The translations under genes and the position numbers were made by a program. Shown in pieces: positions 1 to 64,000 of a stretch of 64,000 nucleotides of DNA. Location of the stretch: the NCBI GenBank assembly GCA_938082375.1, contig CALKCJ010000016.1:1-64000 (forward strand), read 5' to 3'. The notes under the pieces are model-generated. The model did no database searches. It had not been told where the DNA came from and was given only the letters and a program-made list of their open reading frames with translations. Origin of the DNA: an uncultured Thermomicrobiaceae bacterium (GTDB taxonomy: Bacteria > Chloroflexota > Chloroflexia > Thermomicrobiales > Thermomicrobiaceae). Each line of letters opens with the position of its first letter. The stretch's first letter is position 1.

Positions 1-1734
1 CTCCGTTTCACGTTCAGCCCCGTCCAGTCGTTCATCGCCGAGGCCCGGCGGACGTCCGACCTCTTCGTCGGCAGCCGCATCCTGGCCGAGCTCGCCACCG
101 CGGCGGCTGAGTCGGTCGATGCCGATGGTGGGGAACTGGTCTTCCCCGCCTCGCTCCGCGGCACCCAGCACGACGCGCCCAATGTTATCGTCGCTGTGGT
201 GCCCTGGGAGCAGGCCGAGAGCATCGCTCAGAACGCCGAGGGCGCCCTGCAGGCCCGCTGGCAGACGATAGCCGAAGAGGCGAAGCGCGCGCTGGCTGAC
301 CTGCTGCCGACCGACACAGTCTGGGGCGAGACCTGGCAGCGACAGACCGAGCACCTCTGGGAAATCTACTGGGCCGCCGCACGGCTCGACGGCTCCTACG
401 GTGAAGCGTTCCGCCGAGCTGGCCAGGGGTTGGCCGCCACCAAGCGGCTGCGCCCGTTCGCTCAGGTCGAGGAGCCCGGAATCAAGGACAGCCTCAGCGG
501 CAGCCGCTCCGCACTCCGCACCCGCTCACTCGACGCGAGTGAGTACTGGAAGAGCGTTCGCCAGAAGCAGCGAGGCCCCGGGGCGGTGGGCGAGCACGAG
601 CGGCTCGACGCGCTCGGCGCGGTGAAGCGCTTCGCTCGCCTGGCCCGCGGGGAGACGTTCCCCTCGGTTCCGACCATCGCCGCCCGGCCGTTTCTCGACC
701 AGGCGGAGCAGCGTGTAACGTCGCAGCTCGAGGCATACGCACGGGTCTTGGAGGAGCTGTTCCGAGCTTGCGGGGTCGACCCGCAGGCGATGCGCCGTTC
801 GACCAGCCCCTCCTTTCCCTACGACGGCGGCTTCCTCTTTCAGAACCGGCTGGAGCGCGAGGCGCTCGCCGAAGAGCTGGGGCTGGAACCACAGCAGATC
901 CCCGAGGCGGAGCGTGCAGCAGCGGTCGACGCCTTGCGGAAGCTGTATGCCGCGGCGGGACGGCGGGGTGGGCCGTCACCCTATGTGGCAGTGGTCGTCC
1001 TCGACGGCGACTCGATGGGCAAACGCATCAACGACTTGTTGACAAGCCAGGACTCTTCTGAGGCGCACCGGGCCTTCAGCCGGCGGCTTGCTGAGTTCGC
1101 CGATGCGGTGCGAGCGCTTGAGCGCGAGTCCAAGCAGGTGGAGGTGGTCTACAACGGCGGTGACGACGTGCTGGCCCTCGCGCCGGCCCAGCTCGCGCTC
1201 GACTTCGCCAGTCTGGCCGCAGAACGATTTCAAGAGATCACCAAGGGCACCGCGTCGGCGGGGATCGCCATCGCCCACTGGTTGCAGCCGCTGGGCGACG
1301 CGCTCAAAGCGGCGCGCCAGGCCGAAGAGCACGCCAAGCAGGTTAGGGGGAAAGCGGCCGTGTGCCTGGAACTCCGGCGGCGCAGCGGCGAGATCACCAG
1401 CGTGCGGGCGAAATGGGAACAGCTCAAAGTGCTCGATATCGGCTCGCTGATCAAGCTCTTCCGCACCGACCGGCTGTCTGGCCGTTTGCCCTATGCGCTG
1501 CGCGAGTCGGCGCGAGCGTTCGCCGGCGCTGGCCCTGATTTCCAGGCCGAGATCAAGCGCGTTGTCACCCGGCAAGGCGAGTGGCCGGAGGGGAGCGAGC
1601 GAGAGCGCGACGCGCTGGTTGAGCGCCTCACCGGCTTCGCGCGGGCGTTGCAGGACACCGGCCTCGGCGGCGCGGAGGAGCTGACCGGCTGGCTGGTGGT
1701 CGCTCGCTTCCTAGCGGCTGGAGGTGAGGAGTGA
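1..1734 (+). CDS. cmr2: Type III-B CRISPR effector large subunit Cas10/Cmr2 (5' end outside window)
   Basis: Signature subunit of the Cmr complex, which senses target RNA and makes cyclic oligoadenylate messengers with its palm domain. The frame is open from base 1, before the first internal GTG/ATG, and the residues there (FTFSPVQSFIAEARR, then DLFVG) are the classic Cmr2 N-terminal motif. The true start is therefore upstream and probably only a few codons away. The first palm motif DGDSMGK begins at 1003, and the cyclase motif GGDD is at 1156-1167 in the context VYNGGDDVL, so both catalytic elements are intact. No HD nuclease domain is visible. HD-less Cmr2 proteins start at this same motif, but an HD domain upstream of the window cannot be excluded. 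Its TGA overlaps the cmr3 GTG by four bases. Confidence 0.95.
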   Translation, partial: LRFTFSPVQSFIAEARRTSDLFVGSRILAELATAAAESVDADGGELVFPASLRGTQHDAPNVIVAVVPWEQAESIAQNAEGALQARWQTIAEEAKRALADLLPTDTVWGETWQRQTEHLWEIYWAAARLDGSYGEAFRRAGQGLAATKRLRPFAQVEEPGIKDSLSGSRSALRTRSLDASEYWKSVRQKQRGPGAVGEHERLDALGAVKRFARLARGETFPSVPTIAARPFLDQAEQRVTSQLEAYARVLEELFRACGVDPQAMRRSTSPSFPYDGGFLFQNRLEREALAEELGLEPQQIPEAERAAAVDALRKLYAAAGRRGGPSPYVAVVVLDGDSMGKRINDLLTSQDSSEAHRAFSRRLAEFADAVRALERESKQVEVVYNGGDDVLALAPAQLALDFASLAAERFQEITKGTASAGIAIAHWLQPLGDALKAARQAEEHAKQVRGKAAVCLELRRRSGEITSVRAKWEQLKVLDIGSLIKLFRTDRLSGRLPYALRESARAFAGAGPDFQAEIKRVVTRQGEWPEGSERERDALVERLTGFARALQDTGLGGAEELTGWLVVARFLAAGGEE

Positions 1735-2813
1735 GAGCACTGTTCCTGGAGCCACTCGACGTCTGGATGTTCCGCGACGGCCGGCCGTTCGACGCCGGGC
1801 AAGCGCACCGTGCCGAATCGCGCTTTCCGCCGCTGCCGACGACGGTGCAGGGCGCGCTGCGGGCCTTCCACCTGGCGGTCGTGCGCAAGGACGTGCCGTT
1901 CGACGATGCCGCCGCGATCGAGGCGGCCGTTGGGCCAGCCGACGGCTGGGGACCGCTGCGGATGTGCGGCCCGTTCCTCGCCCGGCGTACCGCGGGCGGC
2001 CGGGTCGAGCGTCTCTTCCCGCCTCCGGCGGACGCCGTACCGTCCGAGAACGGTATCGCCCGCCTGCCGGCGCCGGTCTCGCCGCCGGAATGGCTGCGGA
2101 CGAACGCGCCGGTGCCGGGGCTCTTTCCGCTCTGGGAAGCCGAGCGAGAGCGAGCGGAGCGCTCGGGTAAAGGAGAGCCACGACTCTGGCTCACGCTCCC
2201 TGCTCTTCGGGCCTACCTCGACCGGAAGGCAGTCGCCGGCAGAGCAGAGGACACGATCTGGCAGCGCGAGGTGCGGGTCGGGATCGCGCAGGACTCGTCG
2301 CTCCGCGTCACGATGGAGGGGCGCTACTACGAGGCGGGCTATGTACGGCTCGCGCCTGGCTACGGGCTGCTAGTCGAGTTCGCCGGACTCGAGGGCTGGC
2401 CTGAGCGCGGGGTGCTCGCGCTCGGCGGCGAGCGACGCTCGGCCAGCTTCGAGGTCGTCCAGATCGACGCGCTGCCTTCGGCGCCACATCCGCTGCCGGA
2501 GCGCTTCTCGGTCTACCTGGCCACGCCGGCCTGCTTCGACTGCGGCTGGCGACCGCGCGACTGGAGTGCCCTTTTCGACGGGCAGGTCGAGCTGGTCGCG
2601 GCGGCGGTGCCCCGGTACGAGGCTGCCGGCGGATTCAGCCTGGCGGGAAACCAGCACCGTTCCGCGCGCCGCTTCGTGCCGGCGGGTAGCATCTACTCGT
2701 TCCATGCCGAGAAAGGGGCTCGGCTGCGCACTGTCGAAGGCTGCTGGTGGCCCAGTTTTACCCAATGGGGTGCGGAGATCGGATTCGGTGTCGCAGTGAT
2801 CGGAGCGTGGTGA
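1731..2813 (+). CDS. cmr3: CRISPR type III-B RAMP protein Cmr3
   Basis: RAMP-fold Cas5-group subunit that caps the crRNA 5' tag end of the Cmr complex next to Cmr2. The 360-residue protein opens with the family hallmark FLEPLDVWMFRDGRPF, followed by SRFPPLPTTVQGALRA. The C-terminus carries the glycine-rich RAMP-like FSLAGNQHRSARRFVPAGS and ends GAEIGFGVAVIGAW. The length is normal for Cmr3. The GTG start at 1731 overlaps the cmr2 stop as GTGA, with GAGGTGAGGA just upstream serving as ribosome binding site, which indicates translational coupling. cmr4 begins one base after its stop. Confidence 0.95.
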   Translation: MRALFLEPLDVWMFRDGRPFDAGQAHRAESRFPPLPTTVQGALRAFHLAVVRKDVPFDDAAAIEAAVGPADGWGPLRMCGPFLARRTAGGRVERLFPPPADAVPSENGIARLPAPVSPPEWLRTNAPVPGLFPLWEAERERAERSGKGEPRLWLTLPALRAYLDRKAVAGRAEDTIWQREVRVGIAQDSSLRVTMEGRYYEAGYVRLAPGYGLLVEFAGLEGWPERGVLALGGERRSASFEVVQIDALPSAPHPLPERFSVYLATPACFDCGWRPRDWSALFDGQVELVAAAVPRYEAAGGFSLAGNQHRSARRFVPAGSIYSFHAEKGARLRTVEGCWWPSFTQWGAEIGFGVAVIGAW

Positions 2814-2814
2814 T

Positions 2815-3759
2815 ATGGCAGAGGCACACGCGTTGCTCTTCGCCTACTGCGAGACGCCGGTACACGCCGGCACGGGCCGATCGGTCGGCACGGTCGACCT
2901 GCCGATCCAGCGGGAGCGGATTACCGGCTATCCGGTCGTCCAGGCATCGAGCGTCAAGGGCGTGCTGCGGGCGATGACGACGCCGAACGAGGCAGAGGCG
3001 AACGACGCTGAGCGGCACCGCGCGGTGTTCGGGCCCGACGACCCGACGAAGGCGCACGAGCATGCTGGCGCGCTCCAAGTCACCGACCTCAGTGTCGTGC
3101 TCTTCCCAGTGCGCTCGCTCGCTGGCGTCTTCGCCTGGACGACGAGCCTCCCCGCCCTGGCACGCCTCGCCCGGCTGGCGGCACTGGCCGGTGTCTCCCT
3201 CGACTGGTCGATCCCCGAGCAGGGGCCGGACAGTGACGTTGCCTGGGTCGCTGTCCAGAGCGCGCTGAGCATCCCCACGGCGGAGGGTTCGTCGGTCGTC
3301 CTCGAGGAGTTCAGCTTTACGGCCAAGACCAGCTCAGCCGACTTCGTCGAGCAGCTCGGAGGGTGGCTCGCGGAGAACGCGCTCCCTGCTGGCGAAGAGT
3401 ACGGCTGGTGGAAGCGCAACCTCACCTCGCACCTCTGCGTCCTGCACGACGACGCCTTCCGCGACTTCGTGCAATACGGCACGGAAGTGGAAGCGCACGT
3501 CCGCCTCGACTCCGGCACGAAGACGGTCGCTCAGGGTGCGCTCTGGACGACCGAGGCGGTGCCGGCCGAGACGCTCTTCGCCGGTCTGCTCGCGGCCACG
3601 CGCTCGCGGTACCCGAGGGTGAAGAAGGACGGGTACAGCCTTTTGAGGTGGCTTACTCAGCGTCTCGACGGCAAGCGCACTCGGATCGGCGGCGACGAGA
3701 CGACGGGCCGCGGGTCGGTGGCGCTGCGCGTGGTGCAGGGGGGAGGGCAGCGAGGATGA
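2815..3759 (+). CDS. cmr4: CRISPR type III-B RAMP protein Cmr4 (backbone, target-RNA nuclease subunit)
   Basis: Cas7-group protein that polymerises along the crRNA. In this family the subunit cuts target RNA at regular intervals. The 314-residue sequence starts with a recognisable Cmr4 N-terminus (TPVHAGTGRSVGTVDLPIQRE, with the RITGYPVVQASSVKGVLR segment after it). An acidic thumb-loop residue is the known catalytic position, and the segment GPDDPTKAHEHAG/ALQVTDLSV fits, though the exact aspartate is not proven here. The C-terminal RIGGDETTGRGSVALR is the usual glycine-rich Cmr4 ending. Its TGA overlaps the cmr5 ATG as ATGA. Confidence 0.95.
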   Translation: MAEAHALLFAYCETPVHAGTGRSVGTVDLPIQRERITGYPVVQASSVKGVLRAMTTPNEAEANDAERHRAVFGPDDPTKAHEHAGALQVTDLSVVLFPVRSLAGVFAWTTSLPALARLARLAALAGVSLDWSIPEQGPDSDVAWVAVQSALSIPTAEGSSVVLEEFSFTAKTSSADFVEQLGGWLAENALPAGEEYGWWKRNLTSHLCVLHDDAFRDFVQYGTEVEAHVRLDSGTKTVAQGALWTTEAVPAETLFAGLLAATRSRYPRVKKDGYSLLRWLTQRLDGKRTRIGGDETTGRGSVALRVVQGGGQRG

Positions 3760-4160
3760 GCGGGGCGACACAGCCGAGTCGGCAGCGGAGCCTAGAGCAG
3801 CAGCGCGCGGCCGCTGCCTGGCAGTGTGTCCAGTCGGCCAAAGGGAAGTCGTGGAGCCGTGACTACAGCCAGCTCGCCAAGAGCCTGCCGGCCATGGTGC
3901 AGGTGAACGGGCTCGGCCAGGCCCTGGCGTTCCTGCGGTCCAAAAGGAAGGAGGGAAGCAACGAGCACGCTCGCCTCGCGGCCGATGTCTCGCGCTGGGT
4001 GAGCCAGCAACTGCTCGGGAGCGCGCGGGACGATCTGATCCCCTGGATCATCGGCCAGGCGTCTTCGGCGGAGTACCGGCGCGCCACCGCTGAGGCGCTG
4101 GCCTTCTTGAACTGGCTCCGCCGCTTTGCCGAGGCTGAACTGGGGGAGGACGGGCAATGA
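3756..4160 (+). CDS. cmr5: CRISPR type III-B small subunit Cmr5
   Basis: Small, mostly helical subunit that lines the inner filament of the Cmr complex. The 134-residue reading has typical Cmr5 features: an N-terminal SLEQQRAAAAWQ helix, then AKSLPAMVQVNGLGQALAFL, where the VNGLGQALAF segment is diagnostic. A helical C-terminus follows with ATAEALAFLNWLRRFAEAEL. The open frame extends further upstream, but the ATG at 3756 is chosen. It overlaps the cmr4 stop by four bases, follows a GGGAGGGCAGCGAGG purine tract, and gives the normal family length. Confidence 0.93.
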   Translation: MSGATQPSRQRSLEQQRAAAAWQCVQSAKGKSWSRDYSQLAKSLPAMVQVNGLGQALAFLRSKRKEGSNEHARLAADVSRWVSQQLLGSARDDLIPWIIGQASSAEYRRATAEALAFLNWLRRFAEAELGEDGQ

Positions 4161-5080
4161 GCCGGCCACGCGAGCCACGCGGCCCACGACCCGGGGGAAA
4201 GCCTGGCCGGCCTCCCGCCTACCAGCAGCGATCCGAGCACAGCGAGGCTAGAGAGCTCATGCGGCCACCGCTTCCGCGCTCGGCCGTCGTGGCATGGGAG
4301 CGGGCTCGACAGAGCAGGGAGCTCATCAACCCCGGCCTGCTCTTCGACCGCTACGTGCCGCGGAGAGCGGTCGAAGACGAACGCGACCGTGCGGCGCCGC
4401 GACGCGACCACTTGGAAAGCGTCTGCGGGGCGGTCGCTCGCTTGGCTGCGCACGAGCTTGCGCGCGCCTACCACGCCCGCTGGGAAGCGATGGTGCGGGC
4501 GGCTGGTGCCGAGCCGTGGACGATGCGAACCCACACGCGGCTGGTGACCGGCCTCGGCCGCGGCGGACCGCTCGAGGTCGGGTTCCGGTTTGACCGCCTT
4601 GGCGTCCCAGTACTGCCGGGGAGCGGCGTCAAGGGAGTGGCGCGCGCCTATGCTGAGTTGGTCGAGGGACGCGACGAGACCGATTCCGACTTCCTGGCTG
4701 TCTTCGGCCGGGCGCCGAGGGCGGGCGAATCGCAAGAGGTCGCCCAGGCCGGGCAGCTCGTCTTCTTCGACGCGATCCCGGTCGAAGGTCTCCGACTTGA
4801 GCTCGACGTGATGACACCACACTATCCTGACTACTATCAGGGCACGCAGCCGCCCACTCCCTGGCAGAACCCGGTACCGATCACGTTCCTCACCGTCGCC
4901 CCGGGTGCGAGCTTTGCCTTTGCCGTCGGCCTGCGGCTGGGCGTGACCGATCCCGACCGCCGGCTGCGCGCGCTCGCTGAGGGCTGGCTGCGCCGGGGCC
5001 TCGCCGAGCTCGGCTTCGGGGCCAAGACGACCAGCGGCTACGGGCGGTTTGCCGACATCACTGGGGAGGTACAGCGATGA
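4157..5080 (+). CDS. cmr6: CRISPR type III-B RAMP protein Cmr6
   Basis: Cas7-group subunit at the 3' end of the crRNA in the Cmr complex. The 307-residue protein has a basic, low-complexity first 50 residues and then the RAMP core. TRLVTGLGRGGPLEVGFRFD is followed by LPGSGVKGVARAYAE, the family hallmark, and the C-terminal ELGFGAKTTSGYGRF is the glycine-rich RAMP loop. The ATG overlaps the cmr5 stop as ATGA, and its own stop overlaps the next gene the same way. The effector operon therefore continues into the CARF gene as one transcription unit. Confidence 0.95.
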   Translation: MSRPREPRGPRPGGKPGRPPAYQQRSEHSEARELMRPPLPRSAVVAWERARQSRELINPGLLFDRYVPRRAVEDERDRAAPRRDHLESVCGAVARLAAHELARAYHARWEAMVRAAGAEPWTMRTHTRLVTGLGRGGPLEVGFRFDRLGVPVLPGSGVKGVARAYAELVEGRDETDSDFLAVFGRAPRAGESQEVAQAGQLVFFDAIPVEGLRLELDVMTPHYPDYYQGTQPPTPWQNPVPITFLTVAPGASFAFAVGLRLGVTDPDRRLRALAEGWLRRGLAELGFGAKTTSGYGRFADITGEVQR

Positions 5081-6441
5081 GCGGCGTGATCGAGCGAGTC
5101 CTCGTCCTCAACGTCGGCAAGCCGAGCGACGGCGCGATCGCCGACCGGCCGGAGGCGTACGCGCTGCGCCATGTGAACCCAAACTACGCGGTCTTCGTGT
5201 GCTCGCACAAAGGTGAAGGTCAGTCCGGAACGACGGAGTTCGTCCAGCGCTACGCCGAGCTGATCCGGCTGCCGGCAGCTCACTACGAGGTGCTGCCGCT
5301 GGATGACCCGGACGACTTGGTAGGGGTCTACGAGCGGGCGAGCGCGCTGCTGCAACGCCTGTGCCGGGAGCGGCCGCAAGCCCGCATCCTGGTCGACTAC
5401 ACCGCCGGCACCAAGTCGATGAGCGCAGGCCTGGCGATGGCCGCGATCGACCAGGAGGACGATCGAATCGAGCTGCGACTCGTCCGCGGGGTGCGCGGCA
5501 AGTTCGCCACCGTGGTTCCTGGCACGGAGAGCTTCCGGCCGGTCAGCCGCGTCCACGACCTGCGCGCCCGGCGGCGGTTGCTCGCAATCCGGTCAGCCCT
5601 ACAGGACTTCGATTACGCAGGCGCCGCGCGCTCGCTCGACGAGCTGATCCAGAGCGACGTGTCGAGCGAGCTTGCTAGCCAGCTCCAGCAAGTATGTAAC
5701 CTCTGCCGCGCCTTCGACGCCTGGGATCGCTGGAATCTCGACCTGGCCGAACGAGTGCTGGCCCAATACCGTCGCCTACCGACCGGCGCGCAGCCGGCAT
5801 ACGAACGACTGGCTGTCCTCGACCAACTTCGGATCGTGCGCGACGCGTTCGCGGGCAAGGCCGACCTCGCCAGTGCCAAGGATCCCTACCTTGCGGTCGA
5901 AGATCTCCTGTTCAACGCCGAGCGGCGCGCGGCGCAGGGGCGCTACGACGACGCAGTGGCGCGGGTCTACCGCGCCCTCGAGCTGCTGGCCCAGCTCCGC
6001 CTGCGGGTGGCTCACGAGATCGATACGAGCGCGGTCGAGTCGGCGAAGATACCGGAGAGCATCAGAGAGGAGCTGGCAGCGACTCCACGGCGCGAAGGCC
6101 CGCCGAAAGTCGGGCTCGACTGGGCCTGGCGCCTCCTGGAAAACTGTCCCGGCGACCCGCTGGGACGCTGGTTCGCGGAACGGAAGACCCGCGTCCGCGA
6201 CTGGCTGGAGCACCGTAATTACTCGATCCTTGCCCACGGGCTTCGGCCGATCGGCGAGGCGACGTGGCAGATGGACGGGCGGGCTGGGATCGACCTCTGT
6301 CGCGAGGCGCTCGGGCGGCTGGCGGAGGCGAAGGGGCGCGCTCCGCTGCGTCACACTCAGTTTCCGCAGGAGGAGCTCCTGGCAGCGGTGGATGAGCACC
6401 CCCGGATACCAAGTAGGCTTGACGCTCTCGGTGTGAACTGA
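5077..6441 (+). CDS. CRISPR ancillary nuclease, TIGR02710-type CARF-HEPN protein
   Basis: Probable cyclic-oligoadenylate-activated RNase that works with the Cmr complex. The 454-residue protein begins with a Rossmann-like CARF domain (VLVLNVGKPSDG at the start, then LVDYTAGTKSMSAGLAMAA near residue 110, matching the conserved D-x-T-x-G-T-K-x-M motif of this family). A long helical middle follows, with AERRAAQGRYDDAVARVYRALELLAQ at about residues 285-310. Near the C-terminus, RNYSILAH (Arg380-x6-His387) fits the HEPN ribonuclease R-x4-6-H motif. The ATGA overlap with cmr6 places it in the same operon. CARF-HEPN nucleases of the Csm6/Csx1 type are known to respond to Cas10-made messengers. The assignment to the TIGR02710 branch is from motif recall. 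Confidence 0.85.
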   Translation: MSGVIERVLVLNVGKPSDGAIADRPEAYALRHVNPNYAVFVCSHKGEGQSGTTEFVQRYAELIRLPAAHYEVLPLDDPDDLVGVYERASALLQRLCRERPQARILVDYTAGTKSMSAGLAMAAIDQEDDRIELRLVRGVRGKFATVVPGTESFRPVSRVHDLRARRRLLAIRSALQDFDYAGAARSLDELIQSDVSSELASQLQQVCNLCRAFDAWDRWNLDLAERVLAQYRRLPTGAQPAYERLAVLDQLRIVRDAFAGKADLASAKDPYLAVEDLLFNAERRAAQGRYDDAVARVYRALELLAQLRLRVAHEIDTSAVESAKIPESIREELAATPRREGPPKVGLDWAWRLLENCPGDPLGRWFAERKTRVRDWLEHRNYSILAHGLRPIGEATWQMDGRAGIDLCREALGRLAEAKGRAPLRHTQFPQEELLAAVDEHPRIPSRLDALGVN

Positions 6442-6517
6442 CGATCTTTTCATCGAGGTTGGGACGTGCGGGCCTGCATGAGACAGAGATTGGCCTAGTA
6501 GAGGATGGGGGACTGGC

Positions 6518-7420
6518 GTGTCCGGCCGTCGCGCGCTGCTGGTCGGGATCATGCTCGCGCTGATGTTGGCCCTGCTGCCGCCATTGAGGGCGGCCCGCGC
6601 GGCCGGCGGAGGGATGAACGCGGCCTTGTCTCGTACCTGGGCGCGGACAGATCGGCCGGTGGCCGAGGGCCAGGCGAACCGGACGTGGATGTGGGGCGCG
6701 GGGCCGTTCACCAACGTGCTGTTCGAACAGTATGACGAGGGGTCGATGGGTGGCTTCCGGATGGTGCAGTACTTCGACAAGGCGCGGATGGAGATTACCG
6801 ATACAGAAGCCGACCCGGTGAATCCCTGGTACGTCACAAACGGCTTGTTGGCCAAGGAACTGATTACCGGGCAGCTCCAGCTCGGCCACAACCGCTTCTG
6901 GCAGGGGCCACCAGCGCTGGTCAACGTGGCCGGCGACCCGAACGACCCGAACAGGCCAACGTACGCGACCTTCAACGCGCTGACGGGACACCAGCCGTTG
7001 CCGGTCGGCTGGACGAACATCCAGACGGTCGATCGGGCCGGCAACGTAGGCGCGAACCAGAGCCTGGCGGGCTACGGTGTGACAGCCGTGACGCTCGTTC
7101 CGGAAACGATCCACACTGTCGCTTCGGTCTTCTGGAAGTTCATGCACAGTGAAGCACGGGTCTACCAGGATAGCGGTTTCCGGGACGGGAGGCTCTCCGA
7201 GAACCCGTTCTATGCCACCGGCTACCCGTTGACCGAGGCGTACTCGACGACGGTGCTGGTCGGCGGGATGCCGAAGCTCGTACTGGTGCAGGTCTTCGAG
7301 CGCCAGGTGCTCACCTACACCCCGGGCAACCCACCGGGCTGGCAGGTCGAGGCGGGGAATGTCGGCCAGCACTACTACGCCTGGCGCTACGGGCAGCTTG
7401 GGATGACACCACAAACGTAG
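6518..7420 (+). CDS. Secreted protein of a Chloroflexi-type repeat family, function unknown
   Basis: The 300-residue product has a signal peptide (basic MSGRR, hydrophobic core LLVGIMLALMLALLPPL, AraA-type cleavage region at about residue 30). The mature part holds aromatic-rich blocks: FRMVQYFDKARMEI near residue 80, and a C-terminal block with FYATGYPLTEAY, VLVQVFERQVLTYTP and VEAGNVGQHYYAWRY. The GYPLTE / VQ-FER / Y-P / V..G.VG spacing also appears twice in the protein encoded at 15900-17807, so the two are related. The GTG start at 6518 follows GAGGATGGGG. It probably acts outside the membrane, and no enzyme motif is recognisable. It is unlikely to be part of the Cmr operon because a 76-base gap separates them. 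Confidence 0.75.
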   Translation: MSGRRALLVGIMLALMLALLPPLRAARAAGGGMNAALSRTWARTDRPVAEGQANRTWMWGAGPFTNVLFEQYDEGSMGGFRMVQYFDKARMEITDTEADPVNPWYVTNGLLAKELITGQLQLGHNRFWQGPPALVNVAGDPNDPNRPTYATFNALTGHQPLPVGWTNIQTVDRAGNVGANQSLAGYGVTAVTLVPETIHTVASVFWKFMHSEARVYQDSGFRDGRLSENPFYATGYPLTEAYSTTVLVGGMPKLVLVQVFERQVLTYTPGNPPGWQVEAGNVGQHYYAWRYGQLGMTPQT

Positions 7421-7423
7421 ACA

Positions 7424-7871
7424 GCGCTCGGTGGCCCGTTCGTCGAGGTTCGCCCCGAAGAGCTCCCGTACATCGACACTATTTTCCTGACGCTCGCAGC
7501 TTCAGAGCGGGCTCGATCCGCTCCTCTTCCTGCTCGACCATCCCGATCCCGGTAACCCGCAGTGGCGCGCGGACGTCGAATGGCGCCTGATCTTCATGCA
7601 GGATGCTGTGCGCACGCTCCGCGATGTCGCTCCGCCGCCCCGGCTGAGCGCCGGGCATAGCCAGGTGCTCGGCGCGCTGAACTATTTCGAGAGGGCAGCC
7701 CAGGAACTGCGGCAGTACCTCGCCACGGGCGATAGCACGCTGGTTCGTGCAACGTCCTACGATCTGCTCCAGGGACTCGCTGCCCTGGATGATCTCGGTC
7801 TCCTGACCACGCGGGGATCAGCCCAGGCTGTCTTCAGCGGCGAGTTGCGATCCGCTCGGCGTGATGCCTAG
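7424..7871 (+). pseudogene. Frameshifted remnant of an unknown coding sequence
   Basis: Two reading frames with coding-like third-position GC join here. Bases 7424 to about 7508 read GPFVEVRPEELPYIDTIFLT in one frame. From about 7509 the reading continues as GLDPLLFLLDHPDPGNPQWR and runs to the TAG at 7869-7871. The first frame has no start codon after the stop of the previous gene, and the second has none until ATG 7596. Joining them needs one extra base or two lost bases near the G run at 7507-7511. ATG 7596 alone would give 91 residues, largely helical, with no family I recognise. A decayed gene is the simplest reading; a real 91-residue protein cannot be excluded. Confidence 0.55.
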
Positions 7872-7884
7872 GGGGCATTCCTGC

Positions 7885-8862
7885 ATGTTCTACCCTCAGT
7901 GCGGTGTGGAGACGATCCCCGGTGCTCGATACTGCGCCGCCTGTGGTAGGGCGCTGCCTGTCGACCATGTCCAGCCGACCGAGGGACGCGAACAGTCACG
8001 AGATGTGCCGCCGCCCCACGGCGCGATGGCACCTGCTGCACAGGTGGCTGCCGATCCTGGCGACCCCATGGAGGGGCGTGACCCTGAGCCGACAGTGATC
8101 CCCTTCCCGGCGCGGCCGGTTGAGCCAGCGTCTCAGCAGCCCACCACCGCGGCGACAGTACAGGCCGGCGGTGATGGCCAGGCGAGAGAGGGCGACCTTA
8201 GCGAGCGTCCGCGGGTAAAGCTGTCTCGGCCGGCCGCCCTCACCTGGCTGGCGGCCCTGAGCGTCGCGCTCGTGCTCGCGCTCGGTATCGGCAGGGCCCT
8301 GGCCTTGACCGAAGTCTCGCGACGCGATGAGACGATCGCGGACTACCAGCGCCAGGTCGCAGCGCTGACCGGGGCCAACCTGGCCTACCAGGATCAGGTC
8401 GACGGGCTGGTCGGCGAGCGCGACCGGCTGGCTCAGGAGCGCGCGGCACTGAGTGGGGAGCGCGATGCGCTAGTCGCTGAGCGGGATACGCTCAACGCGA
8501 CCATTAAAGATCTGGAGGCGACCGTTGCCGAGTACGAGAAGCAGGTCGCAGACCTGAACGCCCGGCTCGGGGAGCAGGGTCGCCAGCTCGCCCAGGCGCG
8601 TGAGGAGGCCTCGCGGCAGCAGACGCGTGCCGAGGAGGCTGAAGCCTTCGGCGTGATCATGAGCCAGGTCGTGGCACTGGATGACGAGATCCACGAGGAG
8701 TTCGGGCGGTTCTTCGTCGCGGTCCTCGAGATGCAGGACGCCTACTACCAGCGCAACAGCTTAGCCTTCGAGAACGCCTTCTACCGCGCTGAGCAGAGCA
8801 GGGCACGGCTCGACCAGCTCTTCGCCGAGCGCGACCGGCTTCTGGCCCAGCTCGGGTACTAG
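7885..8862 (+). CDS. Zinc-ribbon, single-TM, coiled-coil membrane protein
   Basis: The 325-residue protein starts at ATG 7885, about nine bases after a GGGGG tract; an in-frame GTG at 7861 is also possible. The N-terminus MFYPQCG...RYCAACGRALP is a double-zinc-ribbon leader in which the first cysteine of the usual MFCPQCG is replaced by tyrosine, so metal binding may be impaired. A proline/glutamine-rich linker leads to one TM segment (TWLAALSVALVLALGIG, about residues 125-142). A long coiled coil of QVDGLVGERDRLAQERAALS-type heptads follows, and a short helical tail ends the protein. The protease gene at 8874 begins 11 bases downstream and probably shares its mRNA. The role is unknown; envelope scaffold or sensor is a guess. 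Confidence 0.7.
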   Translation: MFYPQCGVETIPGARYCAACGRALPVDHVQPTEGREQSRDVPPPHGAMAPAAQVAADPGDPMEGRDPEPTVIPFPARPVEPASQQPTTAATVQAGGDGQAREGDLSERPRVKLSRPAALTWLAALSVALVLALGIGRALALTEVSRRDETIADYQRQVAALTGANLAYQDQVDGLVGERDRLAQERAALSGERDALVAERDTLNATIKDLEATVAEYEKQVADLNARLGEQGRQLAQAREEASRQQTRAEEAEAFGVIMSQVVALDDEIHEEFGRFFVAVLEMQDAYYQRNSLAFENAFYRAEQSRARLDQLFAERDRLLAQLGY

Positions 8863-8873
8863 AGGATCAGGCC

Positions 8874-9701
8874 ATGCGTTGGGGCACGCTCCTTCTGGCC
8901 ATCGCCACGGTGCTCGCCGGCGCGCTAGCTGTCGCGCTCGGTGTCGTCCTCGCGCTGCGCCTCCAGCAGCCGCCCGCTCGCCCGGTGCTCGATCCCCGGG
9001 TGCAGCTCACCGTCACGCCGATCCCGACTCTGCCGCCGCTGGATGTCACACCCGTGAGGACGAGCACGCCGACGCCGGCCGCCTTGAGCACGCCAGCAGC
9101 GACTCCGCTGGCAGTCTCGTCCAGTGAGATTGACAACCCGGCGCGCGCGGCAATCGACAGCGTCGTGCAGGTACGGACGGCCCGCAGCCAGGGAACCGGT
9201 TTCGCCTGGTCGCGGCGAGGCACAGCTCTCGTGATCGTCACCGCCGCACATGTCGTAGAGGCTGCCTCGACGGTCACGGTCATTGCTCCCGACGGCACCG
9301 AGCACCCGACGAGCGTACTCACCCGCGACCCGGTCGTCGATATCGCGCTGCTGGAGGTCGCTGACGGGCTGTCGCTGGAGCCGCTCGCGCGCGGCGATTC
9401 GCAGCGGCTCGCCCCGGGCGATCCCCTCTATGTGGTCGGATTTGCCCTGGGTACCGAGCTCCTCGGCGATCCTACGGTGACACGCGGCGTGCTCTCTAGG
9501 CGCCGCATCATTGATGAGGTCGAGTACTTGCAGACCGATGCGGCCATGAACCCAGGAAACAGTGGAGGGCCGGTGCTGGACAGCCGAGGGCGCGTGGTCG
9601 GGGTCGCAGTCGCGGTCATCCGGAACGCCAAGGGGATACCACTCGAGGAGCTCAACTTCGCCGTCGCGGTAGAAGAAGTCATCGCGGTGGCCGGAAACTG
9701 A
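8874..9701 (+). CDS. Membrane-anchored trypsin-like serine protease (HtrA/DegP type, no PDZ)
   Basis: The 275-residue protein has an N-terminal anchor (LLLAIATVLAGALAVALGVV) and a Thr/Pro-rich linker, followed by an S1C protease domain outside the membrane. The catalytic triad is complete. His is in VTAAHVVEAA, Asp in DPVVDIALLEV, and Ser in AMNPGNSGGPVLD. The chain ends shortly after the protease fold, so the PDZ domain usual in HtrA is absent. The ATG follows GAGGATCAGGCC 11 bases after the coiled-coil gene, suggesting a two-gene operon. Its substrate is unknown; envelope quality control is the family norm. Confidence 0.88.
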   Translation: MRWGTLLLAIATVLAGALAVALGVVLALRLQQPPARPVLDPRVQLTVTPIPTLPPLDVTPVRTSTPTPAALSTPAATPLAVSSSEIDNPARAAIDSVVQVRTARSQGTGFAWSRRGTALVIVTAAHVVEAASTVTVIAPDGTEHPTSVLTRDPVVDIALLEVADGLSLEPLARGDSQRLAPGDPLYVVGFALGTELLGDPTVTRGVLSRRRIIDEVEYLQTDAAMNPGNSGGPVLDSRGRVVGVAVAVIRNAKGIPLEELNFAVAVEEVIAVAGN

Positions 9702-9802
9702 GGAGCAGCACTCGGCCCAGCCGTCAGCCAGCACCCGAGGCCAGGGAACGCTGTCAGAAGGCCCGTGCCACCACACCCGGGCGTGCCCGTACCTCACGGT
9801 GG

Positions 9803-10186
9803 TCAGGCCGAGCGAGGGGTGGGCACGGGGAGCTGCTCGACCCGGCTGAAGATCGCCTCAGCCAGCTCAGCGGGCAGGCCGACCTCCACCAGCCAGGCCC
9901 TGAGGTCGTCCAGGCGAGTAAACTCCTCCTCGCCCCAGCGCATCCGCTGCCGCTCAGCCGGGTCGTGCACGACCCAGATTCCGTGCTGTACCAGGATGTC
10001 GCCGCGCGGGCCGAGCCCGATCCGGAGCCGCGCTTGAACCGGCTGGCCGATGCCAGCCTGGCGGCGATCCTGTCTCGTACAGGCGACCTCGAGGGCAGGG
10101 CGAGCCGGGTCGGGGATCCACCTGCAGTACCATCCCGCCACCTCCCCGGCCGCCATCGGCCCCTCGGCCATCTCTGCCCCAGCCAT
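9803..10186 (-). CDS. Hypothetical protein, about 127 residues
   Basis: I do not recognise this family. The ATG at 10186 is chosen because AGGGGAGCAGGAGCG precedes it; an upstream GTG at 10204 would add six residues. The product is soluble and mixed alpha/beta, with WYCRWIPDPARPALEVACTR near the N-terminus and an acidic helical C-terminus (RLDDLRAWLVEVGLPAELAE). There is no signal peptide or TM segment. It lies 43 bases downstream of the D-threonine-aldolase-like gene on the same strand and may be co-transcribed with it. Convergent with the protease gene. Confidence 0.5.
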   Translation of the reverse strand: MAGAEMAEGPMAAGEVAGWYCRWIPDPARPALEVACTRQDRRQAGIGQPVQARLRIGLGPRGDILVQHGIWVVHDPAERQRMRWGEEEFTRLDDLRAWLVEVGLPAELAEAIFSRVEQLPVPTPRSA

Positions 10187-10229
10187 CGCTCCTGCTCCCC
10201 TCACCCATGCCGGGCAGCGACGCTCGCCT

Positions 10230-11327
10230 TCACTGCGAGCGGCCGCGCGCGGCTACCGGCCAGACCGCTTCTACGACCCCGTCGCGCACGACGACATAGG
10301 AGTCGTGCAGGTTGACCGTGGTGCAGACGTGCCCCGGAAGAAACCGCAGCTTGTCGCCGGGGCGCAGGCTGCGTGCCTCTCCCTCCAGCCGCAGCCGCGC
10401 ATGCTCTTCCGACAGTCCGAGTACAGTAACGCCAGCGACGTCGGCGGCCTCGGGCAGGCCAAGTTCCGGAGTAGCGGTCTTCAGTCCGATATCGGCCACC
10501 GCACGGTCAGGAGCCGGCCGGCTGAGAATGGTCGCCCAGAGGAAGAGCGCCGGCTCGAAGACGCTCCCCGGCCCCTCTACTCTGCGGTAGGTGGCATCCA
10601 TAAAGACGTAGCTGCCGGCCTGGACCTCGTCGACGCCTTCGATCTGGCTCGTGATGTCGTACGTGCCGGTACCCCCGCCGCTCACCAGCTCCACCGGGAT
10701 GCCGGCGCTCTCGATCAGTCGCCTCGTCTCGATCAGCGGTGCCATCGCTTCCTGGACGCGCCGCTCGCGTTCGGCCCGGTCTCTCACCGTCACGAGGTGG
10801 CCTTCATAGCCCTGGAGTCCCCGGAAAACCAGGCCAGGCAGCTCGACGACGCGGCGCGCCAGCGCGAGAGCCCGCTCGCCCGGCTCGACGCCACAGCGCC
10901 GCATGCCAATGTCCACCTCGACCAGGATCCCCACGCTCGTACCGGCTGTCTGCGCTGCTGCCGAGAGCTGCTCGGCGTTCACTGCGTCGTCGACGCAGAC
11001 GGTCACCCGGGCGTAGCGGGCCAGCCGGACCAGCCGGGCGATCTTCTGCTCCCCCACCACCTGGTTCGCAATCAGGAGGTCGCGGATCCCTGCGTGTGCC
11101 AGCACCTCAGCCTCGCCCAGCTTGGCACAGGTGATCCCGACTGCCCCAGCCTCGAGTTGCAGGTGGGCGATCTGGGGAGACTTGTGCGTCTTGGCGTGCG
11201 GCCGGAGCACTGCTCGGCTGCTGCGGAAGTAGGCGGCCATACGGGCGATGTTGCGCTCTAGCGCCCCGACATCGATGACCAGCGCTGGTGTGTCGACCAC
11301 CTCCAGCGGCGTGCCGATCAGCGACAT
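10230..11327 (-). CDS. PLP-dependent D-threonine aldolase / D-serine dehydratase-like enzyme
   Basis: Alanine-racemase-fold enzyme of the DSD1/low-specificity D-threonine aldolase group, which cleaves D-beta-hydroxy amino acids or dehydrates D-serine. The Schiff-base lysine is in LRPHAKTHKSP, about 40 residues in. The metal-binding His-x-Cys near the C-terminus is seen in LPGHVCTTVNLHDSYVV. SGGGTGTYD and GSYVFMDATY are phosphate- and substrate-loop motifs of the family. The start is ATG 11327 (MSLIGTPLEVVDTPA), preceded by AAGGAGGC five bases upstream, which gives 365 residues, normal for the group. Which D-amino acid it uses cannot be told from sequence. Confidence 0.85.
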   Translation of the reverse strand: MSLIGTPLEVVDTPALVIDVGALERNIARMAAYFRSSRAVLRPHAKTHKSPQIAHLQLEAGAVGITCAKLGEAEVLAHAGIRDLLIANQVVGEQKIARLVRLARYARVTVCVDDAVNAEQLSAAAQTAGTSVGILVEVDIGMRRCGVEPGERALALARRVVELPGLVFRGLQGYEGHLVTVRDRAERERRVQEAMAPLIETRRLIESAGIPVELVSGGGTGTYDITSQIEGVDEVQAGSYVFMDATYRRVEGPGSVFEPALFLWATILSRPAPDRAVADIGLKTATPELGLPEAADVAGVTVLGLSEEHARLRLEGEARSLRPGDKLRFLPGHVCTTVNLHDSYVVVRDGVVEAVWPVAARGRSQ

Positions 11328-11464
11328 CACGCCTCCTTCTCCACAACCCTTCCCGCACGATCCTAATCGCAAACGCTGGCAGGCGCTAGAGCCGGCCAGG
11401 CCGCGCCTCGCGCCCTTGCCAGAGCGAAGGCCGTCCGTGCCCCTACACGCCTTTGCACAAATGT

Positions 11465-11854
11465 TCAGTCCGCGGCCACTGCCTGTTCAGTCGCTTCAGC
11501 TGGGCGCTGGTAGCTGGCGGTCACCACCGTGTGCAGCCCGCCACGGATGTTGAAATCCGCCACGACAGTCATCCGGCGAGGCTGGAGCGCCGCCACCAGG
11601 TCGTCGAGGATCAAGTTCGTGACAGCCTCGTGGAAGTGCCCCTCGTTGCGATACGACCAGAGGTAGAGCTTGAGCGACTTCAGCTCGACACAGAGCCGGT
11701 CGGGCACGTAGCGGATGGTGATGGTGGCGAAGTCGGGCTGGCCGGTCTTGGGACATACGCAGGTGAATTCGTTGGTCGAGATCTCGATCTCGTAGTCCCG
11801 CTCGGGCTTCGGGTTCGGGATGGTCTCCAGTGTCTTGCTCGGCTGTGTCGGCAT
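11465..11854 (-). CDS. queF: NADPH-dependent 7-cyano-7-deazaguanine (preQ0) reductase QueF
   Basis: Reduces preQ0 to preQ1 in the queuosine tRNA-modification pathway. The 129-residue unimodal form has the thioimide-forming cysteine in [17 protein letters not shown]. The QueF motif [20 protein letters not shown] follows, with its conserved Glu-Lys-Ser-x-Lys, and a C-terminal RGGLHT segment. The open frame runs further upstream, but ATG 11854 is preceded by CCGGAGGACACG and gives the normal family length. No other queuosine genes lie in the window, so it stands alone here. Confidence 0.93.
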
Positions 11855-12005
11855 CGTGTCCTCCGGACTCGCTTTCGGTCTCCGCTGCATCGGTATCCCG
11901 ATAAGTATACCGAGCCGACTCGCTCCCGATCGGCAGGTGGGTTCCTCTCCCGGCCACGAGCGCGCTGCTGAGGTAGAATGCCAGCAGAGGTGAAGGAGGT
12001 CGGGT

Positions 12006-12182
12006 ATGGCGTTCATCGGGATGGAGCCGGAACCACTCACGCCGCGAGGGCGGCGGATCGTCTCTACGGCGCTGGCGCTGGCGCTGCTCGGGCTGGTGGT
12101 CTGGATCGTCGCCACGGTCTGGATGCTTCACAACCCCGGGCAGGGCTCGATGCCGATCGAGAACAGCCCCTGGTTCCGCTGA
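12006..12182 (+). CDS. Small single-TM membrane protein, 58 residues
   Basis: This short gene was found by its ribosome binding site: GAAGGAGG ends about six bases before ATG 12006. The product begins [17 protein letters not shown], continues with a single hydrophobic segment ([20 protein letters not shown], about residues 18-37), and ends with a short polar tail finishing in SPWFR. No family is recognised. A possible -10 TAGAAT lies at 11973-11978. The reading frame is short, but the signal and the coding-like third-position GC support it. The aldo/keto reductase gene follows after 124 bases. Confidence 0.6.
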
Positions 12183-12306
12183 ATTGGATGCCTGGGCTGC
12201 GCATCGCCGGGCTTCGTGTGCCCTGCGGTAGCAACGTGCCCTCCTCGACGGGCGTGACTGCGGTAGTGGTCGGGCGGCGGCAGGACGCTCGAGATTGGAG
12301 CAGGCC

Positions 12307-13173
12307 ATGGAGAAGCGCCGACTCGGTCGCCTCGGACACCTGAGCAGCGTCCTGATCTACGGTGGTGCAGCCCTCTGGAGCGTCCACCCAGACGAAGCCG
12401 ACCGGTCGATTGCGCTCGCGCTGGAAGCGGGTATCAATCACTTCGATACAGCACCCAGCTACGGTGACTCGGAGCTGCATCTGGGACGCTGGATGTCGCA
12501 AGTCCGCACGCAGGTCTTCCTCGCGACCAAGGTGGACGAGCGTGACCGCGACGCTGCCAGGCGACAGATTCACCGATCGCTTGAACGGCTGCGGGTCGAG
12601 TCGGTCGACCTGCTCCAACTCCACGCGGTCAATGACCGTGGCGTCCTCGAGGAGGTCATGGCCCCAGGCGGCGCGCTCGAAGCGCTGATCGAGGCCCGCG
12701 AGGAGGGGCTGACGCGAGGCATCGGCATCACCGGCCACGGGCATCAGGCACCCGCGACGCACCTCGAAGCGCTCCGTCGCTTCCCCTTCGATACCGTGCT
12801 CGTTCCGCTCAACTACCGGCTCTGGCAGGACGATGCGTACCGCATGGACTACGAGCGGCTGGCCGCCGAGGTGCGCCGACAGGACGCCGGTCTGATGGTC
12901 ATCAAGGCGCTGGCCTATCGCCCGTGGTCGGCAGGTGAGGAGCAGCGCTACACGACCTGGTACGCGCCGATCGATGAGCAGCGCGCAATCGACGCTGCTG
13001 TCGCCTTCGTGCTCCGGCGACCAGAGGTGACCGGCCTGGCGACCCCGGGCGACGTGCGGCTCTTGCCACTGCTGATCGCGGCGGAGCGCCGTGCGTCCTC
13101 GGTGAGCGACGCGCAGATTCACGCGGTACTCGACCACCTCCCCGAGTACGAGTCGCCGTTCGTTACGCTCTAG
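12307..13173 (+). CDS. Aldo/keto reductase family oxidoreductase
   Basis: NADP-dependent reductase of the AKR superfamily, about 288 residues. The catalytic tetrad elements are visible: Asp and Tyr in NHFDTAPSYGDSELHLG, Lys in FLATKVDERD, and His in LLQLHAVND. The start is placed at ATG 12307 with TTGGAGCAGGCC upstream; an in-frame TTG at 12295 would add four residues. The C-terminal half looks like the AKR cofactor-binding region (PEVTGLATPGD). The substrate is unknown. It differs clearly from the second AKR at 47438, which sits in a sugar operon. Confidence 0.82.
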   Translation: MEKRRLGRLGHLSSVLIYGGAALWSVHPDEADRSIALALEAGINHFDTAPSYGDSELHLGRWMSQVRTQVFLATKVDERDRDAARRQIHRSLERLRVESVDLLQLHAVNDRGVLEEVMAPGGALEALIEAREEGLTRGIGITGHGHQAPATHLEALRRFPFDTVLVPLNYRLWQDDAYRMDYERLAAEVRRQDAGLMVIKALAYRPWSAGEEQRYTTWYAPIDEQRAIDAAVAFVLRRPEVTGLATPGDVRLLPLLIAAERRASSVSDAQIHAVLDHLPEYESPFVTL

Positions 13174-13326
13174 GCTCGAAGTCTCCACGGCGGTCGCTAG
13201 CCCGAGGGGGCACTGCCCAAGGTGCCGGAACCTGGAGCCAGGGCTCTCCCCTCGTGGCGGTCACCACCCGGTGTCATGGCTCAGCAGAGACGACCGTTCG
13301 GGTAGACTTGATCGGGGAGAACCTGG

Positions 13327-14088
13327 GTGAAGGATGTGCGGGCGATGCTCTACCGGTTCCTCAGTAGTGACTATCCGATCACGCTGACGCTGCTGCTCGT
13401 CCTGCTGGCCTGGGCGCGCTGGCAGCGGGCGGTGCTGCGGGACATGGTTCGCCTGCCGTCACGCCGCTGGGCGCTGATCGGCCGTGCCGCTATCGTGGCC
13501 ACCCTTGTGCTCCTGCTCTGGGTCGCGCTATTCGACAACTGGCGGCAACTGCTCGGCCTTTTCCTGCCTGCCGGCCAGCGCTGGATGAGCGACCCCTATG
13601 AGACCGCGCCGACAGCCTGGCCTTTGCGTGTGGTCACGCTGCTGTTGCTCACCGTGTCGGTCGCTGGCTCAGCGCTCGTCTACGCCTACAACCGCGGCGG
13701 CGTGCTCCTTCCTCTGGCGCTGGTCGTGCCGGCGCGGGCGTACCTGTACTTCCTCGACCCGATCCGCCAGCGCACCGACGTGCTGCTGCGCATGGCCGAA
13801 GGGAAGCTAGAAGGTGCACGGCTCATCGACATCGTCGGGACGCTCTACTGGGCAGTAGGCCTGTATGCGCTGATCGGCTCGCTTATCCTGGCGGCATGGC
13901 TCTTTCTCTGGGGCCTGGCAGTGCCGGTGGCCAGGCTCGTGGTCTGGCTGATCGCGCGTGGGCAGGAGACACGCCCCTCCGAGCGGTTCGCTCTCTACCG
14001 GCAGCGGGCCGAGGCGATGCGCCGGGCGGCTGAGGTGACGCCTCCCGCCACCCCACCGGAGACGGTACCACCGCAGAGCCGGGACTAA
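13327..14088 (+). CDS. Integral membrane protein, about five TM segments, unknown function
   Basis: The 253-residue protein contains hydrophobic stretches LTLLLVLLAWARW, IGRAAIVATLVLLLWVALF, LRVVTLLLLTVSVAGSALVY, VLLPLALVVPARAYLYF and a long C-terminal pair (ALIGSLILAAWLFLWGLAVP / VARLVVWLIA). A charged, proline-rich cytoplasmic tail follows. The GTG start at 13327 has GGGGAGAACCTG upstream; ATG 13345 is an alternative. No family is recognised. It converges on the anti-sigma gene. Confidence 0.65.
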   Translation: MKDVRAMLYRFLSSDYPITLTLLLVLLAWARWQRAVLRDMVRLPSRRWALIGRAAIVATLVLLLWVALFDNWRQLLGLFLPAGQRWMSDPYETAPTAWPLRVVTLLLLTVSVAGSALVYAYNRGGVLLPLALVVPARAYLYFLDPIRQRTDVLLRMAEGKLEGARLIDIVGTLYWAVGLYALIGSLILAAWLFLWGLAVPVARLVVWLIARGQETRPSERFALYRQRAEAMRRAAEVTPPATPPETVPPQSRD

Positions 14089-14136
14089 TTCTCGAGGCGG
14101 CACGGGACGGGGGCGTTCGGCCAGGGGCCGCTGCGC

Positions 14137-15012
14137 TCATTCCATCGACTCGGCGATCAGGAGCGCGGTCTCTTTCGAGATGTTTCCCTCCAGGCGCAGT
14201 GTCAGGTCGCGGTTGACCCAGAGGAGGGTATTGCCGGCCAGCCGCTGCTGGTCCCGCCACTCGCCGCTCGGCGTCCGCAGGATCAGAATGTGCGGCCCAC
14301 CTGCGATCCAGTAGCCGGGGCCGTTGCGCACAGTGACCGGCTCGATCACGCTCTCCGGCCCCACCCCTTTCGCGAAGACCGGCTCGTCCGGCGAGCCCTG
14401 AAACTGCATGACGAGCAGCCCGACTCCGGTCATCTGGCTGGCCGGGATCTCGGGTGGGCGTGGCCGGTAGACCAGCGTCACCACCGAAACCGGACGGGTC
14501 TCGTCGAGGTAGACAGCGTCCGGTGGGCCAAGAGCCACCGGCAGCAGGATGCGGAAAGGGACATGCCGCTGCGCTTCCTCGAGCGACATCTCAGTGCCGA
14601 GGAAGAGCGGCGACACCGGCGTGGGAGCCGGGACCGTGCCAGGCACGGTAGGGGCCGTCGGTGTGGCGTGGGTCTCAGCCGTGCTCGTCGCGGGCGCGGG
14701 CGTCGGCGAAGCGACGACGCGGATCTCGATGCCGGGCAGGCCGAACCGCTCCGCGATCGCCGAGCGCGCCGCCGGCCAGAGACCGATCATCAGCGCAGCG
14801 AGCAGCGCGCAGGCCAGAAGCGTCACGGCCAGTCTGCCACGCGGAGTAACGAGGACTGCCCACCAGGGACGGGCTGGGCGCTGGCCTTCGAGTAGTCGCT
14901 GCCGCACCGCCCCGCTGAGGTCTGGTGCCGGTGGGAGATCCAGCTCCTCCCGCAGGCGGGCGAGGGCGGCCTCCAGATCCTCATCGCGCGCGGGCCATCG
15001 CTGCTCAGTCAT
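14137..15012 (-). CDS. Membrane-bound anti-sigma-factor-like protein
   Basis: Probable regulator of the adjoining ECF sigma factor. The 291-residue protein has a cytoplasmic helical N-terminus (DEDLEAALARLREELDLP) and a single TM segment (RLAVTLLACALLAALMIGLW, about residues 59-78). Thr/Pro-rich and then folded outer domains follow, the latter beginning MSLEEAQRHVPFRILLP, which resembles DUF4367-like sensory domains. Its ATG at 15012 overlaps the sigma factor stop by eight bases, the usual coupled sigma/anti-sigma arrangement. No zinc-binding HxxxCxxC motif is present, so it is not a ZAS-type anti-sigma. The role is inferred from position and architecture. Confidence 0.7.
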   Translation of the reverse strand: MTEQRWPARDEDLEAALARLREELDLPPAPDLSGAVRQRLLEGQRPARPWWAVLVTPRGRLAVTLLACALLAALMIGLWPAARSAIAERFGLPGIEIRVVASPTPAPATSTAETHATPTAPTVPGTVPAPTPVSPLFLGTEMSLEEAQRHVPFRILLPVALGPPDAVYLDETRPVSVVTLVYRPRPPEIPASQMTGVGLLVMQFQGSPDEPVFAKGVGPESVIEPVTVRNGPGYWIAGGPHILILRTPSGEWRDQQRLAGNTLLWVNRDLTLRLEGNISKETALLIAESME

Positions 15013-15592
15013 CGTCGCTGCTCCTCAGCTCGCCACGCGGCTTGGGCTGCGCCTCGGGCGCCAACCGCTGTCGCAGCCGGGCCAGCGCCCGCGACAGCCG
15101 GGACTTCACCGTGCCCCGAGCACAGCCGAGCGCCTCGGCGATCTCAGCTTCGGACAGCTCTAGGAAGTACCGGTAGATGATCACGAGCCGGTCCTCCTCG
15201 CGCAGGCTCTCGAGCGCCTCGAGGAGCAACTGCCGCTGCTCGAGCCCGAGCGCCGCGGCCTCCGGGGAGGGGAGAAATGATCCGGTCTCCTGGCTGCTGA
15301 CCGTGACCCGGAGCCGCAGGGAGGCCTGCCGGCTCATCCGCGTGCGCCGGTTGCGCGCCTGGTTGGCGACGATCCTGAGCAGCCAGGGCCGGAGCGGCGC
15401 GTCAGTTCGGAAGCGATCGAGGGCGTAGTACGCCTTCACGAAGGCCTCCTGGGCTGCGTCCTCCGCCTCGGCCGCGTCGCGCGTGATCAAATAGGCGGTC
15501 TGGAAGGCAATCTCCGAGTATCGCCGCACCAGCTCGGCATATGCATCGACGTCACCCTGCCTCGCCTTGAGGAGGAGGTCGCGATCGTCCAC
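15005..15592 (-). CDS. ECF-family RNA polymerase sigma factor
   Basis: The 195-residue sigma-70-family protein has region 2 (YSEIAFQTAYLITRDAAEAE, then DAAQEAFVKAYYALDRFR for -10 recognition). Region 4 includes LESLREEDRLVIIYRYFLEL, and its helix-turn-helix is SEAEIAEALGCARGTVKSRL. A charged tail follows. It begins at ATG 15592 and overlaps the anti-sigma gene, so free sigma is probably limited by that partner. Its own promoter should lie in 15593-15899, but no clear -35/-10 pair was identified there. Confidence 0.9.
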   Translation of the reverse strand: MDDRDLLLKARQGDVDAYAELVRRYSEIAFQTAYLITRDAAEAEDAAQEAFVKAYYALDRFRTDAPLRPWLLRIVANQARNRRTRMSRQASLRLRVTVSSQETGSFLPSPEAAALGLEQRQLLLEALESLREEDRLVIIYRYFLELSEAEIAEALGCARGTVKSRLSRALARLRQRLAPEAQPKPRGELRSSDDD

Positions 15593-15899
15593 GGGCCGGC
15601 CCTCTGGCAGGGGCGTACGGCGGTTCGCCGCTGCCCTCAGTACTACAACGCCCAGAGCCGCGCGGTTCCCACGCCGCCTCGGTGCGGGACGCGACGGCCA
15701 GCCTGCCTCGCTGATTGTTCACCACTCGCGAGGAGCGGTCCAAGTGCCAGTGGCGTGTCGCGGCGTGCGGGTACCCGGGGAATGCGGCCCACTGGCTCGG
15801 CACTGAGGCAGCGGGCAGAGAGCTGGAGCTCCATGCGGTGAACTGGCGTCGTCGGATCACCGCTGCTCCGGCCGGGCCTTGAGGCGGGACTGCTCGGCG
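15593..15899. other. Intergenic region upstream of the ECF sigma factor
   Basis: About 307 bases between the sigma factor start and the stop of the propeller gene, both on the minus strand. No convincing gene, RNA or intrinsic terminator was seen. Open frames here are GC-driven and lack a ribosome binding site. It should contain the sigma-gene promoter. Confidence 0.4.
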
Positions 15900-17807
15900 C
15901 TAGGGTGCCGGCTGGGCCTGTCCCCGCCAGCCACGCTGGGCGAGCAGCGTCACGCCGAGCCGGCCGAGCATCACCCGGTACCGGTCTTTGTCGTCCGGGT
16001 GCCACTCGAAGCGCGCGCGCTCGAAGTACTGGACCGTCAGGCCGGAGACGGGATCGGTGAAGACCTCGCTGATCGGGTAGCCGAAGAGGGCGAGCGACTC
16101 GCGCTTCGAGACGCCGGGATCGCCGAGGTCCAGCCCATGGTTCTGCCAGTACACCAGGAAGGCGCCACAGACGCGGTGGCCGGTCTCCGGGAAGAAGACG
16201 CACGAGGGGTCATCCTGCGAGTCGGCCAGGAAAGACCGGAACGCCCTGCTCTCGAGGAATCCCCAGGTGGCCGCCTGCTCGACGCCGACTCGCCCGAGCT
16301 GGACCTCCAGCGGAGTGCCGGCATGCTCCGGGTAGTAGGCCAGCCGGGCCCGCTCGAAGTACTGCACGGTCCGGAGCTGCCCGCTGTCGGGGTCCCATTC
16401 GCTGAACTCCTCAGTCAGCGGGTAACCGAAGATCTCGAGGCCACCGTGCCGCTTCCAGAACGCGAGGAACCCGTGTGCCAGGTAGTGGCCGGTCTCGGGG
16501 AAATAGACCCACTCGTCGCTGCTGGTGCCAGGGTCGGGGCGCGGAGCCGAGGGGAGGACATCGTTGACCCTGGCGACATGGATCTCGACGGCATCCCCCA
16601 TTGTCCGCTGCCAAGCCAGCGTGCCCTCTTTGATTATTGGCGTGCGATTTACCCCGGTGTTGACGGTGACGTTGAACATGCTGGTCGTGGCGAGGTCGAA
16701 CCCCAGAATGTCGATCTGGTCAGGCTTCTCGGGTGGGACCCGCCCCCAGAAGACGTACTGGCCGTCGGTGGTCGGTGAGAAGCTGCCCGTAACCGGGTTG
16801 GCCAGCGTTCGAGCCTGGCCGGTCTTGAGGTCGACGGCGATCAGCTCCTCACCGGCGGTATAGACGACCGTCTCGACGCCGACCGCGTATTCAGGAAGGT
16901 ACGACGTGGCATCACCCTCGGCGACCACCATCGGCTCCTCGTCGGCCGCGACGTGGCGGGCGAGCAGCCGCCAGTCCCAGGTCTCTTCGCCGCCTGTGGA
17001 CCGGGCGGTCGCCTGGAGCCAGACCACCAGCCCGCTCTGGACGCGTGGCGGCCCGATCACCTGGTTTCCGGCAGCTTCGGCTTGAGCCAGCGTGTCCGGT
17101 GCCCTGTTGGTATTCAGGTCTCGCAGCATCAGCCGCTGTCGCCGCCCATCGCTGCTCAGCCAGGCAACCCAGCGGCCCCAGATGGCCGGCGCCGTCTCGT
17201 CGGCCTCGGTCGCCGCGACTACGAGGCGCTCACCGGTCTCGATCCGGATGCCGACGATGTCCGCAGGACACCTCGCGCACAGCTCGCCCTCGCTCCAGAC
17301 GGCAAGGCCCTCACTGAGGTCGAGGCCCGCTCGCTTGGCCGGCCCGGTGGAAAGAGGCATGGGCCGGCGGTCGGCGAGGGCGGCCGCGTAGACGTCGCGG
17401 CGGAGCGGGTCGTCCTCTCCCGGGACGAGCCAGGCGACGAACCGCCCATCGGTCACCGGCGCGGCGTCCTGGCCAGGAATGGCCAGCAACAGCGTCGGTT
17501 CCTGGCTCGCGACAGTGCGGTCGGTCACGACCGCCGCTAGGGTCGCTGCCAGCAGGAGGAGCAGCACGCTCGAGCCCAGTCCACGTCGCGTGGTCAGCCA
17601 GCCGCTCTCTCCCAAGGACGGCCGTCGTGCAGCCTGCTTGCTCCGGTTGGCGTGCCTGCTTGGCGCCGCTTGCGGGGCGCACGAGCGCTGCGCTGGCGCT
17701 CTCGGCTGGTGAGGGTCGTGCAGATCATCCCAGTGCCATCCCCTTGGCGCCGGGGGACGCAACCGCTTGAGCGGTGAACTGGAACCCATTCCGCTCCGCT
17801 TCCCCAT
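15900..17807 (-). CDS. Secreted or membrane-anchored beta-propeller protein with two C-terminal Chloroflexi repeats
   Basis: A protein of up to 635 residues. A basic, Pro/Arg-rich leader precedes one hydrophobic segment (SSVLLLLLAATLAAVVTD, about residues 80-97), which is far from the first ATG. The true start may be an internal codon such as the TTG near 17612. The middle reads as TolB/WD-like propeller blades (ITDGRFVAWLV-type, IWGRWVAWLSSDG, TDGQYVFWGRV). The C-terminal 200 residues hold two copies of a repeat with YFPETGH, GYPLTEEF or GYPISEVF, VQYFERAR, and a closing QLGRVG or MLGRLG. The same motifs occur in the protein at 6518. Probably an extracellular binding or structural protein; the ligand is unknown. 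Confidence 0.75.
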   Translation of the reverse strand: MGKRSGMGSSSPLKRLRPPAPRGWHWDDLHDPHQPRAPAQRSCAPQAAPSRHANRSKQAARRPSLGESGWLTTRRGLGSSVLLLLLAATLAAVVTDRTVASQEPTLLLAIPGQDAAPVTDGRFVAWLVPGEDDPLRRDVYAAALADRRPMPLSTGPAKRAGLDLSEGLAVWSEGELCARCPADIVGIRIETGERLVVAATEADETAPAIWGRWVAWLSSDGRRQRLMLRDLNTNRAPDTLAQAEAAGNQVIGPPRVQSGLVVWLQATARSTGGEETWDWRLLARHVAADEEPMVVAEGDATSYLPEYAVGVETVVYTAGEELIAVDLKTGQARTLANPVTGSFSPTTDGQYVFWGRVPPEKPDQIDILGFDLATTSMFNVTVNTGVNRTPIIKEGTLAWQRTMGDAVEIHVARVNDVLPSAPRPDPGTSSDEWVYFPETGHYLAHGFLAFWKRHGGLEIFGYPLTEEFSEWDPDSGQLRTVQYFERARLAYYPEHAGTPLEVQLGRVGVEQAATWGFLESRAFRSFLADSQDDPSCVFFPETGHRVCGAFLVYWQNHGLDLGDPGVSKRESLALFGYPISEVFTDPVSGLTVQYFERARFEWHPDDKDRYRVMLGRLGVTLLAQRGWRGQAQPAP

Positions 17808-17956
17808 TCATTTCTCCAATACTAGACCATCGTCTAGACGAGCGATAGGGATACAAGTCCTAAGGTGCGGCACCGAGCAGGATCGCCAGCGGCAGGCCAC
17901 CCTGGCGTATGTCGGCCCCCTCGCCAGGCGCTGTCGATCGATCTCGTCGCCGGGGC

Positions 17957-17985
17957 TTGAAATCGTATGTGATTTCCTATATGCT
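17957..17985 (+). promoter_or_regulatory. Probable promoter of the GntR/hpa cluster
   Basis: TTGAAA at 17957-17962 and TATGCT at 17980-17985 are separated by 17 bases, about 40 bases upstream of the GntR start. A TATATG alternative (17978) has a poorer spacing. The surrounding stretch is markedly more AT-rich than its neighbours and could hold the GntR operator. Confidence 0.55.
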
Positions 17986-18024
17986 GCCAATACAAACCAC
18001 TCCACGCCGAGCGAGGACGGGCCG

Positions 18025-18717
18025 ATGAGCAAGCAGGAACTAGCCTATCGCACCATCCGCCAGCGTATCATCGAGGGGGTATACGGCCCTGGCTACCGCG
18101 TGGTCATCGACGAGCTGGCGCGCGAGCTCGGCTGCAGCGCCATCCCCGTCCGTGAGGCCATCCGGCGGCTCGAAGCCGAGGGCCTGCTCGAGTACACTAG
18201 GAACGCGGGCGCGCGAGTGGTCACGATCGACGAGCGGCAGTACGTCGATGTCCTCTCCACGCTGGCTGTCCTCGAGGGCTATGCCACCGCGCTGGCTGCG
18301 CCGCGCATGAGCCCGCATGACCTCGTTCCCCTGCGGGCGTTCGAGGAGGAGATGCAGCGCGCGGTCGAGGCCGGTGACATGTTGCGCTACAGCGCGCTGA
18401 ACCGGGCCTACCACGAGGCGATCTACGCCCACTGTCCCAACCGCTACCTGGTGGTCCAGATCGAGAACGCCTGGGCCCGGCTCGACTCCATGCGCCACTC
18501 GATCTTCGTACTCCTCCCCGGTCGAGCCCGGACATCACTCGACGATCACCGGCAGATCACCGACCTGATCGAGCAGCGCGCCCCAGCAGAAGAGATCGAG
18601 CAGGTCGTCCGTGAGCATAAGCTCGCGACGGCGCGGGCGTTCCAGGCCTGGATCAGAAGCAGGGCGGAGGCGGGGGAGCGGGTACGCGGCATGGCGGAGG
18701 CTGTCCACGCATCATGA
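18025..18717 (+). CDS. GntR/FadR-family (FCD) transcriptional regulator
   Basis: The 230-residue regulator has an N-terminal winged helix-turn-helix (TIRQRIIEGVYGPGYRVVID, then SAIPVREAIRRLEAEGLLEY). The C-terminal FCD ligand domain has its metal-binding histidines visible in NRAYHEAIYAHCPN, LDDHRQITDLI and VVREHKLAT. The start at ATG 18025 follows GAGGACGG; the open frame upstream is non-coding in character. It heads the 4-hydroxyphenylacetate cluster and lies 27 bases from the amidohydrolase gene, so it is the likely pathway-specific regulator. FCD regulators usually release DNA on binding a pathway acid; that is inference here. Confidence 0.88.
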   Translation: MSKQELAYRTIRQRIIEGVYGPGYRVVIDELARELGCSAIPVREAIRRLEAEGLLEYTRNAGARVVTIDERQYVDVLSTLAVLEGYATALAAPRMSPHDLVPLRAFEEEMQRAVEAGDMLRYSALNRAYHEAIYAHCPNRYLVVQIENAWARLDSMRHSIFVLLPGRARTSLDDHRQITDLIEQRAPAEEIEQVVREHKLATARAFQAWIRSRAEAGERVRGMAEAVHAS

Positions 18718-18744
18718 GAGAGCCGAGCGCTCGGGAGAACGATC

Positions 18745-19749
18745 GTGACCGAGAACGTAGCACGCGCGGCGCGGATCGACGTGCATACCCACGTGCAGCC
18801 ACCGGAGTTCCTGGAGGCGCTGGTCGCCTCCGGCCGGTACGAGTGCCGGCAGGAGGACGCTGGGCACATCGTCGTCCGTGAGAAGGGCGCTCGCTTCTTG
18901 ACGACTACCCAGCAGATGCATGATCCGGCCCAGCGCGTCGAGGAGATGGACGCCTCGGGGATCGATGTGCAGATCGTCTCGGTGACGACGCCGCAGGTCT
19001 ACTTCCTGCAGGGGCAGGCCAGCATCGACCTGGCGCGGCGGTGCAACGACTACCTGGCGGGGGTAGTGCAGCAGTACCCCGACCGCTTCCGAGCGCTGGC
19101 GAGCGTTCCGTTAACCGCCGGGGCCGATGCGGCCGCTCGGGAGCTCGAGCGCTGCCTGGACGAACTCGGGATGGTCGGCGTGCTAGTGGGCGCGAACATC
19201 GACGGCCGGCCGATCGATGCGCCGGAGTTCGCCCCTTTCTACGAGGAGCTGAATCGCCGCGGCACCGTCATGTTCATCCATCCGATGGTGCCGGCCGGCG
19301 TCGAGGTGATGGCTGACTACGCGCTGGCGCCGCTCATCGGCTTTATGATGGACACGACGCTGGCGGTGGCGCGCCTGATCTTCTCCGGGTTCTTCGAGCG
19401 CTTCCCCAGGATTCGGGTACTGGTGGGGCACCTGGGGGCGACGATCCCCTACCTCGCCGGGCGGTTGGACATCGGCTACCGGAGCTACCCGGACTGCCAG
19501 GGCATTACTCGTCCGCCGAGCGAGTACATCCGGCGGCTCTACCTCGACACGGTCTCGTTCCACGAGCCGGCCCTCCGCTGCGCGCTGGAGACGGTGGGGC
19601 CGGATCGCATCGTCTTCGGCTCCGATTACCCGCACGTCATTGGCGACGTGGGGAGCGCCGTCCGGAGCATCGAGGCGACCGTGCCGTCCGCGTCGCGCGA
19701 GCGAATTCTCGGCGGGACGGCTGCCCGGCTGTTCGGTCTGGCTGCGTAG
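18745..19749 (+). CDS. ACMSD-like amidohydrolase-superfamily enzyme in the hpa cluster
   Basis: The 334-residue amidohydrolase_2 protein is related to 2-amino-3-carboxymuconate-6-semialdehyde decarboxylase. Metal and catalytic residues are visible: His-x-His in RIDVHTHVQPPEF, His in VMFIHPMVPAG, His in VLVGHLGATIPYLAG, and Asp in IVFGSDYPHV. GTG 18745 is preceded by GGGAGAAC. The gene sits between the regulator and a DapA-type aldolase, 16 bases before the latter. The superfamily includes both ring-fission-product decarboxylases (ACMSD) and a hydratase (LigJ, 4-oxalomesaconate hydratase). It could therefore replace the HpaG decarboxylase or HpaH hydratase step. The exact reaction is not determined by sequence. 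Confidence 0.82.
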   Translation: MTENVARAARIDVHTHVQPPEFLEALVASGRYECRQEDAGHIVVREKGARFLTTTQQMHDPAQRVEEMDASGIDVQIVSVTTPQVYFLQGQASIDLARRCNDYLAGVVQQYPDRFRALASVPLTAGADAAARELERCLDELGMVGVLVGANIDGRPIDAPEFAPFYEELNRRGTVMFIHPMVPAGVEVMADYALAPLIGFMMDTTLAVARLIFSGFFERFPRIRVLVGHLGATIPYLAGRLDIGYRSYPDCQGITRPPSEYIRRLYLDTVSFHEPALRCALETVGPDRIVFGSDYPHVIGDVGSAVRSIEATVPSASRERILGGTAARLFGLAA

Positions 19750-19765
19750 AGTAAGGAGGGACGGA

Positions 19766-20689
19766 ATGGCGAGCAGAGAGCTGCGCGGGTCGCTGGTGCC
19801 GCTGGTGACGCCGTTCAAGGGCGGCCAGTTCGACGAGCCGGCTTTCCGCGACTTGATCGAGTGGCAGATCGAGAGCGGCAGCCACGGCATCTCCGTGACC
19901 GGCTCCACCGGCGAACCCTCGGCCCTCTCGCTGGAGGAGCGCGAGTACATCATCGAGACGGCGGTCAGGGCCGCGCGCGGGCGCGTGCCGGTGATCGCCG
20001 GCACCGGCACCAACAACTTCGAAGAGACGCTGCGTCTCACCCGCTTTGCCCAGCGCGCCGGCGCCGACGCCGCGCTGGTGATCGTGCCCTACTACAACCG
20101 GCCCACGCAGGAGGGCCTCTACCGGTACTTCACCGCGCTGGCCGAACAGGTCTCGATCCCGATCATCATCTACAACATCCCCGGCCGCACCGCCGTCAAC
20201 ATGGAGCCGGAGACGGTGGCCCGGGTGGCCCGCGAGCGACGCAACGTGATCGGCGTCAAGGAGGCGAACAAGGACTTCGAGCAGGTCAGCCGGCTGTTCG
20301 ACCGCTGCGGGCGCGACTTCCTGGTCTACTCCGGCATCGAGGCGCTCTGCTTCCCGCTGCTGGCGCTCGGCGGCGCCGGCTATATCAGCGCGACCGGCAA
20401 CGTGCTGCCGCGCCAGTGCGCCGAGCTCTACAACCTCGTCGTCGCCGGCAAGTGGCTGGAGGCACGCGAGCTCCACTACGAGATGCTGGCGATGAACGAG
20501 GCCCTCTTCCTGGAGACGAATCCCGGCCCAGTCAAGTACGTGCTGAGCTTGATGGGGAAGATCCAGCCCGAGCTGCGCCTGCCGTTGGTGCTGCCCTCCG
20601 AGGAGAACCAGCGCACCCTAAGGGCCGTCGCCGAGCGCTACGGCCTGATCCCGACCGCGGCACCGGCCGCCGGAAACGGAGCCGGCTGA
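19766..20689 (+). CDS. DapA/N-acetylneuraminate lyase-family aldolase, candidate HpaI replacement
   Basis: The 307-residue class I aldolase is of the dihydrodipicolinate synthase family. The Schiff-base Lys is in VIGVKEANKD, the catalytic Tyr in IIIYNIPGRTAVN, and the nucleotide-binding-like motif GSTGEPSALS is near the N-terminus. ATG 19766 follows GTAAGGAGGGACGGA. The stop overlaps the next ATG (TGATG), so it is translationally coupled to the HpaG-like gene. Because of this context it more likely cleaves the pathway's 4-hydroxy-2-oxoheptanedioate to pyruvate and succinate semialdehyde than makes lysine precursors. That substrate is inference; annotation as DapA is the alternative. Confidence 0.83.
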   Translation: MASRELRGSLVPLVTPFKGGQFDEPAFRDLIEWQIESGSHGISVTGSTGEPSALSLEEREYIIETAVRAARGRVPVIAGTGTNNFEETLRLTRFAQRAGADAALVIVPYYNRPTQEGLYRYFTALAEQVSIPIIIYNIPGRTAVNMEPETVARVARERRNVIGVKEANKDFEQVSRLFDRCGRDFLVYSGIEALCFPLLALGGAGYISATGNVLPRQCAELYNLVVAGKWLEARELHYEMLAMNEALFLETNPGPVKYVLSLMGKIQPELRLPLVLPSEENQRTLRAVAERYGLIPTAAPAAGNGAG

Positions 20690-21453
20690 TGCGCACCGCA
20701 CGCTTCATCGCCGATGGGCGGCTGCACACCGGCCAGGCCGTCGAGGACCGGCTGGTCGACGAGAGCGGGCGGGCCCACCGCTTCGACGCGGTGGTCTGGC
20801 TCCCGCCGGTCGAGCCGACCAAGGTCATCGGCCTGGTGCTCAACTACGCCGACCATGCCCGCGAGCTAGGGCTGGAGGCTCCGCAAGACCCGGTGCTCTT
20901 CTTCAAGCCGCTGACCTCGCTGATCGGCCACCGCGCCCCGATCGTCTACCCGGCTGGGGTCGAGCGGCTGCATTACGAGGTCGAACTGGCCGTGGTGATC
21001 GGCCGGCGTTGCCGCAAGGTGCGGGCGGCCGACGCCTTCGGCGTGATCCGCGGCTACACGGTCGCCAACGACGTGACCGCGCGCGACTTCATCACCAACT
21101 ACTTCCGCCCGCCGGTCAAGGCCAAGGGCTTCGACACCTTCGGCCCCCTCGGCCCCTGGCTGGTCGAGGGGGAAGACCTCAATCCGGACAACCTGGAGCT
21201 GCGTGCCTACGTCAACGGCGAGCTGCGCCAGCGGGGCCATACCTCGCACCTCATCCACAAGGTGGCAACCATCATCGAGTACGTCAGCTCGTTCATGACG
21301 CTGGAGCCGGACGACGTGATCATGACCGGCACTCCAGAGGGGATCTCCTTCGTCCGGCCCGGCGACGTGCTGCGGGTGGAGGTCGAGGGCATCGGCGCGC
21401 TCGAGAACCCTCTCGTGGCCGAAGACGAGCTGGAAGGAGGTGGATCCGGATGA
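20689..21453 (+). CDS. Fumarylacetoacetate hydrolase-family enzyme, HpaG-like decarboxylase/isomerase
   Basis: The 254-residue single-domain FAH-family protein is expected to act on 5-oxopent-3-ene-1,2,5-tricarboxylate / 2-hydroxyhepta-2,4-dienedioate. Metal-binding Glu residues are in LHYEVELAVVIG and the conserved segment NDVTARDF follows. KGFDTFGPLGPWL and MTGTPEGISFVRPGD complete the fold signature. Enterobacterial HpaG is a tandem two-domain protein, so a single domain here may do only one of the two reactions. ATG 20689 overlaps the aldolase stop and its own stop overlaps the dehydrogenase start (ATGA). Confidence 0.87.
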   Translation: MRTARFIADGRLHTGQAVEDRLVDESGRAHRFDAVVWLPPVEPTKVIGLVLNYADHARELGLEAPQDPVLFFKPLTSLIGHRAPIVYPAGVERLHYEVELAVVIGRRCRKVRAADAFGVIRGYTVANDVTARDFITNYFRPPVKAKGFDTFGPLGPWLVEGEDLNPDNLELRAYVNGELRQRGHTSHLIHKVATIIEYVSSFMTLEPDDVIMTGTPEGISFVRPGDVLRVEVEGIGALENPLVAEDELEGGGSG

Positions 21454-22988
21454 CGACGGCCAGCTCTGTCCAGTACGCCGCACTGCGCGAGCAGACCCTG
21501 GCCGTGATCCGCACGGTCAGAAACTTCATCGACGGCACGTTCACCGAGGGGCCGAGCGGCCACACCTTCGAATCGCTCGACCCGGCGACCAATGAGCCGA
21601 TCGCGACAGTCTTTAGCGCCGGGACGGACGGCGTGGAGCTGGCGGTCGCCGCCGCCCGGCGCGCCTTTGACGAGGGGCCGTGGCCCCGCCTGCCGGCTGC
21701 CGAGCGGGCTCGAGCGCTGCGTCGCATCGCTGAGTTGATCCGCAAACGGGCCGACGAGATCGCGGTGCTGGAGAGCACCGACACCGGCATCCCGATCAAG
21801 CAGATTCGCGAGGCCCAGGTCCTGCGCGCCGCCGACAACTTCGACTTCTTCGCCGAGATGGCGACCCGGATCACCGGTGAGACCTACCCGGTGGACGACC
21901 TCTTTCTCAACTACACCGTGCGCCGGCCGGTCGGCGTGGCCGCATTGATCACACCATGGAACACACCCTTCATGCTGGAAACCTGGAAGGTGGCGCCCTG
22001 CCTGGCCGCTGGCAATACCTGCGTGCTCAAGCCGGCGAGCTGGTCGCCGCTCTCGGCCTATAAGCTGGCCGAGATCGTCCAGGAGGCTGAGCTGCCGCCC
22101 GGCGTCTTCAACCTGGTCTACGGCTCCGGCGAGACGGTCGGCGAGGCGCTGGCGGCGCACCCAGGTGTCAACCTAGTCTCCTTTACCGGCGAGACGACGA
22201 CCGGCAAGCGGCTGATGCGCGTCGGCGCTGATACCCTCAAGCGCTTCTCGATGGAGCTGGGCGGGAAGTCGCCGGTGCTCGTCTTCGCCGACGCCGACCT
22301 CGAGCGGGCGCTCGACGCGGCCGTCTTCGGGGTCTTCTCGCTCAACGGCGAGCGCTGCACGGCTGGCTCGCGGTTGCTCTTGGAGCGCTCGATCTACGAC
22401 GACTTCGTCGCCCGGCTGATCGAGCGCGTGCGCGCGATCCGGGTCGGCGATCCGCTAGACCTGGCGACTGAGGTTGGCCCGCTGATCCACAACCGGCACC
22501 TGGAGCGGGTCATGGGCTACCTGGAGATCGGGCAACGCGAGGGCGCCCGGCTGGTAGCTGGCGGGCGACGGCCCGATGACCCGGCGCTGGCTCGTGGCAA
22601 CTACCTGCTGCCGGCGCTCGTTGCCGATGCCCGTCCGGAGATGCGCATCGCCCAGGAGGAGATCTTCGGCCCGGTGCTCACCGTCATCCCGTTCGCCGAT
22701 GAGGAGGAGGCGCTGCGCATCGCGAACGGCGTGCGCTACGGGCTGGCCGCCTACCTCTGGACGTCCGACGTCACTCGGGCCACTCGCCTGGCGCCGGCCA
22801 TCGAGTCCGGCATGATCTGGGTCAACTCTCAGAACGTGCGCGATCTGCGCACCCCCTTTGGCGGGATGAAGGAGAGCGGCATCGGGCGCGAGGGCGGGCA
22901 CTATTCGTTCGACTTCTACACGGAGGTGAAGACGATCCACGTCGCACTCGGCGGGCATCCCATCCCTCGGATGGGCGCCAGCGCGTAG
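21450..22988 (+). CDS. hpaE: 5-carboxymethyl-2-hydroxymuconate semialdehyde dehydrogenase
   Basis: The 512-residue aldehyde dehydrogenase oxidises the meta-cleavage semialdehyde to 5-carboxymethyl-2-hydroxymuconate with NAD. Family motifs are complete: LITPWNTPFMLETWKVAPCL for the cofactor site, general-base Glu in MELGGKSPVLVF, and nucleophilic Cys in LNGERCTAGSR. EEIFGPVLTVIPF and the C-terminal PFGGMKESGIGREGG are also present. ATG 21450 follows TGGAAGGAGGTGGATCCGG and overlaps the HpaG-like stop. Assignment to HpaE rather than another ALDH rests on the neighbouring HpaB, HpaC and HpaD genes. Confidence 0.9.
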   Translation: MTTASSVQYAALREQTLAVIRTVRNFIDGTFTEGPSGHTFESLDPATNEPIATVFSAGTDGVELAVAAARRAFDEGPWPRLPAAERARALRRIAELIRKRADEIAVLESTDTGIPIKQIREAQVLRAADNFDFFAEMATRITGETYPVDDLFLNYTVRRPVGVAALITPWNTPFMLETWKVAPCLAAGNTCVLKPASWSPLSAYKLAEIVQEAELPPGVFNLVYGSGETVGEALAAHPGVNLVSFTGETTTGKRLMRVGADTLKRFSMELGGKSPVLVFADADLERALDAAVFGVFSLNGERCTAGSRLLLERSIYDDFVARLIERVRAIRVGDPLDLATEVGPLIHNRHLERVMGYLEIGQREGARLVAGGRRPDDPALARGNYLLPALVADARPEMRIAQEEIFGPVLTVIPFADEEEALRIANGVRYGLAAYLWTSDVTRATRLAPAIESGMIWVNSQNVRDLRTPFGGMKESGIGREGGHYSFDFYTEVKTIHVALGGHPIPRMGASA

Positions 22989-23205
22989 CCGGAGGGATTG
23001 CCCAGGCCGCAGATGGTCGAGCGGTACCCTCCCGCCCTTGCCGATTCAGTCAGGCGAGGGGGCAGGGCAGCCGGGAGTCACTCGCGAACCGACCGTGCCT
23101 CCGCTCACTCGATCGGCGCCGGGAAAGCGACCGGGGGATGCTGGTCACCAGGCAGGACATACTTGGAACCGAGCCGCGTTCGTCTCATCGTGATTGGAGG
23201 AGGCT

Positions 23206-24699
23206 ATGGGCGCTCGCAGCGGAGCGGAGTACCTCCAGGGGCTCAGGGAACGCCCGCGGGAGGTCTGGATCCACGGCGAGCGGGTGCTCGGCGATATCAC
23301 CAAGCATCCGGCTTTCAAGAACATCACGCGCAGCATCGCTGCGCTCTACGACATGCAGCACGACCCGTCGCTGCGTGACCAGATGACCTACGTCTCGCCG
23401 TCGAGCGGGGAGCGAGTGGGACTCTCGTTCATCCAGCCGCGCTCGCAGGACGACCTCCGGCGGCGTAGCGCCATGATGAAACGCTGGGCCGACTACTCTG
23501 GCGGCTTCATCGGCCGCTCGCCGGACTACCTCAACGCCGGCCTGGCGGCCATGGCCGCGGCCAGTGACTACTTCGCCCGCAACGACCCACGCTTCGGCGA
23601 GAACATCAGGCGGTACTACGGGCACGTGCGCGAGCGCGACCTCTGCCTGACGCACACGCTAATCACGCCGCAGGTCAACCGCTCGGCCGGCCCGGCGAAG
23701 CAGGCCGATCCGTTCATTGTGGCGCGGGTGGTCAAGGAGACCGATGCCGGCATCGTCATTCGCGGCGCTCGGATGCTCGCGACGCTCGGGCCGATCGCTG
23801 ACGAGATCGAGGTGTTCCCGTCGACCGTGCTCAAGGGCACGGAGGAGGACGCCCCCTACTCCTTCGCGTTCGCGATCCCCTGCGATACCCCGGGGCTGAA
23901 GTTCCTTTGCCGTGAGTCCTTCGACTATGGTCGCTCCCACTTCGATCATCCGCTCGGCTCGCGCTTCGAGGAGATGGACGCAGTCGTGGTCTTCGACGAC
24001 GTGCTCGTTCCCTGGGAGCGGGTCTTCCTCTACCAGGATGTGGGGCTATGCAACAATCTGTTCGCCGAGACCGGCGCGGTCGCCCATATGGCGCACCAGG
24101 TGGTGGTCAAGAGCGTGGCCAAGGCCGAGTTCATCTTCGGCATCGCCGCCTCGATCGCCGATCGGATTGGCATCGATGGCTTCCAGCACGTGCAGGAGAA
24201 ACTGGCCGAGCTGATCATGACTCTGGAGACGATGCGTGCCTTCCTGCGGGCTGCCGAGGCCGATGCGGCGGTCGACCGGTGGGGAATCATGACGCCGGCC
24301 TGGGCCCCGCTGAATGCGGCGCGCAACCTCTTCCCGCGGCTCTACCCACGGATGATCGAGATTATCCAGCAACTGGGCGCCAGCGGGTTGATGGCGCTGC
24401 CGACCGAAGCCGACGTCCGCGGGCCGATCGGCCCGCTGGTCGATCGCTACCTGCAGGGGCGCAACGTGGATGCGTACAATCGCGTCAAGCTCTTCCGGCT
24501 CGCCTGGGACGCCTCGCTGAGCGCTTTCGGTAGCCGCCAGGTGCTCTACGAGCGCTTCTTCTTCGGAGACCCGGTCAGGATGGCCGGCGCGCTCTACACC
24601 AGCTACCCGAAGGAGCACTACAAGGAGCAGATCCAGGCATTCCTCGACCGAGTGGAGCAGCAGGAGACGGCGACCTCGCCGGCCGATAGTGGCGTGTGA
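23206..24699 (+). CDS. hpaB: 4-hydroxyphenylacetate 3-monooxygenase, oxygenase component
   Basis: The 497-residue FADH2-dependent hydroxylase converts 4-hydroxyphenylacetate to homoprotocatechuate. It has the acyl-CoA-dehydrogenase-like fold of HpaB/HpaH enzymes. Probable equivalents of the substrate-contacting residues known from the Thermus enzyme are Arg104 and Tyr108 (GRSPDY) and His150 (LTHTLITPQVN). FDHPLGSRFEEMDAVVVFDD with VLVPWERVF is also typical. ATG 23206 follows ATTGGAGGAGGCT. A 217-base gap after hpaE suggests its own promoter, although I did not find a clear one. The flavin reductase gene follows almost directly. Confidence 0.93.
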   Translation: MGARSGAEYLQGLRERPREVWIHGERVLGDITKHPAFKNITRSIAALYDMQHDPSLRDQMTYVSPSSGERVGLSFIQPRSQDDLRRRSAMMKRWADYSGGFIGRSPDYLNAGLAAMAAASDYFARNDPRFGENIRRYYGHVRERDLCLTHTLITPQVNRSAGPAKQADPFIVARVVKETDAGIVIRGARMLATLGPIADEIEVFPSTVLKGTEEDAPYSFAFAIPCDTPGLKFLCRESFDYGRSHFDHPLGSRFEEMDAVVVFDDVLVPWERVFLYQDVGLCNNLFAETGAVAHMAHQVVVKSVAKAEFIFGIAASIADRIGIDGFQHVQEKLAELIMTLETMRAFLRAAEADAAVDRWGIMTPAWAPLNAARNLFPRLYPRMIEIIQQLGASGLMALPTEADVRGPIGPLVDRYLQGRNVDAYNRVKLFRLAWDASLSAFGSRQVLYERFFFGDPVRMAGALYTSYPKEHYKEQIQAFLDRVEQQETATSPADSGV

Positions 24700-24715
24700 G
24701 GACGGAGAGCGCGGC

Positions 24716-25315
24716 GTGGGTTTCGCTGAGCTGAGCCTGGACGCGGCGAGTTTCCGGCGGGTCATGGGTCTCTTCGCGACCGGCGTCGGGCTGGTCACGG
24801 CCCAGGCCGGCGCGCGGACGCACGGGATGACGGCGAACGCCATCACCTCGGTCTCGCTCGATCCGCTACTGGTGCTCATCTGCGTGGGCAAGCAGGCTCG
24901 CCTGGTACCGCTGCTGCAAGAGGCCGGCAGCTTCACGCTCAACTTTCTGACACGCGAGCAGGAGCTGGTGGCTCGCCACTTCGCTGGGCAAGCCTACGAC
25001 GGTGCGCCACCGGAGATCCACTTCGAGCCGTGGCAGGGCGGCCCCCGACTGCGCGGATGCCTGGCCGCCGTCGGCTGCCGGATCGAACAGGTGGTCGATG
25101 CCGGCGACCACTGGGTGGTGATCGGACGGGTCATGGCGCTGGCGGAGGGCACGAGCGAGGCCGAGCCGCTGCTCTACTACCGCGGGCGCTACCGCCGGCT
25201 GGCCGCGCTCGAGGAGGCGCCACCGCGGGAAGCGCCCGATCTGCTCACCAGCGTCGGCGCCGCGCTCTACTACGACGAGGCCGGCGAACCCGAGCCGCCC
25301 TTCGACTGGAGTTGA
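24716..25315 (+). CDS. hpaC: Flavin reductase component of 4-hydroxyphenylacetate 3-monooxygenase
   Basis: The small NAD(P)H:flavin oxidoreductase supplies FADH2 to HpaB. The 199-residue protein has the flavin-reductase-like barrel motifs FRRVMGLFATGVGLVTA, GMTANAITSVSLDPLLVLIC and SFTLNFLTREQ. The C-terminal third has YRGRYRRLAALEE. GTG 24716 is chosen because GGACGGAGAGCGCGGC precedes it. An earlier GTG at 24689 overlaps the hpaB stop and would add nine residues. The tail beyond residue 170 (TSVGAALYYDEAGEPEPPFD) is longer than in small HpaC proteins. Confidence 0.9.
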   Translation: MGFAELSLDAASFRRVMGLFATGVGLVTAQAGARTHGMTANAITSVSLDPLLVLICVGKQARLVPLLQEAGSFTLNFLTREQELVARHFAGQAYDGAPPEIHFEPWQGGPRLRGCLAAVGCRIEQVVDAGDHWVVIGRVMALAEGTSEAEPLLYYRGRYRRLAALEEAPPREAPDLLTSVGAALYYDEAGEPEPPFDWS

Positions 25316-25414
25316 CCCTGTCGAGGATTGTTCCCAGCCGCTCGCAGCACTGGCCACCGAGGGTCACGGCTGGCCAAGTCGCCCGGCGGCGGTCGAGAGA
25401 GGGGGAGACCAGCC

Positions 25415-26419
25415 GTGCCGCGACAGCAGCTTCCCTTCACCGTGCTGAAGACCGGCCACGTCGAACTGCGCGTGACCGACCTGGAGCGGGCGCGCGCCTT
25501 CTACGTCGATCTGCTCGGCTTCGTCGAGACCGAGCGCGATGGGAGCCGCCTCTACCTGCGCGGGCTGGAGGAGTGGGAGCACCACAGCCTCATCCTGCGC
25601 CAGGCTCCCTCACCGGGCCTGGGGCACCTCGCCTACCGCGTCGCCGAGGACGACGACCTCGTGGAGATCGAGCGGCTGGCGCGCGAGCGTGGCCTGCCGG
25701 CCCGTTGGGTGCAGCCGGGTGAGGAGCGGGGTCAGGGGCGGGCGCTCCGTATCCAGGATCCGCTCGGTTTTCCGGTCGAGTTCTACCACCAGGTGGAGCG
25801 GGTCGAGCGGTGGCTCCAGCGCTTCCACCTCCACCGCGGCGCCCAGGTGATGCGGATCGACCACGTCAACCTGCACACGGCGGATGTCCAGGCCGGCCAG
25901 GACTGGTATGCGGGCGCGCTCGGCTTCATGGTCTCGGAGTACACCGAGACGGAGGAGGAGCCGCCGCGGCTGTGGGCCACCTGGCTGCACCGGAAGCAGA
26001 ACGTCCACGATGTGGCGCTGATGACCGGCCCCGGGCCACGGCTACACCACATCGGCTTCTGGCTGCCGGAGCCAGCGAGCGTCCTGCGCGCGGCCGATAT
26101 CCTGGCCGCGGCCGGCTTCGAGAGCGCGATCGAGCGCGGGCCGGGCCGCCACGGTATCTCCAACGCCATGTTCCTGTACCTGCGCGACCCCGACAGCAAT
26201 CGGATCGAGCTCTACACCAGCGACTACCTGATCCCCGATCCCGACTTCGAGCCGATCCGCTGGGCGCTCAACGATCCCAAGCGCCAGACCTACTGGGGGC
26301 ACCCGGCGCCGAAGAGCTGGTTCGACGAGGCGTCGCTCGTCGAGACGTTCGACGGCGCGGGCTTCATGGAGATCCAGCAGCCGGAGCTGGCCGACCGCCC
26401 GGCACACGTCGGCCACTGA
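25415..26419 (+). CDS. hpaD: Homoprotocatechuate (3,4-dihydroxyphenylacetate) 2,3-dioxygenase
   Basis: Type I extradiol ring-cleaving dioxygenase of two vicinal-oxygen-chelate domains, 334 residues. The metal ligands expected from the Brevibacterium enzyme are His150 (IDHVNLH), His212 (RLHHIGFW) and Glu265 (NRIELYTSDY), with the acid-base His246 also present (GRHGISN). The C-terminal lid with KRQTYWGHPAPKSWFDEAS is characteristic of the homoprotocatechuate group. GTG 25415 follows GGGGGAGACCAGCC and gives normal length. Whether the metal is Fe or Mn cannot be told from sequence. It closes the hpa cluster and converges on dedA. Confidence 0.93.
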   Translation: MPRQQLPFTVLKTGHVELRVTDLERARAFYVDLLGFVETERDGSRLYLRGLEEWEHHSLILRQAPSPGLGHLAYRVAEDDDLVEIERLARERGLPARWVQPGEERGQGRALRIQDPLGFPVEFYHQVERVERWLQRFHLHRGAQVMRIDHVNLHTADVQAGQDWYAGALGFMVSEYTETEEEPPRLWATWLHRKQNVHDVALMTGPGPRLHHIGFWLPEPASVLRAADILAAAGFESAIERGPGRHGISNAMFLYLRDPDSNRIELYTSDYLIPDPDFEPIRWALNDPKRQTYWGHPAPKSWFDEASLVETFDGAGFMEIQQPELADRPAHVGH

Positions 26420-26428
26420 GGGCGTGCC

Positions 26429-27037
26429 TCACAGCTCGCACTGGCTCGCCCTGCGGCGTCGCACGAGCAGGTAGAGTCCCATACCCAACGCCGCAAGGGC
26501 GAGGCCGACGACCAGGTTGGAGTATGTCTCGATCCAGTGGCTGACCCGTTCCCAGTTCTCTCCGAGCAGCCACCCTGCTCCGATCAGCATGGTGTTCCAT
26601 ACGGCGCTGCCGGCCGCAGTAAGGACGGTGAAGCGGACGGGTGACATGCGCATCGTGCCGGCTGGGACGGACACGACGCTGCGGGCAAGCGGGACCACCC
26701 GTGCGCCCAGCACGACCCAATCGCCCCAGGGGACGAACCACCGCTCCGCGCGGGCCAGCAATGACGCGTCGATGCGCAGGATGTGACCGTAGCCGAGCAC
26801 CAGCATGCGACCGCCCCATCGGCCGAGCGAGTAGAGGATCAAGGCTCCAGCACAGGAGCCGATCGTGGCTGCGGTAATCGCTCCCCAGAGGCTCATGTAG
26901 CCCCGGCTCGCCAGAAAGCCGGCCAGCGGGAGCACCGCCTCGGACGGGATAGGCGGAAAGATATTCTCGGCGATGAGGAGGAGCGCGAGCCCCACATAAC
27001 CCAGCGCGATCAGAATCTCCAATACCCAATCGCTCAC
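26429..27037 (-). CDS. DedA-family membrane protein
   Basis: The 202-residue polytopic protein is of the DedA/SNARE-associated (VTT) family, thought to act in lipid scrambling and membrane homeostasis. Diagnostic features are AENIFPPIPSEAVLPLAGFL near residue 25, the re-entrant GARVVPLARSVVSVPAGTMRM around residue 115, and two C-terminal TM helices. The chain ends in a basic RRRR stretch. The ATG start at 27037 lacks a long upstream frame. Convergent with hpaD, nine bases apart. Confidence 0.9.
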   Translation of the reverse strand: MSDWVLEILIALGYVGLALLLIAENIFPPIPSEAVLPLAGFLASRGYMSLWGAITAATIGSCAGALILYSLGRWGGRMLVLGYGHILRIDASLLARAERWFVPWGDWVVLGARVVPLARSVVSVPAGTMRMSPVRFTVLTAAGSAVWNTMLIGAGWLLGENWERVSHWIETYSNLVVGLALAALGMGLYLLVRRRRASQCEL

Positions 27038-27570
27038 CGTGCTTGGCCCTCACCCATGTCCGAACGCTGCGGCCGACGGCATCTCGACAATCTCGTGGCC
27101 AGGTCCTATGCGGCCGCTGCCGTTGTGGCTGTCGTCCGGCCCTCCTCCGCAGAGGGTCAGACCGCGCGAAGGATACCCGTTCCCGTTCAGACCATGCCGG
27201 AGCTGCCGTGTATCTGACGAGCGCGTCGTCTGGGCCGTTCTTGGGCTGCTCTTGGTCTGGCTCGGCGCAGTGTTCTGGAGCGAGACGGGTCATGGCGTCG
27301 TGGAGATGAGCTGCTGCTCCGCCAGGTGCCAGTACACTGGCTCGCGGTACACATCTTCGATCGCTGGGCACTCTCTCAATGTGCTCGGCCGTCGGTCGTG
27401 AGCGACCACACGCAGCGAATCGAGCAGGAAGACGTCATCCGCCTGGCCAGAGAGCCGCTCATACGTGGCGCCCGCGACGATCACCTCTGCGGGGTGTAAT
27501 GTCTCGACATTCTCGCATGCGTGGCCGTGCTTCCTAATACCGTAGCCTCAGAGTCGCCGGGGCAGACGTA
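27038..27570. other. Intergenic region between dedA and the tartrate dehydrogenase gene
   Basis: About 530 bases. The only coding-like element is the minus-strand remnant listed separately at 27290-27547. The plus-strand open frames have no ribosome binding site and no recognisable protein. No RNA gene or terminator was identified. The dedA promoter should lie in 27038-27200. Confidence 0.4.
27290..27547 (-). pseudogene. Probable coding remnant, family not recognised
   Basis: A minus-strand frame opens after a stop at 27548-27550 and reads HACENVETLHPAEVIVAGAT, then YERLSGQADDVFLLDSLRVV, and ends at 27290. Third codon positions are strongly G/C, as in real genes here. The only candidate starts are a GTG at 27484 (64 residues) without a good ribosome binding site. 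I read it as the 3' remnant of a lost gene; a genuine 64-residue protein is possible. Confidence 0.4.
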
Positions 27571-28626
27571 TCAGAGCAGCTCGATGATGCGCTCAGCGAC
27601 CTGCTCGGTGGTCGCAGTGCCTCCGAGATCTGGAGTCAGCACCTTGCCCTCGGCGGTGAGGGCCTCGATGGCGTGCATGACCCGGTTGGCGGCCTCGGTC
27701 TCCCCCAGGTGGTCGAGCATCATCGCGCCGGCCCAGATGGTGGCGATCGGGTTGGCGACCCCGCGCCCGGCGATGTCCGGAGCCGAGCCGTGTACCGGCT
27801 CGAACAGCGAGGGGAACTGCGGGTCATAGGCCAGGTTGGCGCTGGGTGGCAGGCCCAGGCTGCCCATCAGTGCTCCGCCGAGGTCGGTGAGGATGTCGGC
27901 GAACAGGTTGCTGCCCACGGCGACGTCGAACCGCTCGGGCGCCCGCACCAGCAGCGCGGCCGCGGCATCGACCAGCAGTGAGGTCACCTCCACGTCGGGG
28001 TAGTCCTGGGCCACCTCGACCACCACGGTGTCCCAGAAGACCATCGAGTGCCGCTGGGCATTCGACTTCGTGATGCTGGTCAGGTGCTTGCGCCGGGTGC
28101 GGGCCAGCTCGAAGGCGTAGCGCACCACTCGCTCGACGTTGAAGCGGGAGAAGACCGCGGTCTCGATTGCCACCTCGTGCGGCGTGCCGACATGGACGCG
28201 CCCGCCAGCGCCAGCGTACTCCCCCTCGGTGTTCTCGCGTACGAACACTATGTCGATCTGCTCCGGCCCCTTGTCGCGCAGCGGGCCAGCGATGCCGGGC
28301 AGCAGCTTGATCGGCCGGACGTTGACGTAGAGGTCGAAGGCCTTGCGGATGGGCAGGAGCAGCCCCCAGAGCGTGACATGATCGGGCACGCGCGGCGGAT
28401 CGCCGACGGCACCGAGATAGATGGCGTCGAAAGCTCGAAGGGTCTCCAGACCGTCGGGTGGCATCATGGCCCCGGTCTGCCGAAGGTAGTCGGAGCCCCA
28501 GGGAAAAACCGCCCAGGCCAGCTCGGCCCTCCCGGCGACGGCGGCCTCGAGCACGCGCTGGCCCGCCGGGATGACCTCCTTGCCCACCCCGTCGCCGGGA
28601 ATCACCGCGATCCGGTACTGCTTCAT
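27571..28626 (-). CDS. Tartrate / D-malate dehydrogenase (isocitrate-isopropylmalate dehydrogenase family)
   Basis: The 351-residue beta-decarboxylating dehydrogenase has the family start RIAVIPGDGVGKEVIPAGQR. The substrate arginines and tyrosine are in VNVRPIKLLPGI and FVRENTEGEYAG, the catalytic Lys in TSITKSNAQRHS, and metal-binding Asp residues in GSNLFADILTDLGGALMGS. FEPVHGSAPDIAG completes the signature. The LWGLLLPIRKAFDLYVNVRP segment favours the tartrate/D-malate branch over LeuB, but substrate preference is not certain. It lies 40 bases downstream of the M55 peptidase gene and is probably co-transcribed with it. Confidence 0.87.
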   Translation of the reverse strand: MKQYRIAVIPGDGVGKEVIPAGQRVLEAAVAGRAELAWAVFPWGSDYLRQTGAMMPPDGLETLRAFDAIYLGAVGDPPRVPDHVTLWGLLLPIRKAFDLYVNVRPIKLLPGIAGPLRDKGPEQIDIVFVRENTEGEYAGAGGRVHVGTPHEVAIETAVFSRFNVERVVRYAFELARTRRKHLTSITKSNAQRHSMVFWDTVVVEVAQDYPDVEVTSLLVDAAAALLVRAPERFDVAVGSNLFADILTDLGGALMGSLGLPPSANLAYDPQFPSLFEPVHGSAPDIAGRGVANPIATIWAGAMMLDHLGETEAANRVMHAIEALTAEGKVLTPDLGGTATTEQVAERIIELL

Positions 28627-28666
28627 GGCATTCTTTCCCTCTCGCTCCTGCGCCGGATCTCGAGCG

Positions 28667-29515
28667 TTAGCCCAGCCAGCTCGCCGGCTCGTAGAGCGCG
28701 GCGCGGATGGCCGCCCAGAGCACCCGGTACTGCTGCCAGGGGTCGTCGCCGGGGATCGCGATCGTCACCGGGCCGGTGCGCTCGACTCCTGCTACCCGAG
28801 AGGCGCGATCGCACTGCTGCATGGTCAGGAAGTCGACCTCCAGCCGCCAGGGCCGCTGCGGCCGGTAGGGCTGGATCTCCGCGAACTTGCGCAGCGCCCT
28901 GGCCGCGGCTTCGGTGATCTCCGCCCGGGTGGCCGCAGGCGGGCGGCAGAGAGCAGCGTTGCGGCCGCAGGCTTCCTTGACCGCGACGGTCTCGATCTGG
29001 TTACCCAGGAAGGCGCGAGCCTCGGCGCAGGTCGTGCTGTCGCCGGTGACCAGCACCACCGGGATGCCGAGCGACCCGAGGACGGCAGCGTTGAGGCCGG
29101 TCTCGCCGTGAGGACGGCCGTTAAGCCGCAACTCGGCGATAGCCGCGCCAGCGATGGTGTGCGGGTGGATCGCGCCCGGCGTGCGCGCCATGGCGTGGTA
29201 GCCGATGAAGACCGCGGCATCGAACTTCCGGCTGTCGGCGCCTTCGAGCTGGCAGTAGTCCTTGGCGTCGCCGCTGCCGGAGATCAGGTGGGCGGCGGAG
29301 TGGAGCTCTTCGATCAGCAGGTTGCGCATCGGGCCGTGCGAGTCGTTGACCAGGACGAAGCTGGCGCCGGCCTGCACCAGTCCCTCGACCGCCGCGTTGG
29401 CGTCAGCGGTCATCAGCCGTCGCCCGCGGTCGTAGTCCCGCTCGCCCGGCATCATCATCTCACCGTGGACGATGCCGCTGATCCCCTCCATATCGACCGA
29501 GACATAGACGTTCAC
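28667..29515 (-). CDS. M55-family D-aminopeptidase (DppA-like)
   Basis: Zinc aminopeptidase of the M55 family, 282 residues, which removes D-amino acids from short peptides in the cytoplasm. The metal-binding N-terminal motif SVDMEGISGIV is intact, and further ligand regions NDSHGP, FIGYHAMA and ETGLNAAVLG are visible. GTG 29515 is chosen since GGGAGGTCGAGC precedes it; the open frame upstream is not needed. The protein precedes the tartrate dehydrogenase gene in an apparent two-gene operon. A link to D-peptide use is plausible given the D-threonine-aldolase-like gene at 10230, but that is distant. Confidence 0.87.
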   Translation of the reverse strand: MNVYVSVDMEGISGIVHGEMMMPGERDYDRGRRLMTADANAAVEGLVQAGASFVLVNDSHGPMRNLLIEELHSAAHLISGSGDAKDYCQLEGADSRKFDAAVFIGYHAMARTPGAIHPHTIAGAAIAELRLNGRPHGETGLNAAVLGSLGIPVVLVTGDSTTCAEARAFLGNQIETVAVKEACGRNAALCRPPAATRAEITEAAARALRKFAEIQPYRPQRPWRLEVDFLTMQQCDRASRVAGVERTGPVTIAIPGDDPWQQYRVLWAAIRAALYEPASWLG

Positions 29516-29744
29516 GCTCGACCTCCCTTCTCCCCTGTCCATCGGCCCCATTGTCTGCCGCAGTCGGCAGCCAGCCAAGGGGGTACCCTTACGCCAACCT
29601 TAGCCCGCTCTCCTGCACCTGGGGAACACCGCGTCCTGGAGGCTGGCCCGGACTCGAAGTCCTGAGCCCCTCACGCAGAGGCAGCGAGAGAGGGCGGCTC
29701 GACGGGCGCGAGCTGGGTACGCTTCGAGGGTAGGCGAGGTCGAG

Positions 29745-30680
29745 GTGGTTCAGAAGCAGCAGGTCGGGCAGGCTCGAGAGCAACGGCTACTGCCGCGGCT
29801 GTTCGTCCTGGCGGCCGCCGTGCTCTGGGGCACGACCGGTACCGCTCAGGCTCTGGCGCCTGACGGCGCTGAGCCGGCGTCGGTCGGCGGGGTGCGCATC
29901 CTGATCGGCGGCGCTGCGCTCCTGGCGCTCGCGCTCGTCCAGGGTGGGCTAGGTCGGCCAGGGCGCTGGGTTCGCTTCGCGACCGTCCTGGCCGCGGCCG
30001 GCGTGGCTGCCTATCAGGTCTGCTTCTTCTCCGGCGTCGCGCGCACCGGCGTGGCCCTGGGCACGATCGTGACGATCGGTAGCGCGCCAGCCTTCACCGG
30101 GCTGCTCGGCCGGCTGCTTCGCCGCGAGCGGCCCGAGCCGGGCTGGGGCATGGCGACGGCGCTCGCGGTGGCCGGAGCGGCCCTGCTCGTCCTGCCTGGC
30201 CAAGAGGTCGGAGTTGACCCGCTGGGGGTGCTGCTCAACTTGGGTGCCGGTGCTGCCTACGCGGCCTTCGCCGTCGCCAGCAAGGCGCTGATGGATGCTG
30301 GGCGGCCGGCAGCCGCGGTCATGGGACTGGCGTTCGGCGGCGGCGCGCTCCTCCTCCTGCCGGTCGTGGCGATGTCGAACCTATCCTGGCTGGCACAACC
30401 GCGCGGGCTAGCCGTGGCATTCCACCTGGGGCTGGTGGCGACTGCGCTGGCCTATGTGCTGTTCGGCCGCGGGCTGCAGGAAACGCCGGTAACGACCGCG
30501 GCGACGCTGTCGCTTGCCGAGCCGCTGACGGCTGCCAGCCTGGGCCTGCTCCTGCTCGGCGAGCGAGTGACGGCGCTCGGGCTGGCCGGGGCGGGGCTCC
30601 TGTTCGCCGGTCTCGTCCTGCTCGCGTGCCCGCCGGGGATGAGGCTTCGCCTGAGCCGCGGCCAGCCCACCGACGGGTAA
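29745..30680 (+). CDS. EamA/DMT-superfamily transporter
   Basis: The 311-residue inner-membrane protein has about ten TM segments in two EamA repeats. Repeat one begins FVLAAAVLWGTTGTAQALA, with GGVRILIGGAALLALAL and TGVALGTIVTIGSAPAFTGLL. Repeat two has LNLGAGAAYAAFAVASKALM and TAATLSLAEPLTAASLGLLL. These are typical drug/metabolite exporter features, but the substrate is unknown. The GTG start is preceded by GCGAGGTCGAG. It diverges from the M55/tartrate dehydrogenase pair, so both promoters should lie in 29516-29744, where I found no clear consensus. Confidence 0.85.
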   Translation: MVQKQQVGQAREQRLLPRLFVLAAAVLWGTTGTAQALAPDGAEPASVGGVRILIGGAALLALALVQGGLGRPGRWVRFATVLAAAGVAAYQVCFFSGVARTGVALGTIVTIGSAPAFTGLLGRLLRRERPEPGWGMATALAVAGAALLVLPGQEVGVDPLGVLLNLGAGAAYAAFAVASKALMDAGRPAAAVMGLAFGGGALLLLPVVAMSNLSWLAQPRGLAVAFHLGLVATALAYVLFGRGLQETPVTTAATLSLAEPLTAASLGLLLLGERVTALGLAGAGLLFAGLVLLACPPGMRLRLSRGQPTDG

Positions 30681-30873
30681 TGCCTCGATCGGCTGTGAAG
30701 ATCACCAGGACAAGGCCGAGCACCGGTGACAGAACAGGCGGCCGCTGCGCCAGCGAACCGTGCGAGGTCGCTGGACGAGCTAGCGGCCGGCCGCGTAAGA
30801 TCGGGGCGTCGACACGGCGAAGCGGTGGCGGCGCGCCGATTACCTGATCGCTTGCCCGCCCGGAGGCATAAGC

Positions 30874-31473
30874 ATGGCGCTCGAGGGACAAGCGTGGAGC
30901 AGCCCCGCCGGGGCGATGACCGGCCAGCACGTCCTCGCAGAAGAGGAGCTGGCCAGGATCATCCAGTGGCTGGCTGACGAGATCGCCGGGCGCTTTGGCG
31001 ACGCTCCAGGGCTGGTGCTCGTCGGGGTCAAGCGGCGCGGGGACCTGCTGGCGCGACGTCTGAGCCAGCGTCTCGCCGAGCGGCTCGGCCGCGAGGTGCC
31101 GGTCGGCTCGCTCGACATCACGCTGTACCGCGACGATTTCGACAGCCTCAGCGAGCAGCCGATCGTCGGGCAGACCGAGATCGCCTTCCCGCTCGACGGG
31201 CGCACGGTCGTGCTGGTCGATGACGTGCTCTTCACCGGCCGCACGGTGCGGGCCGCGCTCGACGAGCTACTCGACCTCGGCCGGCCGGCCCGGATCGCCC
31301 TGGCCGTCCTGATCGACCGTGGTGGCCGGGAGCTTCCGATCTGTGCCGATATCGTAGGCCAGACGCTCGCCGTCGAACCGGGCGATCAAGTCCAGGTGCT
31401 CCTCAGCGAGCTGGACGGCCGCGACGCTGTCATCCTCTTCCGAGCCGCCGACGCGTCCGAACGCGTGCCCTGA
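30874..31473 (+). CDS. pyrR: PyrR-type pyrimidine regulator / uracil phosphoribosyltransferase
   Basis: The 199-residue phosphoribosyltransferase has the PRPP-binding motif VVLVDDVLFTGRTVRAALDE. The PyrR signatures GLVLVGVKRRGDLLARRL, SLDITLYRDDFDSL and DGRDAVILF are also present. In many bacteria PyrR attenuates the pyr operon by binding mRNA and also converts uracil to UMP. The ATG follows GGAGGCATAAGC. No pyr biosynthetic genes are adjacent, and the next gene is an M20 hydrolase 50 bases on. The N-terminus is about 15 residues longer than usual. Confidence 0.9.
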   Translation: MALEGQAWSSPAGAMTGQHVLAEEELARIIQWLADEIAGRFGDAPGLVLVGVKRRGDLLARRLSQRLAERLGREVPVGSLDITLYRDDFDSLSEQPIVGQTEIAFPLDGRTVVLVDDVLFTGRTVRAALDELLDLGRPARIALAVLIDRGGRELPICADIVGQTLAVEPGDQVQVLLSELDGRDAVILFRAADASERVP

Positions 31474-31523
31474 AAACCGTCGCGCGGCTGTCCAACGCCG
31501 TGCCGATCGGCTACAGTTAGTCC

Positions 31524-32798
31524 ATGAGCGCCGTACGCGAGCTTGCACCGAGCGTCGATCGCCAGCGGATCCTCTCCGAGTTGCGGACGTTCGCCCGCAT
31601 CGGCTACAGCCCGGACGGGGGGATCAACCGGCTTGCCTTCAGCCGTGCTGACCGGCAGGCGCGCCAGGTTCTGCTCCACCGCATGCGCAGCCTGGGGCTG
31701 GAGCCGCGGGTGGACGCGTTCGGCAATGTCTTCGGCCGCCTGCCGGACGCCCGGGAGCCGGATCTGCCACCAGTACTGGTCGGCTCCCACCTGGACGCCG
31801 TGCCAGGTGGGGGGCGCTTCGACGGCGCGGCCGGGGTGGTCGCTGCCCTCGAGGTGGTGGCAGTGATCCGCCAGCACGGTCTCGTGCCTCGTCGCCCGGT
31901 CGAGGTAGTCTCATTCGCCTGTGAGGAGTCGAGCCGCTTCGGGCGGGGTACCCTCGGCAGTGCGCTCGTCGCCGGGGCAGTGGAGCCGGAAGAGATCCTC
32001 GAGCTCCGCGATGCCCGTGGGTTGACTGTACGCCGGGTGCTGGAGCTGGTCGGGCTCGAGCCCGATCGGCTGACGCTGGCTCGGCGGCGGCCCGGAGACT
32101 ACAGCGCTTATCTCGAGCTGCACATCGAGCAGGGACGGGTGCTGGAGGAGACGGGTGCGCGGCTAGGGATCGTCGAGGCGATCGCTGCTCCCACTCGCTT
32201 CAGGCTCGAGCTAGTGGGCCGGGCCGACCACTCAGGAGCGACGCCGATGCCCCTCCGTCGGGACGCGCTGGCCGGCGCCGCTGAGGTCATCCTCGCGGTC
32301 GAGCGGCTCGCGCGGGAGACTCCCGGGGTGGTCGGCACCGTAGGGACGATCCGGGTCGAGCCGGGAGCGATCAATGTGGTGCCGGGGCGGGCCGAGCTAG
32401 CGATCGATGTCCGTAGCCGTGACGGAACGACCAAGGCGACTGTCGTGACGGCACTCAGAGACGCGATCGACGGGATCGTCCGGCAACGCGGCCTCGGATA
32501 CGCGCTCCAGACGCTAACCGACGAGGAGCCGGTGGTGCTGCACCCGGCACTAGCGGCGCTGCTCGAACGCTGCGCGCAGGAGCGGGGTGCTCCGGCCCGG
32601 CGGATGGTCTCCGGCGCCGGGCACGACGCGATGCAGATGGCCCGGATCTGCCCGGCTGGTATGCTGCTCGTGCCGAGCCACAAGGGGGTCAGCCACAGTC
32701 GCCAGGAGTGGACTCCTCCAGACGATATCGTGCTCGGCACGCAGATCCTGCTCGATGCTGTCCTGCACCTGGCCGAGCACGGCGTGTCCGCAAGCTGA
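31524..32798 (+). CDS. M20-family amidase (N-carbamoyl-L-amino-acid hydrolase / allantoate amidohydrolase group)
   Basis: The 424-residue dimetal hydrolase removes carbamoyl groups from ureido acids. Metal ligands are visible in GSHLDAVPGGGRFDGAAG, CEESSRFGRGTLGS and LHIEQGRVLEETG. The dimerisation-domain motif GRADHSGATPMPLRRD follows, and the C-terminal metal histidine is in PSHKGVSHSRQEW. This pattern separates it from simple M20 peptidases. Start ATG 31524 lies 50 bases after pyrR, so co-transcription is possible and both touch pyrimidine or ureide metabolism. Whether it acts on carbamoyl-beta-alanine, allantoate or hydantoin products is open. Confidence 0.86.
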   Translation: MSAVRELAPSVDRQRILSELRTFARIGYSPDGGINRLAFSRADRQARQVLLHRMRSLGLEPRVDAFGNVFGRLPDAREPDLPPVLVGSHLDAVPGGGRFDGAAGVVAALEVVAVIRQHGLVPRRPVEVVSFACEESSRFGRGTLGSALVAGAVEPEEILELRDARGLTVRRVLELVGLEPDRLTLARRRPGDYSAYLELHIEQGRVLEETGARLGIVEAIAAPTRFRLELVGRADHSGATPMPLRRDALAGAAEVILAVERLARETPGVVGTVGTIRVEPGAINVVPGRAELAIDVRSRDGTTKATVVTALRDAIDGIVRQRGLGYALQTLTDEEPVVLHPALAALLERCAQERGAPARRMVSGAGHDAMQMARICPAGMLLVPSHKGVSHSRQEWTPPDDIVLGTQILLDAVLHLAEHGVSAS

Positions 32799-32865
32799 CG
32801 CGGCTCGCTGCCGCTTCGTGGATCATCCGCTTGCCGTCCATATCGAGCGGAACGGATCAGCTTCC

Positions 32866-33502
32866 TCACGGCTCGCTCACAGTCGCCGAGGTGCCGCCGT
32901 CGCGCCGTGCTCCGCGCTCCGGCGGCTGTGGACCGAGGCGGTAGGCCCGCACGAACTGCTCGAGGCGCGGGTCGTCCGCGGAATCGAGCCGGAGCTGCGT
33001 GCCCCAGGCGGAGGCAACGACAGGTGCGGGCAGGCCCAGATAGGGACTCACCAGGAGAAAGGATTGGCTCTCAGCGAGCTGACGTAGTCGAACGATCTGC
33101 TCGCTCGGCAGGTCAGACCGATAGGTGATCCAGACCGCGCCGTGCTCGAGAGAGTGCACGGTCGTCTCATTGGCGACTGGGCTGGTCGTAGAAGCCGCAG
33201 TTCTGCCAGATCGGCGCGTGTGGCCCGCCGACTGGCGGCACCTGCTCGCAGGTGACCTGCTCCTGCGTATGCGTGCGAGAGAGGTTTGCGCACCTCACGA
33301 CGCCCGGAGGAGGTCGGCGCTCGCGCTGACCCTGCGCGATGGCGTAGGCAACGTACCCGCCACCCACCAGCACCAGCACAGCCGCCACCACGACGATCAG
33401 GCGTACGAGGTGCTGCTGCCGGCGCTATCGTTGGGCGGCCTTGAGTCGCCCCTCGCGCCGACGGCGCGTAGGCCGGGCCCGCCGGCTCTCCTCAGGACGC
33501 AT
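32866..33502 (-). pseudogene. Broken DUF3105 membrane protein gene (amber stop plus frameshift)
   Basis: ATG at 33502 (just after GGGAGCAGTG) begins MRPEESRRARPTRRRR and runs 25 codons to an in-frame TAG at 33425-33427. The same frame then resumes as RRQQHLVRLIVVVAAVLVLV, a TM segment. It continues through the DUF3105-type stretch CEQVPPVGGPHAPIWQNCGF to YDQP, where the frame is lost. One extra base near 33177-33181 restores VANETTVHSLEHGAVWITYR and the rest of the domain, ending at 32866. The PPV-G-H and H-x-LEHG-V motifs are DUF3105 hallmarks, so the pieces belong to one gene. Two independent lesions indicate a pseudogene, unless they are sequencing errors. Confidence 0.8.
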
Positions 33503-33631
33503 CACTGCTCCCTCGCTTTCCCCGTCATCTCCCGCCGCCTGAGTTCACGGTCCCCAGCCTGCCAGCCGCAGGCCCGGTTCCGATCGCAGGGAGCCCAAGA
33601 CGGTCGCGACTCGTCACGACGCGGACGACGC

Positions 33632-34702
33632 TCACGACACCGGAGTATACCCGGCGGCGAGCGCCCGGCCTGCGGCGAGCAGGCCAATGAGGGTACAGCG
33701 ACCGGAGCTTGCTCCTAGCTCCGCGAGGGCCGCTGTGGCCTCCTTGATAGCTCGCTGTCTGTCGGCGGCCAGAGCCTGCGCCAAGGCCAAGACGGGCCGC
33801 GCGAACTCGCCCTCTCCAGCGTGCCATAGCCAGGTCGCGCTGAGCGCGGTCGTCTGGCTTGCGGCAGTCTCTGCGATGAGCCGCCGCAGCCGGCTCAGAG
33901 CGCGTGCCGATTGAGGCCTAAGGGGAGCAGTGCAAGCGACCAGGCCCAGCGCGGCGCAGACGCCCACGAGGATGTCGTCTCCAGCAGGAGTCAGCCCGGG
34001 ACCCAGCCCAGCCAAGCGACGCGTGCTCACGAGGCTGGCCGCCTGATCGCCGCGCGCCAGGCTGGCCGCCAGCTCGTCGATAGCCGCGGCGAGCCGCCCG
34101 GCGCAGAGGGCGAGATCGAGACCGACGCGCGACGCGCCATTAACGGCCGGTGGCTCCGGGACGCAGAGGAGCCGGAGCCAGTCCGGCACATGATGCTCGC
34201 CCTCCCTGCCGATGAGGATCGCTGCCAGGTGTCGCACACCCGCCGCAAGCGTCGCTGCTTCGACCTTGCCGACGTGGAACGACAGCGATGGCTCCCACTC
34301 CTCCGCCTCGGCGGCAGCGATGCGCACGCCGGACTGCGGGAAGACGATCTCGCCGCCACCGATCCTGGCCTGCTGACCACGGCGCAACCCGAGCAGTGTC
34401 GGCCGGCCCTCGGGACAGGCGAGTGAGATCCCGTTGGGAACTATTGGTGCCGCCGGGCAGGTCAGCGCCACAAGCCGCTGCCCGAGCTCGAGGGTGACCG
34501 CCCGCGAAAACGCGCTGTGCACCCGCGCGGCGCGACGCGGCCCTCCGAGAAGATCCAGCACCGGCCGGGCGATCGCCACGGCAGGGATCACGGCGAGTGG
34601 TCTACTCAATGAATTATCCCGGCTGACCTCGTCATGGAGGGCCACTCCGCCCACCTGCTCCCTCGCGCTTCCCTCATCGGGTCCTCTCGCTCGTTCGGCC
34701 AT
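33632..34702 (-). CDS. DUF2877 (AllH/YlbF-like) protein
   Basis: Up to 356 residues. The conserved motif GLGPGLTPAGDDILVGVCAA near residue 255 marks DUF2877. The segment ATLAAGVRHLAAILIGREGE and the C-terminal IGLLAAGRALAAGY also fit. Family members associate with the FdrA/YlbE/YlbF (AllF/G/H) oxamate carbamoyltransferase, but no FdrA or DUF1116 partner is visible here. The start is uncertain: the longest frame begins with TTG at 34756, and ATG 34702 is the first ATG, without a strong ribosome binding site. The M20 carbamoylase nearby hints at ureide or carbamoyl metabolism; the link is inference. Confidence 0.72.
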   Translation of the reverse strand: MAERARGPDEGSAREQVGGVALHDEVSRDNSLSRPLAVIPAVAIARPVLDLLGGPRRAARVHSAFSRAVTLELGQRLVALTCPAAPIVPNGISLACPEGRPTLLGLRRGQQARIGGGEIVFPQSGVRIAAAEAEEWEPSLSFHVGKVEAATLAAGVRHLAAILIGREGEHHVPDWLRLLCVPEPPAVNGASRVGLDLALCAGRLAAAIDELAASLARGDQAASLVSTRRLAGLGPGLTPAGDDILVGVCAALGLVACTAPLRPQSARALSRLRRLIAETAASQTTALSATWLWHAGEGEFARPVLALAQALAADRQRAIKEATAALAELGASSGRCTLIGLLAAGRALAAGYTPVS

Positions 34703-34952
34703 GCGGCCGGCTAGTATCTCATCCTTGCATGCCACACCGCTCGTCGCCAGAGGCAAGTAGCCCGTGTACGGGCTGCTCGTGCAGTCCGGACAAGGCGTAT
34801 GATCCAGGGGCGCGCCTGCAGCGCGCCCGCCTGGCCGCTAGCCGCGGGCCTGTGCCATAATGCGAGCAGTCGGCGAATCCTGGCGCAACTCATCCGTCTT
34901 GGCTCCTGAGCGGTTGTGCCGGGAGCGGTATCAGTAGTCAAGGGAGGGTTCC

Positions 34953-35564
34953 ATGGCGTACGAACTTCCGCCGCTGCCGTATCCGTACGACGCGCTCGAG
35001 CCGTACATCGATGCCAGGACAATGGAAATCCACCACACTGGCCACCACGGCGCCTACGTGCGCAACGTCAATGCCGCGCTCGAGAAGCACCCCGAGTTCC
35101 AGGGCCTGAGCATCGAGGATCTACTGCGCAACATCAGCCAGGTGCCGGAAGACATCCGGACGGCTGTGCGCAACAACGGCGGTGGACACGCGAACCACAG
35201 CATCTTCTGGACGATCATGGGGCCAAACGCCGGAGGTGAGCCCAGCGACGAGCTGGCCCAGGTGATCAACCAGACCTTCGGCAGCTTCGCCACCTTCAAG
35301 GAGCAGTTCTCGGCAGCGGCTGCCGGGGTCTTCGGCAGCGGTTGGGCCTGGCTGGTGCTGAACGGCGGGCGCCTCGAGATCGTCACCCGGCCGAACCAGG
35401 ACAGCCCGTACATGGATGGGCTCTATCCGGTGATGGGGCTGGACGTCTGGGAACACGCTTACTACCTTAAGTACCAGAACCGGCGACCCGAGTACATCGC
35501 CAACTGGTGGAATGTAGTCAACTGGGACGCAGTGGCGCAGCGCTACCGGGACGGGCTCAAGTAG
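34953..35564 (+). CDS. sodA: Fe/Mn superoxide dismutase
   Basis: The 203-residue cytoplasmic enzyme detoxifies superoxide. It has the N-terminal family block [20 protein letters not shown] and the metal-site helix [31 protein letters not shown] follows, and the C-terminal metal signature [19 protein letters not shown] holds the Asp and His ligands. Metal preference (Fe or Mn) cannot be settled by eye. ATG 34953 follows TCAAGGGAGGGTTCC. A strong hairpin lies 25 bases after the stop. Confidence 0.95.
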
Positions 35565-35588
35565 CGAGCTCCCGTCTTCGCACCGCGA

Positions 35589-35622
35589 GCACGGGGTCAC
35601 ACTTTCGAGTGAGGCCCCGTGC
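35589..35622 (+). terminator. Hairpin downstream of sodA
   Basis: GCACGGGG at 35589-35596 pairs with CCCCGTGC at 35615-35622. The inner arms continue the stem with one mismatch and close on a TTCG tetraloop at 35604-35607. There is no T-run after it, so Rho-independent function is likely but not certain. Confidence 0.6.
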
Positions 35623-35882
35623 CTCAAGTCCGGCGTTTCCAGAGATGGTCGAATGGGGCGGGACGGTCGGGGATTGCCCTTGACGCGCCGGGCGGCCAGC
35701 GTCGCATTCACCCAGGCGGCGCTCCAGTCCGGAGCCCCACGGTGGCCAAGACCTGCGTCCGGGCCTGGCGGACCAAGCTGGGCACGAGGAGCGTCGAGCG
35801 GCAGCACGTCCGATCCTGGTGACAAGCCGGACGGTGGGCCACGAGCAGCGCACCTCCACGCGGAAGAGCCGCGTTCCTCTAT
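35623..35882. other. Convergent intergenic region without a recognised gene
   Basis: Lies between the two hairpins that follow sodA and the hypothetical gene at 35936. Small open frames occur on both strands but none has a ribosome binding site or a recognisable product. Confidence 0.4.
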
Positions 35883-35912
35883 GGCCTGGGCGACCGGTCG
35901 GTCGCCCAGGCC
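35883..35912 (-). terminator. Perfect 13-bp hairpin after the gene at 35936-36487
   Basis: GGCCTGGGCGACC at 35883-35895 and GGTCGCCCAGGCC at 35900-35912 are perfect inverted repeats around a GGTC loop. It lies 23 bases past the stop of the minus-strand gene. No T-tract follows on the minus strand. Confidence 0.6.
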
Positions 35913-35935
35913 GAGGGTGAGGACGCTTTCATGCC

Positions 35936-36487
35936 TCAGTTGCGCTCGCGGCGGATGAATGCCCGCTCGTTGAACCACGCTGTCTGCCTGCCATCGGAGG
36001 CAGTTAGGCTCACCTCGAAGGAGAGATCGGTCGTCTCGCTACCGATGGCGGTCTGGAAGTGGTTGGCGGTACCGTAGCCGTTCACCGTCGTGAGCACGCG
36101 CTGCTCGCCAGCGGCAAGCTCCAGCCGCTGGCGCAGCACCACGATGTTGCGGTGGTTCCAGTGATCCATGATCATGACGCGCACGTAGACTGTCTGCGGG
36201 GTCTCGCCGTTGGTGACGACGAGCCGGTACTCGTCACCGGCATGTGTCGCCGGCGAGGTGGCCGTCCAGACGTAACGAACCTCGGGTGGGAGCTTGCCTC
36301 GGTTCATGCTCTCTGGCCTCGACCCCTCGCTCTCCTGTGCACGTGCGGCCACGTGTTCGTGCAAACCGACCGCTGCCACCCCCTCATGGGCGAGCAGGAG
36401 CATCGCTCCGAAGCCGAACACGGCTCCGCCGACCACCGCCCAGCGCCAGAGGCCTAGGCGCGCGAACCATGAAAGGAACCGGCTCAT
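35936..36487 (-). CDS. Hypothetical secreted or membrane-anchored protein
   Basis: The 183-residue protein has an N-terminal hydrophobic anchor or signal (LWRWAVVGGAVFGFGAMLLL, about residues 13-32). The outer domain is beta-rich: VRYVWTATSPATHAGDEYRL, VYVRVMIMDHWNHRNIVVLR, then LSFEVSLTASDG. A histidine-containing linker (LHEHVAARAQ) follows the anchor. No known family is recognised; an immunoglobulin-like or cupredoxin-like fold is only a guess. Its start ATG 36487 is preceded by AAAGGAGAGGGATC. It diverges from the beta-helix gene at 36631. Confidence 0.6.
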   Translation of the reverse strand: MSRFLSWFARLGLWRWAVVGGAVFGFGAMLLLAHEGVAAVGLHEHVAARAQESEGSRPESMNRGKLPPEVRYVWTATSPATHAGDEYRLVVTNGETPQTVYVRVMIMDHWNHRNIVVLRQRLELAAGEQRVLTTVNGYGTANHFQTAIGSETTDLSFEVSLTASDGRQTAWFNERAFIRRERN

Positions 36488-36575
36488 GATCCCTCTCCTT
36501 TCTTCTCCTGCCCGGGGAGCCTATCCACTCGCCCCACCGCGGCCCGATTCCTGGAGGAAAGCGTAGGCGGTGCGT

Positions 36576-36591
36576 GTAACCGCTCTGTTAC
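36576..36591. promoter_or_regulatory. Short inverted repeat between divergent genes
   Basis: GTAAC and GTTAC are separated by six bases in the region between the hypothetical gene (minus) and the beta-helix gene (plus). A regulator half-site pair is possible, but the arms are only five bases and it could be chance. Confidence 0.25.
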
Positions 36592-36630
36592 CATCCAGCC
36601 GGATAATGCGCCGGAAGGAGCTGTGCTACT

Positions 36631-37815
36631 GTGCAGTCGCACTCCGCTCTAGTCGAACTCACCGGGCGAATGGTCGTAGCCACCAGCACGTTGTTCCGCC
36701 CAGGCCGCTATGAGCTCGCCGACGCGGACGGGAGTGGAGTCATTGTCGTCGCCGCGGACCGCGTCGTGCTCGATGGGAACGGGCTGATTCTCGACGGCAA
36801 GGGCAAGACCGGCTTCGGCATCGTGCTGCGCGGCCGCAGCCGTGTCACCATCCGTAACTTCGTCCTCCGCAACTTCTTCTACGCCATCTTCGCCGAGGAC
36901 TGCACCGAGCTGGAGATCGAGGACAGCGACCTCTCGGACAACGCCGGTAGCGACGGGACGTTCCTCGACATCAACCAGCCACTCGAGGCTACCTGTGGCG
37001 GCGGCATCCTGTTTCACCGGGTCTCAAGCAGCGTGGTGCGCCGTATCGTCGCCAGCCGGCAGGATGTGGGGATCAACCTCTATGCCAGCCACCACAACCT
37101 GATTCAGGACAACGATGTTTCGCACAACACCGCCTGGGGCATCCGGCTCTTCGCATCGAGCGAGAACCGGCTCGAGCGCAACCAGGCCCACCATGTGAAC
37201 CGCTGCGGCGGCAGCGGCGGCGATGCGGCCGGCATCCTCCTCACCAGCGGCGCTCACCGCAACCTCATCATCGGCAACGATCTCCGCTACTCCGGCGACG
37301 GCTTCTTCCTCGGCAACCAGTTCAGCCCACCCAGCGACGAGAACCTGGTCGAGGGCAACGACGGCTCCTACTCCCCGAATAACGCCTTTGAGGCCACGTT
37401 CTCGACCGGGAACGCCTTCCGCAACAACATCGCCACCCACAGTACCTACGGCTTCTGGCTCGGCTTCTCCCGCCAGACGACCCTAGAGGGCAACGTGATC
37501 GCCTACAACCGCACCGACGGAATCAACTGGGAGCACGGCCAGGGCGGCATCATCCGCGGTAACTTGATCACCCGCAATGGCCGGCACGGTATTGCCTTCA
37601 CGCTCGACCCGACCAACCGCGATTTCCCCGAGCGCGTGACCTCCGAGCGCCACCTGGTAACCGGTAACACCATCCGCAACAACGCCCGGTGGGGGGTCTA
37701 CCTACTCCACACCACCGACTCGACGGTCACAGGCAACGTCTTCTTCGGGAACCGGCGCGACGTCTGCACCGAGGGGAGATCAGCACGGAACCGCGTCGAA
37801 GGATCTCAGCGGTGA
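36631..37815 (+). CDS. Right-handed parallel beta-helix repeat (NosD-like) protein
   Basis: The 394-residue protein is built from repeated short beta-helix rungs of the type NRLERNQAH, NLIIGNDLRYSGDG, NLVEGNDGSY, TTLEGNVIAYNRTDG and STVTGNVFFGN. These are CASH/NosD (periplasmic copper-binding protein) repeats, which usually bind polysaccharide or act as carbohydrate-modifying folds. I see no signal peptide; the chain begins QSHSALVELTGRMVVATSTL. The GTG start at 36631 follows GGAAGGAG by about 11 bases and could be wrong, so a secreted form may exist. No catalytic residues can be assigned. Confidence 0.8.
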   Translation: MQSHSALVELTGRMVVATSTLFRPGRYELADADGSGVIVVAADRVVLDGNGLILDGKGKTGFGIVLRGRSRVTIRNFVLRNFFYAIFAEDCTELEIEDSDLSDNAGSDGTFLDINQPLEATCGGGILFHRVSSSVVRRIVASRQDVGINLYASHHNLIQDNDVSHNTAWGIRLFASSENRLERNQAHHVNRCGGSGGDAAGILLTSGAHRNLIIGNDLRYSGDGFFLGNQFSPPSDENLVEGNDGSYSPNNAFEATFSTGNAFRNNIATHSTYGFWLGFSRQTTLEGNVIAYNRTDGINWEHGQGGIIRGNLITRNGRHGIAFTLDPTNRDFPERVTSERHLVTGNTIRNNARWGVYLLHTTDSTVTGNVFFGNRRDVCTEGRSARNRVEGSQR

Positions 37816-37880
37816 GGTGCAGAGGCTTGACCGCCAGCTGCACTTGGGCCAAGGTAGCCACTGAGGAGGTCTGAGCGGCG

Positions 37881-39110
37881 GTGGCACGGCTGCTGGAGCA
37901 CGACGCCAAGGCGATCCTGGCGGCCCGGGGGATCCCGGTACCGCGAGGCGAGGCCGTGTCCTCGCCTGAAGAGGCGCGCCGAGCCACGGTCGCGCGCGGT
38001 GGGGCAGTCGTCGTCAAGGCGCTCGTCCCGGTGGGCAAGCGGGGCAAGGCCGGCGCCGTCCGGCGGGCGAGCGACCCGGAGGCCGCTGCCGAAGCTACCG
38101 CGGTGCTGCTCGGGCGCCAGGTCGGAGGCTTCCCGGTCGAACGCGTGCTGGTCGAAGAGGCCGTGCCGGTCGCACAGGAGCACTATCTGGCCATCGTGCT
38201 CGACGCCGATGACCGGACGATGCGGGTGTTGGCCAGCCGGGAAGGGGGGATCGAGGTCGAGGAGCTGGCGCGACGTGAAGGGGGGATCGCCTCGCTGGAG
38301 CTGGCACCGGGCGAGGTGGTGATGCCCTATCAGGCCCGGCAGCTCTGGCGGTCGACGGGCGTGCGCGGCCCGGCGCTTCCCCGCCTGGGCCAGCTCACCG
38401 TCGCGCTCTTCCAGGCCTTCACCGAGCTGGAGGCCGAGCTGCTCGAGGTCAACCCGCTGGCCGAGACGGCTACCGGTGAACTCGTTGCCCTGGACGCCGC
38501 CGTCGTGCTTGATGACGCGGCGCTCTACCGCCACCCAGCGCTCGCCGCACTCGCGCTGAACAGCCCGGCCTGGCGTCCACCGACCCCGCTGGAACGGGAG
38601 GTCGACGCGATCAACGCGGCCGAGCCGTACCGGGGCTCGGCGCGCTACCTGGAGCTGGAGGGCGGCGACATCGGCTTCCTCTGTGGCGGCGGTGGCGCCA
38701 GCCTGCTGCTCTTTGACGCCTTGCTTCGTGCCGGGGGGCGACCGGCCAACTACGCCGAGATCGGCGGCAACCCGACCGAGACCAAAGTCGCCGCGCTGGC
38801 GCGCGTGGTCTTGGCCAAACCTGGAGTGCGGGGGCTGTTCGTCGCCCACAACCTGACTAACAACACCCAGGTCGACGTGCTGGCGCGCGGCGTGGTGCAG
38901 GCCCTGCGCGAGGCCGACCGCCTGCCCCCAGATTTTCCGGTGGTGGCGCGCGAGACCGGTGTTAATGAGGCCGAGGGCCGGGCGATCTTCGAGGCGGCGG
39001 GCGTGCGCTGGCTCGGGGAGGAGGCGACGCTGAGCCAGGCGGCCCGCATCATGGTGCAGGCGATGCGCGAGCGGTACGGAGAGAGCGATGGCGATCCTGC
39101 TCGACCGTAA
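37881..39110 (+). CDS. SucC-like beta subunit of an ADP-forming acyl-CoA synthetase
   Basis: The 409-residue ATP-grasp protein is related to succinyl-CoA synthetase beta. It has the N-terminal LLEHDAKAILAARGIPVPRG and the ATP-grasp lysine region GGAVVVKALVPVGKRGKAGA. ELLEVNPLAET provides the Mg-binding Asn-Pro, and the C-terminal domain shows GGNPTETKVAALARVVL. Sequence around the glycine-rich loop (FLCGGGGASLLLFDALL) departs from canonical SucC. A malate-CoA ligase or another carboxylate-CoA ligase is therefore equally possible. GTG 37881 follows GAGGAGGTCTGAGCGG. It overlaps the alpha-subunit gene by 23 bases. Confidence 0.83.
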   Translation: MARLLEHDAKAILAARGIPVPRGEAVSSPEEARRATVARGGAVVVKALVPVGKRGKAGAVRRASDPEAAAEATAVLLGRQVGGFPVERVLVEEAVPVAQEHYLAIVLDADDRTMRVLASREGGIEVEELARREGGIASLELAPGEVVMPYQARQLWRSTGVRGPALPRLGQLTVALFQAFTELEAELLEVNPLAETATGELVALDAAVVLDDAALYRHPALAALALNSPAWRPPTPLEREVDAINAAEPYRGSARYLELEGGDIGFLCGGGGASLLLFDALLRAGGRPANYAEIGGNPTETKVAALARVVLAKPGVRGLFVAHNLTNNTQVDVLARGVVQALREADRLPPDFPVVARETGVNEAEGRAIFEAAGVRWLGEEATLSQAARIMVQAMRERYGESDGDPARP

Positions 39111-40014
39111 CACGCGTGTCCTCGTGCAGGGTATTACCGGGCGCGAGGCGCGCATGGTCACCGCGCACATGCTGGCCTACGGCACCAAGGTCGTCTGCGG
39201 GGTGACGCCCGGGCGCGGCGGCGAGGAGGTCGCGGGGGTGCCGGTCTACGACACCGTGGCTGAGGCGGTCGCCGCTCACCAACCGACGGCCGCGCTCGTC
39301 TCGGTGCCGCCAGCCGCCACGCTCGACGCTGCACTAGAGGCAATCGAAGCCGGCCTCCGGCTACTCCTGATCGCGACCGAGCGCGTACCGAAGCACGACG
39401 CGCTCTGCCTGCTGTACGCGGCTCACGCAGCCCGGGTGCGGGTGATCGGCCCCAACTCGGTCGGGCTGATCAACCCGAGCCAGCGCGTCAAGCTGGGAGC
39501 GATCGGCGGCGATCGGCCGGAGCGGGCCTTCACCCCTGGCCGGGTCGGCATCATCTCGCGGAGCGGCGGCATGACGGCCGAGCTGGGGTTGATGCTGCGC
39601 CAGCGCGGATTCGGCGTGAGCACAGCGGTGAGCGTCGGGGGCGACGCCCTAATCGGCACGCCGCCGGCCGACCTCCTGCCGCTGTTCGAGGCTGACCCGG
39701 AGACGGATGCCGTGGTGCTCTTCGGTGAGCCGGGGACACGCTTCGAGGAGGATGTGGCCGAGGCGCTGGCCGACGGCCGCTTCAGTAAACCGCTCTTCGC
39801 GCTGGTGGCAGGACGCTTCACCGAGTCGCTGCCGGAGGGCACTGCCTTCGGCCATGCGGCGGCCATCATCCGTGGCGGCTCCGGCCGGCCGAGCGCCAAG
39901 CTGACGGCACTGCGCCAGGCAGGCGCCTGGGCCACCAGCGACCTCGACGAGCTGTTCCGCTTCCTCGACACACTGGCATCGAGCAGAGCAGACCGCAAGC
40001 CGGAACAGCACTGA
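39088..40014 (+). CDS. SucD-like alpha subunit of an ADP-forming acyl-CoA synthetase
   Basis: The 308-residue alpha subunit has the CoA-binding start RVLVQGITGREARMVTAHML. GPNSVGLINPSQRVKLGAI and GRVGIISRSGGMTAELGLML follow, and the phosphohistidine loop is GTAFGHAAAIIRGGSGRPSA. The phosphorylated His is intact. Partner of the beta subunit at 37881, with ATG 39088 inside its 3' end after ACGGAGAG. Succinate is the default substrate, but lack of TCA neighbours leaves malate or another acid open. A hairpin (40120-40142) lies about 105 bases downstream. Confidence 0.85.
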   Translation: MAILLDRNTRVLVQGITGREARMVTAHMLAYGTKVVCGVTPGRGGEEVAGVPVYDTVAEAVAAHQPTAALVSVPPAATLDAALEAIEAGLRLLLIATERVPKHDALCLLYAAHAARVRVIGPNSVGLINPSQRVKLGAIGGDRPERAFTPGRVGIISRSGGMTAELGLMLRQRGFGVSTAVSVGGDALIGTPPADLLPLFEADPETDAVVLFGEPGTRFEEDVAEALADGRFSKPLFALVAGRFTESLPEGTAFGHAAAIIRGGSGRPSAKLTALRQAGAWATSDLDELFRFLDTLASSRADRKPEQH

Positions 40015-40119
40015 CGGAGCGCCGGCCGCGGTTACGGCATTGCGAACCGGGACAGTACCATCCCGTCGTCGTTGCGGAGACCCCTCGCAGCGATCCGCCA
40101 ACGAGCGAGATCCAGGATT

Positions 40120-40142
40120 GGCCTGCTAAGACGAAGCAGGCC
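40120..40142 (+). terminator. Hairpin between the sucD-like and methyltransferase genes
   Basis: GGCCTGCT at 40120-40127 and AGCAGGCC at 40135-40142 are perfect inverted repeats around a seven-base loop. No T-run follows. It may end the acyl-CoA synthetase transcript or be a regulatory element. Confidence 0.4.
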
Positions 40143-40220
40143 AGATACACAGACAACCCGCTGGCGATCCCCGAGGCGCAAGAGACGTTTTCAGACTGAG
40201 ACAAAGGGGGGAGCGCCACT

Positions 40221-40874
40221 GTGAAAAACCGTCTAGCGCGGGCGGCACGCATGGTGGTCGCCGCAGCCTTCGGGCTGGTCGCTGGCGCGTTGGCCTGGCG
40301 GTATGCGAGCCGGCGCTGGTCACTGCCCTGCCCAGCGACCCTCGGCTGGGTACTCGACCTGCGGTTCCGAGAGTTTGTCCTGCCCACCTCCCGCGTGCTG
40401 GACTGCATCGGGTTGCAACCAGGCCAGCGCGTGCTCGAAGTCGGGCCGGGCACAGGGTACATGAGCGTGCCCGCGGCCCGGCGTCTCGGCGAAACCGGCC
40501 GACTGGTCGCGCTCGAGTTGCAGCCCGAGATGGCGCGCCGTGCGCGAGAGCGGTTGGCCGCTGCCGGGATTACGAACGCCGAGGTTCGCGAGGGCGATGT
40601 TACCAGTGCGCCACTCGAGCCGCAGGCTTATGACGTCGCCTTCCTGGTCACGGTGCTGGGAGAGATTCGCGACCGCGATCTCGCCATCGCGCGGCTTCGC
40701 GACGCCCTGAAACCGGGCGGAATCCTCTCGTTTACTGAGATCGTCGGCGATCCGCACTACCAGCGGTACGGCGACGTGCTCCGCCGCTGCCTGGCAGCCG
40801 GGCTGGAGCCGGCCGGGCGCTGCCGCTCCTGGCTGGCGTATACGGCCAACTTCCGGCGTCCCGCCACAGGCTAG
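40221..40874 (+). CDS. Class I SAM-dependent methyltransferase with N-terminal hydrophobic segment
   Basis: The 217-residue protein has a basic start followed by a short hydrophobic stretch (MVVAAAFGLVAGALAWRYA), possibly a membrane anchor. A Rossmann methyltransferase domain follows. Motif I is VLEVGPGTGYMSVPAARRLG, the acidic post-I strand is RLVALELQPEMARRAR, and motif IV is in YDVAFLVTVLGEI. The substrate is unknown; the family resembles UbiE-like or small-molecule methyltransferases. The GTG start at 40221 has GGGGGGAGCGCCACT upstream. Confidence 0.8.
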   Translation: MKNRLARAARMVVAAAFGLVAGALAWRYASRRWSLPCPATLGWVLDLRFREFVLPTSRVLDCIGLQPGQRVLEVGPGTGYMSVPAARRLGETGRLVALELQPEMARRARERLAAAGITNAEVREGDVTSAPLEPQAYDVAFLVTVLGEIRDRDLAIARLRDALKPGGILSFTEIVGDPHYQRYGDVLRRCLAAGLEPAGRCRSWLAYTANFRRPATG

Positions 40875-41077
40875 CGCACTCTTGCGATCACCAGGTCAAG
40901 GCGTCGGGCCGGCTACGCACCGGGCATCGGTCTGGTCAGCGGGGCTCGCTCCGGTCTCGCCTCTTGAACCAGGGGAGTGCCGACTTGCCGGTCGCCCCGA
41001 CTAGGGGTCGGCCCGCTTCGGTGCCTCAGCAGACGACTCCGTCGACCCCGGCGATGAGCTGATTGTCATCGAGGGGC

Positions 41078-41106
41078 TTGACAGGGGCGACCGGCCTCGC
41101 TACGAT
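41078..41106 (+). promoter_or_regulatory. Sigma-70-type promoter of the IclR gene
   Basis: A perfect TTGACA at 41078-41083 is followed after 17 bases by TACGAT at 41101-41106, 33 bases before the IclR ATG. It is the best -35/-10 pair found in the window. Confidence 0.75.
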
Positions 41107-41131
41107 GGAAATGATTCAGGAAATGGAAGAC

Positions 41132-41149
41132 TGTTCAAAATGCTGAACA
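41132..41149. promoter_or_regulatory. Candidate IclR operator overlapping the start codon
   Basis: TGTTCA and TGAACA form a perfect inverted repeat with a six-base centre that contains the ATG at 41140. A GGAAATG direct repeat lies just upstream (41107-41113 and 41119-41125). Placement between promoter and gene suggests autoregulation. Confidence 0.5.
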
Positions 41150-41928
41150 CACGGTCCGGAACCAAACCGACATCTCCGGCTGTCGAGCGGGCACTCGCGG
41201 TACTCGACCTCCTGGCCCGCAGCCGCTCCGGCCTGACGCTGAGCGAGCTCAGCCGGGCGCTCGGGCAAGCGAAAAGCAGCCTCCATGTCGTGCTGTCGAC
41301 GCTGGAGGACGCCGGTTTCGTGGTGCGGGACACGGCCTCCAAGCGCTATACGCTCGGCCCGCAGATCCTCACCCTTAGCGCCGCCTACGCCCGGCAGAGC
41401 GACTTGCTCCGCTCGTTCTATGAGATCGCCAGCCCGCTGGCGCGCGAGCTCGGGGAGACGGTGCAGATGGCCGTGCTGCAAGGCCGCCATGTCCTCTACG
41501 TGGCGAAGCAGGAAGGGACCCAGTGGGTCCGGCTCGCGTCGGAGGTCGGCACTGTATTGCCAGCCCACGCCACCGCACTGGGCAAGTGCCTGCTGGCCGG
41601 GCTGAGCGATGCCGAGCTGGATCGGCTCTTCGCTGGCGTCGAGCTGGAGCGGCTTACCGAGCGGACGATCGCGACGCTCGATGCCCTCAAGGCTGAGGTG
41701 GCGGAGGCGCGCGCCCGGGGTTATGCGGTCGACCGCGGCGAGACACTCCCTGACGTCAACTGCTTCGGCGCGCCGGTGCGTGACGTTACTGGGGCGGTTG
41801 TTGCCGCGATCAGCATCTCGGTCCCGGTGACCCGGGTGACGCCGGAGCGAACCGGCGAGCTGGTGGCGGCCGCCAGGCAGGCGGCAAATGTGCTTTCACG
41901 CAGATTAGGTTGGGCCGCAGCAACTTGA
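41140..41928 (+). CDS. IclR-family transcriptional regulator
   Basis: The 262-residue regulator has an N-terminal winged helix (AVERALAVLDLLARSRSGLT, LSELSRALGQAKSSLHVVLS). The C-terminal ligand domain has VLQGRHVLYVAKQEG, LPAHATALGKCLLAG and GYAVDRGETLPDVNCFGAPV, all family hallmarks. It sits 24 bases before the ABC sugar-binding protein gene and is probably the local controller of the sugar operon. The ligand is likely the sugar or its acid. ATG 41140 follows GGAAATGGAAGACTG. Confidence 0.9.
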   Translation: MLNTRSGTKPTSPAVERALAVLDLLARSRSGLTLSELSRALGQAKSSLHVVLSTLEDAGFVVRDTASKRYTLGPQILTLSAAYARQSDLLRSFYEIASPLARELGETVQMAVLQGRHVLYVAKQEGTQWVRLASEVGTVLPAHATALGKCLLAGLSDAELDRLFAGVELERLTERTIATLDALKAEVAEARARGYAVDRGETLPDVNCFGAPVRDVTGAVVAAISISVPVTRVTPERTGELVAAARQAANVLSRRLGWAAAT

Positions 41929-41952
41929 GAAGCGAGAGAGGAGGAGCAAGCG

Positions 41953-43314
41953 ATGAGTAGTCAAGATCGAGAGAAACTGCGCATCACGCGACGTGCCTTC
42001 CTCGCCGGTAGTCTCGTCTCGTTGCTCCTGGCCAGCTGCCGACGCGAGACAGCCACTCCACCGCAGCAGGCGACCCCGACTGTTTCCACCGAAGGGACGC
42101 CAGCGGTACAGGTTCCCTTGACCGGCACGCTCACGTTCTGGGGGCACCCCGACCACCCGCTTGAACGGATTCGCGATGCCTTTCTCCAAGAGTATCCCAA
42201 CGTGACGCTCAACTGGGTTCTCACGAACGACTACTATACCAAATTTCAGACCGCCATGGCAGCAGGCGGTGAGGGAGCGCCGGATCTCTTCTGGCTCGAA
42301 GCCTCAGATGTTCAGCTCTACGGTGGGCGCGGTCTACTGCTCGACGTGACGGACCTGATCGAGCCAATCAAGGATCAGTTCATACCTGCCAAACTCGCAG
42401 AAGCCTATGTCCCGAAGACCGGCCGTTACTACGGGATCCCTGGCGATCTCTCCGTCTCCGGGATCTACTACCGCCCCGATCTCGTCGAGCCGCTCGGTGT
42501 GACGATCAAAGACGACATGATGTATGAGGAGTTCTTGACCGCGCTGCGGGACATCGCAGCAGCAGGTAAGAAGGCAGTGCTCTATCCGGCCGGCGGTGGT
42601 GGCGTGGCCGCTGCGTACTGGTCGTGGTTCGCCGCGCAGTACGGTGGCAGCGGCGTCGCGACCTGCGATGGCAGCGAGGTCACGATCGATGACGAGGCTG
42701 GTGTTGCCGCTGCACGTCTTCTGCGCGACATCGTCGCGACGGGTGCTACCTTGAACGCGGACTTCTGGACTCCCGAATACTGGGACGCGCTCAACTCAGA
42801 GCTTCTTGTTCTCGACTTCGCCGCTGCCTGGGCACGCGGCTTCTGGGAGTCCAATCTGGATGCGACGCAGCTCGGCAAGTGGCGCGTCGCCCCGCTGCCA
42901 CGTGCGGTCCCCGGTGGCCCACGTACAGGTGTCTGGGGAGGCGCGACACTGGTAGCGACTGCGAAGACGCAGAATCCGGAACTGGCGAAACAGTTCATGA
43001 AGTTCGCCTTCGCCTCGGAACCCGGCTGCCAGGCCGCCGCTGACTGGGGGATCATCCCGTCATGGATCCCCTATCTCGAAGGTCCTTTCCAGCAACTGAA
43101 ATTCAAGTTATTCGGCGATCAGCCGGCGGCAAAACTCTGGCTGGAACTGGGCCGTGAGCTAAGCACCACCTTCTGTCGCCCCGCAATTTACACGCCGGCG
43201 CTCGACATTTTGGGCACGGACCTCGATCCGATAGTCCAGGGTCGCGTAACCCCTGAAGACGGCATGAAGGCGATCGGCGACAAATTGCGGGACATTGCGC
43301 CTGACTACCAGTGA
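41953..43314 (+). CDS. ABC transporter sugar-binding lipoprotein
   Basis: The 453-residue extracellular solute-binding protein (family 1) has an N-terminal TRRAFLAGS, a twin-arginine-like signal. The lipobox LLLASC follows with the lipidated Cys near residue 30, then a Thr/Pro-rich linker. The binding fold begins GTLTFWGHPDHPLERIRDAF, and DLFWLEASDVQLYGGRG with YYGIPGDLSVSGIYYRPD are typical of sugar ABC receptors. ATG 41953 follows GAGAGGAGGAGCAAGCG. It works with the permeases at 43336 and 44280. The ATPase is not in the cluster, so a shared MsiK-like subunit is likely. Confidence 0.92.
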   Translation: MSSQDREKLRITRRAFLAGSLVSLLLASCRRETATPPQQATPTVSTEGTPAVQVPLTGTLTFWGHPDHPLERIRDAFLQEYPNVTLNWVLTNDYYTKFQTAMAAGGEGAPDLFWLEASDVQLYGGRGLLLDVTDLIEPIKDQFIPAKLAEAYVPKTGRYYGIPGDLSVSGIYYRPDLVEPLGVTIKDDMMYEEFLTALRDIAAAGKKAVLYPAGGGGVAAAYWSWFAAQYGGSGVATCDGSEVTIDDEAGVAAARLLRDIVATGATLNADFWTPEYWDALNSELLVLDFAAAWARGFWESNLDATQLGKWRVAPLPRAVPGGPRTGVWGGATLVATAKTQNPELAKQFMKFAFASEPGCQAAADWGIIPSWIPYLEGPFQQLKFKLFGDQPAAKLWLELGRELSTTFCRPAIYTPALDILGTDLDPIVQGRVTPEDGMKAIGDKLRDIAPDYQ

Positions 43315-43335
43315 CCATCGGGGCGAGGTGCTCAC

Positions 43336-44283
43336 ATGACCGCGCGGCCTGCCCTTCGGTTCCGGCGGCTCACAGCCAGCGAGCCGGCTCGCAGCAGCCG
43401 GCTCGCCGTCCAGCCTGGCGTGCTCCTCGCAGTTCTGCTCCCATTCGTCACAATTGTGACTCTCTTCCAATTCGTGCCCTTCCTCTGGAGCGTCTATCTC
43501 AGTCTTCACCGGTGGGCGGGCGTCGGCACACCACGTTGGGTTGGACTCGGGAACTTCACGCGGATTGTCCAGGATGCGACCATCCAGGCCGCTTTCGCCA
43601 ACACCGTCCTCTTCATCCTCGTCATGGTTCCAACCTTAACTGCACTATCCTTAGCGCTTGCGCTCCTGTTGAACCACGCTCTCCTTCCGTTGCGGGGCAT
43701 ACTGCGTGTTCTGGTCTTTCTCCCTTACATTACCCCGGCTATCGTCGCGGCCATCATCTTCTCCATCGCATTCAATGAGCGCTTCGGTCACGTGAACGCG
43801 ATGCTCCAACTCGTGGGCCTTCCTCCGGTGGTCTGGTTGAAAACCCCGACCGGTGCCCGGATAGTGGTCGCATTGACTGGTTGCTGGCAAGTTCTCGGAT
43901 ACACGACCTTGATCACGCTCGGCGGCCTGCAGACGCTCCCGCACGAGCTGTACGAGGCTGCCACGATTGACGGAGCCGACGCCTGGCAGCGATTCTGGGC
44001 CATCACCCTTCCGCTCCTTTCGCCTACACTCGCCGTCGTCTCAGTCATTGCTCTGCTCTTCGTGTTGAACTTGTTCCTACCGTATTTTCTGTTCCCTACC
44101 ACCAATGGGTATGGCCCGGAGCGAAGCACCGTGACCGCCTCGGTCGTACAGTATGTCTACGCCTTCACCAACCGCCGGTATGGCGAGGCAGCCGCAGTCG
44201 GCTGCCTGGTTGGCCTTGTCGGTTTCCTGATCGCCTTGCTGCAGATCAGGGTGTGGCGTCTGAGCCGAGGATGGACGATATGA
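43336..44283 (+). CDS. Sugar ABC transporter permease (MalF-like)
   Basis: The 315-residue permease has six TM segments, beginning VLLAVLLPFVTIVTLFQFVP. The EAA cytoplasmic loop is ELYEAATIDGADAWQRFWAI with the conserved Gly. An initial basic, serine/arginine-rich cytoplasmic stretch precedes TM1. It forms the heterodimeric channel with the MalG-like protein. The stop and the next start form an ATGA overlap. Base composition drops relative to the flanks: one 60-base line I counted (43621-43680) has 31 G/C. Confidence 0.92.
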   Translation: MTARPALRFRRLTASEPARSSRLAVQPGVLLAVLLPFVTIVTLFQFVPFLWSVYLSLHRWAGVGTPRWVGLGNFTRIVQDATIQAAFANTVLFILVMVPTLTALSLALALLLNHALLPLRGILRVLVFLPYITPAIVAAIIFSIAFNERFGHVNAMLQLVGLPPVVWLKTPTGARIVVALTGCWQVLGYTTLITLGGLQTLPHELYEAATIDGADAWQRFWAITLPLLSPTLAVVSVIALLFVLNLFLPYFLFPTTNGYGPERSTVTASVVQYVYAFTNRRYGEAAAVGCLVGLVGFLIALLQIRVWRLSRGWTI

Positions 44284-45164
44284 CACCGCCGCGCTGGCGC
44301 GCCATGCATTTCGGCCGGCGATCACCGGTATCTCTCAGCAGTGCCGGTCTCCTCCTCATCGCTGTTGTGATTGCTCTGCCCTTTGTCTTCCCGTATTACA
44401 GCATGCTCGTCCTCTCGTTCATGCCACGCTCAGCGATTATGCAGCCTGTCCTCCATCTCTGGCCCGCTCCCTGGATTTGGGAGAACTACCGCCGGATCTT
44501 TGTCGGTGAGTGGGTCTTGGACGTCTCGATCTTCCGCGCCGTCTTCAATAGTTTCGTCTTGGCGACCGGTCAGACCATTCCCATGCTGCTGCTCTGCTCG
44601 CTCCTCGCCTTTTTGTTCGCGAAGTGGGACTTCCCAGGGCGGAGCATCCTCTTTGGCCTCAGCTTGGCAACGATGTTCGTCCCGTACCAGGTCACATTGG
44701 TCGCCTTCTACCTTCTTGTCTCCCGCCTCGGCTGGCTGGACACGTTCCTTCCACTCTGGATCCCGTGGTGGGTTCCCGGCTTCGCGATCTTCTTCTTACG
44801 GCAGTACATTACAGCGGCCATCCCGGACGATCTCATTGACGCCGGGCTGATTGACGGTGCCGGACTACTGCGGCAATATTGGTCGGTCGTACTCCCGCTG
44901 ATCGTCCCTGGGCTCGTTGTCGTCGGTGTCCTAAACTTCGTCAATGCGTGGAACGACTATATCTACTCAAATCTGGTCTTTTCCAACGTACGCCTCTACC
45001 CAAGCACGCTCTACCTGTACAGCTTCCAGGGCTCGCGCATCGCGGTTCCGGAGTACGGAATGATGACCGCGGCAAGCATCCTCTCGAGCCTCCCCATTAT
45101 CACTCTTTTCCTGGTCTTCCAGCGACAGATCATTAGCGGACTCACCCGAGGAGCGATCCGGTAG
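44280..45164 (+). CDS. Sugar ABC transporter permease (MalG-like)
   Basis: Second permease, 294 residues, with six TM segments starting LLLIAVVIALPFVFPYYSML. The EAA loop is DDLIDAGLIDGAGLLRQYWS, and WNDYIYSNLVFSNVRLYPST near the C-terminus is typical of MalG-type proteins. ATG 44280 overlaps the previous stop by four bases with GAGG nine bases upstream; an in-frame ATG at 44271 is possible. Followed at 17 bases by the enolase-superfamily gene. Confidence 0.92.
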   Translation: MTPPRWRAMHFGRRSPVSLSSAGLLLIAVVIALPFVFPYYSMLVLSFMPRSAIMQPVLHLWPAPWIWENYRRIFVGEWVLDVSIFRAVFNSFVLATGQTIPMLLLCSLLAFLFAKWDFPGRSILFGLSLATMFVPYQVTLVAFYLLVSRLGWLDTFLPLWIPWWVPGFAIFFLRQYITAAIPDDLIDAGLIDGAGLLRQYWSVVLPLIVPGLVVVGVLNFVNAWNDYIYSNLVFSNVRLYPSTLYLYSFQGSRIAVPEYGMMTAASILSSLPIITLFLVFQRQIISGLTRGAIR

Positions 45165-45180
45165 TGGAAGGATCGAGGCA

Positions 45181-46257
45181 GTGCAGATCGAACGAGTCGA
45201 AGCCTACACGCTCCGAGAACCGATCACGGTTCCATTTCGTTGGCGCCGAGGGTTGCCAGGGAGTGGGACAACCAAGGAGGTGACCTGGCTTCGCCTGGTT
45301 ACTGATGCAGGGATCGATGGCTGGTCACCGATCGGGCGCGGTGCCATCGCGCTCGACCTCATCGAGCGACGGCTGAAGCCGCTGGTACTTGGCAAGAACC
45401 CGCTGCTGAAAGAGGCCCTCTGGCACGAGGTATGGGAAATCGATCGGATCGAAGAGTTCCCAATCTACGTATTGGGGGCACTCGACGTCGCGCTCTGGGA
45501 CATTACTGCCAAAACGGCGAACCTGCCGCTCTATGTCCTTCTGGGCGGCGCGCGTGAAGAGATCGCCGCCTATGCGAGCACGGTCACCTTTGAGACCCTG
45601 AATGAGTACCTGCGGTGTGCCGAACAGTGCCTCGACCTTGGCTACCGCGCGATCAAGCTCCACGCTTGGGGCGATGCCCGGCGAGATGCTCAGCTCTGCC
45701 GCGAGCTACGCCGCTTCGTCGGCGAGGACATCGTGCTCATGTACGACGGATCAGCGGGGTTTGACCCGTACGACGCTCTCTATCTCGGCCGGGCGCTGGA
45801 GGACGCCGGTTTTTACTGGTATGAGGAGCCGCTACGTGAATTCAGTATCCAGCAGTACCGCCAGCTATGTCAGACGCTCGACATCCCGATCCTCGCCGCC
45901 GAGACCTCCGACGGCTGTCATTACAATGCAGCTGATTTTATCGCCTTCGGTGCTGCCGACATGATCCGCACGAGCACACACTACAAAGGCGGAGTGACCG
46001 GTGCCCTGCGTATCGCACATCTGGCCGATAGCTTCCAGATGCGGGCCGAAGTCCACGGCGGAGGCCTTTTGCATGTGCACTTGTGCATGGCGATTCCCAA
46101 TACGACGTTCTACGAAGCACTGATCACTGGTTTGCCAGTCGAGAACGACCCGTTGGTCATCAATGGAATGGTTCACGCACCTTCCCACCCGGGAATCGGC
46201 TTCGAAACGCTCATCGATCCGCATCAGCTCGCTTCGCAGGCGGTAGCACGTCTCTGA
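45181..46257 (+). CDS. Enolase-superfamily (mandelate racemase group) sugar-acid dehydratase
   Basis: The 358-residue protein probably dehydrates an aldonate made by the downstream enzymes. Metal ligands are the Asp in LMYDGSAGFD and Glu in YWYEEPLREF and LAAETSDG. RAIKLHAWGD supplies the K-x-H motif and AEVHGGG the catalytic His. By alignment in my head, the Asp of the usual His-Asp dyad is replaced by Ser in RTSTHYKGGVTG. It is also clearly shorter than the roughly 440-residue Xanthomonas L-fuconate dehydratase. So 'dehydratase' is likely, while 'L-fuconate' is inferred from neighbours. GTG start at 45181 after GGATCGAGGCA. Confidence 0.8.
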   Translation: MQIERVEAYTLREPITVPFRWRRGLPGSGTTKEVTWLRLVTDAGIDGWSPIGRGAIALDLIERRLKPLVLGKNPLLKEALWHEVWEIDRIEEFPIYVLGALDVALWDITAKTANLPLYVLLGGAREEIAAYASTVTFETLNEYLRCAEQCLDLGYRAIKLHAWGDARRDAQLCRELRRFVGEDIVLMYDGSAGFDPYDALYLGRALEDAGFYWYEEPLREFSIQQYRQLCQTLDIPILAAETSDGCHYNAADFIAFGAADMIRTSTHYKGGVTGALRIAHLADSFQMRAEVHGGGLLHVHLCMAIPNTTFYEALITGLPVENDPLVINGMVHAPSHPGIGFETLIDPHQLASQAVARL

Positions 46258-46266
46258 GTAAAAGGG

Positions 46267-47034
46267 GTGTCGAAAGCGATGACAGCACTACCGGGGCGGA
46301 CCGCGATCGTAACCGGCGCGGGGTCGGGGATCGGGCGGGCCATCGCCCACCGCTTCGCGGCGGCCGGCGCGGCCGTCGTCGCCGCTGACCTGAACCTCGC
46401 GGCGGCAGAGGAAACCGCCGATGCTTCCCCAGAGCAGATCGTGCCGCACCAGGTCGACGTCACCGACGAGCCTAGCGTCCAGCGGCTCGTACAGGCGACG
46501 CTGGAGCGCTTCGGGCAGATCGATATCCTCGTCAACAACGCGGGGATCGGCACGACGAAGGACCTCGTCGAGACCGACCTGGAGGAGTGGGAGCACGTCT
46601 TCGCCGTCAACGTGCGCGGGGTCTTCCTCTGCTGCAAGCACGCGCTCCCCAGCATGCTCGCGCGCCAGTACGGTGTCATCATCAACATGGGCTCGGTGGC
46701 CGGCCTGATCGGCATCCCCCAGCGGGCCGCCTATTGCGCCAGCAAGGGTGCTGTGGTCACTCTGACCAAACAGATCGCCGTCGCCTATGTCAAGCAGGGG
46801 ATCCGCTGCAACTGCATCTGCCCGGGAACCGTGGACACGCCCTGGGTAGAGCGGCTCGTGGCCCAGACACCCGACCCGGAGGCTGCCCGGCGCGCCCTCG
46901 AACGCCGTCAGCCGATGGGCCGGCTGGTCCACCCCGACGAGGTGGCGGCCGCTGCGCTCTACCTGGCCTCCGACGAGGCCGCCGCCGTCACCGGCTCGAT
47001 CCTGGTCGTCGACGGCGGCTGGATGGCCCAGTGA
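46267..47034 (+). CDS. SDR oxidoreductase, candidate 2-keto-3-deoxy-L-fuconate dehydrogenase
   Basis: The 255-residue short-chain dehydrogenase has the NAD motif TGAGSGIGRAIAHRFA, the structural NNAGIGTTKD, and catalytic Ser/Tyr/Lys in INMGSVAGLI and YCASKGAVV. CPGTVDTPWVERL follows. In the L-fucose oxidative pathway this step oxidises 2-keto-3-deoxy-L-fuconate. Start GTG 46267 or ATG 46279; neither spacing is ideal relative to AAAAGGGG. From here on the operon is strikingly more GC-rich than the transporter genes before it. Confidence 0.83.
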   Translation: MSKAMTALPGRTAIVTGAGSGIGRAIAHRFAAAGAAVVAADLNLAAAEETADASPEQIVPHQVDVTDEPSVQRLVQATLERFGQIDILVNNAGIGTTKDLVETDLEEWEHVFAVNVRGVFLCCKHALPSMLARQYGVIINMGSVAGLIGIPQRAAYCASKGAVVTLTKQIAVAYVKQGIRCNCICPGTVDTPWVERLVAQTPDPEAARRALERRQPMGRLVHPDEVAAAALYLASDEAAAVTGSILVVDGGWMAQ

Positions 47035-47054
47035 GGGCGGAAGGAGCTCGCGCC

Positions 47055-47441
47055 GTGAAGTGCTACGGCCTCACGCTCTGCCTCCGCGACGACCCCGAGG
47101 CGATCGCTGCCTACGTCCGCCACCATCAGGCGGTCTGGCCACTGGTCTGCGCCCGCATCCGCGAAGTCGGCATCCAGACGATGCGCATCTTCCTGCGCGG
47201 CCGGCGTCTCTTCATGTACATCGAGACCGCCGACGACTTCGACCTGGCGCGCGACTTCGCTCGCGTCAACGAGGATCCGGCCTCGGCCGAGTGGAACCGG
47301 CTGATGGCGACACTCCAGGAGCGGGCGCCGGAGGCGAACCCGGACGAGTGGTGGGCGCCGATGGAGCTGGTCTTCGACCTCGACTGGCCCCAGCACCGGC
47401 ATGGGCCGGGCGCGAGCGGCAGAGCGGAGGGAGCGCTATGA
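47055..47441 (+). CDS. L-rhamnose/L-fucose mutarotase-like protein (RhaM family)
   Basis: Small DUF718/RhaM-type mutarotase, 128 residues, that interconverts sugar anomers before oxidation. It has the family opening KCYGLTLCLRDDPEAIAAY, then HHQAVWPLV with a catalytic His, and MRIFLRGRRLFMYIE. The C-terminal NPDEWWAPMELVFDLDW is also conserved. GTG 47055 follows AAGGAGCTCGCGCC. The stop overlaps the aldo/keto reductase ATG. The tail after FDLDW is non-conserved. Confidence 0.87.
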   Translation: MKCYGLTLCLRDDPEAIAAYVRHHQAVWPLVCARIREVGIQTMRIFLRGRRLFMYIETADDFDLARDFARVNEDPASAEWNRLMATLQERAPEANPDEWWAPMELVFDLDWPQHRHGPGASGRAEGAL

Positions 47442-48421
47442 GCACGCCGGCCCTGCCTCGTCGCACGCTCGGGCGTACCGGCCTCGAGGTCAGCGCCATC
47501 TGTGCCGGCTGCGCCCCGCTCGCCAGCATGCCGGAGACCTTCGGCTACGCGGTGCCCGAGGAGCAGGCACTGGCCACCCTGCGCGCCGTCTTCCGTAGCC
47601 AGATCACCTTCATCGACACCGCCGCGGCCTACGGCGACGGCGAGAGCGAGCACCGCATCGGGATCGTGCTCCGCGAGCTCGGAGGCCTGCCGCCCGGGTA
47701 CGTCCTCGCCACCAAGGCCGACCGCGACCTCGCCACCCGCCGCTTCGATGCCGACCAGGTGCGGCGCTCGGTGGAGCGCAGCCTGCGACTCCTCGGGCTC
47801 GACCGGCTGCAGCTCGTCTACTTCCACGACCCGGAGCACGCCGGGCTCTCCGTCGCCGAGGCCATGGCGGCCGGCGGCCCGGTCGAGACACTCCTCCGGC
47901 TGCGCGATGAGGGCGTCGTCACGCACGTCGGCGTCGCCGCCGGGCCTGCCGACATGCTGGTCGACTACGTCGAGACCGGAGTTTTCGAGGCCGTCATCAC
48001 CCACAACCGCTATACCCTGCTCAACCGCACCGCCGAGCCGCTGATCGCCCGCGCGGCCGAGCTGGGCGTGGCCGTCGTCAACGCCGCGCCCTACGGCAGC
48101 GGGATCCTGGCCAAAGGGCCAGGTGCCTACCCGCGCTACGCCTACCGCGAGGCACCCCCGGCGCTGGTCGAGCGTGCCCGGCAGCTCGAGACGATCTGTG
48201 GCCGCCACGGCGTGCCACTCGCGGCAGCCGCGCTCCAATTCTCGCTGCGCGATCCCCGCATCAGCGCCACGATCGTCGGCATGAGCCGGCCAGAGCGGGT
48301 CGAGGAGACGGTGCGGCTGGCGACGCTGCCGATCCCCGAGGCGCTCTGGCAAGAGCTCGCGACCGTGCCGCCGCTGGAGGAAGACCCGCAGACGGGCCAA
48401 CCAGCGCGGCCGAGGCCGTAG
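47438..48421 (+). CDS. Aldo/keto reductase, candidate L-fucose (D-threo-aldose) dehydrogenase
   Basis: The 327-residue AKR has the catalytic Asp and Tyr in FIDTAAAYGDGESEHRIG, Lys in VLATKADRDL, and His in LVYFHDPEHAG. GVAAGPADMLVDYVETG and VNAAPYGSGILAKGPGAYP match the D-threo-aldose 1-dehydrogenase branch, which oxidises L-fucose to the lactone. ATG 47438 follows GCGGAGGGAGCGCT and overlaps the mutarotase stop. Placed between mutarotase and lactonase, it is the expected first oxidation step. Confidence 0.85.
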   Translation: MSTPALPRRTLGRTGLEVSAICAGCAPLASMPETFGYAVPEEQALATLRAVFRSQITFIDTAAAYGDGESEHRIGIVLRELGGLPPGYVLATKADRDLATRRFDADQVRRSVERSLRLLGLDRLQLVYFHDPEHAGLSVAEAMAAGGPVETLLRLRDEGVVTHVGVAAGPADMLVDYVETGVFEAVITHNRYTLLNRTAEPLIARAAELGVAVVNAAPYGSGILAKGPGAYPRYAYREAPPALVERARQLETICGRHGVPLAAAALQFSLRDPRISATIVGMSRPERVEETVRLATLPIPEALWQELATVPPLEEDPQTGQPARPRP

Positions 48422-48454
48422 CCGGGCCGGCACAGGGGGCAGGAGGGAGGCACG

Positions 48455-49348
48455 ATGCCGATCGACACCACACCGGTCGTCGATACCCACGTCCATGTCT
48501 GGGACATCGAGCGCTCCGACCTCTACTGGATGACGCCGGAGCTGGAGCATCTCCTCCGGCCGCTGCGGCGTACCTTCACGCCCGATGACCTCGATCCCCT
48601 CCGGCGCGCTGTCGGCGTCGACCAGGTCGTGATCGTCCAGGCAGCCCGCTCGGCCTGGGATCACGGCTGGTGGTTCCAGCTCGCCGAGACCTACCCCTGG
48701 ATCACCGGCGTCGTCGGCTGGGTTGATCTCGAAGCGCCGGAGGTCGGCGAGCAGCTCGACCGTTACCGGCAGTCTCCCAGCTTCCGCGGCGTCCGCGCCA
48801 CGGCCGAGAACGAACCCGACCCGAACTGGCTGGCGCGCCCGAGCGTGCGGCGCGGCATCCGTGCGGTGGCCGAGCGCGGCCTCACACTGGATCTCCTGGT
48901 GCGAGCCGAGCACCTACCGCACGTCCCCCGCCTGGCCGAGGAAAACCCGGATCTGCGCCTGGTGGTCGACCACCTAGCCAAGCCACCGATCGCCAGCGGC
49001 GAGCTGACCCTCTGGCGCGAGCGGATGGCGACCCTGGTGCCCTACCCGAACATCTGGTGCAAGGTCTCGGGCTTGCTGACCGAAGCCGGCCCGAGTCCAA
49101 CCGCCGAGGCGATCCGTCCAGTCGTCGCGTTCGCACTAGAGCAGTTTGGGGGGTCCCGACTGCTGTGGGGGAGCGACTGGCCGGTCAGCACCCTGGCGGC
49201 CGACTACGTTGTAACCTTCCGTACGCTGCTCGAGGCGCTCGGCCCGCTCGCTGAGCGCGACCGCGCGCTGCTGTTCGGCGGCAACGCGCTGCGGGTCTAC
49301 GGCCTGCCCGCTGGCGACTCGCCCGGTGGCCCGCACCCGGCATCGTGA
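48455..49348 (+). CDS. Amidohydrolase-family sugar lactonase (L-fuconolactonase / L-rhamnonolactonase-like)
   Basis: The 297-residue COG3618-type lactonase hydrolyses the sugar lactone to the acid. Metal and active-site elements are His-x-His in PVVDTHVHVWDIE, VVDHLAKPPI with His, and the Asp in LLWGSDWPVSTL. The strand NIWCKVSGLLTEAG is also typical. ATG 48455 follows GGAGGGAGGCACG. Last gene of the sugar operon. The sixth-step hydrolase (FAH-type 2,4-diketo-3-deoxy-L-fuconate hydrolase) is absent from this cluster. Confidence 0.87.
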   Translation: MPIDTTPVVDTHVHVWDIERSDLYWMTPELEHLLRPLRRTFTPDDLDPLRRAVGVDQVVIVQAARSAWDHGWWFQLAETYPWITGVVGWVDLEAPEVGEQLDRYRQSPSFRGVRATAENEPDPNWLARPSVRRGIRAVAERGLTLDLLVRAEHLPHVPRLAEENPDLRLVVDHLAKPPIASGELTLWRERMATLVPYPNIWCKVSGLLTEAGPSPTAEAIRPVVAFALEQFGGSRLLWGSDWPVSTLAADYVVTFRTLLEALGPLAERDRALLFGGNALRVYGLPAGDSPGGPHPAS

Positions 49349-49440
49349 AGGTTTCGCTTTCCTGCGACTCAACGGTAGGCACCGGCTCGCGAACCTGCGG
49401 GCGCGGCTGGCATTTGCCCCGAAGACGTGCGCAGGACCAG

Positions 49441-49552
49441 GCGCACGGCTGCCGTCGACGCGCACGCGCTGGCCGGCGAGCCGCCGAGTGCCGCCGACAG
49501 TCACCATCACCGCCGGGATGCCGTACTCCCGCGCCACGATAGCGGCGTCGAT
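49441..49552 (-). pseudogene. Relic of a PEP-utilising-enzyme swivel domain
   Basis: The minus strand reads IDAAIVAREYGIPAVM then a loop and RRLAGQRVRVDGSRA. That is close to the mobile phosphohistidine domain of PEP synthase and pyruvate phosphate dikinase (HAAIVAREYGIPAV... G-V-RVDG). Here the catalytic His position reads Asp, and the open frame has no partner domains. It overlaps no real gene, and its 5' side runs into the 3' end of the flavin monooxygenase gene, on the same strand. A decayed fragment is the simplest reading. Confidence 0.5.
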
Positions 49553-49572
49553 GTTTCTGCGCGTGCCTGCGT

Positions 49573-50838
49573 TCAGAAGACCTCGCTCTGAACCAGATAC
49601 TCCTCCAGCATCATGCTGTCGCTAACCTTGTAGAGCCCGAACGGTACCAGCTCGCCCACCTGCCAGCGCCCATGCTGCAGGCGGTCGCCGGCCTGCCGGG
49701 CGCGTTCCACCACGGCCCGCCCGAGAGCGAGCTGCCGCGGTTCCCACGCTCGCAGGGCCGAAGGCACGTTACCCTGGTGGGCCTTGAGTGCCATGGCCAG
49801 TTGATGGGCATCTTCGGCAGCCTTGGCGGTGCCGGCCGCCGCGTGCGGGCGTGGCCGGAAGGCTGCGTCCCCCATCAGGCATGCTCGCCCGAAGACCATC
49901 CGGGATACCTCCACGTCGGCGATGACCTCGATGAACGGCTCGGCCGTCAGCGAGATGATCTCCGCGAAGGGCGGTGGCAGCGCAGCTCTGGCGTCGGCGT
50001 GGAGCCGTGCGATGTGGCGCTCGGCGACGAAGCCGGCTGGAACCGACGCGGTGAACCGGCGCCCGTCCCGGCCGATCAGCAGGTCCTCGAGGTCGGACCG
50101 ATCGACGTTCCGGTACCAGAGCCAGTTCATGAGCCGCCGGCCTGGCTCGGCAGTCCCGTCCCGGCTCGGGACCGGGTAGGCCAGCGCATGGCCGTCGTCC
50201 AGCAAGTGATACGTAATGGCCGCATGAAAGAGCTCGAACGTTTCCGGCCGGAGCTGTTCCTCGCTGACGGTCCCCCGCCAGGCGATGTAGCCGGCGTATG
50301 CCGGAGTGCAGCCCGGAGCCAGCAACCGCCGCCCGGCCGAGTTGACCCCGTCGGCGAAGACGACCAGATCCCCACGCTTGACCCGGCCGCTCGCGAACCT
50401 GACGCGCACCTCCTGCTCGTCCTGCTCGATCCCGATAGCCTCCTCGCCGAGGCAATAGCGGGAGCGGTCGAAGCAGCCCAGGAGACTCCGGTAGATGACG
50501 TTGTAGGCTGACGACCACCAGCTCGTCCTGGTCGTCGAGAGCATCTCGCCGTCTCGTCCCAGGTACTGGAGCGCGCCGATCGGCGCGGCGATGCGGCGAA
50601 GGTCAGCGACCTTCCTGGTCAGGAAGAAGCGAACCGTCGCCGGGTTGAGGACGATGCCGGCTCCCCGATCTTCCAGGAGCACGGCGGATCGCTCGAAGAC
50701 GGTCACGTCGCAGCCGATGTCGCGGAGCCAGACGGCCGCGCTCAACCCCCCGAGCGATCCCCCAACGACGATCACCCGTATCGGTCGATGGCGCCCGGCG
50801 CCCGTATCAGGCTGGGACGCCGGGCCGCCACTCCACAT
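49573..50838 (-). CDS. FAD-dependent monooxygenase, 2,6-dihydroxypyridine-3-hydroxylase-like
   Basis: The 421-residue class A flavin monooxygenase has the dinucleotide motif VIVVGGSLGGLSAAVWLRD. The FAD-binding FERSAVLLEDRGAGIVLNP and the segment CTPAYAGYIAWRGTVSEE follow, the latter shared with 2,6-dihydroxypyridine hydroxylases. The second FAD motif is CLMGDAAFRPRPHAAAGTAK. ATG 50838 lies inside the 3' end of the M24 gene (32-base overlap) after GGAAGGGAATGGTGTC, suggesting translational coupling. Probable hydroxylation of a dihydroxy N-heterocycle or other aromatic; the exact substrate is unknown. Confidence 0.82.
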   Translation of the reverse strand: MWSGGPASQPDTGAGRHRPIRVIVVGGSLGGLSAAVWLRDIGCDVTVFERSAVLLEDRGAGIVLNPATVRFFLTRKVADLRRIAAPIGALQYLGRDGEMLSTTRTSWWSSAYNVIYRSLLGCFDRSRYCLGEEAIGIEQDEQEVRVRFASGRVKRGDLVVFADGVNSAGRRLLAPGCTPAYAGYIAWRGTVSEEQLRPETFELFHAAITYHLLDDGHALAYPVPSRDGTAEPGRRLMNWLWYRNVDRSDLEDLLIGRDGRRFTASVPAGFVAERHIARLHADARAALPPPFAEIISLTAEPFIEVIADVEVSRMVFGRACLMGDAAFRPRPHAAAGTAKAAEDAHQLAMALKAHQGNVPSALRAWEPRQLALGRAVVERARQAGDRLQHGRWQVGELVPFGLYKVSDSMMLEEYLVQSEVF

Positions 50839-51979
50839 GACACCATTCCCTTCCGAAGTCTCCGAGCCCTTCGCACCCGGTGGAGGTCACCACGACGGTG
50901 TCTTCCAGCTTCACGTGGCCCACCTCCGGATGCCGGTATTCGGCCTCGATCGAGACGACCATGCCGGGCTCGAGCGTCTTCTCGGTTTCGGGGTTGAACA
51001 TCGGAAGCTCGTTGCTGACCAGTCCCAGTCCGTGGGCGATGAAGTTGCCGAGCTCCCCCCAGCGGTTCCCCCGGATGGACTCCCAGCCGAGTCGGTGGAT
51101 CTCCCGGCAGGGTACCCCTGGCCCGATGGCATCTCGAACCCGGCGCTGGATCTCCAGGCAGGCATCGAACAACTCGAGGGCCAGTGACGGCGGTTCGCCC
51201 ATCGAAGCCATCCGGGCGAGATCCGCCAGATACCCGTTCAGCTCAGCCACGGTATCGACGTTGATGATCCGGCCGGGATCCCACGTCCGGTCCGAAGGGT
51301 ACCGGTTGTAGCTCGGGCCGATCCCGGCGAAGGTGAAGATGCGATGGAGGCCGCGGCTCGCCATCTCCAGCTCCAGCCGCTCCTCCACCCGCCTGGAGGG
51401 TTCGCCAGGCTGAGCCCCGGCCAGCGTCGCCCGGATCGCCTGCGCCGTCCGGTCGTGAACCTCCCGGATCGTCTCGATCTCCCGGGGGCTCTTGACCGCG
51501 CGCAGCTCGGCCAGCACCGGGGTCGCATCCACGAAGGTCGCCTCCGGCAGCTCCTGGCGGAGCACGTCGAAGGCCTCTACCGGCAGGAAGGCCCGCTCGA
51601 TCCCGATCCTCGCCCCGATCAGCCCGAGCTTCCGTACTACCTGAGCAGCCTCACCGGCAATGAGCCCGGCGACGCTCCGCCGCAGCTCGTGCACCCAGTG
51701 CCGGTCCTGCACCCACAGAGTGTCGAAGACCTCGAGGGCCTGGACCTCGTCGACGTCGGGCACCGATACCCCGACGTAGAACGCCTGCTCCAGCTTCCCA
51801 CGCGGGATCCCGAGCGCCGGCATGTACTGGGACAGGCCGATCGGCTCTAGCCGCTTGAAGGTGGGGAGATAGTATCCTCCCGTGAGGTACCGGACGTTGT
51901 GCCGGCTGGTGGCCAGGATGAGGTCGATCCCGGCCCCGGCCATCAGGCGCTCGAGCCGCTCCGCATCGAAGGGGAACAT
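50807..51979 (-). CDS. M24-family metallohydrolase (Xaa-Pro peptidase/creatinase fold)
   Basis: The pita-bread protein of about 390 residues has a creatinase N-terminal domain (LMAGAGIDLILATSRHNVRY) and a catalytic domain. All five metal ligands appear present: Asp in INVDTVAELNG, Asp in YLADLARM, His in IAHGLGLVSNE, Glu in VSIEAEYRH, and Glu in VKLEDTVVV. The family includes prolidases, creatinase and ectoine hydrolase. In this operon it may cleave a C-N bond of a pathway intermediate rather than a peptide. ATG 51979 or GTG 51985 after GAGGGAGGGC. Confidence 0.8.
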   Translation of the reverse strand: MFPFDAERLERLMAGAGIDLILATSRHNVRYLTGGYYLPTFKRLEPIGLSQYMPALGIPRGKLEQAFYVGVSVPDVDEVQALEVFDTLWVQDRHWVHELRRSVAGLIAGEAAQVVRKLGLIGARIGIERAFLPVEAFDVLRQELPEATFVDATPVLAELRAVKSPREIETIREVHDRTAQAIRATLAGAQPGEPSRRVEERLELEMASRGLHRIFTFAGIGPSYNRYPSDRTWDPGRIINVDTVAELNGYLADLARMASMGEPPSLALELFDACLEIQRRVRDAIGPGVPCREIHRLGWESIRGNRWGELGNFIAHGLGLVSNELPMFNPETEKTLEPGMVVSIEAEYRHPEVGHVKLEDTVVVTSTGCEGLGDFGREWCHVEWRPGVPA

Positions 51980-51996
51980 CGTCACAGCCCTCCCTC

Positions 51997-52887
51997 TCAG
52001 GCGACCGACCGCATGGCGGGTCGGCTGAAGTCCTCGATCATCCGGAGCATGTGATCCACGTCCGCGCAGGCGTACAGGTCGAGGGTGACGACTTCCGCTC
52101 CCAGGTGCCGGACGAACCGGAGGTCGTCCGCGACCTGATCCGGAGAACCCTCGAAGAGCGCGCGCCCCTCGCCGGCTGGGCGATCGGTCAGGTTCAGGAG
52201 ATTCCGGGGGCAGAAGGCCGGTGGCCGGCAGTCTAGGCGATTTGCCTCCTGACGCAGCAGGCTTACCCCGGCTTCCATCTGGCTGCGGTCGAGACCCAGC
52301 GGGTGCCAGGCGTCACCGAAGGTGATCGCCCGCCGTATCGAGGGTCGCGAGACGGCGAAGAGCGCGCTGGCGACCCAGAAAGGTGGGCGTGGCTGCTGTA
52401 CCGGCCTCGGCGCGAACCCAACGCGCTGGAAGCTGAAGTACCGGCCGTCGAAGTCGAGGGTCTCCGTGGGCCAGGCGGCCACCATGAGCGCCAGATACTC
52501 ATCGCTGAGCCGGCCCCGCTCGTGGAACGGGACCTTCAGCATCCGGAACTCGGCCTCGTCCCAGCCTACCCCGACCCCGCAGATGAAGCGCCCGCCGGAC
52601 ACCTGATCCACTGTCGCGGCGGCCTTGGCGACTGCCAGCGGATGCCGATACGGCAAGACGATGACGCTGGTCCCGAGCTTGATCTGGCTCGTCTTCCCGG
52701 CTAGGTAGACTAGCAGGCTGAGCGGATCTGGCCAGGAAGGACCGTAGTGCTCGACGGTGGCCGGCATAGCCATTACGTGATCCGGGATGAGGACCCCGTC
52801 CCAGCTGAGCTCCTCGGCTCGGCAGGTCAATCGCTCGGCGTCCTTGACGCTCAGACGCCAGATCGGGAGGATGATGCCGAATCTCAT
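51997..52887 (-). CDS. LLM-class (F420/FMN-dependent) oxidoreductase
   Basis: The 296-residue luciferase-like TIM-barrel protein has RFGIILPIWRLSVKDAERL at the start, SWDGVLIPDHVMAMP, and LGTSVIVLPYRHPLAVAKAA. GGRFICGVGVGWDEAEF follows, the block typical of F420-dependent TIGR03619 proteins. Cofactor (F420 or FMN) is inferred. It sits between the molybdenum hydroxylase and M24 genes in one minus-strand operon and may catalyse a monooxygenation or reduction of the ring-derived intermediate. Confidence 0.83.
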   Translation of the reverse strand: MRFGIILPIWRLSVKDAERLTCRAEELSWDGVLIPDHVMAMPATVEHYGPSWPDPLSLLVYLAGKTSQIKLGTSVIVLPYRHPLAVAKAAATVDQVSGGRFICGVGVGWDEAEFRMLKVPFHERGRLSDEYLALMVAAWPTETLDFDGRYFSFQRVGFAPRPVQQPRPPFWVASALFAVSRPSIRRAITFGDAWHPLGLDRSQMEAGVSLLRQEANRLDCRPPAFCPRNLLNLTDRPAGEGRALFEGSPDQVADDLRFVRHLGAEVVTLDLYACADVDHMLRMIEDFSRPAMRSVA

Positions 52888-52902
52888 CGCTTCGCCTCCC
52901 AG

Positions 52903-55323
52903 CTAAGGCCGGGGCGCCTGGGCCTCTTCGATCCAGCGGAGAATCTTCTCCGGCGTGATCGGCACCTCGTTGACCCGCACGCCGAAGGGAGCGAGGGCGT
53001 CCTCGATCGCCGCGGAGACCACCGCTGGGGTCATCATGCGCCCGCCTTCGCCCGCGCCCTTGATGCCGTAGGGGGTGAAGGGCGAGGGTGTCTCCTGGTG
53101 GCCGATCTCCACCTTCGGCACCTCCATCGCGGTCGGGATCAGGTAGTCCATGTAGCTGCCGGTGAGGAGCTGGCCGTCCGGGCTGTAGACGTACTGCTCG
53201 TACATCGCTGTGCCCAGGCCCTGGGCCACGCCACCGATGATCTGCCCGTTCAGTGATCGGGGGTTCACCACGGTGCCGGCATCGTGGACCGCCACGTACT
53301 TGAGGAACGTGTGCTGGCCCGTCTCGATGTCCACCTCGACCGCCGCGATGTGGCAAGCATGGCCGACGAAGGGGTAGAACACGCCGAGGTTCTTCCGGTC
53401 GGGAGCGGGCATGGTGGTATAGGGGTGATCGAAGGTGTAGTCGGCCTCGAGGCCGCTCTCCTCGATATCCGGAGGCAGGTCCAGCTTGAACAGGTAGGCC
53501 AGCATCGCCACCTCCTGGAGGGTCATCGCCCTCTCGGGCGTGCCCCGGACCCGGATCTTGCCCTCGGCGAACTCCAGATCCTCCGGCGCAACCTCCAGCT
53601 TGTGGCTGGCGATCTTGAGCATCTTCTCCTTGATGCGCCGTGCGGCTCCCTGGATCGCTCCGGCAACCATGATGGTGAAGCGGCTTCCGCCCGGCCCGGT
53701 CGCCGGCAGCCCCCCGGCCGAGCCGCCGTAGATCACGCTCACCTGGGATGGGTCGATGTCGAATTCCTCTGCCACCACCTGAGCGACCATCGTCTCCGGG
53801 CTCTGGCCCCAGAAGGCCTGGGAGTAGAGGGTTGCGGTGATGTTCCCCATCGGGTCCATTTTCAGGGTGACGCTCTCCGGGCTGGAGGTGATCCCGGTGG
53901 GCTGGTCGAACCAGAACCAGAACTCGGTGGAGCTGAAGACGCTCCGCTCCTGGGCGCTGATCAGGCCGATCCCGACGTAGCGCCCCTCCTCGCGAGCGCG
54001 TCGCTGCATCTCCCGCAGGCCCTGGTAGTCGGCGAGCTGCAGGGCCTTCTCCAGGACGCCCGGATAGTTGCCGCTGTCGTACATGTTGCCGGTCGGGATG
54101 GTGTAGGGGAACTCGTGGGGCTGGATGAAATTCTTGCGGCGGATCTCGACCGGATCCATACCGAGCTCGCGGGCCACCAGATCGACCATCCGCTCCACGA
54201 CCCAGTTGGTGACCTCGGAGCCGAAGCCGCGATATGCCCCCTGCTGGCACTTGTTGGTCAACACCGCGTAGAGCTCGTACTGGACGCTCTTGATCTTGTA
54301 CGGTCCCACCACCTGCGCCAGCGAGTTGCCGTGCGTACCCACGCCGAACTGGATATAGGCCCCGTAGTCGTCGACGACCTTGACCCGCAGGCTGCGCAGG
54401 GTCCCGTCCCGCATGGCGGCCATCTCGACGTCGTAGATCCGGTCGGAGCCGTGGTGGTCGGAGGTCGTGATGTTGTCGATCCGATCCTCGACGAACTTCA
54501 CCGGCCGCCCGACCAGCTTGGCCAGCATTCCGGCCAGGATCGGCACGCGCACGGCCCAGAACTTGGAGCCGAAGCTCCCGCCGGCCGGGCAGGGGATCAG
54601 GTTGAGCTTGTTGGACGGGATCTTCAGCGTGTTCGCCACCAGGAACAGCAGGAACGTGAACGTCACCGAGTTGCAGTAGATGGTCATCATCCCGGTGGCC
54701 GGGTTGTACTGGGCGACCGCGCCGACCGTCTCCAGCGGCTGGGCGCCGGACCGATGCCAGCGCAGGTGATCCCGGACCACCACCTCGGCCTCGGTGAAGT
54801 CCCGCTCCACGTCTCCGAAGACGAAGGTCCGGCTGTAGGCCACGTTGGTGCCGAGCGGCTCGTGGACCAGCGGCGCGCCCGGCTTCATGGCCTCCACGGG
54901 GTCTACGACTACCGGCAGCGGCTCGTAGTTCACCTCGATGAGCTCGCAGGCATCCTCAGCGATGTAGCGATCGGTGGCTACCACAGCCGCCACCGGCTCG
55001 CCCATGTACCGGACCTTGTCGGTCGCCAGGACCCACCACGTGTGCTTCGACGGGTCCGGGCCGAAGTCCGGCATCGGGTTGGTGAGCTCCTTGATCTCCC
55101 GGCCGGTGACCACCGCCAGCACGCCGGGCAGGCTGCGGGCCTTGCTGGCGTCGATCGACGCGATGCGGGCGTGCGCCAGCGGGCTGCGCAGAATGGCCGC
55201 ATGGACCATTCCCGGCAGAACCAGGTCGGTCACGTACTCACCGCGCCCCAGGAGGAGGCGAGGATCTTCCACGCGGGGGATACTCTGACCGATCCACTTG
55301 CGGGCAGGTGCCTGAGTCGCCAT
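52903..55323 (-). CDS. Xanthine-dehydrogenase-family molybdopterin-binding large subunit
   Basis: The 806-residue catalytic subunit hydroxylates an aromatic or aldehyde substrate using water. Signatures are IGQSIPRVEDPRLLLGRGEY at the start, PAGGSFGSKFW for molybdopterin, QGAYRGFGSEVTNW, and the catalytic Glu in YGIKGAGEGGRMMTP. The form I carbon-monoxide-dehydrogenase loop AYRCSFR is absent, so CO oxidation is not supported. Encoded after the iron-sulfur and FAD subunits on the same strand, with 12 bases to the small-subunit gene. The neighbouring dihydroxypyridine-type monooxygenase suggests an N-heterocycle substrate. Confidence 0.88.
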   Translation of the reverse strand: MATQAPARKWIGQSIPRVEDPRLLLGRGEYVTDLVLPGMVHAAILRSPLAHARIASIDASKARSLPGVLAVVTGREIKELTNPMPDFGPDPSKHTWWVLATDKVRYMGEPVAAVVATDRYIAEDACELIEVNYEPLPVVVDPVEAMKPGAPLVHEPLGTNVAYSRTFVFGDVERDFTEAEVVVRDHLRWHRSGAQPLETVGAVAQYNPATGMMTIYCNSVTFTFLLFLVANTLKIPSNKLNLIPCPAGGSFGSKFWAVRVPILAGMLAKLVGRPVKFVEDRIDNITTSDHHGSDRIYDVEMAAMRDGTLRSLRVKVVDDYGAYIQFGVGTHGNSLAQVVGPYKIKSVQYELYAVLTNKCQQGAYRGFGSEVTNWVVERMVDLVARELGMDPVEIRRKNFIQPHEFPYTIPTGNMYDSGNYPGVLEKALQLADYQGLREMQRRAREEGRYVGIGLISAQERSVFSSTEFWFWFDQPTGITSSPESVTLKMDPMGNITATLYSQAFWGQSPETMVAQVVAEEFDIDPSQVSVIYGGSAGGLPATGPGGSRFTIMVAGAIQGAARRIKEKMLKIASHKLEVAPEDLEFAEGKIRVRGTPERAMTLQEVAMLAYLFKLDLPPDIEESGLEADYTFDHPYTTMPAPDRKNLGVFYPFVGHACHIAAVEVDIETGQHTFLKYVAVHDAGTVVNPRSLNGQIIGGVAQGLGTAMYEQYVYSPDGQLLTGSYMDYLIPTAMEVPKVEIGHQETPSPFTPYGIKGAGEGGRMMTPAVVSAAIEDALAPFGVRVNEVPITPEKILRWIEEAQAPRP

Positions 55324-55335
55324 CTTCGCTCTCCC

Positions 55336-55830
55336 TTACCGGCTGGCGACGGCCATCCGAGCGGCCGCGTCCTGGATGGCTTCGACGATGAACTGGTATC
55401 CGGTGCAGCGGCACAGGTTCCCGGCGATCGCCTCGCGGATCTCCTCTTCGGTCGGGTTCGGGTTCTCCTGGAGAAACTCGTAGGCACGCATGAGCATCCC
55501 GGGCGTGCAGAAGCCGCACTGCAAGCCCTGCTTGTCGCGGAAGGCTTCCTGCAACGGGTGGAACTGCGAGTCCCGTGCCAGCCCTTCGACGGTCATGATC
55601 TGGGCTCCATCGGCCTGGACGGCGAAGACGAGGCAGGATCGTACCGTACGCCCGTTGAGGATGACCGTGCAGGCGCCGCAGACCCCGTGCTCGCAGCCCA
55701 GGTGGGTACCCACCAGACCGAGATGGTCACGCAGAAAGTCGGCCAGCAAGAGCCGGGATTCAACGGTGGCCTCGTAAGGGAGGCCGTTTACTGTGACCCT
55801 GATCGCATGCATATCTGCCATTGGAGTCAT
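55336..55830 (-). CDS. (2Fe-2S) small subunit of the molybdenum hydroxylase
   Basis: The 164-residue iron-sulfur subunit has a plant-ferredoxin-like N-terminal cluster ([16 protein letters not shown]) and a C-terminal four-helix cluster ([12 protein letters not shown], then [10 protein letters not shown]). All eight Cys are intact. It begins [20 protein letters not shown] at ATG 55830. An internal ATG a few codons in may be the true start. It overlaps the FAD-subunit stop by four bases, showing coupled translation. Confidence 0.9.
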
Positions 55831-56702
55831 CTCCCTTCGGTCGCGCGCCGGTGCGCCTCGGCCAGGGCTCGCCGGACGAGCACCGTCGCCACCCGCCGGC
55901 GGTAGTAGGCCGACGCGTGCAGGTCGGAGTCGGGGTCGATCTCCTGAGCCGCGATCTCGCCGGCCTCCCGGAAGCGCTCCTGGCTCGGACTCGCTCCGGC
56001 CAGCGCAGCCTCGGCTCGGCTGGCGCGAACCGGCTTCGGGCCCGCGCCGCAGAGCGCCAGCGATGCCCGCTCGACCCGTCCATCGGGAGCCAGGGTGATC
56101 ACGGCGGCGACGCCGACGATCGCGAAGTCGCCGTGCCGGCGGGACAGCTCGAGGAAGGCCCAGCCGGCCCGTGGCGGGAGCTGCGGGATGCGAACTTCGA
56201 CCAGCAGCTCGTCCGGCGCCAGCGCGGTGCTCAGCGGACCGAGGAAGAACTCCCCGGCCGGGATTGTCCGGGTTCCGGCGGGTCCTCTGGCTACCAGCTC
56301 GGCTCCGAGCGCGACCGCGACCGCTGGAAGCTCCGCCGCCGGGTCGGCGTGGGCCAGCGCCCCGCCGACGGTGCCCCGGTGGCGAATCGTCGGGTGGCCG
56401 GTGAACCTCAGCGCCTCGGTGAGAAGAGGGATCGTGCGGCTCACGAGCTCGGATCGCTCGGCCTCGAACTGGCGCGTCATGGCCCCGATGGCGATGGTAC
56501 CGTCCGCCTCACGGATGTAGCTGAGCTCGGAGATACGGTTTAGATCAATGAGGTAGCGGGATTCGGCCAGCCGGAAGTTTATCAAGGGGATCAAGCTCTG
56601 GCCGCCGGCCAGAGGTTTGGCCTCGGGAGCGTGGTCGGCGAGGAGGGAGACCGCCTGATCCAGCGAGCTCGGGGCGAAGTAGGTGAACGCTGCTGGTTTC
56701 AT
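55827..56702 (-). CDS. FAD-binding medium subunit of the molybdenum hydroxylase
   Basis: The 291-residue CoxM/CutM-type FAD subunit has the FAD motifs [20 protein letters not shown] and [20 protein letters not shown]. The C-terminal CutM region includes [22 protein letters not shown] 56702 is preceded by GCGGAGGAGGCAAC and gives normal length; the open frame upstream is not used. First gene of the minus-strand operon. Its promoter should lie in 56703-56900. Confidence 0.88.
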
Positions 56703-56938
56703 GTTGCCTCCTCCGCAGGATGACAATGAGACCGGGCAACTGACGCTGCATGGCACGCGCCCTGTGCTCCACCTCCTTGTCTGCTTGCCTTATTCCTCGC
56801 TGTCACCGCGCAGTTTAACGAGCCGCCATCGCGATGTCAAGGCGCAGAAAGCTGAGTCGACGGCTTTTCACGCGGCACCGCCGCCCAGTAAGGTGCTGGC
56901 GATGGCATGTGGGTACGCCAGGCAGGAGTGCGTGCCGG

Positions 56939-56966
56939 TTGTAGCGCCGTCGAGTGCCGGTATGCT
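56939..56966 (+). promoter_or_regulatory. Candidate promoter 1 upstream of DUF2267
   Basis: TTGTAG at 56939-56944, a 16-base spacer, and TATGCT at 56961-56966. The -10 falls in the first copy of the GGTATGCTRAACC repeat. Confidence 0.45.
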
Positions 56967-56997
56967 AAACCCTGGAATCGTGAACCATCCGAGCCGT

Positions 56998-57027
56998 TTG
57001 TCGATCGAGCGCGGGCCGTGGTATGCT
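56998..57027 (+). promoter_or_regulatory. Candidate promoter 2 upstream of DUF2267
   Basis: TTGTCG at 56998-57003, an 18-base spacer, and TATGCT at 57022-57027, in the second copy of the repeat. It lies 49 bases before the ATG and is the better placed of the two. Confidence 0.5.
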
Positions 57028-57076
57028 GAACCGCGACATTACTTGATAGAAAGAGAAGACTTCGGAAGGTGGAGCG

Positions 57077-57469
57077 ATGCAGTTCGACGAGTTCATCGGC
57101 CAGGTGCAGCACCGGGCCAGGCTGGCGTCTCGGGGTGAGGCGGAGCGAGTCACTCGCGCTGTCCTGGAGACGCTGGCTGAGCGGCTGGCGGGCGGCGAGG
57201 CGAAGGATCTCGCTGCCCAGCTCCCGATGATCGTGAAGGACTACATCCTGGAGTATCCGCAGGCCGGCGCCGGTCGGGACATGACGCTGCGGGAGTTCTA
57301 CGAACGGGTAGGCGAGCGGCTGCGCGTGCCGATGCCGGAGGCGGCCTTCTGGGCCCGGGCAGTGATGAGCGTAGTGCAGGAGGCCGTCAGCGCCGGGGAA
57401 TTGGAAGACGTCAAGGCACAGCTCGGCGAGGAGTTCGCGCCGCTCTTCGAGTGGGAAGGCCCGCAGTAG
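57077..57469 (+). CDS. DUF2267-domain protein
   Basis: The 130-residue soluble helical protein has the DUF2267 pattern: MQFDEFIGQVQHRARLASRG, AERVTRAVLETLAERLAGGE with AKDLAAQLP, and LREFYERVGERLRVPMPEAA. EDVKAQLGEEFAPLFE follows. The function of the family is unknown; it is often linked to stress-responsive loci. ATG 57077 follows AGACTTCGGAAGGTGGAGCG. It has its own candidate promoters and is convergent with the ICMT-like gene. Confidence 0.85.
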   Translation: MQFDEFIGQVQHRARLASRGEAERVTRAVLETLAERLAGGEAKDLAAQLPMIVKDYILEYPQAGAGRDMTLREFYERVGERLRVPMPEAAFWARAVMSVVQEAVSAGELEDVKAQLGEEFAPLFEWEGPQ

Positions 57470-57477
57470 ACCGGCGG

Positions 57478-57966
57478 CTACAGCCAGCGGCGGACGCGCG
57501 CCCGGTAGGCGCGGTAGCGCTGGCCAAAGCGTCGCTCGAGGTACGCTTCCTCGCGCGCGATCACCCCGCGCACCATGACGAGGAGCACCGCCGGGAGCAG
57601 GAGCAGGCACCAGAGCGCGTCGAGCAGCAGTGCCAGGCCCAGATAGGTCAGGGTGAGGCCGAGGTAGATCGGGTTCCGGCTGCGCTGGTACGGCCCAATC
57701 GTGACCAGCTCAGTGACCGGCCGGTACGGCTCAGGGTGGGTGCCCGCCTGGTACATGGTGCGCACCGCCCAACTGGCCAGCCCTAACCCGCTCAGGGCCA
57801 GCCCACCCCCAAGCCACCAGCGTAGTGGCTGGAGGGAGTCCGGTACGAGCCGGAGCGACCGTAGACGGCCCGCGATGAGCCCGAGCGCCAGCCCAGCCAG
57901 GTAGATGAGCGGCGGGGGAGCGAGCACGCCAGGGATATCGCGACTCGTCTTACCGGTATGGTTCAT
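57478..57966 (-). CDS. Isoprenylcysteine carboxyl methyltransferase-family membrane protein
   Basis: The 162-residue polytopic protein is of the ICMT/PEMT group, with about four TM segments. The hallmark GPYQRSRNPIYLGLTLTYLG and the C-terminal EEAYLERRFGQRYRAYRARV form the SAM-binding region. Bacterial members methylate small molecules or lipids; the substrate is unknown. ATG 57966 follows GAGGAAGGAGATGGC. The longer open frame upstream is not used because it overlaps the nrdJ terminator. Confidence 0.85.
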   Translation of the reverse strand: MNHTGKTSRDIPGVLAPPPLIYLAGLALGLIAGRLRSLRLVPDSLQPLRWWLGGGLALSGLGLASWAVRTMYQAGTHPEPYRPVTELVTIGPYQRSRNPIYLGLTLTYLGLALLLDALWCLLLLPAVLLVMVRGVIAREEAYLERRFGQRYRAYRARVRRWL

Positions 57967-58057
57967 GCCATCTCCTTCCTCGCTGCGGCGCAGGAGCGGT
58001 GGGATGACACCGCTGGCCCGAGCATGCCACACGGGATGGCCTGCAGAGAAAACGCAA

Positions 58058-58089
58058 CCGGCCCGGCGGGAATGCACCCGCTGGGCCGG
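58058..58089 (-). terminator. Intrinsic terminator of nrdJ
   Basis: A 13-base-pair GC stem (arms 58058-58070 and 58077-58089, one G-T pair) with loop AATGCA begins 21 bases past the nrdJ stop. On the minus strand it is followed by TTGCGTTTTCTC, a T-rich tail. It is the clearest Rho-independent terminator in the window. Confidence 0.75.
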
Positions 58090-58110
58090 CCGGTTTCACG
58101 GGCCTTCTGG

Positions 58111-61100
58111 CTACGAGCAGCCGAGGCTGTTGCCGCAGTTAAGGCACTTGTAGCACGAACCGTTGCGCACCGTGATGTGACCGCAGACATCGCAGAACGG
58201 TGCGTCGCCCATGAGCTGCGAGAGCTGCTCGCTCAGCGCATCGGCCAGGCGCGGCCGCGCCGGGCCAGCGGCCTGGGTCGAACCCTGGACCACGGTGACC
58301 AGCTCCTCAGCCTCCTGGCGCTGCCCGTTTTGATAGTGCGGGTTGCTTCTCGGCGGCGAGCTGTTCGGCGGCGCCGCTTCACCGGCGCGCTGCTCCGGCA
58401 CCGGGGCCGCGTTCTCGCTTCGAGGCGGCGCCTCGTCGGCATCGCCGCCGTGGATCGGCGGCTGCACCTGCACGAAGTCGGTGCGGCCCAGGTACTCGTA
58501 GCCCAGCACGCGGAAGATGTAGTCAACGATGGAGGTCGCCATCTTGATGTACGGGTGCCCTTCGACCAGCCCCTGCGGCTCGAAGCGCTGGAAGGTGAAG
58601 GTGTCGACGAACTCCTCCAGCGGCACACCGTACTGCAAGCCCTTGGAGATGGCGATAGCGAAGCAGTTCATCAGGCTGCGGAAGGCCGCGCCTTCCTTGT
58701 GCATGTCGACGAAGATCTCACCCAGCGTACCGTCCTCGTACTCGCCGGTACGCAGGTAGATCTTGTGACCGGCCACCCGGCCCTCGTAGGTGATGCCGCG
58801 CCGCTTCGGCGGCAACGGCCGTCGCCGCGGCCGCTCGACGATGACCACCTGCTTCTCCGGCTGAGCCTCCGGCTCCTTCTCTTCGGCCTTCTTCTCGGCC
58901 CGCGTCGAGAGCGGCTGCGAGAGCTTGGAGCCGTCGCGGTAGATCGCCAGCGCCTTCAGGCCGAGCCGCCAGGCCTCCAGGTAGGCGTCGGCCACGTCCT
59001 GCACGGTCACCTCGTTCGGCATGTTGATCGTCTTGGAGATGGCGCCGGAGAGGAACGGCTGCACGGCCGCCATCATCCGGATATGACCGAGATGGTGGAT
59101 AAAGCGCGTGCCGTGTTTGCCGCACTTGTTGGCGCAGTCGAACACCGGCAAGTGCTCGGGCTTGAGGTGCGGCGCCCCCTCGACGGTCTGCCGGCCGCAG
59201 ATTACATCGTTCGCCTCCTCGATCTGCTGCCGGGTGAAGCCCAGCTCGCGCAGCAGGTCGAAGTGGGGCCGCATCCACTGCTCCGGCGTGAAGCCGAGCC
59301 GCCGCATCGTCTCCTCGCCCAGCGTCCAGGGGCTGAAGGCGAAGGAGAGCTCGAAGACCGAGGGGAGCGCCTGCTCGATCCGGGCGAGATCGGCGTTGGT
59401 GAACCCGCGCTGGCGTAGCGACTCGCGGTTGATGTGCGGCGCGCCCTCGAGCGAAAGCGTGCCGAGCACGTAGCGGAGGATCTCCTCGGTCTGCTCCGGC
59501 GAGTAGCCCAGGCGGCGCAGCGCCGGGGCGATCGAGCGGTTGGCGATCTTGAAGTAGCCGCCGCCGGCCAGCTTCTTAAACTTAACGAGCGCGAAGTCCG
59601 GCTCGACGCCGGTCGTGTCGCAGTCCATCAGCAAGCCGATGGTCCCGGTCGGCGCCAGCAGCGTGACCTGGGCGTTGCGGTAGCCGTGGCGCTCGCCCAG
59701 CTCCAGCGCGCGGTCCCAGGCCTGCCGGGCGGCCTGCACCAGGTACGGCGGGCAGTGCGCCGGATTCAGGCCGACCGGCGGGGTGTGCAGCCCCTCGTAC
59801 TCGGCCGGGTGGGCGTTGTAGGCAGCCCGGCGGTGGTTGCGGATCACCCGCAGCATGTGCTCGCGGTTGGGCGCGAAGCCGGGGAAGGGGCCGAGCGCCT
59901 CGGCCATCTCGGCGGAAGCCGCGTAGGCCTCGCCGGTCATGATGGCGGTGATGGTGGCGGCGATGGCCCGGGCCTCGTCAGAGTCATAGGGCAGGCCCAT
60001 GGTCATCAGGAGCGAGCCCAGGTTGGCGTAGCCGAGCCCGAGCGTGCGGAACTCGTAACTCTTCCAGGCGATGGCGTCGCTGGGGTACTGCGCCATCAGC
60101 ACGCTGATCTCGAGCACGATGGTCCAGAGCCGGACGGCGTGGCGGAAGGCCTCGACGTTGAAGACACCAGTCTCCAGGTCATAGAACTTCATCAGGTTTA
60201 GGGAAGCCAAATTACAGGCAGTGTCATCGAGGAACATATATTCCGAACAAGGATTAGAGGCGTTGATACGCCCAGAGGCCGGGCAGGTGTGCCAATCGTT
60301 GATGGTCGTATCGAACTGGATGCCCGGGTCGGCGCACTGCCAGGCCGCCTCGGCGATCAGGCCCCATAGCTCGCGGGCCTTGACTGTCTTGGAGATGCGG
60401 CCATCAGTGCGCCAGCGCAGGTGCCAGTCGTCGTCGTTGAGCACGGCCTGGATGAACTCGTCGGTCACCCGCACCGAGTTGTTGGAGTTCTGGCCAGAGA
60501 CCGTGGCGTAGGCCTCGCCGTTGAAGTCGGCCGGGTAGCCGGCGGCGATCAGTGCGGCGACCTTCTTCTCCTCCTCGGCCTTCCAGCGGATGAACTTCTC
60601 GATGTCCGGGTGGTCGACATCGACGACGACCATCTTGGCCGCCCGGCGCGTGGTGCCGCCGCTCTTGATCGCGCCAGCGGCGCGGTCGAAGACCTTGAGA
60701 AAGCTCATCAAGCCGGAGGAGGTGCCGCCGCCGGAGAGCGGCTCGCCTTCGGCCCGGATCTTGGAGAAGTTGGTGCCCGAGCCGGAGCCGTACTTGAAGA
60801 CACGCGCCTCGCGCATCACCAGGTCGAAGATCCCACCGGGGTTGACCAGGTCGTCTTCGACCGACTGGATGAAGCAGGCGTGCGGGGTGGGGCGAGAGTA
60901 GGCGTCGGCCGACTTCTTCAGCTCGCCGGTGTCGGGGTCGACGTAGGCGTGGCCCTGGGCGGGGCCGGTGATGCCATAGGCCCAGTACAGCCCAGTGTTG
61001 AACCACTGGGGCGAGTTGGGCGCGGCCATCTGGTGGAGGAGCATGTAGGTGAGCTCGTCCTCAAACGCCTGGGCATCCTCGGGTGTAGCGAAGTAGCCGT

Positions 61101-61485
61101 AACGCTCACCCCAGTCGCGCCAGCAGCCCACCAGCCGCCGGACGACCTGGCGCACACTGCGCTCGGGGCCGAGCACCGGCTGGCCGTGCTCGTCGCGGAT
61201 CGGATTGCCCTGCTCGTCGTACTGCGGGACGCCGGCCTTGCGGAAGTACTTCGAGACCACGATATCGGTCGCAACCTGCGACCAGGGCTCGGGCACCTCG
61301 GCGTCGGTCATCTCGAAGACGACCGAGCCGTCCGGGTTGGTGATCCGGGAGGTGCGGCGAGCCCAGGCGATCGTCTCGTACGGGTTCTGCCCTGGCCGAG
61401 TAAAGACGCGGGCTATGCGCAGCCCTCCCGCGCGTTGCGCGGTGCTGACTGTCTCACTCTTGGTCACCTTCGCTCGCTGTGCCAT
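58111..61485 (-). CDS. nrdJ: Adenosylcobalamin-dependent (class II) ribonucleoside-diphosphate reductase
   Basis: The 1124-residue enzyme reduces ribonucleotides to deoxyribonucleotides without oxygen dependence. Recognisable blocks include [40 protein letters not shown] and [40 protein letters not shown] and [20 protein letters not shown] follow. The C-terminus adds a TSCPD-type domain ([20 protein letters not shown]) and a Cys-rich tail ([22 protein letters not shown]) that may bind zinc or shuttle disulfides. ATG 61485 follows GGGGGACATGAGCG. The upstream region has hairpins and repeats but no B12 riboswitch that I can see. Confidence 0.95.
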
Positions 61486-61507
61486 CGCTCATGTCCCCCA
61501 CATCTCA

Positions 61508-61529
61508 CCACATGTGACGTGCCATGTGG
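61508..61529. promoter_or_regulatory. Inverted repeat just upstream of nrdJ
   Basis: CCACATG at 61508-61514 and CATGTGG at 61523-61529 are perfect arms around TGACGTGC. The element ends 23 bases before the nrdJ start codon, so it could be an operator or a translation-affecting hairpin. It does not match the NrdR box as I know it. Confidence 0.45.
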
Positions 61530-61565
61530 CAGTCGTGCGTCGCTGATGTCACGACCTCGCTGAAG

Positions 61566-61658
61566 CGGAGACTCTGCCCCCACGTCTCGTCTCGGTTACC
61601 AAGCCACCGAGCAGGCACAGTGATATCCCGAAACCGGAGACTCTGCCCCCACGTCTCG
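61566..61658. repeat. Two identical 24-base direct repeats
   Basis: Copies occupy 61566-61589 and 61635-61658, separated by 45 unrelated bases. Each copy has the shape GGAGACTCTGCCCC then CACGTCTC, so its ends GAGAC/GTCTC are also inverted and can form a small stem. On the minus strand both copies translate as ETWGQSLRF. Possibly a dispersed repeat or paired regulator sites for nrdJ. Confidence 0.7.
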
Positions 61659-61761
61659 AATGCTGAAGCCGATCTATGCCGTCTCCGGGAAAGGTCACAC
61701 CGGGTCGGGTACCGCTCTACCGGCGGGTTCCGCGAGAGCACACCCTCATGACCACGATATC

Positions 61762-61827
61762 TTGGGCCCCGGCGCCGTCTTGGCCCAACATCTAGTGTAG
61801 TTGCCCGCCATTACCCTGTCTAGATGT
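61762..61827. repeat. Two adjacent inverted repeats
   Basis: TTGGGCC at 61762-61768 pairs with GGCCCAA at 61782-61788. Immediately next, ACATCTAG at 61788-61795 pairs with CTAGATGT at 61820-61827. The first could be a weak hairpin terminator and the second an operator. They share one base, and no gene overlaps them. Confidence 0.45.
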
Positions 61828-62137
61828 GTCGCAAAGGCACAGAACCTCGTAGAGACGCGCAGCTCACCCACCCTTCGTTAGAACACCTGAGCTATACGTA
61901 CAGCCCTAGCCACAGTGTAACGGAGCGGCGCGCTCCTGACAAGACCCACGTACGGACGAGGCAGATCGGTGGCCGCTCGCTGCGTCCTTGGGCTTGATCA
62001 CGGTGTTGCGGCGCCGACAGGGCTCGGCGTCACTTGTGGAGAGCAGCCGGTCATGCCGCTCGAGCGGCGAGGTGGGCCATCGAGCCTGTGAGCCTGTGTC
62101 AGAAGGATGCCAGCTCACGGAGGAGCATGACCCGTTT

Positions 62138-64000
62138 TCAGGCCCCTTCCTGTTCCAGGGAGAGCAGGGGAGAGTCCTGTACGGGCGACGGCATATCACT
62201 GGGATCCGGCGTGGCGGATGACGTCGCTGCGGGCAACGGTACTCCGTCGGGAGCGACACAGCGCACGTGATAGCGCTGGCCAATCCACTCGCTTATGACT
62301 GCCTCGATCACCTGTCGGATGGTAGTGTCGTTCAGCCGCTGGCGATGGAACTCGTGGGGTGACACGAGATAGATCACCTCTCCGGCGATGTGCTCAGGCT
62401 GTGCTGACACAAGCAGGGCGGCGGCCTGGGGATGTCTTGCTTTGACGGCGCCCCGAACGGCCGCCCAATCCCTAACGAGCTGGTCCAGCACAGTGCGATT
62501 ACCGGCCGCGTTTCCCGGGCTGTCGGACGTCTCGCTCGTCGACACTGTGGTCACGTGCGATCTCGCGGACGAAGCAGCCCGTCCAACGGGTACCAGATGC
62601 GGAGCCGCCGCGCGGGGTGGGGGTGCGTTCCTGCTCTCATCCAGGTTGAGCCGGTTTGCTGCGAGGAACTCCCCGACGTTGTTGAAGGCGTTGAAGAACA
62701 GCGGCGTACCCGCGAAGGAGAGAGGGCTCACCGGGCCAATCGTCATGAAGGAGTACTCGCGGCTCTCTACATCGAAAGCCGAATGTGGATCGCGGAAAAG
62801 CCGGTACAGATCTAACGCGGTGCCAGCGGAGCCAACGAGCTGTTGGAGCGAGAAGAACTCTTGGCCAAGCCCGAGGCCGAACCCGAAGAAGAAGATGCGG
62901 ATCTGCTGCAGGATCTCCGGGTGGAGACTGGAGAGCGTCTGGCTTACGAACAGCCAGCCAAGCCCGTACTTGCGCGTGGTGCGCGCCGCATCGACGAGCG
63001 CTCGTCGCACCTGCTCGGCGGCTTCGTTGTCCAGCGCTCGCTCGCGAGGCGCCAGCCGGTGCGCTTCGTCGATGACGACCAGCGTGTTCAGGCTGCGCTG
63101 CTTCTTGAAGGAGCGCTCGGCCGTCAGTGTAAGCCCGTCGAGCAAGCGCTTGATCACCAGTGACTGGATGGAATCGTTCCAGAAGCGTCCTTCGGCCTGC
63201 TCGCGCGAGAGATCGACGACCAGCACCGGCCGCTGCGCTGCTCGGCTGTCCTCCATCTTCAACAGCCACTCGAGTGCACTCTCAACGGTCATCGCCCCTT
63301 CGCGGTCCTTTCGGAAGAGTTCAGCTACCGTTTTCCAATGCTCGTCATAGAACTCGTCCGGACTCGCGTCTTCGAGCGCGGCCGCGAAGCGACGCCGCGA
63401 ATCCGCGCTTCGGTAGAACACCTGTTGAACCGACTGATCGTGAAGGAGCTTCCATGCGGCATCGAACGTCTCTCTCGTGTGTAGCTCGGCGAGCTTCCGC
63501 TTCGCCTTCTGTAACTTCTCGGAGAGGATGCTGCAGGCGAGTGCACGATTCTCGCCCCTCGGGATGGTAAGCCGCTCGAAGAAGGGCGCCTCGTAGAGAA
63601 TCTGTTCAAACAGCTCCCAGCGATCGAGTACAAGACTGCGGACAGTCAGGACGCGGACGTCTTTTTGGATGCTCTCACGGAGTAGTCGCCCCAAGGGGAG
63701 TGGGAACTCTCCTGGGGGAGGAGTGGAACGCATGTCGCGCGCGAACTCCCCCTGGGGGTCGATGATCAGCAAGGCCATGGCGGGATAGCGCGCATAGGCC
63801 AGGAGGATCATCTTGGCGAGCACGGACTTGCCAGAACCCGTCTTGCCGAAGATCCCCAGGTGGTACGCTTCCCCAGCTCCGTCCGGCCCCCGGTCGAAGT
63901 GCTTGAACCAGAGCGGTAGCTTCGGCTTCGATCCGTAGACATGACCGAGATAGAACACTTGATCGCGGTAGCGTGCCAGGAGCAGGTCGAGAGCCTCATC
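62138..64000 (-). CDS. HerA-like ATPase with DnaX-tau-like C-terminal domain (5' end outside window)
   Basis: A P-loop translocase of the HerA/FtsK group. The frame is open past the window edge, reading DEALDLLLARYRDQVFYLGH, so the ORF does not start at the internal GTG of 63958 and the N-terminus is missing. Walker A is GKTGSGKS at 63824-63847, followed by LLIIDPQGEFARD. Walker B is NTLVVIDEAHRLAPRERALD, and a sensor/arginine region WLFVSQTLSSLHPEILQQI follows. After a Pro/Ser-rich linker the last 110 residues (DWAAVRGAVKARHPQAAALL, then EFHRQRLNDTTIRQVIEAVI, WIGQRYHVRCVA) resemble the C-terminal domain of DNA polymerase III gamma/tau. This fusion is unusual. No NurA partner is visible. Confidence 0.85.
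   Translation of the reverse strand, partial: DEALDLLLARYRDQVFYLGHVYGSKPKLPLWFKHFDRGPDGAGEAYHLGIFGKTGSGKSVLAKMILLAYARYPAMALLIIDPQGEFARDMRSTPPPGEFPLPLGRLLRESIQKDVRVLTVRSLVLDRWELFEQILYEAPFFERLTIPRGENRALACSILSEKLQKAKRKLAELHTRETFDAAWKLLHDQSVQQVFYRSADSRRRFAAALEDASPDEFYDEHWKTVAELFRKDREGAMTVESALEWLLKMEDSRAAQRPVLVVDLSREQAEGRFWNDSIQSLVIKRLLDGLTLTAERSFKKQRSLNTLVVIDEAHRLAPRERALDNEAAEQVRRALVDAARTTRKYGLGWLFVSQTLSSLHPEILQQIRIFFFGFGLGLGQEFFSLQQLVGSAGTALDLYRLFRDPHSAFDVESREYSFMTIGPVSPLSFAGTPLFFNAFNNVGEFLAANRLNLDESRNAPPPRAAAPHLVPVGRAASSARSHVTTVSTSETSDSPGNAAGNRTVLDQLVRDWAAVRGAVKARHPQAAALLVSAQPEHIAGEVIYLVSPHEFHRQRLNDTTIRQVIEAVISEWIGQRYHVRCVAPDGVPLPAATSSATPDPSDMPSPVQDSPLLSLEQEGA

What the first reader, a model, noticed from the sequence alone, without database searches (positions are those of the whole stretch)
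62138..64000. HerA-like DNA translocase fused to a DnaX-tau-like domain
The C-terminal 110 residues after a low-complexity linker read like the DnaX gamma/tau C-terminal module. It has a W...V...VK...A.LL start, a central FHR-RL motif and a G-x-R-x-x-V-R-C end. HerA ATPases normally end after the ATPase core and pair with NurA. Coupling to a replisome-type interaction domain would suggest a direct link of DNA translocation or end processing to the polymerase.
Basis: partly seen in the sequence, partly recalled or inferred. Interest (0 to 1): 0.72.

Follow-up and report, generated by a model that had tools for sequence, protein, structure and literature searches.

The report
DNA pump carrying a replisome docking domain
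A horizontally acquired bacterial DNA pump and nuclease (HerA-NurA) has gained, at its tail, a copy of the host's own replication-machinery docking domain (the end of the tau subunit), which suggests but does not prove that this probably defensive DNA-degrading machine is steered to replication forks.

Summary
The gene at window 62138-64000 (minus strand, running out of the window to contig position 64405) encodes an intact 755-aa HerA translocase. After a low-complexity linker comes a domain matching Pfam DnaX_C (PF20964) above its curated cut-off. It is 41% identical to the tau C-terminus of the same genome (E 4e-25). Its confident AlphaFold model matches the KH-like replisome fold shared by DnaA domain I, DciA and tau domain V.

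HerA follows nurA, which follows druA. This druA-nurA-herA operon is widespread and apparently undescribed in the papers I could search. It sits as a 4.9-kb cassette at a site that is empty in two congeners. The HerA core is up to 74% identical to distant phyla but about 57% to family members, so it was acquired horizontally. The extra domain is sister to the DnaX of its own genus, so it was captured from the host afterwards. It is under purifying selection and occurs in two species of one genus. I found it in none of the other HerA loci examined and in none of 400 genomes sampled across the phylum.

Most likely role: docking HerA-NurA onto DnaB or Pol III at forks. That partner is inferred, not tested. 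Decoy and fork-repair readings remain open.

The parts
62138..64000 (-). herA-dnaX_C fusion gene (755 aa in full; the first 135 codons lie beyond the window, to C16:64405)
   Evidence: ORF; Pfam DUF87 1e-13 and DnaX_C 6.2e-8; full-length ortholog 85% identical in G003
62648..64000 (-). HerA ATPase core (residues 1-586 of the 755-aa protein; part inside the window)
   Evidence: DUF87 hit; orthologs in G008, G014 and G098 end here or within a few residues; motifs; dN/dS 0.15
62501..62647 (-). Low-complexity linker, residues 587-635
   Evidence: 63% identity between the two species; start of the CTD model has low pLDDT
62243..62500 (-). DnaX/tau C-terminal (domain V-like, KH-like) domain, residues 636-721
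   Evidence: PF20964; 41% identity to own DnaX; model pLDDT above 90 with matches to DnaA domain I, DciA and tau; tree; dN/dS 0.36, bootstrap interval 0.20-0.68
62138..62242 (-). C-terminal tail, residues 722-755, and stop codon; last 9 residues (LLSLEQEGA) identical in both species
   Evidence: Alignment; low pLDDT
61959..64000 (.). Window part of the 4.9-kb druA-nurA-herA cassette (C16 about 61959-66830; nurA 64407-65570 and druA 65561-66754 lie beyond the window) that is absent from the same site in G001 and G002
   Evidence: blastn of the locus against G001 and G002: matches stop at L002:7958 and resume at 12831

Best explanation
This is the HerA translocase of a horizontally acquired druA-nurA-herA operon that has captured, in this Thermomicrobiaceae genus, a copy of the host's own DnaX (tau) C-terminal KH-like domain. 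SHOWN by sequence: an intact HerA, a linked NurA, a genuine DnaX_C domain whose closest relatives are the DnaX proteins of the host genus, an intact reading frame kept in two species under purifying selection, and an empty site in congeners. INFERRED: HerA forms a hexamer that pumps DNA into a NurA dimer, as solved HerA-NurA complexes do; the six C-terminal domains hang on flexible linkers and dock onto a tau partner (DnaB helicase and/or Pol III alpha), so the machine is concentrated at replication forks, where it loads on DNA ends or on stalled or invading replicons and degrades them. DruA, a GNAT-fold protein, is of unknown function here; a modifying or licensing role is only a guess.
For: Domain identity: PF20964 above cut-off; NCBIfam PRK14950 DnaX; 41% identity to own DnaX, E 4e-25. 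Fold: model pLDDT above 90 over the domain, best PDB matches DnaA domain I (E 3.5e-5, Z 9.5), DciA (Z 8) and E. coli tau C-terminus (Z 6.1). PMC9912922 states that this KH fold is shared by the DciA NTD, DnaA domain I and DnaX domain V, and that DnaA and DnaX have been described to bind DnaB. The invariant Phe of 'EFHR' aligns with the B. subtilis DnaA 'NEF' Phe (weak match, E 0.05), the position I take to correspond to E. coli DnaA Phe46, a DnaB-contact residue (PMC5448010). Retained residues: 15 of 16 invariant DnaX positions kept. Selection: dN/dS 0.36 (0.20-0.68). Capture: sister to same-genus DnaX. Horizontal transfer: HerA core 74% identical to other phyla, 57% to same-family HerA; empty site in G001 and G002. 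Partner: NurA directly upstream, HerA ATPase motifs intact, NurA D77 and D155 invariant in the family.
Against: No interaction was tested. The CTD has diverged (43-49% identity to the DnaX of its genus; dN 0.19 against 0.06 for the DnaX CTD), so it may have changed partner. The sister position has moderate support (87/83), and a tree grouping it with order-level DnaX is not rejected (p-AU 0.11). Flanks of the operon elsewhere are mostly ordinary genes, with only scattered defence genes, so a defence role is not established. Only two species carry the fusion.
Confidence: 0.5

Rival explanations
1. Decoy or competitor: the tau-like domain either baits invader proteins that target the host replisome (an integrated decoy that triggers HerA-NurA) or, when the hexamer assembles, outcompetes tau for DnaB/Pol III and stops replication, an abortive response.
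For: The domain is a copy of the host's own DnaX domain on an acquired, possibly anti-invader HerA, with accelerated change compared with the DnaX CTD (dN 0.19 against 0.06), as expected of an arms-race or decoy module. HerA hexamers would give six-fold avidity (inference). PMC9912922 mentions phage helicase loaders that hijack bacterial replicative helicases.
Against: dN/dS is still below 1 and the conserved residues are kept, equally expected for simple docking. No known phage factor is shown to target this domain here.
Confidence: 0.2
2. Housekeeping repair: HerA-NurA is a DNA end-resection or fork-repair nuclease and the domain brings it to broken or stalled forks; no defence role.
For: HerA-NurA of archaea and Deinococcus has been assigned to end resection (summarised in PMC12977600). 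Replisome tethering fits fork repair.
Against: The cassette is dispensable in the genus (absent from that site in two of four species), patchy in the family, transferred between phyla and linked to DruA of the Druantia anti-phage set; PMC12977600 itself favours an antiviral role for its archaeal complex.
Confidence: 0.2
3. The domain is a structural add-on (self-dimerisation or stability) or near-neutral passenger without replisome contact.
For: DnaA domain I, the closest fold, also self-associates (PMC5448010). The CTD evolves faster than either the HerA core or the DnaX CTD. The other HerA relatives examined do without it.
Against: Purifying selection (omega 0.36, interval excludes 1) and an unbroken frame since before the split of two species with dS about 0.5.
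Confidence: 0.1

Closest known systems
HerA-NurA translocase-nuclease complex (Sulfolobus, Thermococcus, Deinococcus)
   Same: DUF87 HerA with an adjacent NurA gene, conserved ATPase motifs
   Different: Extra tau-like C-terminal domain; nurA overlaps druA; low sequence similarity to the solved complexes
DnaX/tau C-terminal domain (PF20964; E. coli tau domain V, PDB 2AYA and 5FKU)
   Same: Profile, fold and probable host-lineage ancestry
   Different: Here it is on a HerA translocase instead of the AAA+ clamp-loader subunit; 43-49% identical to the DnaX of its genus
DnaA domain I and DciA KH-like domains
   Same: Same fold (Z 9.5 and 8); conserved Phe aligned to a DnaB-contact position in DnaA
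   Different: No significant sequence-profile membership (only DnaX_C hit)
Anti-phage HerA systems (HerA-DUF4297, HerA-Sir2) and the 'HerA/FtsK capture' systems of PMC10853773
   Same: HerA hexamer paired with a nuclease in accessory loci; domain shuffling around HerA
   Different: There, systems capture different HerA domains; here a HerA captures a host replisome domain. The partner nuclease is NurA
Druantia
   Same: The DruA (PF14236/DUF4338) gene
   Different: Other Druantia genes absent from the cassette; nurA-herA instead

Membership tests
DnaX_C domain (PF20964) | Profile score above the curated cut-off | tested here: met
   33.0 bits in the full protein, 36.7 for the isolated domain, cut-off 26.2
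DnaX_C domain (PF20964) | KH-like fold matching tau domain V | tested here: met
   Model pLDDT above 90; Foldseek hits to 5fku_E and 2aya behind DnaA domain I
DnaX_C domain (PF20964) | Common ancestry with DnaX | tested here: met
   41% identity to own DnaX; sister to genus DnaX 87/83, moderate support
DnaX_C domain (PF20964) | Binding to Pol III alpha and/or DnaB | not testable with these tools
   Needs pull-down or complex structure
DnaX/tau clamp-loader subunit (whole protein) | N-terminal AAA+ clamp-loader ATPase (DNA_pol3_delta2, domain III) | tested here: not met
   Only HerA domains N-terminally; the true DnaX is a separate gene at C46
HerA | DUF87 domain with Walker A, Walker B and arginine finger region | tested here: met
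   DUF87 1e-13; motifs
HerA-NurA | Adjacent nurA with conserved acidic residues | tested here: met
   PF09376 3.9e-5, 23.7 bits against 21; D77 and D155 invariant among 17 relatives
HerA-NurA | Hexameric DNA pump feeding a NurA dimer | not testable with these tools
   Known from solved relatives (PMC12977600)
Druantia defence system | DruA present | tested here: met
   PF14236 1.5e-105; PADLOC DruA 3e-116
Druantia defence system | DruB-E (or DruE helicase) alongside | tested here: not met
   The inserted 4.9-kb cassette holds only druA, nurA and herA, between a ribonucleotide reductase and a hydrolase

The most novel reading that the evidence does not exclude
A mobile anti-invader translocase-nuclease operon (druA-nurA-herA), itself undescribed in the literature searched, has captured its host's own replisome-docking domain from DnaX, and uses it to reach forks or as an integrated decoy for phage attack on the replisome.
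Probability: 0.35. Interest if true: 0.8.

Novelty: new variant of a known kind. Interest (0 to 1): 0.56.

Why it matters
If the domain docks HerA-NurA on the replisome, it would be a natural example of a DNA-degrading system being steered to replication forks by a stolen host domain. It would give a direct way to test how HerA-type defence tells replicating invader DNA from resting host DNA. Separately, druA-nurA-herA is a compact operon with mostly overlapping genes, spread over many phyla, for which I found no description. It gives DruA, a protein of unknown function, an obvious pair of partners.

Tried and rejected
Chance or composition: rejected (Pfam cut-off passed, BLAST 4e-25 to own DnaX). 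DnaA_N domain instead of DnaX_C: no profile hit to DnaA_N at E<=10, and the tree places it with DnaX. Assembly chimera: rejected, same fusion and flanks in a second species. Wider occurrence of the fusion: 80 HerA relatives from many phyla and 400 genomes of the phylum (only the window genome and an unrelated replication-initiator-like protein in G026 have a second hit); none found outside the genus. One viral-contig relative was found but its C-terminus was not inspected. The first CTD tree, with very distant outgroups, had long branches, so it was rebuilt without them. Transposon ends: no terminal repeats found at the cassette borders. Defence-island test on 105 flanking proteins: scattered restriction-modification, CARF, reverse transcriptase and mads hits but no clear enrichment, and no control set was run. 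Plasmid search found only distant HerA (about 33% identity or less). Sequence search of PDB: no NurA or DruA relative, HerA only weakly.

Full report
What is there. The minus-strand ORF at window 62138-64000 runs out of the window. In the genome (G000, contig C16) it continues to 64405 and encodes 755 aa, starting one base after the stop of nurA. Pfam finds HerA (DUF87, 1e-13) and, at the C-terminus, DnaX_C (PF20964, 6.2e-8, 33.0 bits against a curated cut-off of 26.2). The isolated domain matches nothing else even at E<=10. In this genome PF20964 occurs only here and in the true DnaX, and the HerA copy scores higher than DnaX itself (36.2 against 28.9 bits). BLASTP to the genome's own DnaX gives 41% identity over 133 aa, E 4e-25.

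Anatomy. HerA core 1-586 with Walker A, Walker B, RTTRKYG and SQT; linker 587-635; DnaX_C 636-721; tail 722-755. The orthologs in the same family (G008, G014) and class (G098) end where the linker begins or within a few residues, so the domain was added after the native end and nothing of HerA was lost.

Is it kept? A second species (G003 = L043, Thermomicrobiaceae MAG Tumba.bins.21, identical record) has the same fusion at the same locus (85% protein identity; 89% DNA identity). Between the two, dN/dS is 0.15 for the core and 0.36 for the domain (codon bootstrap 0.20-0.68). The DnaX CTD of the same pair gives 0.16. The HerA copy is thus constrained, but its dN is about three times that of its DnaX counterpart.

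Fold. The AlphaFold model of the domain (two sequences only) has pLDDT above 90 over the domain. Foldseek's best PDB hits are DnaA domain I (4tps, E 3.5e-5), then E. coli tau in the Pol III complex, DciA and the tau C-terminal NMR structure. VIA-align gives DnaA domain I Z 9.5, DciA Z 8 and tau Z 6.1, with many ribosomal KH proteins at Z 6-8; tau and the KH proteins lie in a range where Z alone is not decisive. [quoted passage not shown] 15 of 16 residues invariant in 19 related DnaX proteins are kept. In a weak alignment to B. subtilis DnaA (E 0.05) the invariant Phe of EFHR falls on the NEF Phe. I take this to be the equivalent of E. coli Phe46, a DnaB-contact residue (PMC5448010); that equivalence is my own mapping.

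Origin. In the CTD tree the two HerA domains are sister to the DnaX of the same genus (87/83). This is moderate support, and the alternative placement with order-level DnaX is not rejected (p-AU 0.11). The HerA core, in contrast, is 72-74% identical to proteins from MAGs labelled Deltaproteobacteria, Clostridia, Gemmatimonadota and others, but only 57% to HerA of Thermomicrobium in the same family. The flanking genes are adjacent without the cassette in congeners G001 and G002 (matches stop at L002:7958 and resume at 12831). The simplest history is that a mobile cassette arrived from outside and then captured the tau domain of its new host; loss of the cassette in G001 and G002 instead of gain is not excluded.

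The operon. Upstream of herA lie nurA (PF09376, 23.7 bits against 21) and druA (PF14236, 1.5e-105). Among 80 HerA relatives from many phyla, nurA was detected in 79 and druA in 65, several loci being cut by contig ends. Most druA-nurA pairs overlap by a few bases (NurA starts estimated from alignments), which suggests translational coupling. I found no paper that describes druA-nurA-herA, and PADLOC has no model that hits this NurA. The DruA model (pLDDT 90) has a GNAT-like fold, as PMC10853773 says for DUF4338. Phage Mu Mom, a DNA-modifying GNAT-fold enzyme, is among the top structural matches (Z 9.7) but tied with ordinary acetyltransferases.

How rare. 80 HerA loci and 400 genomes of the phylum contain no other HerA with this domain, apart from the second species above. 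In the phylum sample every genome with DnaX_C has one copy except this genome and G026, whose second, weak hit (found) is at the end of an unrelated replication-initiator-like protein.

How it most likely works. Solved HerA-NurA complexes are HerA hexamers with a NurA dimer on one face (PMC12977600); in the HerA-DUF4297 anti-phage complex DNA enters from the HerA base (PMC11291478). Six tau-like domains on linkers would therefore tether the pump to DnaB (one gene) or a DnaE (two genes) at the fork. Shown: the parts, their integrity, their history and selection. Inferred: hexamer, docking, partner, target and purpose. Rivals are a decoy or competitor of tau, a fork-repair nuclease, and a structural add-on.

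Verdict. The functional link to the polymerase is plausible but untested, and DnaB is an equally good candidate partner.

Noticed in passing
C16:64407-66754 (L002:10407-12754), beyond the window; L043-L122: druA-nurA-herA is a compact overlapping operon found in many phyla (65 of 80 HerA loci hold druA, 79 hold nurA); no description found in the papers searched. DruA model is GNAT-like, with phage Mu Mom among its best structural matches.
   Followed up: partly
L141:4846-5974 (G001), equivalent to window about 60248: The ribonucleotide reductase gene next to the cassette (window 58111-61485) carries an in-frame insert in congener G001, with intein-like ends (NASNPC/FTGDTRI ... ANGVYI), absent in the window genome.
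   Followed up: partly
L056:3025-5064 and L059:3818-6022: Two other HerA relatives carry a different C-terminal extension with a small shared helical motif (LIDKILxWA...RLRRGESLTxGQ...), so the HerA tail seems to be a site of repeated domain addition.
   Followed up: no
L133:2185-4395 (G026): A 737-aa protein with a replication-initiator-like N-terminus has a weak DnaX_C hit at its end, a possible second non-DnaX use of this fold.
   Followed up: no
L027, L028 (G016, G018): HerA of this family is broken into frameshifted or stop-containing fragments in G016 and G018, consistent with gain and loss of an accessory system.
   Followed up: no
L143 (IMGVR_UViG_3300031586_000373): One viral-collection contig of 37.8 kb holds a HerA 65% identical to this one.
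   Followed up: no
window 62141-62167: The last nine residues (LLSLEQEGA) after the domain are identical in both species, although the tail around them varies; function unknown.
   Followed up: no
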